A stretch of 33,911 nt of DNA. It comes from Halichondria panicea. Its lineage: Eukaryota; Porifera; Demospongiae; Suberitida; Halichondriidae. Below the pieces are notes generated by a model that saw only the letters and a list, made by a program, of their open reading frames with translations, was not told the origin of the DNA and made no database searches. Positions 1-33,911 of this stretch are shown one piece after another. The number at the start of each line of letters is the position of its first letter. Positions within the stretch are counted from its first letter, which is position 1. The DNA lies in NCBI RefSeq assembly GCF_963675165.1, contig NC_087389.1:6537621-6571531 (forward strand). Direction: 5' to 3'. Both the position numbers and the translations under genes were made by a program.

Positions 1-361
1 ACACAAGCAGGTTAGGATAGCTCACACACAAGCAGGTTAGACAATCATTGCACGCATGAACGACTGCAGTAGTGCAGTGTCAGGTACTCACAATGAATGT
101 TGGGGAGATTAGGATCTCTCATGGAGTCCACACGACCCAGGGCCACTGAGTTGTGACGATCACTGTATCAGTGTGTGTGTGTTATGACTGGCTATAGATA
201 GTGCATTCAGTTTAATATACATTCACAATCAACCCTGCAGCTGCACCTTACCTTGTCAGCTGGGAGTAGACATAGCCTCGCGCTTCCTTAGCGTACAGCA
301 AGACTGTGTCGCCTATACACAGCAGGTACTGACCTGCATCTTCTGTGAACTGCACAGCCAT
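1..361 (-). CDS. IP3-receptor-like protein, N-terminal exons (partial, runs off left edge)
   Basis: Two coding exons are visible on the minus strand: 361-252 (start ATG at 361-359) and 162-92. They are joined by a GT-AG intron with matching phase (36 codons plus two bases, then 24 codons plus one base). The next donor reads gtgagt and the gene continues beyond base 1. The 60 readable residues contain IGDTVLLYAKEARGYVYS, then DRHNSVAL, then RDPNLPNIH. This order of IGD..xLYA, G-aromatic, D-R-V and a D-x-NxP element fits the first residues of inositol 1,4,5-trisphosphate receptors (the Ins145_P3_rec / MIR-type suppressor region), which are ER calcium-release channels. Only the extreme N-terminus is visible, so a ryanodine-receptor or other MIR-domain relative cannot be excluded. 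The exon structure is solid; the family call is an inference from short similarity. Confidence 0.55.
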
Positions 362-612
362 AGCCTCTCGATCTCAGGAACACAACAAGTGGCTCAGAGA
401 AACCACTTCCAGGCTATTAAATATTATAGCACATGGGGCTGAGGTGACACACCCACTAACCACGGCTGCAAATTAGCACATGCTCAGTAGATAAATTGGC
501 AGCCCTCTATTAAATGCCGCGGTTATAATGAGGCACATTAGATCACATGACACTTTCTCCTTCACTAAGTGGGTGTGGCTTGGGCTCTATTTAGAATTAA
601 GAAGAGAGAGAA
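362..612. promoter_or_regulatory. divergent intergenic region between IP3R-like gene and COMMD3
   Basis: Only 251 bp separate two oppositely oriented start codons (minus ATG at 361, plus ATG at 613), so this interval must hold both 5' UTRs and probably a shared bidirectional promoter. A TATAAT-like stretch lies at about 523-530 and a GT/CACC-like box (gggtgtggct) near 571-580. No strong consensus TATA box sits at a convincing distance for either gene. This is an inference from layout. Confidence 0.5.
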
Positions 613-1518
613 ATGGAGTTGTCTGCACAAGTGTTGTGTGGTCTGGAGGCACTTGGCGCCCTGCAAGAGAAGACCTTTCAGGCTATACTAGAGCGCTCTC
701 TTCAAGCAGCCATTCAGCCAGAGGACAAAGGTGAGTAGCTATGGACACACATCGTGTACCTGATACCTCCTCCTATACAGAGCTGCCTGGACAGGATGAT
801 GGTGTGTGGAAGGAGACTACCTTTGCCCTCTCCACTCTATTCCTAGAGTCAGCTCGTGTGGACACAGACACCACTACACTCAGGTAACCTACTAGCTACT
901 ACCACTAGTCATGACAGTGTCTACCTCCCCTAGTTCTGTACTGGAGGAGGGGAAGATTGATAGCATCAGATCAAAGGCCATTGCTGCATCATTCTCAGTA
1001 AGTCAAGTCTTATTATTGTCATCCATTGTATGCGTTGTTTAGGAGAACAAGAGCAAGCTACGTGCAGCTCTAGACAGGTACGTGGGTGAGTGTGTGTGTT
1101 GTGATTCCCCCGCCCCCTCACAGGCTAAGCTCTGACTCCACCCCTCATCTAGTGGATGCTGAATGGAGACTGGACTACTACATCAAGGTACCCTATTCTG
1201 ATAGCTGGCTATGATATACTCACCACCTCTATACAGAACAACCACACAGAGAAGGTTAACAAGGCAGAGTACCTCATACAACTAAACACAGAGGTGAGAT
1301 AATCAGTGGATCCCCCCCACACTCACACACTACCCCCCACAGAGCCCTGACAACACTAAAGCTGTCCAGTTTGCCTGCACACAAGAGCAGCTACAGGTAA
1401 GCCAGCCATCACCTCTGTGTGTGTGTGAGTAGTCCTCTCCCCCTGTATATAACAGGATTTGGTGACAAGCCTCAAAGATGCTACCAAGAGCTTAGGAAGA
1501 ATTGCACAGCAAAACTGA
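613..1518 (+). CDS. COMMD3: COMM domain-containing protein 3
   Basis: Eight exons join in frame: 613-730, 781-883, 934-997, 1043-1077, 1124-1187, 1237-1293, 1343-1396, 1456-1518 (stop TGA). Every intron is 45-59 nt with GT-AG ends. The product is 185 aa, close to the roughly 195 aa of vertebrate COMMD3. It starts MELS, as vertebrate COMMD3 does. The C-terminal COMM domain (about residues 110-185) shows HLVDAEWRLDYYIK, with the conserved Trp and WRLxYxIK core, followed by a beta-strand segment YLIQLNT. The end contains EQLQDLVTSLKDATKSLGR, which is distinctive for COMMD3. The protein is a subunit of the COMMD decamer in the Commander complex (with CCDC22, CCDC93 and Retriever), which works in endosomal cargo recycling. 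An in-frame TAA lies at 598-600, five codons upstream of the ATG, which supports this start. Confidence 0.93.
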
Positions 1519-1892
1519 CATTGTATCTAGTACATGTGTATCTTGTGTTAGCCAGGTATCTGTGTTGTTTTGTGTTTTATTTTTCCCTGCGGCCTGAAAT
1601 CGAGGCCAGTAGTGCAGGGTCTTTTATTCGAGGTTTGATCACATGACCCACTCAATTTACAAGGGAAATTCCCACAGACAATATAAAGGCCACGTTGAAG
1701 AGATCTAGAGGCGGCATCTAAAGAACTGTTTCTCACTTGATTCACAAGTACGTTCATTATTCTAGTACTAAACTCCTGGTCATCATTATCCTGGAAGTGT
1801 GAGATTGTGTGTTGTGCGTGTAGAATTGATAGGTCGTAATGTATGATGTGCATTATTTAGAACCACCCCTCCCCCTCATACAGTCGGTATTT
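1519..1892. other. intergenic spacer COMMD3-UBAP2
   Basis: No coding exon could be placed. It holds the COMMD3 3' UTR, half of a fold-back repeat at 1589-1613 and the 5' UTR/promoter of the next gene. No canonical AATAAA was seen close to the COMMD3 stop. Confidence 0.5.
1589..1613. repeat. fold-back repeat, single arm
   Basis: It carries gcggcctgaaatcgaggc, the same core seen at 8141-8198, 11976-11993, 12782-12830 and 27710-27761. Here only one orientation is present, so this is a partial copy. Confidence 0.55.
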
Positions 1893-3786
1893 ATGGTAGC
1901 TGGTATGAGTGTTAAGAGCGGCGAGCCACAAGGTGGCAACACATCATCAGCCAACAGGAAGATACCTACACAGACAAAGACTAAGGTACGCAGCACACAA
2001 CGTGTGATTGTACTCCGACCTCTGTACCCTGTACAGGCCCCAGTAGAAGCCTTGCAGATGGCGCGTATATTGGATGATAGTCGATATCCAGCGGACCTGA
2101 GTGACAAGATACGCTCTGTGCTAGCGATCGTACCACATCGCTCAGAGGAGGAGATATGTATAGCGTTACATGATACGGACTTTGACCCTGAGAAAGCTAT
2201 TTCAGTGTTACTGGACAATGACAATCACAGCAGTACAGGGGTGAGTGGGTGTGTGTGTGTGTGTGTGGAGCACCTAGGTGAGTGGGTGTGTGTGTGTGTG
2301 TGTGGAGCACAGGGGTGAGTGGGTGTGTGTGTTGTGTGGAGCACATAGGTGAGTGGGTGTGTGTGTTGTGTGAAGCACACGGGTGAATGCATGACTCAAC
2401 TGTGTGTGTGTGTGTGTGTAGTGGACAACCAGCGGAGGAGGTCGCAAAGGCAAGAAGAAGTCTACACTGAATGATGGTATTGATCTGATAGTAGCTCCTG
2501 GGGACACTAGAACACAAGGCAAGCGAAAGCAAGGAGGAACAAACAGAGCAGGTGTGTGTGTGTGCCTGTGACTAGGGTAGCAGGTATGTGTGTGTGCCTG
2601 TGACTAGGGTAGCAGGTATGTGTGTGTGCCTGTGACTAGGGTAGCAGGTGTGTGTGTGTGCCTGTGACTAGGGTAGCAGGTATGTGTGTGCCTGTGACTA
2701 GGGTAGCAGGTATGTGTGTGCCTGTGACTAGGGTAGCAGGTATGTGTGTGCCTGTGACTAGGGTAGCAGGTACATGTGTATGTGTGTGCCTGTGACTAGG
2801 GTAGCAGGTATGTGTGTGCCTGTGACTAGGGTAGCAGGTATGTGTGTGTGCCTGTGACTAGGGTAGCAGGTGTGTGTGTGCCTGTGACTAGGGTAGCAGG
2901 TGTGTGTGTGTGCCTGTGACTAGGGTAGCAGGTGTGTGTGTGTGCCTGTGACTAGGGTAGCAGGTATGTGTGTGCCTGTGACTAGGGTAGCAGGTGTGTG
3001 TGTGCCTGTGACTAGGGTAGCAGGTATGTGTGACTAGGGTAGCAGGTATGTGTGTGCCTGTGACTAGGGTAGGAGGTATGTGTGTGTGCCTGTGACTAGG
3101 GTAGCAGGTGTGTGTGTGTGCCTGTGACTAGGGTAGCAGGTGTGTGTGTGCCTGTGACTAGGGTAGCAGGTATGTGTGTGCCTGTGACTAGGGTAGCAGG
3201 TGTGTGTGTGCCTGTGACTAGGGTAGCAGGTATGTGTGACTAGGGTAGCAGGTATGTGTGTGCCTGTGACTAGGGTAGCAGGTGTGTGTGTGCCTGTGAC
3301 TAGGGTAGCAGGTGTGTGTGTGCCTGTGACTAGGGTAGCAGGTATGTGTGTGCCTGTGACTAGGGTAGCAGGTATGTGTGACTAGGGTAGCAGGTATGTG
3401 TGACTAGGGTAGCAGGTATGTGTGTGCCTGTGACTAGGGTAGGAACGTAACTACAAATATGCAGTGAATTTGAGTAGCTTGTTAGTGTTGCAATGTGCTC
3501 GATGTGACTGATCTCTTCCTGTGCAGCACCCACAGGGACTCGTGAGGGCTATGGTGGTGGTGTAAGTGTTGGGAGGGGGCGTGGCACTAGTGGACGTGGG
3601 CGTAGCAACAGCGCCCCTCGTAGAGATACAGGCAAAAGGAAGACTCCGACCACCTCCAGCAGCACCAGTGGTAGCACCAGCACAGTCAAGTGAGCTCCAC
3701 ACTGTAGCACACTGACACACCTCTAGATAACAATAACCACCTCTCTCTCAGGCCTTGTCACCCATCACACTATCCCCACTACCCCC

Positions 3787-3829
<43 letters not shown>

Positions 3830-5505
3830 AGTGATAGCCTAACCCTCACATGTGTGTGTTTAGTGATAGGCGGAGGGCACCTAAAGGAGAGAGACAAGCA
3901 CGGCACAGCACTAAGATATCACCTCCTACACCAGCGGCAACAGGAGGTAATGTGTGTGTGTGTTGATGACATCACATGACATGTCACACACAGATGAGCT
4001 GCTGTGGGATACTCTACCAGTGGAGAATAACAGAGGTCAAGAGGTCAGAGGTCAAGAGGTCAGAGTGGATGCAGAGGAATGGCCACCTTCATGGGAACAA
4101 GCAAACAAGGTGAACACTATAACAATAATACAGTGTATTACATGATGTCCGCCTCTTACAGCAGCCTGGAGTGTACTGGGAGGACACACCCACTTTACAA
4201 GATGAGGGGGCGGCACCTGACACGCCCCCAGTGTTCCCTGAGGCTATCCCCACCTCACAACAACAACCCCCTCCACTTAGCACACTCTCCGAGGTCACAC
4301 CCACACTGGCGATTGCCGATAGAGACAGTACTCACCCTCAGAGCAGAGAAGGGGGGAGGTGCGTGGGCGTGTGTGTGTGTGTGTGTTGTGATCATAGTAA
4401 TGATGTAGAGATGATGACAGTAAGAGACGTAAAGCACGAAGGATTGCACGGTCTCAGATACCAACCAAGCCAGTGGAGATGCCAGGGGGAGAGTCACTGG
4501 ACCTTCAGGTACTAGTACGCTGTCTGTCTGTGTGTGTGTGTGTCATGCTCTCTCCTGTTGCTCTAGTTTGGTAGGCTTGGTATTGACTTTGGTGGCTCTG
4601 AGCAGCAACAGCATCAGCATCCACCCACAGCAGTGCCCACCAACTATCCCAGCCACTCTACAGCAGTGCCCACCAACTATCCCAGCCACTCTACAGCAGT
4701 GCCCACCAGCTATGAGTCACTGCTCACTTACTCTGAAGTGCATAGGTAGGTATATAGGACTTTCTTCATTTCTTTGTGTGTGTGTTGTACACAGTCTTGT
4801 CTATTTGACCTCAAGTGTGGTACACTGTAAGTTTATGTTTTCTCTAATAAGGTTTGCAGTTGTAAGTTGTAACTGTGTGTGTAGACTTGCTTGAGGACCC
4901 TACACTAGCAACAGAGAATTGCCTAACAGCAAACCCACAATAATATTATATTACATGTACATGCATGTAGATAATAATTTCTTGCCTAAAAACCATAGGC
5001 TGTATAATTATAAAGATCTCTGAGAGTGGTTTAGTGGTTAGGGTGGTGGCTTCGTAGATCATATGATAGATAAGACGTGGGTTCGATTCCCCCTTGGGGG
5101 ACTTTTCTTCATTTCTTTAAAGTAATTTCCCTAACTTTTGAATGCATCATACTCCTGTCAAGTACATAATCAAGTTGGGGCGACCCAACTTTCCCTTTTT
5201 GGTACATAGCTTTTTTTTCTTCTCAGGTATTATTCATTTTGTAGAATCAGAAGTGGCCGAAATAACTAGGCTAAATATAATCAGTTTTGGCCGTGATTAT
5301 GTTCATATCTAACTTGTGGTTTTGCTGTTTGGCAATTCTCTGTTGCAAGTGCACTACAATCCACTGTTAGTGTCATACGTGTGTGTGTGTAGACTTGCTG
5401 AGGACCCTAGTGTGATCTGTGTGTGTGTGTGTGTAGACTTGATGAGGACCCTAGTGTGATCTGTGTGTGTGTGTGTGTGTAGACTTGCTGAGGACCCTAG
5501 TGTGA

Positions 5506-5539
<34 letters not shown>

Positions 5540-5603
5540 CTTGCTGAGGACCCTAGTGTAATCTGTGTGTGTGTGTGTAGACTTGCTGAGGACCCTAGTG
5601 TGA

Positions 5604-5683
<80 letters not shown>

Positions 5684-7809
5684 CTTGCTGAGGACCCTAG
5701 TGTGATCTGTGTGTGTGTGTGTGTAGACTTGCTGAGGACCCTAGTGTGATCTGTGTGTGTGTGTGTGTGTGTAGACTTGCTGAGGACCCTAGTGTGATCT
5801 GTGTGTGTGTGTGTAGACTTGCTGAGGACCCTGGTGTGATCTGTGTGTGTGTGTATGTGTGTGTGTGTAGACTTGCTGAGGACCCTAGTGTGATCTGTGT
5901 GTGTGTGTGTGTGTGTGTGTGTAGACTTGCTGAGGACCCTAGTGTGATCTGTGTGAGCAGCTCCACTAGTACTGGACAGTACAGACACTCAGAGCAGTCA
6001 CAAGTGGACACACCCGCTACTAGTCTGGAGGGACCTCCTGGACTAAAACATCCATCATCACATGATAGGAGCCTCGAGTCACATGATCAGCTATTAATGT
6101 CTTCCCAGGATCGTAGTGGAGAGTCACATGACCTCAGCCTTGAGTCACATGATCAGCGATTGCCGCTAAGTGCCCCTCTATCTCCTCAGAAGGAGAATAT
6201 CGAAGCCTCCACTTCTGAGGCAGCCAGCGTCTTACCAGAGCCAATAGAAATGCCCAGTCAGCAGATCACCTCTACAGTAAGTACTATAGTCTGTGTGTGG
6301 GTGGGTGTGTGTGTGTTCATCTCTGTCTTTGTTTCCTCCTCTTAGACTACGGGTTACTCTGGTAGTGAGCTGCTCATGTCTACAGCTCCCGCCCCCACAG
6401 TCACACCTTCCACTACACACAGCACAGCGGCTGGTGGGAAACCTGTGCCACCCAACATGATGTACCCCCACCTTATGCATCAATACCCAGCAGCCTTCAT
6501 GGTGAGAGCATTACACTTAATTAGAGAGTAATATGCTAATGTTCATTGAGAGATAATGATGTTTGCATTTCAGCCAATGTACCCGACGGCTGCTGGTAAC
6601 TATGGTGATGACCTCTCCCGCTACCAGGCCTCCGTCTCATTGGCTGCTTACTATCAGAGTGGCGGAGCTGACCCAGCGCTATCAGCAGCAGGAGGTACAC
6701 CACGAGACATGTACACAGCAGGAGGAGTGGGAGGGGACAAGTTCGGCAGAGGGGGGTCAGAGGTCAGTGTCACTATGAGTCAGTCATCAGTCGGCCAAGC
6801 CACTCAAGGTGAGTGGGCGTGTGTGTATTGTGCTGCTCCCTCATTTACGCATGATTCAGGAGCTCTTTGCTCAATGATAACTGAAGTTATAGGTACAACT
6901 GTTGTGCAGGAGTGGCTGGCAGTGGAGGGATGCAGCCTGCCTTCATGAACTACCCCAATATGTACCCCAGCTCAATGTTCTATCCGATGTACTTCTCTCC
7001 AGCAGCGGCGGCACATTCTGTAAGTTATTTCTCTTAATTAGAATATACCCTAATCCTCTCATTATCTCCAGATGCCCCCTAAACCAACCACTGCTGGCAC
7101 ATCTTTCCCGGGAAGTGGGAGCAGTTATCAAGGACAAGGGGGCGGGGCTAACTATAATTATGAGGAGTTGTCGTCATCACATGAATACTCCAAGATGTAT
7201 CCTGGTGTGGGGTCAAAGTCCACCAACCTCCCTAAAACCACAGCTGGAGAGATGGGTCTTGGTTACAAGCAGCAGCCACACTATGACAACAAGGGACCTG
7301 GTACAAGCAACTACCAACAGCAGCAGCAGCAAAGCTTTGGAGCCCAACAACAACAGCAGTACATGCAGTACATGCAAGCTGTGAGTGTCTGACATGCTTG
7401 CACGAATCACTACAAGTGCTAGTGCATTGCCCTGAATGTTATCATGTGACTGCGTGCACGCATGTCGAACCTCCTCTGGTGTACAAGTGTGGGCTATAAT
7501 TATTAGTGGGTGTACTTTTTTCTCAATCAGGTTTTTTTTGCTGAGTTTGAGAGCCCATAACTTGTGGCAGAAATGCTCGACCTTACAAGTGTGTCGACTG
7601 TATAGCTAGTGGTTGTGGTCGTATGCATGTGGCTGTACTATTGTTGGTTCATGTGTTGTTCTCTTGCTGTGTATGTACAGGTACCTGGAGGCATGCCTTT
7701 GCCTCCTATGCCAGTCATGCCTGGTGGGGGGGAGAGTGGGAGAAAGCACACAAGCAAGACTGCAGGCTATCAGAGTAACAACAGCTTCTGGGGAGGTCAA
7801 TCCTCCTAA
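1893..7809 (+). CDS. UBAP2: UBAP2/UBAP2L/Lingerer-family RNA-binding protein
   Basis: Fifteen exons keep frame: 1893-1985, 2037-2240, 2422-2551, 3527-3689, 3864-3946, 3994-4109, 4162-4358, 4421-4508, 4567-4745, 5925-6276, 6346-6501, 6574-6808, 6910-7019, 7072-7380, 7681-7809; about 847 aa. A UBA domain spans about residues 50-92 (DLSDKIRSVL, then EEEICIALHDTDFDPEKAI). A basic/RGG patch follows at about 157-170 (VGRGRGTSGRGRS). The UBAP2-specific block (DUF3697-type) at about 329-370 reads PTKPVEMPG then LDLQFGRLGIDFGG. The rest is low-complexity S/T/Q/P/Y-rich sequence (MYP, NMYPSSMFYPMY, Q-rich exon 14). The C-terminus has an aromatic NNSFWG ending like the YSWG tail of UBAP2L. Family members act in stress granules, translation and mRNA regulation. 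A second ATG at 1905 is in frame. Exon 9 holds 2.5 copies of an 11-residue repeat (TAVPTNYPSHS). Four introns are enlarged by repeats. Confidence 0.9.
2241..2421 (+). repeat. donor-bearing minisatellite filling UBAP2 intron 2
   Basis: The whole intron consists of roughly four 33-38 bp units followed by a (tg)n tract and the acceptor tgtgtag. Each unit starts gtgagtgggtgtg and ends ggagcac plus ctag/agg/atag, so AG|GTGAGT, identical to the true donor, is repeated at each boundary. Confidence 0.85.
2552..3444 (+). repeat. minisatellite in UBAP2 intron 3 (about 30 units of 21-34 bp)
   Basis: Units are (tg)n, then cctgtgactagggtagcag, then gtatgtgtg. The array begins directly at the exon 3 donor. 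Each unit contains agcag|gtatgtg, a copy of the real junction gagcag|gtgtgtg. Some units lack the cctg segment. The region from 3445 to the acceptor at 3526 is unique. Confidence 0.9.
3789..3827 (+). repeat. (TG)n microsatellite
   Basis: A simple dinucleotide run in UBAP2 intron 4. It is followed by two copies of gtttagtgatag; the second supplies the acceptor at 3863. Confidence 0.9.
4903..5351. mobile_element. TIR-bounded non-autonomous DNA element (about 449 bp)
   Basis: The arms 4903-4940 and 5314-5351 are inverted repeats of about 38 bp with a few mismatches; the matching core is gcaacagagaattgcc. The element has no ORF. It lies in UBAP2 intron 9 and splits the first unit of the acceptor-bearing array (gaggaccc on its left, the (tg)n run on its right), so it probably inserted after that array began. 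The target-site duplication is not clear; TA is possible if the right end extends to about 5367. A SINE-like unit sits inside it. Confidence 0.6.
5015..5132 (+). mobile_element. tRNA-derived SINE-like element, copy 1
   Basis: It contains a pol III A-box-like gtggtttagtgg (5026-5037) and a strong B box ggttcgattcc (5080-5090). The tail runs through gggggact to aagtaatttccct. The same head and tail occur on the minus strand at 15219-15308, showing a dispersed family. It does not fold into a complete tRNA with a convincing acceptor stem, so an intact tRNA gene is not called. Confidence 0.6.
5377..5924 (+). repeat. acceptor-plus-exon-start array in UBAP2 intron 9
   Basis: Ten intronic units precede the genuine exon 10 start at 5925. 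One older degenerate unit lies before the TIR element at 4873-4900. Each unit is (tg)n, tag, then acttgctgaggaccctag and tgtgatctgtg, so it duplicates the 3' splice site and about the first 31 nt of exon 10. Unit length varies with the (tg)n run; the longest run is about 5608-5680. Confidence 0.93.
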
Positions 7810-8067
7810 CACTTGACTGACTGACTGACTCGCACAACTCTTAATAATAATTATGATGCAATGCAATTATTAGGCTGATCTGTATTTATCTGTGATGTGT
7901 GTGTGTGCTATTGTGTTAATCAATCATTGTTAGTCAAGTTGTGAGCTAATGTTTTCATGAAAGCACATGTGATTGTTGTTCATTTATATATAAGTGTGTC
8001 AGAGGAGTATCTATTATAGAGCATGCTATTATATTATACATGCATGTATAGTCAATTAAGCTAGATC

Positions 8068-8104
8068 GAGTTCATTAGGAAGTTAGGAAGTTCCTAATGA
8101 ACTC
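8068..8104. repeat. perfect 14-bp inverted repeat (hairpin)
   Basis: The arms gagttcattaggaa and ttcctaatgaactc are exact reverse complements around a 9-nt loop. It could be a terminator-like or 3'-end structure of UBAP2, or a small transposon remnant. Confidence 0.7.
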
Positions 8105-8140
8105 TTGATGTAGTCTACATTTAAATTATATGCTAAGCAT

Positions 8141-8198
8141 TAGCCTCGATCCCAGCCCCCTCTCACTATCAATTGAGAGCGGCCTGGAATCGAGGCTA
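8141..8198. mobile_element. 58-bp fold-back element (MITE-like)
   Basis: It begins tagcctcgatcccagcc and ends ggcctggaatcgaggcta, which are near-perfect inverted ends. Related copies are at 12782-12830 and 27710-27761, with single arms at 1589 and 11976. Confidence 0.65.
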
Positions 8199-8243
8199 GC
8201 ATGCACTTGGTGCGCATGCGCGTACACACAATGCAACTGTCAT

Positions 8244-8312
8244 ATGACTGAGAAAGTGCTGACGCTAGCAAGAAACTGGCTGAAGAGATACAAGACATTG
8301 AGATTTCTCTGA
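8244..8312 (+). promoter_or_regulatory. upstream ORF in the RagC/D leader (22 codons)
   Basis: An ATG at 8244 opens a 22-codon frame closed by TGA at 8310-8312, five bases before the RagC/D start at 8318. It has regulatory meaning only if transcription starts upstream of 8244, which the sequence does not show. Confidence 0.35.
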
Positions 8313-8317
8313 AAGAC

Positions 8318-8359
8318 ATGGTAAGCGGACAATAATATCATATCCTGATAGTGTGGTGG

Positions 8360-8431
<72 letters not shown>

Positions 8432-8714
8432 CGTCCTACAATGATGATGAGGGCCATGGAACTGTGGGATCTTTCCCCGACGCTTATGAGTAAGAGATCA
8501 CTTGTATTACCTTACCCACTGTACACCACTGTTGCCATAGTTACGGTCCTGGTGGAGAGGAGGATGTGAGTGGAGGCATATCCAGTGAGAGCAAACCACG
8601 TATCATCTTGATGGGTTTGAGAAGGTGCTATCACCATGTGCCCTATGTGTGTGTGTGTGTGTCCCTTATCCGTGTGTGTGTGTGTGTCCCTTATCCGTGT
8701 GTGTGTGTCCCTTA

Positions 8715-8781
<67 letters not shown>

Positions 8782-8960
8782 TATCCGAGTGTGTGTGTGT
8801 GTCCCTTGTCCGAGTGTGTGTGGAGTGTGTGTGTGTGTCCTTTATCCGTGTGTGTGTGTGTGTGTGTGTGTCCCTTATCCGAGTGTGTGTGTGTGTGTCC
8901 CTTATCCGTGTGTGTGTGTGTGTCCTTTATCCGTGTGTGTGTGTGTGTGTATGTCCCTTA

Positions 8961-8998
<38 letters not shown>

Positions 8999-11794
8999 CC
9001 CCCGTCTGTCCGTTCGTCCCTCTGTCCCTTATCCGTGTGTGTGCAGGGGTGGCAAGTCTTCTATTCAGAAGGTTGTGTTCCACAAGCTCTCACCAAATGA
9101 GACACTATTTCTAGAGAGTACTACTAAAGTGGTCAAAGATGATGTCAGTAACAGCTCATTCGTTCAATTTCAGGTACACAAAACACTTCTCTATTGATAA
9201 TGATTGTATATGCTTGCCTGAATATATATAGATCTGGGATTTTCCTGGTCAGATCGACTTCTTTGACCCAGCGTATGATTCAGAGCACATATTTGGAGGC
9301 TGTGGAGCTCTCATCTTTGTCATTGATGCTCAGGTATAATGGTAGACCCCCTGGGTGGGTGTGGTGGACCCCCTGCATGGGTGGTCACACTAAGTTGTGT
9401 TATTCCTCTGTAGGATGAATACAGGAATGCACTGATTAGATTGCACCAAACAGTCACCAGAGCTTACCAAGTTAACCCAGCCATCAAGTTTGAGGTGTTT
9501 ATTCACAAAGTGGATGGTTTGGCAGATGAGCGAAAGATAGAAGCTCAGAGAGATATCCACCAACGTGCGACTGATGACTTGGCAGACGCTGGCTTGGATG
9601 GCATACATCTCAGCTTCTACCTCACTTCCATTTATGACCACTCCATTTTTGAGGTACCTACTTTAGATTATTATCAATGCATGTCCGTATTGTGTGTGTG
9701 TTGTGTGCAGGCCTCTAGTACTGTGTGTGTTGTGTGCAGGCCTCTAGTACTGTGTGTGTTGTGTGCAGGCCTCTAGTACTGTGTGTGTTGTGTGCAGGCC
9801 TCTAGTACTGTGTGTGTTGTGTGCAGGCCTCTAGTACTGTGTGTGTTGTGTGCAGGCCTCTAGTACTGTGTGTGTTGTGTGCAGGCCTCTAGTACTGTGT
9901 GTGTTGCGTGCAGGCCTCTAGTACTGTGTGTTGCGTGCAGGCCTCTAGTACTGTGTGTGTTGCGTGCAGGCCTCTAGTACTGTGTGTGTTGTGTGCAGGC
10001 CTCTAGTACTGTGTGTGTTGTGTGCAGGCCTCTAGTACTGTGTGTGTTGCGTGCAGGCCTCTAGTACTGTGTGTTGTGTGCAGGCCTCTAGTACTGTGTG
10101 TGTTGTGTGCAGGCCTCTAGTACTGTGTGTGTTGCGTGCAGGCCTCTAGTACTGTGTGTGTGCTGCGTGCAGGCCTCTAGTACTGTGTGTGTTGCATGCA
10201 GACCTCTAGTACTGTGTGTGTGCTGCGTGCAGGCCTCTAGTACTGTGTGTGTTGCATGCAGACCTCTAGTACTGTGTGTGTTGCGTGCAGGCCTCTAGTA
10301 CTGTGTGCAGGCCTCTAGTACTGTGTGTGTTGTGTGCAGGCCTCTAGTACTGTGTGTTGTGTGCAGGCCTCTAGTACTGTGTGTGTTGTGTGCAGGCCTC
10401 TAGTACTGTGTGTTGTGTGCAGGCCTCTAGTACTGTGTGTGTTGTGTGCAGGCCTCTAGTACTGTGTGTGTTGTGTGCAGGCCTCTAGTACTGTGTGTGT
10501 TGTGTGCAGGCCTCTAGTACTGTGTGTGTTGCGTGCAGGCCTCTAGTACTGTGTGTGTTGTGCAGGCCTCTAGTACTGTGTGTGTTGTGTGCAGGCCTCT
10601 AGTACTGTGTGTGTTGCGTGCAGGACTCTAGTACTGTGTGCAGGCCTCTAGTACTGTGTGTGTTGTGTGCAGGCCTCTAGTACTGTGTGTGTTGCGTGCA
10701 GGACTCTAGTACTGTGTGTTGTGTGCAGGCCTCTAGTACTGTGTGTTGCGTGCAGGACTCTAGTACTGTGTGCAGGCCTCTAGTACTGTGTGTGTTGTAT
10801 GCAGGCCTCTAGTACTGTGTGTGTTGCGTGCAGGCCTCTAGTACTGTGTGTGTTGTGCAGGCCTCTAGTGTAGTGTGTGTTGTATGCAGGCCTCTAGTAC
10901 TGTGTGTGTTGTGTGCAGGCCTCTAGTACTGTGTGTGTTGCGTGCAGGCCTCTAGTACTGTGTGTGTTGCGTGCAGGCCTCTATTACTGTGTGTGTTGCA
11001 GGCCTCTAATACTGTTTGTGTTGTATGCAGGCCTTTAGTCGAGTGGTTCAGAAGCTCATTCCTCAACTGCCGACTCTTGAGAATCTACTCAATATTCTGA
11101 TATCAGTAAGCCACCCTCTCTGCCTCTGCTTGTGTTGTGTTCAATAGTTTGTGTCTGTAGAACTCTGGTATTGAGAAAGCTTTCCTGTTTGACATGGTCA
11201 GCAAGATCTACATTGCCACTGACAGGTAATCCACACGTGACTGTGTGTGTGTGTTCATGTGGTTTTGTACAGTTCTCCAGTGGACATGCAGTCCTATGAG
11301 CTGTGCTGTGATATGATTGATGTGGTCATTGATGTCTCCTGTATATATGGGTAAGCCCTCACACCTCACACACACACACCCCACTCATCACACACACACA
11401 CACACACATCACACACACACGCACACACACACAGACTATCTGATGACGGTGAGGGTACTGCTTTTGATCAGCAGTCATCTTCCATTATTCGGCTCAACAA
11501 CGGCACTATTTTGTACCTAAGAGAGGTCAATAGATTCCTGTCCCTAGTGTGTCTACTAAGAGAAGATGTGTTTGAGAGACAAGGACTTATTGAGTACAAC
11601 TTCCATTGCTTTAGAGAGGCCATACAAGACGTGAGTGTGTCTACCCCCCACACACTGTTGAACCCCCCTACCACTGTTGAACCCCTCCACCACTATTGAC
11701 CCCACCCTCTTCTCTACAGGTGTTTGAGGTGCGACGGAAAGCTCTCTTGAGTCCGGATGAATCATCTACTGGGAATACAGACGATGGACACTAA
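8318..11794 (+). CDS. RRAGC: Ras-related GTP-binding protein C/D
   Basis: Coding exons: 8318-8320, 8431-8489, 8541-8624, 9047-9173, 9232-9333, 9414-9653, 11031-11105, 11161-11225, 11273-11350, 11435-11630, 11720-11794; 367 aa (human RagC about 399). Motifs: P-loop GLRRGGKS at 46-53, G3 DFPGQ at 94-98, G4 HKVD at 156-159. A C-terminal roadblock-type dimerisation half follows, with [19 protein letters not shown] and NFHCFREAI. It is the RagC/D partner of RagA/B on the lysosomal Ragulator, signalling amino-acid sufficiency to mTORC1. The only suitable start is an ATG forming the last three bases of the first exon: an in-frame TGA lies at 8249-8251 and the next Met is inside the P-loop region. 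Residue 50 is Gly where human RagC has Ser. Intron 3 (about 420 bp) and intron 6 (about 1.38 kb) are swollen by minisatellites. RagC and RagD cannot be separated here; this is probably the single pre-duplication gene. Confidence 0.95.
8361..8429 (+). repeat. (CA)n microsatellite ending at RagC/D exon 2 acceptor
   Basis: About 34 CA dinucleotides run straight into acacag|TCG, so the 3' splice site has no ordinary polypyrimidine tract. Confidence 0.92.
8641..9040 (+). repeat. minisatellite in RagC/D intron 3
   Basis: About 12 units of tcccttatccg (with g/t variants) separated by (tg)n runs of variable length. The units contain no AG, so unlike the neighbouring arrays this one does not copy the acceptor; the true acceptor gtgcag is at 9041-9046. 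Confidence 0.88.
9694..11030 (+). repeat. acceptor-bearing 29-bp minisatellite in RagC/D intron 6
   Basis: About 45 units of (tg)n, ttgtgtgcag, gcctctagtact. Each reproduces the 3' splice site gcag|gcct and the first nine bases of exon 7 (gcctttagt) with one mismatch. The last unit merges into the functional acceptor at 11030. Variants include gcgtgcag, gcaggact and shortened 18-27 bp units. Confidence 0.93.
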
Positions 11795-11800
11795 CTCTTT

Positions 11801-11806
11801 TTTATT
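11801..11806 (-). terminator. polyadenylation signal AATAAA (coiled-coil gene)
   Basis: AATAAA on the minus strand, about 352 nt past the stop codon of the minus-strand gene and just beyond the RagC/D stop codon. Confidence 0.45.
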
Positions 11807-11975
11807 GATTATTATTGGCATGCAGAATGATGTAATAATAATTCATTGTAAAAAATTACATGCATGCTCAAGATGGGCGACCCGGAGTAGATTATGAAAA
11901 CATTTCCTATGTTCTGGATGAAATTAGTTGTACATGGCCTCAAGACCACACCCAGCTTATGCCATAGTTTCGAAG

Positions 11976-11993
11976 GCGACCTGGAATCGAGAC
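11976..11993. repeat. fold-back repeat, single arm
   Basis: The segment gcgacctggaatcgagac is a diverged single arm of the fold-back family, lying between the convergent genes. Confidence 0.4.
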
Positions 11994-12112
11994 CTGGTCT
12001 GACCTTAATTTCTCTTGTGGAACACTATTCATTCTTATAGTAATCAACCTGGGACCAAGGTCACAATGTTGTTCCTGTACACAATGCTGCCCACATGACC
12101 TTTAATTACAAC

Positions 12113-12118
12113 AATAAA
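12113..12118 (+). terminator. polyadenylation signal AATAAA (RagC/D)
   Basis: A plus-strand AATAAA about 320 nt after the RagC/D stop. It is the only canonical hexamer noticed in this spacer on this strand. Confidence 0.5.
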
Positions 12119-12157
12119 TGAATGATTGGCAATATTCAATGAGTATACAAACAATGT

Positions 12158-15100
12158 TCAATGTGTCGTAGCTAGCTCTGCAGTCCGTAACTTGTCCACA
12201 CACAACAAGTGCTGTTGCTGCAAGTTACTGAAGCCACACTGCAATTCCCTCTCTCTGCCTTCCAGAGCAACAACCAGTTGCTTGTACAGTCGCAACTCAC
12301 GAAGAACATAACCTGCACACACATAAGGGTGGGCTTATGTGCATACCTAGCACACATAAGGGTGGGCTTATGTGCATACCTAGCACACTAGCATGAACAC
12401 ACATAAGGGTGGGCTTATGTGCATACCTAGCACACACATGAACACATGCACATAAGGGTGGGCTTATGTGCATACCTAGCACACTAGCATGAACACACAT
12501 AAGGGTGGTATAATGATACCTACCTAGCCTTAGGCGTACAAAGTTGGTTTGTAGTTTCTCCTTTTTCAGACGCTCCTTTAGTCGTAGCAGTGAACTCTGA
12601 CCTCCTCCAGAAGTACTGTACACACATGAGAGTTAGATCACTCACTAAATGCGAGATACTAATATACCTGATATGATTGCCCAACACTTTCTTCCTAGCT
12701 CTGAGCAGGTTCACCTCTGCCATCAGTTGGGACAGAGAGTCTTCCTTCTCCTACAAACACAGGGAATGGTGTGGACATGTATAGCCTCCTTCACAAGGCC
12801 TCAACAAGTGCGGCCTGGAATTGAGGCTAGTACATACAATGATCATACTTGTATTTGAGCAGCTCTCTTGGTGTTGACAGTGTTTGTGAGGGACAGTCCC
12901 TCCAGTACTTGTACTTGGTCACTCTTGAACCTATCCACTTGACTCTTGACCACACCCACTGTCTCACGTAGATACACACAATCTGAGTCCAGTAATAATG
13001 TCACATGACCTAGCTCGAACTCAAGACTTGACACCTGCGGTTATATAATATAATTATAACAACAGTAACCATAGCAATGACAATTACTGTTTGTTTGGAG
13101 AGATTTAGTTCTGTTTCCATGGAGACGAGGCGTACACTATGCATCTCCCTTGACGACACCAATTGCCTTGTCTGATGTAACTCATTACGTAGTGACAGAA
13201 CGTGATTCTTCATGTCGTCCTTTTCTCTCTCCCATGTTTCTTTGAATGACCTTTGACCTTTGTCTAATGAAGTGTTTTCAGTGAGTAGTTGTTGTCGTAT
13301 GGTTGCTAGGGCTTGTTGTGACCCTAGTAACCGTGCCCCCTCTGTCCTCAACTGTGCACAGGTCACCTCTAGTCTAACAGTAGCAGCACGAGACTCGGAC
13401 AATCTCTGTTTCAAGTGAACTATCTCAGCCTGTAATATAATTAAGAGAGAGCAAGCTAACACACACACTGTTGGGGAGGGGGGGCACACACACACACTGT
13501 AGGGGGGGGTACACAGACACACTGTGGGGGGGGCACACACACACAGTGGGGGGGGGGCATACACACACAGTGGGGGGGGGGCACACACACACAGTACTGC
13601 TTACCTGTGCAGTGGAGAAGCGCCTCACGGAGGAAAGCCCTGACGAGCACATACTCAACTCACTACCAACCTGCAGTTATAATTATACAAGCTGTGAGTG
13701 CCTCTGAATCTTCACCTCACTTTAAATGTAAATATAAGTAGCTACAGTGTATATACACAGTGGGACCACACTATAGGCTCTGTACACCAGCTACAGTGTA
13801 TATACACAGTGGGACCACACTATAGGCTCTGTACACTAGCTACAGTGTATATACACAGTGGGACCACACTATAGGCTCTGTACACCAGCTACAGTGTATA
13901 TACACAGTGGGACCACACTATAGGCTCTGTACACTAGCTACAGTGTATATACACAGTGGGACCACACTATAGGCTCTGTACACTAGCTACAGTGCACACA
14001 GTGGGACCATACTATAGGCTCTGTACACTAGCTACAGTGCACACAGTGGGACCACACTATAGGCTTTGTACACTAGCTACAGTGTACACAGTGGGACCAC
14101 ACTATAGGCTCTGTACACTAGCTACAGTGGGACCACACTATAGGCTCTGTACACTAGCTACAGTGTACACAGTGGGACCACACTATAGGCTCTGTACACT
14201 AGCTACAGTGTACACAGTGGGACCACACTATAGGCTCTGTACACTAGCTACAGTGCACACAGTGAGACCACACTACAGGCTCTGTACACTAGCTACAGTG
14301 CACACAGTGGGACCACACTATAGGCTCTGTACACTAGCTACAGTGCACACAGTGGGACCACACTATAGGCTCTGTACACCAGCTACAGTACACACAGTGG
14401 GACCACACTATAGGCTCTGTACACTAGCTACAGTGCACACAGTGGGACCACACTATAGGCTCTGTACACCAGCTACAGTGCACACAGTGGGACCACACTA
14501 TAGGCTCTGTACACCCTTGCTTAGCATTTGGCTATCATGTCTAAGTACATGAAAAGTTCAACCATGACCATACACATTGTATGTTTCTTCATTAGTGGTC
14601 ATGGTTGACTGCACTTCAACTTCTGCCAGCCAATCTGAAATCCTAGTGTAGCAAGAGGACTCTTGTACATGGGTTAGGGTTGTACAACACAACCACATGT
14701 GGTACAAACCCTAACCTGATGAAACTTTACAACACATACAGTATGGAGGATTTCAGATTGGCTGGCAGAAGTTGAAGTGCAGTCAACCATGACCACTAAT
14801 GAAGAAACATACAATGTGTATGGTCATGGTTGAACTTTTCAACCAACCTGAAATCCTCCGTGTATATATACATGCCATGATCAAATGGTTTGTGCCAGTT
14901 ACCAGTGACTCTCTTGACATGTTCAGTAGATCTGTTTCCATGGCGATTGAGAGCTTATTTCTCTGGAGGTGTTTAATTTGAGCTGCCCTTTGTTCCAGTA
15001 GCGCCTTCATCTCGTTGCCAAGGGCAACACGACTATCCAGCTGGCATCTAGCGCTAACTATTGCCCCTTCTAAATCAGATACTTGCTCTGCAATTAGTCG

Positions 15101-16751
15101 CTTCTGTCTCAGTACAGAGTGCAACTCATGTGTGGTGGCCTCCAGTTGACCTTTGACCTGGGAGATATCTTGCTGGTGTTGCCTGTGTGATAAAATAGAT
15201 TGCCATAATTATGTGCTCAGGGAAATTACTTAGAAGTCCCCAGAAGGGAATCGAACCCACCACCCTGACCACTAAGCCACACCTATTAACCTAACCCTAC
15301 CCAGAGATATTGTCTCATGCATGGAGTAGCTCTAGACACAGATCAGATCACTCACAGTTCTAGTGACTGGCATTTCTGAGAGAGGCTCTGAATGGTAGCC
15401 CTGAGTGTATCCACTTGTCTTTCTTTGGCCTCCTTGTAGACAACTAGAGACACTTTGGACTTCTCAACTTCATTTTGTTTGTCAGTCAACGCTACCTGTA
15501 TAGTGAGACAGTGAGACCAGGCCCATTCCTGCTTGGAGCTTACACACTTTGGCTTGCTGTGCTGACATTTCAAAGTTGGCAGAGCGTTCCTTTTCTTCTG
15601 CTAGTTTTTGTTTGATTGTGAGCAGTTGGTTCTCGAGGAGTGTGCGTGTGTGTTGAGTGGAGGCGAGGCTTTGACTCATCTCTGCATTGCGTAGAGTTAG
15701 TCTCTCCTAAAGAAAAGGGGGAGGTATAGTGTGTGTGTGTGTGTGTGTGGGGGGTGGGGGGTGGGCACAGTGTGTGTGTGTGTGGGGGGGGAGAGAGCAC
15801 AGTGTGTGTGTGTGTGTGTGAGGGGGGTGGGCACAGCGTGTGTGTGTGGGGGGGGGGAGAGAGCACAGTGTGTGTGTGTGTGTGTGAGGGGGGGCTCAGT
15901 GTGTGTGTGTGTGTGAGGGGGACACAGTGTGTGTGTGTGTGTGTGTGGGGGGTACAGTGTGTGTGTGGGGGGGGCACAGTGTGTGTGTGTGTGTGTGTGG
16001 GGGGGGGGGACATACACGGGTCTTACCAAGTCTGAGGCTTGTAGGTGAGTAGACAGACGGTGAACTTCAGATCTCAACTCTTGAACATGTGCATACACTC
16101 CTTCTAATGCTCTCTCTTTCTCACACACAGTCTGAGGGCAAAGGTCAATGATACGCTATATTAAACCCTAGGACACACCTCCTCCAGTGTGTGTATAGTC
16201 TCACGACAGTGCTTCAGTTCATTAGCCCCATCACTCTGGAACTATGGGAGAAAGGGTGTGTAGTGTGTGTGGGCGTATATAGTGTGATGTGTGTAGAGTG
16301 TACGCATGTAGTGTGGGCGTATATAGTGTAGTGTGTGCATAGTTACCTGGGAGAGCTCTGCTATAAGTTGAGACTGTTCCTCTAATACTGCACATACTTC
16401 CTCTGACTGCCTCCGACTCTCTGGACCAGGTGGGGTGGTGTGTACATACTGATACGATGGTGCATGTACCACTAACCGTCTAGTTGATCTCTCAGTCCTT
16501 GAGCCTCAGATGACAATGCAGCATTCATCTCTCGACTCTATATAGAGATGAGAGTTACTATGAGGAGGAGGCGAGTGTAGTACCTTGAGGGCATCTTGTG
16601 TGAGCCGTTGCTTGTCCCTGAGTAGAGAGGCTACTTGACACCTGAGGGTAGTAGTTTCAGAGCCATGCCCGTGTTGTGGTGTGCTCCCAGTCACTAGAAT
16701 AGGTCTCTCTGGTCGATCAGAGAGAAGGTCCACCCAGCTAGTGTCGCTCAT
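12158..16751 (-). CDS. coiled-coil protein of unknown function (about 657 aa)
   Basis: Fourteen exons, high to low: 16751-16584, 16537-16477, 16420-16347, 16241-16179, 16131-16027, 15706-15548, 15495-15356, 15182-14903, 13670-13605, 13429-13088, 13034-12849, 12750-12668, 12615-12524, 12312-12158 (stop TGA). All phases agree across GT-AG introns. After a short non-helical start (MSDTSWVDLLSDRPERP), nearly the whole product is rich in E, Q, K, L, R and S with heptad-like spacing, for example QRLTQDALK, KQKLAEEKERS, LKERLKKEKLQ, consistent with long coiled coils. The 22-residue Ser-rich exon 13670-13605 would interrupt them. No enzyme motif, signal peptide or membrane segment was seen. A centrosomal, ciliary or golgin-like scaffold is possible on composition alone; I do not recognise the family. 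An in-frame upstream ATG at 16799 could add 16 residues. Confidence 0.75.
12313..12510 (-). repeat. minisatellite filling the last intron of the coiled-coil gene
   Basis: In gene sense, four units start gtatgcacataagcccaccc and end cttatgtgtg plus ctag, with variable spacers. The unit edge ctag|gtatg resembles the real donor gctag|gtagg and the unit end resembles the real acceptor cttatgtgtgtgcag. Confidence 0.85.
12782..12830. mobile_element. 49-bp fold-back element (MITE-like)
   Basis: It starts tagcctc and ends gaggcta, containing gcggcctggaattgaggc. It lies in intron 11 of the coiled-coil gene. Confidence 0.55.
13463..13597. repeat. CA/poly-G minisatellite in an intron of the coiled-coil gene
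   Basis: About five units of (ac)n, then agtg or ctgt, then a run of 7-9 G, on the plus strand. In transcript sense this is a C-rich and GU-rich stretch. The G runs could form quadruplexes on the template strand. Confidence 0.85.
13745..14513. repeat. 49/45-bp minisatellite (about 17 units)
   Basis: The unit is cagtgggaccacactatagg followed by ctctgtacactagctacagtg. The first five units carry a tatatac insert (49 bp), later ones are 45 bp and one is 35 bp (near 14128). The 49-bp form contains the 12-bp palindrome gtgtatatacac. It lies in intron 8 of the minus gene. A plus-strand open frame across it is a repeat artefact. Confidence 0.92.
14551..14840. mobile_element. 290-bp element with perfect 94-bp terminal inverted repeats
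   Basis: Arms 14551-14644 and 14747-14840 are exact reverse complements by eye over 94 bp, starting gaaaagttcaaccatgacc. The 102-bp centre contains a second inverted pair (ggttagggttgtac at 14672 and gtacaaaccctaacc at 14702). No ORF. It lies in intron 8 of the coiled-coil gene. It is probably a young fold-back or MITE-type transposon, or a recent inverted duplication. Confidence 0.85.
15219..15308 (-). mobile_element. tRNA-derived SINE-like element, copy 2 (internally deleted)
   Basis: On the minus strand: atctctggg, A-box-like gtggcttagtgg, B box ggttcgattcc, then ggggactt and aagtaatttccct, matching copy 1 at 5015-5132. About 30 bp between the boxes (the anticodon-arm equivalent) are missing, so A and B boxes nearly touch. 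Confidence 0.6.
15731..16012. repeat. (TG)n/poly-G minisatellite in intron 5 of the coiled-coil gene
   Basis: Eight or nine units of gcacagtg, (tg)n and a G run of 4-10. The segment ggggggtggggggtggg near 15749 is a strong quadruplex motif with one-base loops on the plus (template) strand. Confidence 0.88.
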
Positions 16752-17970
16752 GTCAATATACCATGTATGTAGTATGTGCCAGTACACATTTGCAAACATG
16801 TGAAAGCCCGGCGTTGCCTCGAGTTCATAAGCGCCAAGCCACTCGGGTTATTTTCGAGGCACTCAGCAGTTTTTGCACACAATTGTAAACCCACAATGTA
16901 AACATAGACTACTACAGGCTATATAGCTATACTTGAGTGGTTTCTTTACTAATTTGCAGTATCAAATTGAGCCAGTGTACTAACACAACAACTATAGATA
17001 TAGGTCGCAGTAATAAGGCGAGAATGGTGTACCAGAGCTGAGGTGTGTATTTCATATATCACACAGAAAAAAATAGCTAGAAATTTGAAATGACAGCAGT
17101 GACAGCAGCGGCGTAGGAAGAGAGTTATCACTTAGCATGGATAGTAGAAACAGTTTAGAAGGGGAGCTGATACGCATGTATTAATTTTGCATGTTCTGGG
17201 ATTCTTTGCAATTGAACTTGAGTAAAATGCAAGCATGCAGTGTTAATTAGGGGCCTGGTTCCTACTTTAGTACACCATGCACTAGCTGGACAGTACGTAC
17301 TGCAGATGCATGGTCTCCCATGCACCCATACCAAGTCAGGACCAAGTAAGGTAATGCTAAAGAAACCTTACATTGTCACCAATCAAATGCAGAGCTGGCT
17401 AGCTATGATTTGAGACAGTCATTTGCAGCCACGGGACAAAGAGAGAGCAAGACAAGGTGTACCCTGCCGGCTGTCTCCTTGTACGTAGGTCACTTGGTGA
17501 GCGCTATAGCGTGGTAGATCTAGTTGGATATTATATATAGTGACAGCCTTGTGTTAAAGTAGCTTTGTGTATACTGTCCTTATATTGTTCTCTCATGTCT
17601 TACTCACAGATAACTACTCAACGCTGCACAGCACAGGATTCAGCATTCAATCACTCTCATAATTTTATTGTCATTTCATCTTTTATGGGGGACGCCCCAC
17701 TCTTAATTTTTATCACTGAATGGCTGCTGACGTACGTATATATAAGAGCACTACAAGATACGACAGGAAAGGGTCAGTATAATAATTATGTATTGTCCCA
17801 TGCACAGTGATGTAGTGTACTATCTGTTACTTCCTCTGGTATTCAGCCCCTTATAATTATCTTCACTGAATTTATATGGATGTATGGATGATTCTTAGCC
17901 CAGCTTTCTGATCGAGGAGGAGATGATCTGCTATTGGCTCTGAGTGATGGAGTGGATCTACCTCTGAGAG
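16752..17970. other. spacer upstream of the coiled-coil gene
   Basis: It must contain the minus-gene promoter at its left end. I found no supportable exon. A 30-base segment at 17341-17370 (accaagtaaggtaatgct and following) recurs twice on the far side of the arrays at 27213 and 27272. Confidence 0.5.
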
Positions 17971-20900
17971 ACAAAGGGCCAGTTACTGTATCATATATGA
18001 ATATTCTGTTTCTTGTACTTTTCGTAGTAATTGACTGTAGAGTAGCATCTTGAGCTCCCCTTTTTTCATCAATCTGCAGGCAGTGTATGTGATTTCTGAC
18101 AGGAAAGGCTACTCTAAACAGAGGGAGTCGGCCACACAAGGTATAGTCTAATAATTATTGTACGGTACTTAGATGATCTTCTCTATTTGGGGTCAGATGC
18201 AATTGCCTTGAATCACTAGCCAGTTTAAACATTTCTTCTACTCTTGGCTTAAGAAATTGTATTTTATTGTTGTACCAGCATTAGGTAGTTAACTCCACTT
18301 ATGCATTGACCTCTACTACTGTGTAGCGTGAAAGTTCATTATTTGAGCCCTCGAGAAATGTTGTATAGTTGTTCACATTTCAATGCCAGGAAACCATAGC
18401 TTTGCATGGTGCGTGGGAGTGTCTTCCATTTATATTACATGAAGTGTGAAGTGTGTTGTAAGTTTGTACAGAGAGGACTCCCATGGTGGCAATGATCTGA
18501 TGATGGCTCCACTGCTCTGATGGACCAATGCAGGAGAAGTTATTCTGTATAATTATCACACTAAATTAATGTATGCCACTGTTTGGATCGGTTTCTGTTC
18601 TGCTCAGCTTCTTCCTCCAACTTGCTTACGCAGGCTAAGCTTATTCTTAATTAGTTCATTCTTAGTTCATTCTATAGTCTAGTATTATTGTCGGTTTGGT
18701 TGTTTTATGTTTTTCACCTGGTCATACGGAATCACTTCATTAATTTTTATACAGTGCAGACCACACCTCTATCCACACATTTTACCTGCACATCCTGTAT
18801 ATATGGGGCCACACCCCCACTCACTGTACTGATATGTGGTCACACCCCCATACATGGTAACCCTCTTGACCACACCTCCACTCATGCATTGTGTCGTACA
18901 TGCTGTGTTTTTGTGTACAGTACACACATCATCCGTGTCTTTGTCCCCACACCTAGTCGGAGGGAGCAGCAAGTTCTACTAAGAGCCAGCATCACCAACT
19001 AACCAACACACTACAAAACCTACCTACTACCAGCTAGGACAGCACACCACCCGGGACAGACTCTACTATACCATGTAATACGCCTTTGTATTACGATCAT
19101 GATACAATTTGCTGCCCTCCCTCGCCCATGGATTGAATAATTATGGACACTCGCAGGAGACTGACACACAGTAATAGACACCAAAGGGCCAGTTACTGTA
19201 TCATGTACGAATATTCTGTTGCTTGTACATTTCGTAACATTATCAGTAATTGACTGTAGAGTAGCTCCCCTTTCTTCATCACTCAATGCAGGTAGTGTAT
19301 GTGATTTTCTGACAGGAAAGGCTACTCTAAACAGAGGGAGTCGGCCACACAAGGTATAGTCTAATAATTATTGTACGGTACTTAGATGATCTTCTCTGTT
19401 TTGGGTCAGATGCAATTGCCTTGAATCACTAGCCAGTTAAAACATTTCTTCTACTCTTGGCTTAAGAAATTGTATTTTATTGTTGTACCAGCATTAGGTA
19501 GTTAACTCCACTTATGCATTGACCTCTACTACTGTGTAGCGGGAAAGTTCATTATTTGAGCCCTCGAGAAATGTTGTATAGTTGTTCTCATTTCAATGCC
19601 AGGAAACCATAGCTTTGCATGGTGCGTGGGAGTGTCTTCTATTTTTATTACATGAAGTGTGAAGTGTGTTGTAAGTTTGTACAGACCCATGGTCTGATGA
19701 TGGCTCCACTGCTCTGATGGACCAATGCAGGAGAAGTTATTCTGTATAATTATTACACTAAATTAATGTATGCCACTGTTTGGATCGGTTTCTGTTCTGC
19801 TCAGCTTCTTCCTCCAACTTGCTTACGCAGGCTAAGCTTATTCTTAGTTCATTCTTAGTTCATTCTATAGTCTAGTATAATTATTGTCGGTTTGGTTGTT
19901 TTATGTTTTTCACCTGGTCATACGGAATCACTTCATTATTATCAGTGCAGACCATACCTCTATCCACACATTGTACCTGCACATCCTGTATATATGGGGC
20001 CACACCCCCACTCACTGTACTGATATGTGGTCACACCCCCATACATGGTAACCCTCTTGACCACACCTCCACCCATGCATTGTGTCGTACATGCTGTGTT
20101 TTTGTGTACAGTACACACATCATCCGTGTCTTTGTCCCCACACCTAGTCGGAGGGAGCAGCAAGTTCTACTAAGAGCCAGCATCACCAACTAACCAACAC
20201 ACTACAAGACCTACCTACTACCAGCTAGGACAGCACACCACCCGGGACTTAATACGCCTTTGTATTACGATCATGATACAATTTGCTGCCCTCCCTCGCC
20301 CATGGATTGAATGATTATGGACACTCGCAGGACAACTATGAGACTGACACACAATAATAGACACCAAAGGTCCAGTTACTGTATCATGTACGAATATTCT
20401 GTTGCTTGTACATTTCGCAACATTATCAGTAATTGACTGTAGAGTAGCATCTTGAGCTCCCCTTTCTTCATCACTCAATCTGCAGGCAGTGTATGTTATT
20501 TTCTGACCGGAAAGGCTACTCTAAACAGAGGGAGTCGGCCACACAAGGTATAGTCTAATAATTATTGTACGGTACTCTCTGTTTTGGGTCAGATGCAATT
20601 GCCTTCAATCACTAGCCAGTTTAAAACATTTCTTCTACTCTTGGCTTAAGAAATTGTATTTTATTATTGTACCAGCATTAGGTAGTTAACTCCACTTATG
20701 CATTGACCTCTACTACTGTGTAGCGTGAAAGTTCGTTATTTGAGCCCTCGAGAAATGTTGTATAGTTGTTCACATTTCAATGCCAGGAAACCATAGCTTT
20801 GCATGGTGCGTGGGAGTGTCTTCCATTTATATTACATGAAGTGTGAAGTGTGTTGTAAGTTTGTACAGAGAGGACTCCCATGGTGGCAATGATCTGATGA

Positions 20901-22780
20901 TGGCTCCACTGCTCTGATGGACCAATGCAGGAGAAGTTATTCTGTATAATTATTACACTAAATTAATGTATGCCACTGTTTGGATCGGTTTCTGTTCTGC
21001 TCAGCTTCTTCCTCCAACTTGCTTACGCAGGCTAAGCTTATTCTTAATTAGTTCATTCTATAGTCTAGTATTATTGTCGGTTTGGTTGTTTTATGTTTTT
21101 CACCTGGTCATACGGAATCACTTCATTAATTTTTATACAGTGCAGACCACACCTCTATCCACACATTGTACCTGCACATCCTGTATATATGGTATATGGG
21201 GCCACACCCCCACTCACTCTACTGATATGTGGTCACACCCCCATACATGGTAACCCTCTTGACCACACCTCCACCCATGCATTGTGTCGTACATGCTGTG
21301 TTTTTGTGTACAGTACACACATCATCCGTGTCTTTATCCCCACACCTAGTCGGAGGGAGCAGCAAGTTCTACTAAGAGCCAGCATCACCCACTAGCCAAC
21401 ACACTACAAGACTTACCTACTACCAGCTAGGACAGCACACCACCTGGGACAGACTCTACTATACCATGTGATACAATTTACTGCCCTCCCTTGCCCATGG
21501 ATTGAATAATTATGGACACTCGCAGGACAACTAAGAGACTGACACACAATAATAGACACCAAAGGTCCAGTTACTGTATCATGTACGAATATTCTGTTGC
21601 TTGTACATTTCGTAACATTATCAGTAATTGACTGTAGAGTAGCATCTTGAGCTCCCCTTTCTTCATCACTCAATCTGCAGGCAGTGTATGTGATTTTCTG
21701 ACAGGAAAGGCTACTCTAAACAAAGGGAGTCGGCCACACAAGGTATAGTCTAATAATTATTGTACGGTACCTTCTCTGTTTTGGGTCAGATGCAATTGCC
21801 TTCAATCACTAGCCAGTTTAAAACATTTCTTCTACTCTTGGCTTAAGAAATTGTATTTTATTATTGTACCAGCATTAGGTAGTTAACTCCACTTATGCAT
21901 TGACCTCTACTACTGTGTAGCGGGAAAGTTCATTATTTGAGCCCTCGAGAAATGTTGTATAGTTGTTCACATTTCAATGCCAGGAAACCATAGCTTTGCA
22001 TGGTGCGTGGGAGTGTCTTCCATTTTTATTACATGAAGTGTGAAGTGTGTTGTAAGTTTGTATAGAGAGGACTCCCATGGTGGCAATGATCTGATGATGG
22101 CTCCACTGCTCTGATGGACCAATGCAGGAGAAGTTATTCTGTATAATTATTACACTAAATTAATGTATGCCACTGTTTGGATCGGTTTCTGTTCTGCTCA
22201 GCTTCTTCCTCCAACTTGCTTACGCAGGCTAAGCTTATTCTTAGTTCATTCTTAGTTCATTCTATAGTCTAGTATATTGTCGGTTTGGTTGTTTTATGTT
22301 TTTCACCTGGTCATACGGAATCACTTCATTATTATCAGTGCAGACCACACCTCTATCCACACATTGTACCTGCACATCCTGTATATATGGGGCCACACCC
22401 CCACTCACTGTACTGATATGTGGTCACACCCCCATACATGGTAACCCTCTTGACCACACCTCCACCCATGCATTGTGTCGTACATGCTGTGTTTTTGTGT
22501 ACAGTACACACATCACACATCATCCGTGTCTTTATCCCCACACCTAGTCGGAGGGAGCAGCAAGTTCTACTAAGAGCCAGCATCACCAACTAACCAACAC
22601 TACAAGACCTACCTACTACCAGCTAGGACAGCACACCACCCGGGACAGACTCTACTATACCATGTAATACGCCTTTTTATTACGATCATGATACAATTTG
22701 CTGCCCTCCCTTGCCCATGGATTGAATAATTATGGACACTCGCAGGACAACTAAGAGACTGACACACAATAATAGACACC
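17971..22780 (+). repeat. subtelomeric tandem array A (four units of about 1.2 kb)
   Basis: The landmark ccagttactgtatcat recurs at 17979, 19189, 20372 and 21567 (periods 1210, 1183, 1195). The array ends abruptly at gacacc (22780). Units differ by scattered substitutions and small indels, for example a 24-base loss near 19684 and an extra tggtata near 21191. Short open frames of 83-104 codons recur in each unit, but their starts and lengths shift with indels, so a gene is not called. No transposase, RT or LTR features were seen. Confidence 0.9.
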
Positions 22781-22980
22781 TAACTGCATTTTTGCCATTA
22801 ATATAATAAAAATAATTTTGCCATTAATTAATCATTAATTATAGCGGAATCATGCATGCCTGCATGATAGTAGTCTCATGAATGAGTCGTCCTTTGTCCC
22901 ACATGCATGCCTGCATATGATATAGTAGTCTCATGAATGAGTCGCCCTTTGTCCCAAAGAATAGCCCCGCCCACTTACTA
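22781..22980. other. AT-rich spacer with a direct duplication
   Basis: Two copies of a roughly 50-bp block (gcatgcctgcat, then tagtagtctcatgaatgagt, then cctttgtccc) at about 22851-22900 and 22902-22955. Several self-complementary atgcat/gcatgc words are present. Confidence 0.7.
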
Positions 22981-23256
22981 TGAGTGCTGCGCTTTAAATA
23001 TGCTTGTAGCTGTGTACGTGTATGGCAGCATGATGGCTACTCTATCCCTCTCTCTGCAACGGAGGGAGTACCACCATACAATGGACCAACCAACCACTCC
23101 ATCATCCTGCCACTTGAACAGGAGGAGAGAGTGCTACCTATTCCAGTGGGTAAGTTACTGTGTGTTAATATTATTATTAAATAGCTTTGAGCTTGTGTGC
23201 ATGGATTATCTTTGTATCTAGGTTAGTACTGATTAGAGCGTTGTACAGTTGGGATC

Positions 23257-23514
23257 ATGCCTCAGGGTGATGTAGAGCCTGTGCTAGGCCCTGCCTTAGG
23301 GACTAGCTGTGACTCTGTTGACCTGTTGTATGATCAGCAAGTCGAGCGTCTTGAGCGATCCTTACCTTTGGGAAAACTTGACAGTATAGCCTCTGTTCGA
23401 TTTCTAGATTCCTTGTTTTTGGGATTCTGCCATCGCGTTGCGGTATCGGTAGCCCTGAAGGCATGGGATTTAGAAATCGGAACAGAGCAATACTGCCCAG
23501 TGGGGGCGCAATGA
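23257..23514 (+). CDS. array B open frame, copy 1 (85 codons, hypothetical)
   Basis: It begins MPQGDVEPVLG and ends EQYCPVGAQ. No family is recognised, and there is no signal peptide or membrane segment. The ATG is about 8 bases after a plausible acceptor ttgtacag, which could join a 5' exon ending ccagtgg. Against a real gene: among the five long copies I count about 8 amino-acid-changing and 2 silent substitutions, near the neutral ratio. A second open frame overlaps its end and runs to about 23630. The opposite strand is also open for 96 codons. The segment may simply be satellite sequence. Confidence 0.25.
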   Translation: MPQGDVEPVLGPALGTSCDSVDLLYDQQVERLERSLPLGKLDSIASVRFLDSLFLGFCHRVAVSVALKAWDLEIGTEQYCPVGAQ

Positions 23515-23966
23515 TACTTAATGGTGATTGGACAGGAATGAGGCAGAATAGCTACGTTGTCATGACCCGATCGTACCGAGCATGCCACATGTCCTGGCAC
23601 AGGTTCTATGTTGTTCTGAGACATGATACCTAACTGTTTACTGTTTACCTTGTTCTGTACTCTCTAGGGGTGTACAGTAATTAGGGTGGTACAACCACCA
23701 AGGCGAGTGTATGCTGTGTGGTGTATGGGTGACTATTCTATCCCTCTCTCTCTCTTCATGTGCAACGGAGGGAGTACCACCATAGAATGGACCAACCAAC
23801 CACTCCATCATCCTGCCACTTGAACAGGAGGAGACCTCCTACCTATTCCAGTGGGTAAATTACTGTGTGTTAATTATAAAATAACTTTGAGCTTGTGTGC
23901 ATGGCAGGTGGCCCATTATCTTTGTATCTAGGTTAGTACTGATTAGAGCTTTGTACAGTTGGGATC

Positions 23967-24224
23967 ATGCCTCAGAGTGATGTAGAGCCTGTGCTAGGCC
24001 CTGCCTTAGGGACTAGCTGTGACCCTGTTGACCTGTTGTATGATCAGCAAGTCGAGCGTCTTGAGCGATCCTTACCTTTGGGAAAACTTGACAGTATAGC
24101 CTCTGTTCGATTTCTAGATTCCTTGCTTTTGGGATCCTGCCATCGCGTTGCGGTATCGGTAGCCCTGAAGGCATGGGATTTAGAAATCGGAACAGAGCAA
24201 TACTGCCCAGTGGGGGCGCAATGA
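23967..24224 (+). CDS. array B open frame, copy 2 (hypothetical)
   Basis: Same 85-codon frame with Ser replacing Gly at residue 4. ATG and upstream acceptor are intact. Confidence 0.25.
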   Translation: MPQSDVEPVLGPALGTSCDPVDLLYDQQVERLERSLPLGKLDSIASVRFLDSLLLGSCHRVAVSVALKAWDLEIGTEQYCPVGAQ

Positions 24225-24654
24225 CACTTACTGGTGATTGGACAGGAATGATGCAGAATAGCTACGTTGTCATGACCCGATCGTACCGAGCATGCCACAT
24301 GTCCTGGCACAGATTCTATGTTGTTCTGAGACATGATACCTAACTGTTCACTGTTTACCTTGTTCTGTACTCTCTAGGGGTGTACAGTAATTAGGGTGTA
24401 TGCTGTGCTTATGCTTGTAGCTGTGTGGTGTATGGGTGACTATTCTATCCCTCTCTCTCTCTCTCTTCATGTGCAACGGAGGGAGTACCACCATAGAATG
24501 GACCAACCAACCACTCCTGCCACTTGAACAGGAGGAGACCTCCATTGAGTGCTACCTATTCCAGTGGGTAAGTTACTGTGTGTTAATTATAAAATAACTT
24601 TGAGCTTGTGTGCATGGCAGGTGGCTTTGTATCTAGGTTAGTACTGATTAGAGC

Positions 24655-24912
24655 TTGCCTCAGGGTGATGTAGAGCCTGTGCTAGGCCCTGCCTTAGGGA
24701 CTAGCTGTGATCCTGTTGACCTGTTGTATGATCAGCAAGTCGAGCGTCTTGAGCGAACCTTACCTTTGGGAAAACTTGACAGTATAGCCTCTGTTCGATT
24801 TCTAGATTCCTTGCTTTTGGGATCCTGCCATCGCGTTGCGGTATCGGTAGCCCTGAAGGCAGGGGATTTAGAAATCGGAACAGAGCAATACTGCCCAGTG
24901 GGGGCGCAATGA
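24655..24912 (+). pseudogene. array B open frame, copy 3 (start and acceptor deleted)
   Basis: A small deletion removes tgtacagttgggatca, so the frame begins TTG instead of ATG and the putative acceptor is lost. The rest of the frame stays open, with a Trp-to-Gly change and a Ser-to-Thr change. Confidence 0.35.
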
Positions 24913-25372
24913 CACTTACTGGTGATTGGACAGGAATGAAGCAGATTAGCTACGTTGTCATGACCCGATCGTACCGAGCATGCCACATGTCCTGGCACAG
25001 GTTTTATATTGTTCTGAGACATGATACCTAACTGTTTACTGTTTACCTTGTTCTGTACTCTCTAGGGGTGTACAGTAATTAGGGTGGTACGAGTGTATGC
25101 TGTGCTTATGCTTGTAGCTGTGTGGTGTATGGGTGACTATTCTATCCCTCTCTCTCTCTCTTCATGTGCAACGGAGGGAGTACCACCATAGAATGGACCA
25201 ACCAACCACTCCATCATCCTGCCACTTGAACAGGAGGAGACCTCCATTGAGTGCTACCTATTCCAGTGGGTAAGGTTAATTATAAAATAACTTTGAGCTT
25301 GTGTGCATGGCAGGTGGCCCATTATCTTTGTATCTAGGTTAGTACTGATTAGAGCTTTGTACAGTTGGGATC

Positions 25373-25630
25373 ATGCCTCAGGGTGATGTAGAGCCTGTGC
25401 TAGGCCCTGCCTTAGGGACTAGCTGTGACCCTGTTGACCTGTTGTATGATCAGCAAGTCGAGCGTCTTGAGCGATCCTTACCTTTGGGAAAACTTGACAG
25501 TATAGCCTCTGTTCGATTTCTAGATTCCTTGCTTTTGGGATCCTGCCATCGCGTTGCGGTATCGGTAGCCCTGAAGGCATGGGATTTAGAAATCGGAACA
25601 GAGCAATACTGCCCAGTGGGGGCGCAATGA
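25373..25630 (+). CDS. array B open frame, copy 4 (hypothetical, consensus form)
   Basis: It matches the consensus at every residue compared. The putative 5' donor is gtaagg rather than gtaagt. Confidence 0.25.
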   Translation: MPQGDVEPVLGPALGTSCDPVDLLYDQQVERLERSLPLGKLDSIASVRFLDSLLLGSCHRVAVSVALKAWDLEIGTEQYCPVGAQ

Positions 25631-26087
25631 CACTTACTGGTGATTGGACAGGAATGAAACAGAATAGCTACATTGTCATGACCCGATCGTACCGAGCATG
25701 CCACATGTCCTGGCACAGGATTTATATTGTTCTGAGACATGATACCTAACTGTTTACTGTTTACCTTGTTCTGTACTGGTGTACAGTAATTAGGGTGGTA
25801 CGAGTGTATGCTGTGCTTATGCTTGTAGCTGTGTGGTGTATGGGTGACTATTCTATCCCTCTCTCTCTCTCTTCATGTGCAACGGAGGGAGTACCACATA
25901 GAATGGACCAACCAACCACTCCATCATCCTGCCACTTGAACAGGAGGAGACCTCCATTGACTATTCCAGTGGGTAAGGTTAATTATAAAATAACTTTGAG
26001 CTTGTGTGCATGGCAGGTGGCCCATTATCTTTGTATCTAGGTTTGTATCTAGGTTAGTACTGATTAGAGCTTTGTACAGTTGGGATC

Positions 26088-26345
26088 ATGCCTCAGGGTG
26101 ATGTAGAGCCTGTGCTAGGCCCTGCCTTAGGGACTAGCTGTGACCCTGTTGACCTGTTGTATGATCAGCAAGTCAAGCGTCTTGAGCGATCCTTACCTTT
26201 GGGAAAACTTGACAGTATAGCCTTTGTTCGATTTCTAGATTCTTTGCTTTTGGGATCCTGCCATCGCGTTGCGGTATCGGTAGCCCTGAAGGCATGGGAT
26301 TTAGAAATCGGAACAGAGCAATACTGCCCAGTGGGGGCGCAATGA
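26088..26345 (+). CDS. array B open frame, copy 5 (hypothetical)
   Basis: Same frame with Glu-to-Lys and Ser-to-Phe changes. An 11-base direct duplication (tttgtatctag) lies just upstream near 26030-26050. Confidence 0.25.
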   Translation: MPQGDVEPVLGPALGTSCDPVDLLYDQQVKRLERSLPLGKLDSIAFVRFLDSLLLGSCHRVAVSVALKAWDLEIGTEQYCPVGAQ

Positions 26346-26814
26346 CACTTACTGGTGATTGGACAGGAATGAGGCAGAATAGCTACGTTGTCATGACCCG
26401 ATCGTACCGAGCATGCCACATGTCCTGGCACAGGTTCTATATTGTTCTGAGACATGATACCTAACTGTTTACTGTTTACCTTGTTCTGTACTCTCTAGGG
26501 GTGTACAGTAATTAGGGTGGTACAACCAAGGCAAGTGTATGCTGTGCTTATGCTTGTAGCTGTGTGGTGTATGGGTGACTATTCTATCCCTCTCTCTCTC
26601 TTCATGTGCAACGGAGGGAGTACCACCATACAATGGATCAACCAACCACTCCATCATCTGAACAGGAGGAAACCTCCATTGAGTGCTACCTATTCCAGTG
26701 GGTAAGTTACTGTGTGTTAATTATAAAATAGCTTTGAGCTTGTGTGCATGGCAGGTGGCCCATTATCTTTGTATCTAGGTTAGTACTGATTAGAGCTTTG
26801 TACAGTTGGGATCA

Positions 26815-26906
26815 TGCCTCAGGGTGATGTAGAGCCTGTGCTAGGCCCTGCCTTAGGGACTAGCTGTGACCCTGGGATTTATAAATCGGAACAGAGGGCG
26901 CAATGA
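26815..26906 (+). pseudogene. array B open frame, copy 6 (internally deleted)
   Basis: The first 20 or so codons are kept, then a large internal deletion joins gaccctg to ggatttataaatc, with a second loss before ggcgcaatga. This is the distal, decayed end of the array. Confidence 0.7.
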
Positions 26907-27076
26907 CACTTACTGGTGATTGGACAGCAGAATAGCTACATGATCGTACCGAGCATGCCACATGTCCTTCTATGTTGTTCTGAGACATGATACCTTACTG
27001 TTCACTGTTTACCTTGTTCTGTACTCTCTAGGGGTGTACAGTAATTAGGGTGGAACAACCAAAGCGAGTGTATGCT

Positions 27077-28039
27077 AATTCATTATGAACTTGTGCCGCA
27101 ATTTCAATGATTTATACAGCAATTTAGTACATTAATCTTTATTAGTCATCTGAATGTGTTGACAGTTATGAACCTTTAAACTCTTGTAATATGGAATGTA
27201 ATGTACTACCAAGTAAGGTAATGCTGGAGAAACCTTGCCAAGACTCTGTAATATGGAATGTGATGTACTACCATGTAAGGTAATGCTGGAGAAACCTTAG
27301 TGAGAACGATTTTAGTTTAACTAGCAACCCAGCAGTCTAGCTCATTATTCAGCCTCTTCTACCTCTGCTCTACCTCAAGTTCTCTTCTACCTTCTCTATA
27401 CTCTACTGAGGAACCCAGCAGCCTCTATGTCCATCAGATCTCCTCTACCTAACCCAGTACTGCTCCAAGCTATAAGGTTTGTAGAGCTTTGTGTTAGCTA
27501 GCACTGGCTTTGTGTTAGCTTAATTGCCTGATCGAAGTAGCTTGTGTCAGGTCAGTGTCTAAGTGTTGGTATAGCTGCCTACCAGCTTCAATCCTACCAA
27601 TGTCAGCTTCCCAATGTCAGCTTCAAGCCTCCTACAGCTGAGCGCTGGCTTTAGCTTGTAGCTTGTGTGTATGTAAGCCGCCTGCTATGGCAGCTTTTTA
27701 TTTTTTGTCGCGGCCTGAAATCGAGACTGGTAGTAATTAGCCTCGATTCTTCTCCTGGCGCGTGTATTAAGTTCAAAAACAGCTCAAAACTTTTTTTTAG
27801 GTAAATAAAATTCTTAAGTTAAATCAGTATTTTTTTTCTTACAGACAAGAGCATCAGAATATTAAGAGACATCAAAGACGCCAAGTATCAAGAAACACCA
27901 AGTATCAAGAGGAGACTCCAGGCCATACGTTAGTCGTAAATAGTGTGATTATGTTTTTGCTCATTCGAGACAATTAAAAAAGGAGGTAAAACATATCATG
28001 CTGTACATACAATTAAGATGACTAGCATCATTATAATTT
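27077..28039. other. spacer between arrays B and D
   Basis: It contains a 54-bp direct duplication (27184-27236 and 27246-27299, ending aatgctggagaaacctt), a ct-rich block 27350-27460, repeated gctttgtgttagct words near 27487-27520 and a fold-back element at 27710. No gene is seen. Confidence 0.6.
27710..27761. mobile_element. 52-bp fold-back element (MITE-like)
   Basis: gcggcctgaaatcgag and its diverged reverse complement cctcgattcttctcctggcgc flank a short centre containing ggtagtaattag. Confidence 0.55.
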
Positions 28040-30950
28040 ATTTGCTGGTTTTGCCTGCTATCTAAAAAAATTAGGCAAGCCCGTGTTTAAATAGTGTGCA
28101 ATATTTCATTTGCTGGTTTAGCCAGCTTCTGACGGGGAGCCTTGCACGCCCTAATCTAAAAAAAATTAGGCAAAAAGGGAGAGCAAATAGTGTGCAATAT
28201 TTCATTTGCTGGTTTAGCCAGCTTCTGACGGGGAGCCTTGCACGCCCTAATCTAAAAAAAATTAGGCAAAAAGGGAGAGCAAATAGTGTGCAATATTTCA
28301 TTTGCTGGTTTAGCCAGCTTCTGACGGGGAGCCTTGCACGCCCTAATCTAAAAAAAATTAGGCAAAAAGGGAGAGCAAATAGTGTGCAATATTTCATTTG
28401 CTGGTTTAGCCAGCTTCTGACGGGGAGCCTTGCACGCCCTAATCTAAAAAAATTAGGCAAAAAGGGAGAGCCCGTATTTAAATAGTGTGCAATATTTCAT
28501 TTGCTGGTTTAGCCAGCTTCTGACGGGGAGCCTTGCACGCCCTAATCTAAAAAAATTAGGCAAAAAGGGAGAGCCCGTATTTAAATAGTGTGCAATATTT
28601 CATTTGCTGGTTTAGCCAGCTTCTGACGGGGAGCCTTGCACGCCCTAATCTAAAAAAATTAGGCAAAAAGGGAGAGCCCGTATTTAAATAGTGTGCAATA
28701 TTTCATTTGCTGGTTTAGCCAGCTTCTGACGGGGAGCCTTGCACGCCCTAATCTAAAAAAAATTAGGCAAAAAGGGAGAGCAAATAGTGTGCAATATTTC
28801 ATTTGCTGGTTTAGCCAGCTTCTGACGGGGAGCCTTGCACGCCCTAATCTAAAAAAATTAGGCAAAAAGGGAGAGCCCGTATTTAAATAGTGTGCAATAT
28901 TTCATTTGCTGGTTTAGCCAGCTTCTGACGGGGAGCCTTGCACGCCCTAATCTAAAAAAAATTAGGCAAAAAGGGAGAGCAAATAGTGTGCAATATTTCA
29001 TTTGCTGGTTTAGCCAGCTTCTGACGGGGAGCCTTGCACGCCCTAATCTAAAAAAATTAGGCAAAAAGGGAGAGCCCGTATTTAAATAGTGTGCAATATT
29101 TCATTTGCTGGTTTAGCCAGCTTCTGACGGGGAGCCTTGCACGCCCTAATCTAAAAAAATTAGGCAAAAAGGGAGAGCCCGTATTTAAATAGTGTGCAAT
29201 ATTTCATTTGCTGGTTTAGCCAGCTTCTGACGGGGAGCCTTGCACGCCCTAATCTAAAAAAATTAGGCAAAAAGGGAGAGCCCGTATTTAAATAGTGTGC
29301 AATATTTCATTTGCTGGTTTAGCCAGCTTCTGACGGGGAGCCTTGCACGCCCTAATCTAAAAAAAATTAGGCAAAAAGGGAGAGCAAATAGTGTGCAATA
29401 TTTCATTTGCTGGTTTAGCCAGCTTCTGACGGGGAGCCTTGCACGCCCTAATCTAAAAAAATTAGGCAAAAAGGGAGAGCCCGTATTTAAATAGTGTGCA
29501 ATATTTCATTTGCTGGTTTAGCCAGCTTCTGACGGGGAGCCTTGCACGCCCTAATCTAAAAAAATTAGGCAAAAAGGGAGAGCCCGTATTTAAATAGTGT
29601 GCAATATTTCATTTGCTGGTTTAGCCAGCTTCTGACGGGGAGCCTTGCACGCCCTAATCTAAAAAAATTAGGCAAAAAGGGAGAGCCCGTATTTAAATAG
29701 TGTGCAATATTTCATTTGCTGGTTTAGCCAGCTTCTGACGGGGAGCCTTGCACGCCCTAATCTAAAAAAAATTAGGCAAAAAGGGAGAGCAAATAGTGTG
29801 CAATATTTCATTTGCTGGTTTAGCCAGCTTCTGACGGGGAGCCTTGCACGCCCTAATCTAAAAAAATTAGGCAAAAAGGGAGAGCCCGTATTTAAATAGT
29901 GTGCAATATTTCATTTGCTGGTTTAGCCAGCTTCTGACGGGGAGCCTTGCACGCCCTAATCTAAAAAAATTAGGCAAAAAGGGAGAGCCCGTATTTAAAT
30001 AGTGTGCAATATTTCATTTGCTGGTTTAGCCAGCTTCTGACGGGGAGCCTTGCACGCCCTAATCTAAAAAAATTAGGCAAAAAGGGAGAGCCCGTATTTA
30101 AATAGTGTGCAATATTTCATTTGCTGGTTTAGCCAGCTTCTGACGGGGAGCCTTGCACGCCCTAATCTAAAAAAAATTAGGCAAAAAGGGAGAGCAAATA
30201 GTGTGCAATATTTCATTTGCTGGTTTAGCCAGCTTCTGACGGGGAGCCTTGCACGCCCTAATCTAAAAAAATTAGGCAAAAAGGGAGAGCCCGTATTTAA
30301 ATAGTGTGCAATATTTCATTTGCTGGTTTAGCCAGCTTCTGACGGGGAGCCTTGCACGCCCTAATCTAAAAAAATTAGGCAAAAAGGGAGAGCCCGTATT
30401 TAAATAGTGTGCAATATTTCATTTGCTGGTTTAGCCAGCTTCTGACGGGGAGCCTTGCACGCCCTAATCTAAAAAAATTAGGCAAAAAGGGAGAGCCCGT
30501 ATTTAAATAGTGTGCAATATTTCATTTGCTGGTTTAGCCAGCTTCTGACGGGGAGCCTTGCACGCCCTAATCTAAAAAAAATTAGGCAAAAAGGGAGAGC
30601 AAATAGTGTGCAATATTTCATTTGCTGGTTTAGCCAGCTTCTGACGGGGAGCCTTGCACGCCCTAATCTAAAAAAATTAGGCAAAAAGGGAGAGCCCGTA
30701 TTTAAATAGTGTGCAATATTTCATTTGCTGGTTTAGCCAGCTTCTGACGGGGAGCCTTGCACGCCCTAATCTAAAAAAATTAGGCAAAAAGGGAGAGCCC
30801 GTATTTAAATAGTGTGCAATATTTCATTTGCTGGTTTAGCCAGCTTCTGACGGGGAGCCTTGCACGCCCTAATCTAAAAAAATTAGGCAAAAAGGGAGAG
30901 CAAATAGTGTGCAATATTTCATTTGCTGGTTAAGCCAGCTTCTGACAGCG
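28040..30950. repeat. satellite D: 96/103-bp monomers in a 405-bp higher-order repeat
   Basis: Twenty-nine monomers, with agtgtgcaatatttc starts from 28093 to 30906. Two forms exist: a short one of 96 bp (eight A's before ttagg, no cccgtattt) and a long one of 103 bp (seven A's, with cccgtattt). The order is S S S L L L S L S, then L L L S repeated four times (29,000-30,700), then L L S. The 405-bp block is therefore three long plus one short. Each monomer has two inverted pairs: gctgg/ccagc and cctaat/attagg. Open frames through it on both strands are artefacts of the repeat. Confidence 0.95.
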
Positions 30951-31357
30951 AGCCTTACAATAAATTAGTGGTTTTGCTTAGTGCATTGTTTGTTTTAGTG
31001 AAGAAAAAAGTGCAGTAAAACATGAAAAGAAAAAAGTGGTTTTGCTTATAAGCTTAAGTAGTGCTTGATGATGAAAAGACAAAAGTAGGTTAGCTTTATT
31101 AGTGCAGTATTTGCTGGTTTAAGTGAAAAAAAAGTTGTTTTGTTAATAGTGGTTTGCTGAAAAAAAAAGTGAAGTCAGTCAAAGTTGTTTTGCAATTATG
31201 AAAACAAGTGCAGCAAGGTAGTTTAGCTTATTAAAAGTTTGTATTTTAAGTAAAGTAAAAGTAGTACCTCAGTGCAGTAGAGGAAGCCAAAGGAAGCCAA
31301 AGTAGATATGCTATGGAATTTAAAAACCATAAGTACTGAAATATTGCCATCATCTGC
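30951..31357. other. A-rich degenerate spacer
   Basis: Irregular repeats of gtggttttgctta, agtgcag and gaaaaaaaagtg words. It looks like a decayed satellite related in vocabulary to array D (tttgctggttt recurs at about 31110). No gene is seen. Confidence 0.6.
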
Positions 31358-31412
31358 TATAAAAGAGAGTGAGCAAAAAGGGAGGAGGGTGGGCGTGGCT
31401 GAGGGTGGGAAA
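31358..31412 (+). promoter_or_regulatory. candidate telomere-directed promoter (TATA box plus GC/GT-rich block)
   Basis: TATAAAAG at 31358-31365 matches the TATA consensus. Some 16-45 bases downstream lies a G-rich block (ggaggagggtgggcgtggct, then gagggtggg) resembling Sp/KLF sites and a quadruplex motif. Transcription to the right would cross the 31-bp array and yield UUAGGG RNA, the polarity of TERRA. This is inference from motif and position. Confidence 0.3.
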
Positions 31413-31442
31413 GTTGGCTAGAGTGTGCGGTAAAGTACTTGA

Positions 31443-32803
31443 GCTAGAGTTGTGGTTAAGTACTCTAACAACAGCTAGAGTTGTGGTTAAGTACTCTAAC
31501 AACAGCTAGAGTTGTGGTTAAGTACTCTAACAACAGCTAGAGTTGTGGTTAAGTACTCTAACAACAGCTAGAGTTGTGGTTAAGTACTCTAACAACAGCT
31601 AGAGTTGTGGTTAAGTACTCTAACAACAGCTAGAGTTGTGGTTAAGTACTCTAACAACAGCTAGAGTTGTGGTTAAGTACTCTAACAACAGCTAGAGTTG
31701 TGGTTAAGTACTCTAACAACAGCTAGAGTTGTGGTTAAGTACTCTAACAACAGCTAGAGTTGTGGTTAAGTACTCTAACAACAGCTAGAGTTGTGGTTAA
31801 GTACTCTAACAACAGCTAGAGTTGTGGTTAAGTACTCTAACAACAGCTAGAGTTGTGGTTAAGTACTCTAACAACAGCTAGAGTTGTGGTTAAGTACTCT
31901 AACAACAGCTAGAGTTGTGGTTAAGTACTCTAACAACAGCTAGAGTTGTGGTTAAGTACTCTAACAACAGCTAGAGTTGTGGTTAAGTACTCTAACAACA
32001 GCTAGAGTTGTGGTTAAGTACTCTAACAACAGCTAGAGTTGTGGTTAAGTACTCTAACAACAGCTAGAGTTGTGGTTAAGTACTCTAACAACAGCTAGAG
32101 TTGTGGTTAAGTACTCTAACAACAGCTAGAGTTGTGGTTAAGTACTCTAACAACAGCTAGAGTTGTGGTTAAGTACTCTAACAACAGCTAGAGTTGTGGT
32201 TAAGTACTCTAACAACAGCTAGAGTTGTGGTTAAGTACTCTAACAACAGCTAGAGTTGTGGTTAAGTACTCTAACAACAGCTAGAGTTGTGGTTAAGTAC
32301 TCTAACAACAGCTAGAGTTGTGGTTAAGTACTCTAACAACAGCTAGAGTTGTGGTTAAGTACTCTAACAACAGCTAGAGTTGTGGTTAAGTACTCTAACA
32401 ACAGCTAGAGTTGTGGTTAAGTACTCTAACAACAGCTAGAGTTGTGGTTAAGTACTCTAACAACAGCTAGAGTTGTGGTTAAGTACTCTAACAACAGCTA
32501 GAGTTGTGGTTAAGTACTCTAACAACAGCTAGAGTTGTGGTTAAGTACTCTAACAACAGCTAGAGTTGTGGTTAAGTACTCTAACAACAGCTAGAGTTGT
32601 GGTTAAGTACTCTAACAACAGCTAGAGTTGTGGTTAAGTACTCTAACAACAGCTAGAGTTGTGGTTAAGTACTCTAACAACAGCTAGAGTTGTGGTTAAG
32701 TACTCTAACAACAGCTAGAGTTGTGGTTAAGTACTCTAACAACAGCTAGAGTTGTGGTTAAGTACTCTAACAACAGCTAGAGTTGTGGTTAAGTACTCTA
32801 ACA
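31443..32803. repeat. satellite E: 31-bp unit, about 44 copies
   Basis: Unit gctagagttgtggttaagta then ctctaacaaca. By eye all copies are identical except the first degenerate one near 31418-31442. tagag/ctcta and gttgt/acaac form inverted pairs. The array breaks inside a unit after ctctaaca and passes straight into gggttaggg. Confidence 0.96.
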
Positions 32804-33911
32804 GGGTTAGGGTTAGGGTTAGGGTTAGGGTTAGGGTTAGGGTTAGGGTTAGGGTTAGGGTTAGGGTAAGGGTTAGGGTTAGGGCAAGGGTTAGGGTTAG
32901 GGTTAGGGTTAGGGTTAGGGTTAGGGTTAGGGTTAGGGTTAGGGTTAGGGTTAGGGTTAGGGTTAGGGTTAGGGTTAGGGTTAGGGTTAGGGTTAGGGTT
33001 AGGGTTAGGGTTAGGGTTAGGGTTAGGGTTAGGGTTAGGGTTAGGGTTAGGGTTAGGGTTAGGGTTAGGGTTAGGGTTAGGGTTAGGGTTAGGGTTAGGG
33101 TTAGGGTTAGGGTTAGGGTTAGGGTTAGGGTTAGGGTTAGGGTTAGGGTTAGGGTTAGGGTTAGGGTTAGGGTTAGGGTTAGGGTTAGGGTTAGGGTTAG
33201 GGTTAGGGTTAGGGTTAGGGTTAGGGTTAGGGTTAGGGTTAGGGTTAGGGTTAGGGTTAGGGTTAGGGTTAGGGTTAGGGTTAGGGTTAGGGTTAGGGTT
33301 AGGGTTAGGGTTAGGGTTAGGGTTAGGGTTAGGGTTAGGGTTAGGGTTAGGGTTAGGGTTAGGGTTAGGGTTAGGGTTAGGGTTAGGGTTAGGGTTAGGG
33401 TTAGGGTTAGGGTTAGGGTTAGGGTTAGGGTTAGGGTTAGGGTTAGGGTTAGGGTTAGGGTTAGGGTTAGGGTTAGGGTTAGGGTTAGGGTTAGGGTTAG
33501 GGTTAGGGTTAGGGTTAGGGTTAGGGTTAGGGTTAGGGTTAGGGTTAGGGTTAGGGTTAGGGTTAGGGTTAGGGTTAGGGTTAGGGTTAGGGTTAGGGTT
33601 AGGGTTAGGGTTAGGGTTAGGGTTAGGGTTAGGGTTAGGGTTAGGGTTAGGGTTAGGGTTAGGGTTAGGGTTAGGGTTAGGGTTAGGGTTAGGGTTAGGG
33701 TTAGGGTTAGGGTTAGGGTTAGGGTTAGGGTTAGGGTTAGGGTTAGGGTTAGGGTTAGGGTTAGGGTTAGGGTTAGGGTTAGGGTTAGGGTTAGGGTTAG
33801 GGTTAGGGTTAGGGTTAGGGTTAGGGTTAGGGTTAGGGTTAGGGTTAGGGTTAGGGTTAGGGTTAGGGTTAGGGTTAGGGTTAGGGTTAGGGTTAGGGTT
33901 AGGGTTAGGGT
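32804..33911 (+). repeat. telomere, (TTAGGG)n, about 184 repeats
   Basis: A 1108-bp uninterrupted TTAGGG array, G-strand 5' to 3' toward the window end. Only two variant repeats were seen, TAAGGG at 32867-32872 and CAAGGG at 32885-32890, both within 90 bp of the proximal edge. Confidence 0.98.

Follow-up and report, generated by a model that had tools for sequence, protein, structure and literature searches.

We find that intron 9 of a UBAP2/lingerer-like gene in the sponge Halichondria panicea ends in an array that repeats its own 3' splice site together with the start of exon 10. The array is probably a mirage-type minisatellite that has grown across the intron 9/exon 10 boundary, with a single acceptor at the exon edge most likely used. 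A repeated splice-boundary array of this sort is a real, recurring structure of the kind known from lancelets. We regard this as the probable explanation on the strength of the identity between array and boundary, the TG joint between units, a split outermost unit, the recurrence of such arrays in other genes, the intactness of the genes concerned, and precedents in which splicing is regular; against it stand upstream acceptors that score about equal to the real one and a CAG at 5959-5960 that is also in frame.

The window, by which we mean the whole 33,911-nt stretch of DNA that was analysed, forms the terminal 33.9 kb of contig C13, with telomere repeats at the contig end, in a genome assembly of 131 Mb in 39 contigs, 17 of them large. 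The UBAP2/lingerer-like gene occupies 1893-7809 and can be modelled with 15 exons as an open frame of 851 aa, in which the UBAP2-Lig domain (Pfam PF12478) falls at residues 344-371; exon 10 has a single match in the genome (one assembly). Intron 9 spans 4746-5924 and at 1179 nt stands amid mostly short introns, as 17 of the 24 introns in the UBAP2 and RagC models are 47-110 nt long. Seven introns exceed 110 nt, and five of these hold boundary repeats (intron 3 being counted by eye); the other two are RagC intron 3, with a non-straddling array, and UBAP2 intron 14, where Tandem Repeats Finder reports none.

Table 1. Features of the window discussed in the text, in order of position. A slash marks an exon-intron or intron-exon boundary; x/18 is the best match of an 18-nt junction probe.
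Feature	Position	Strand	Basis or remark
UBAP2 intron 2, repeated 5' splice site with 6 exon nt (ACAGGG/gtgagtggg)	2235..2402	+	five donor-like sites including the real one; 17/18, 0/200 shuffles
UBAP2 intron 3, unit of about 30 nt with GCAG/GT	2545..3442	+	29 donor-like sites, the real one counted; 15/18
UBAP2 intron 4/exon 5, two-copy duplication gtgtgtttag/TGATAG	3822..3871	+	17/18, 0/200 shuffles
UBAP2-like exon 9	4567..4745	+	gene model; phase 0 in, ends ...GTGCATAG
Intron 9 5' splice site, GTAGGT	4746..4751	+	gene model
Unit 1, left half: (TG)n-TAG and ACTTGCTTGAGGACCCTA	4874..4902	+	
Dispersed inverted-repeat element (MITE-like), 465 bp, inside unit 1	4903..5367	+	
Unit 1, right half (TAGTGTCATACG), continuous with the TG tract and TAG of unit 2	5368..5392	+	
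Four units nearest the exon, each a multiple of 3 in length and free of stops	5727..5924	+	splicing to them would insert RLAEDPSVIC(VC)n-type blocks
Most likely real intron 9 3' splice site (AG)	5923..5924	+	frame; scores 8.3 in the acceptor matrix, where four neighbouring AGs reach at most 3.2
UBAP2-like exon 10, opening with the 31 nt that the array repeats	5925..6276	+	
Weaker in-frame alternative acceptor (CAG)	5959..5960	+	score 3.2; if real, array wholly intronic
RagC-like gene, array of 3' splice site and exon start (tgtgtgcag/GCCTCTAGTAC)	9693..11041	+	47 acceptor-like sites, with the real one (11031) counted; homology, shuffles

Ten full units stand in tandem at 5393-5924, each a 25-nt core followed by (TG)n-TAG, so that every (TG)n-TAG leads into 31 nt equal or almost equal to the start of exon 10. 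Their exon-like portions begin at 5393, 5437, 5483, 5539, 5581, 5683, 5727, 5775, 5817 and 5871, and the units measure 44, 46, 56, 42, 102, 44, 48, 42, 54 and 54 nt, respectively. Units of this composition had been proposed from a sequence-only reading of the window, and the proposal is borne out: an 18-nt probe laid over the 3' boundary of intron 9 has an 18/18 copy inside the intron, whereas the best match averaged 13.2 in dinucleotide shuffles (200 for each boundary probed) and reached 18 in 0/200, ruling out a chance resemblance of the units to the exon start. Eight of the 11 cores (the exon included) are identical and the other three are one base off; together, the 25-nt cores show 3 substitutions in 275 nt. 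Differences in unit length reside in the TG tracts, and with tracts as long as 75 nt the array is likely to be polymorphic in length. Directly after the core, positions 26-31 of exon 10 read TGTGTG. The unit spans the intron-exon boundary and carries a splice signal, as a mirage does, with the UBAP2 boundary placed by frame and splice score. At the 5' boundary of intron 9 the best match is 11/18, which is the chance level, and no donor repeat of the type known from human factor VII (F7) was found there. The unit core also lacks AGGT, the mark of intron gain by AGGT tandem duplication; AGGT is present in two arrays of another locus, L011. An exact search of bacterial and archaeal genome contigs with the 31-nt unit returned no match, as expected.

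The copy at 4885 had been described as a single decayed unit, a description we reject: it is an eleventh unit, split at TA by an element of 465 bp, and its halves flank the element with TA on either side (4901-4902 and 5368-5369, one extra T preceding the right TA). Joined at TA, the flanks of unit 1 give ACTTGCTTGAGGACCCTAGTGTCATACG vs. ACTTGCTGAGGACCCTAGTGTGATCTG. A genome search with 4915-5370 yielded 281 first-look candidates, of which 40 were scored, the query's own copy included. Among the candidates scored, sequence identity over the longer matches is 72-100%, and matching inverted ends are present in many of the copies. The ends of three copies were inspected: the copy in L027 starts TACAGTGG at both ends, that in L028 has TACAGTGG at one end only, its other end being closely similar, and that in L026 has diverged ends. 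The UBAP2 copy seems to lack about 15 nt of its left inverted-repeat end. Since the element splits unit 1, the array seems to have begun before the insertion. As a separate matter, the stretch 5025-5105 has a tRNA-like look by eye only, and an ARAGORN run under the bacterial code gave no tRNA gene anywhere in the window.

As the UBAP2 boundary is not fixed by a protein relative, the 31 nt are called exon solely by frame and splice score. The acceptor matrix used for this is small, built from 21 sites of the window, with 5925 left out on purpose and two RagC acceptors also left out. On this matrix the TAG before 5925 scores 8.3 and the in-frame CAG before 5961 scores 3.2, while three other nearby AGs fall below zero. 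Were that CAG at 5959-5960 the real acceptor, the array would be purely intronic, the 31 nt would never be exonic, and exon 9 would not be joined to ACTTGCTGAGG. We find this improbable. It is true that the CAG is in frame and scores above six of the 21 known sites, and that the Pfam search gave no relative matching this stretch of the protein; yet the TAG at 5922-5924 both outscores the CAG and precedes it, introns 2 and 4 of the same gene have TAG acceptors of the (TG)n type, and straddling of a boundary has the support of homology in RagC-, RNMT- and ankyrin-like genes (below). The upstream copies are another matter. The ten full copies score 7.8-11.9 and unit 1 scores 6.3, against 8.3 for the real site, so that strength neither bars their use nor singles out the real acceptor.

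We compared the 18-nt junction at each of the 48 boundaries of the 24 introns in the UBAP2 and RagC models with the adjoining intron. Four boundaries have a junction copy that none of 200 shuffles reached, namely the 5' boundary of UBAP2 intron 2 and the 3' boundaries of UBAP2 intron 4, UBAP2 intron 9 and RagC intron 6. Intron 2 thus repeats its donor in the manner of F7. In intron 3, whose units also carry a donor, the match is not significant, as 21/200 shuffles reach it too because of TG content, and the donor of intron 11 (12/18, p 0.04) is about what chance would yield in 48 tests. The boundary of the RagC array is set by homology, through an alignment with human RagC in which exons 4-9 show no gaps; introns 4-8 are those with homology support on both sides. 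Upstream of the real RagC acceptor lie 46 of the 47 acceptor-like copies; 15 of the 46 are in frame and none is both in frame and stop-free, so that only the last copy keeps the conserved reading frame open. That none of them is usable in this sense means that such an array can persist without a coding role. Both hosts appear intact, the UBAP2-like gene in its open model with PF12478 and the RagC-like gene in its gap-free exons. The proposal that the UBAP2 array arose by tandem growth across an intron-exon boundary is supported, in a gene whose 851-aa model, with its UBAP2/lingerer domain, remains open.

Arrays of this kind are not confined to the window. We sampled 16 stretches lying 15-25 kb from contig starts (20 were intended, but two contigs were too short, one stretch was all N, and one on a 28-kb contig was left out) and five interior stretches. 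The median of minisatellite bases per 10 kb is 982 near contig starts and 311 in the interior (two-sided p 0.003), in samples that are unmatched for gene density and GC and of which the interior one is small. Under one filter there are 64 arrays in the 16 near-end loci and 7 in the five interior ones, counts of arrays and not a rate of straddling. Of the contig starts, that of C1 was inspected for telomere repeats, and both ends of C1 carry them among the matches listed. Two of the arrays straddle a boundary with the support of homology. The one in an RNMT-like gene (L010) has 20 acceptor-like copies, 6 of the 19 upstream ones in frame and open, and the one in an ankyrin gene (L014) has 10 copies in units of 36 nt, all 9 upstream ones in frame and open. 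Three more arrays appear, by eye, to straddle a boundary (L018, 5283-5510; L011, 6133-6419 and 6533-6651), and several others, in genes that by eye are OGDH-, transportin-, ADAM- and hnRNP-like, end before the boundary, again by eye.

Repeated boundaries have been described before. In lancelets, minisatellite-like duplications of intron-exon boundaries, named mirages, occur in Adh3, the globins BflGb6 and BflGb9, TnC and PGBD5 and differ in length between haplotypes; RT-PCR suggested regular splicing, although the authors allow for alternative transcripts from the repeated signals (PMC3087553, PMC3902484). The sponge arrays resemble them in that tandem repeats lie over an intron-exon boundary, splice signals are repeated at 5' or 3' boundaries, and homogenisation does not reach the outer units. 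They differ in that the UBAP2 units are organised around (TG)n acceptors, that one unit is split by an insertion, that several boundaries are affected within one 10-kb stretch, and that the host is a different animal with a 131-Mb genome; the sponge arrays are known here from genome sequence alone. Lancelet genomes are several times larger than 131 Mb.

In intron 7 of human F7, 37-bp repeats carry the donor, and the most upstream donor alone is normally used (PMC6627357). There, as in UBAP2, the repeats begin at the exon boundary and carry a splice site, but F7 repeats a donor and UBAP2 intron 9 an acceptor, and UBAP2 introns 2 and 3 are the nearer parallel. In potato RdRp, a boundary-crossing duplication is reported to have created a new intron (PMC4974935), and for human segmental duplications 27 cases of intron modification through boundary repeats are reported, 66% of them also with an alternative transcript (PMC2812944). 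In both, the duplicated stretch likewise crosses the intron-exon boundary and carries splice signals; unlike them, the UBAP2 repeats lengthen an existing intron, number at least ten, and leave a gene that is readable without a new intron. A search of the open-licence literature found no mirages by that name outside lancelets, the ascidian use of the word being an unrelated reference title, and nothing on point about boundary repeats in sponges or subtelomeres; the abstract of a study of C. elegans minisatellites near alternative splicing mentions no boundary repeats.

We considered the possibility that the array is a source of splice variation, several acceptors being used so that one to four RLAEDPSVIC(VC)n blocks are added in frame, with a length that varies by transcript or individual and a proximal frame that is under selection. 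The sequence-only reading had the last five units before the real acceptor in frame and stop-free; only four upstream acceptors are so (5727, 5775, 5817 and 5871, four of ten), the fifth being the real acceptor itself. If unit lengths were random modulo 3, the chance that all four proximal units would be in frame and stop-free is 0.012, and of all 10 units, 6 have a length divisible by 3 (tail 0.077), both being tests chosen after seeing the data. Selection on the reading frame was rejected as a conclusion, since the 0.012 is suggestive but post hoc and the pattern is absent in RagC and RNMT. Variation of this kind seems doubtful to us on balance. The proximal units, the strong acceptor scores of the ten full copies and the ankyrin array with all 9 upstream copies in frame and open speak in its favour, and so does the 66% figure from human segmental duplications (PMC2812944), a precedent that speaks for protein-length variation as originally suggested. 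Against it, 6 of the 10 upstream acceptors are out of frame, the in-frame and open fraction upstream is 0/46 in RagC and 6/19 in RNMT, aberrant mRNAs reportedly do not arise from the mirages of lancelet Adh and TnC (PMC3902484), and the ankyrin units are all 36 nt long, so that its 9/9 counts as one event. Protein-length variation through upstream acceptors is possible, but less likely than use of a single exon-edge acceptor. The reported rule that alternative sites tend to pair across the intron when introns are short, the closest sites being joined, and across the exon when they are long (PMC9225289) bears on this: the short-intron setting could favour upstream acceptors, but with an intron of 1179 nt amid mostly short ones the rule leaves the choice of acceptor unsettled.

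A different concern is that the array might be an artefact of assembly or collapse in a TG-rich region. Long TG tracts are error-prone, and one lancelet mirage was seemingly misassembled in a draft genome (PMC3087553). We nonetheless judge this highly improbable, as three units carry distinct substitutions, the TG tracts differ in length, an element lies inside the array, and similar arrays occur in other genes and contigs; given 39 contigs and telomere repeats at the contig end, assembly error is an unlikely source of the array.

How a mirage-type array might have grown here can be suggested from the joint between its units. With TG tracts on both sides, intronic (TG)n-TAG and exonic TGTGTG, an exchange between them can copy the 25 nt with the acceptor, and slippage or unequal exchange of that kind would have copied the intervening 25 nt and acceptor; the joint is seen and the process is our interpretation. 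Each round of growth would keep one intact acceptor with its exon at the edge, and since a good acceptor would always be left there, growth may be cheap and tolerated. The inverted-repeat element would later have split the outermost unit, and the exon-near copies are nearly identical, as would be expected under continuing turnover. By the lancelet and F7 precedents, the spliceosome would most likely use one exon-edge acceptor, and the four in-frame copies would be used to a minor extent at most. The TG exchange is not the account of every array, since the ankyrin joint has, by eye, no TG tract, and other breakpoints occur.

A broader reading would make tandem growth over splice sites a regular mutational process in this genome for genes near chromosome ends, and a main cause of its long introns; as many as 46 near-identical acceptors would be skipped in favour of the one at the exon edge, and some of the copies that are in frame (UBAP2, ankyrin) would leak into protein. 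This is conceivable, but the odds are rather against it.

What such arrays offer is a set of natural competition tests of 3' splice-site choice, in that introns in intact-looking genes carry 10 to 47 near-identical acceptors, and the first AG past the branch point, the closest across the intron and the closest to the exon could be told apart. If RNA agrees, they would show intron lengthening and splice-site birth by tandem growth beyond the lancelets in which mirages were named. The sharpest test is RagC, with its one frame-preserving copy among 47.

The 3' boundary of an intron in the RagC-like gene is also repeated, and not one of the 46 upstream acceptor-like copies in this array is both in frame and stop-free; the RagC-like array would test acceptor choice more sharply than would the array in UBAP2 intron 9. 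UBAP2 exon 9 itself contains an in-frame coding repeat of 33 bp (2.6 copies, window 4627-4713), with the peptide unit TAVPTNYPSHS.

Repeat features of the window
Feature	Window position	Copies
RagC-like intron, 3' boundary repeated	9693-11041	47 acceptor-like copies
Terminal repeat block, right end of C13	28078-33911	

Stretches sampled near the starts of other contigs, given in their own coordinates, carry further repeats. In L011, the repeat units at 6133-6419 (tgcag|gtgagc) and 6533-6651 (gcag|gtaagg) each have an acceptor abutting a donor, and by eye resemble repeated introns without an intervening exon. The approximately 57-nt unit present in four copies at L018 5283-5510 looks like almost an entire intron, repeated between two exon-like stretches.

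The terminal block begins with a 103-bp satellite (28.6 copies), followed by a 31-bp satellite (43.9 copies, 100% match) and then by telomere repeats up to the contig end. A 45-bp satellite unit found close to the right end of C13 (window 13755-14514) recurs on the opposite strand close to the left end of contig C1 (L002 6827-7452), where its core occurs 11 times; this sharing hints at exchange between chromosome ends.
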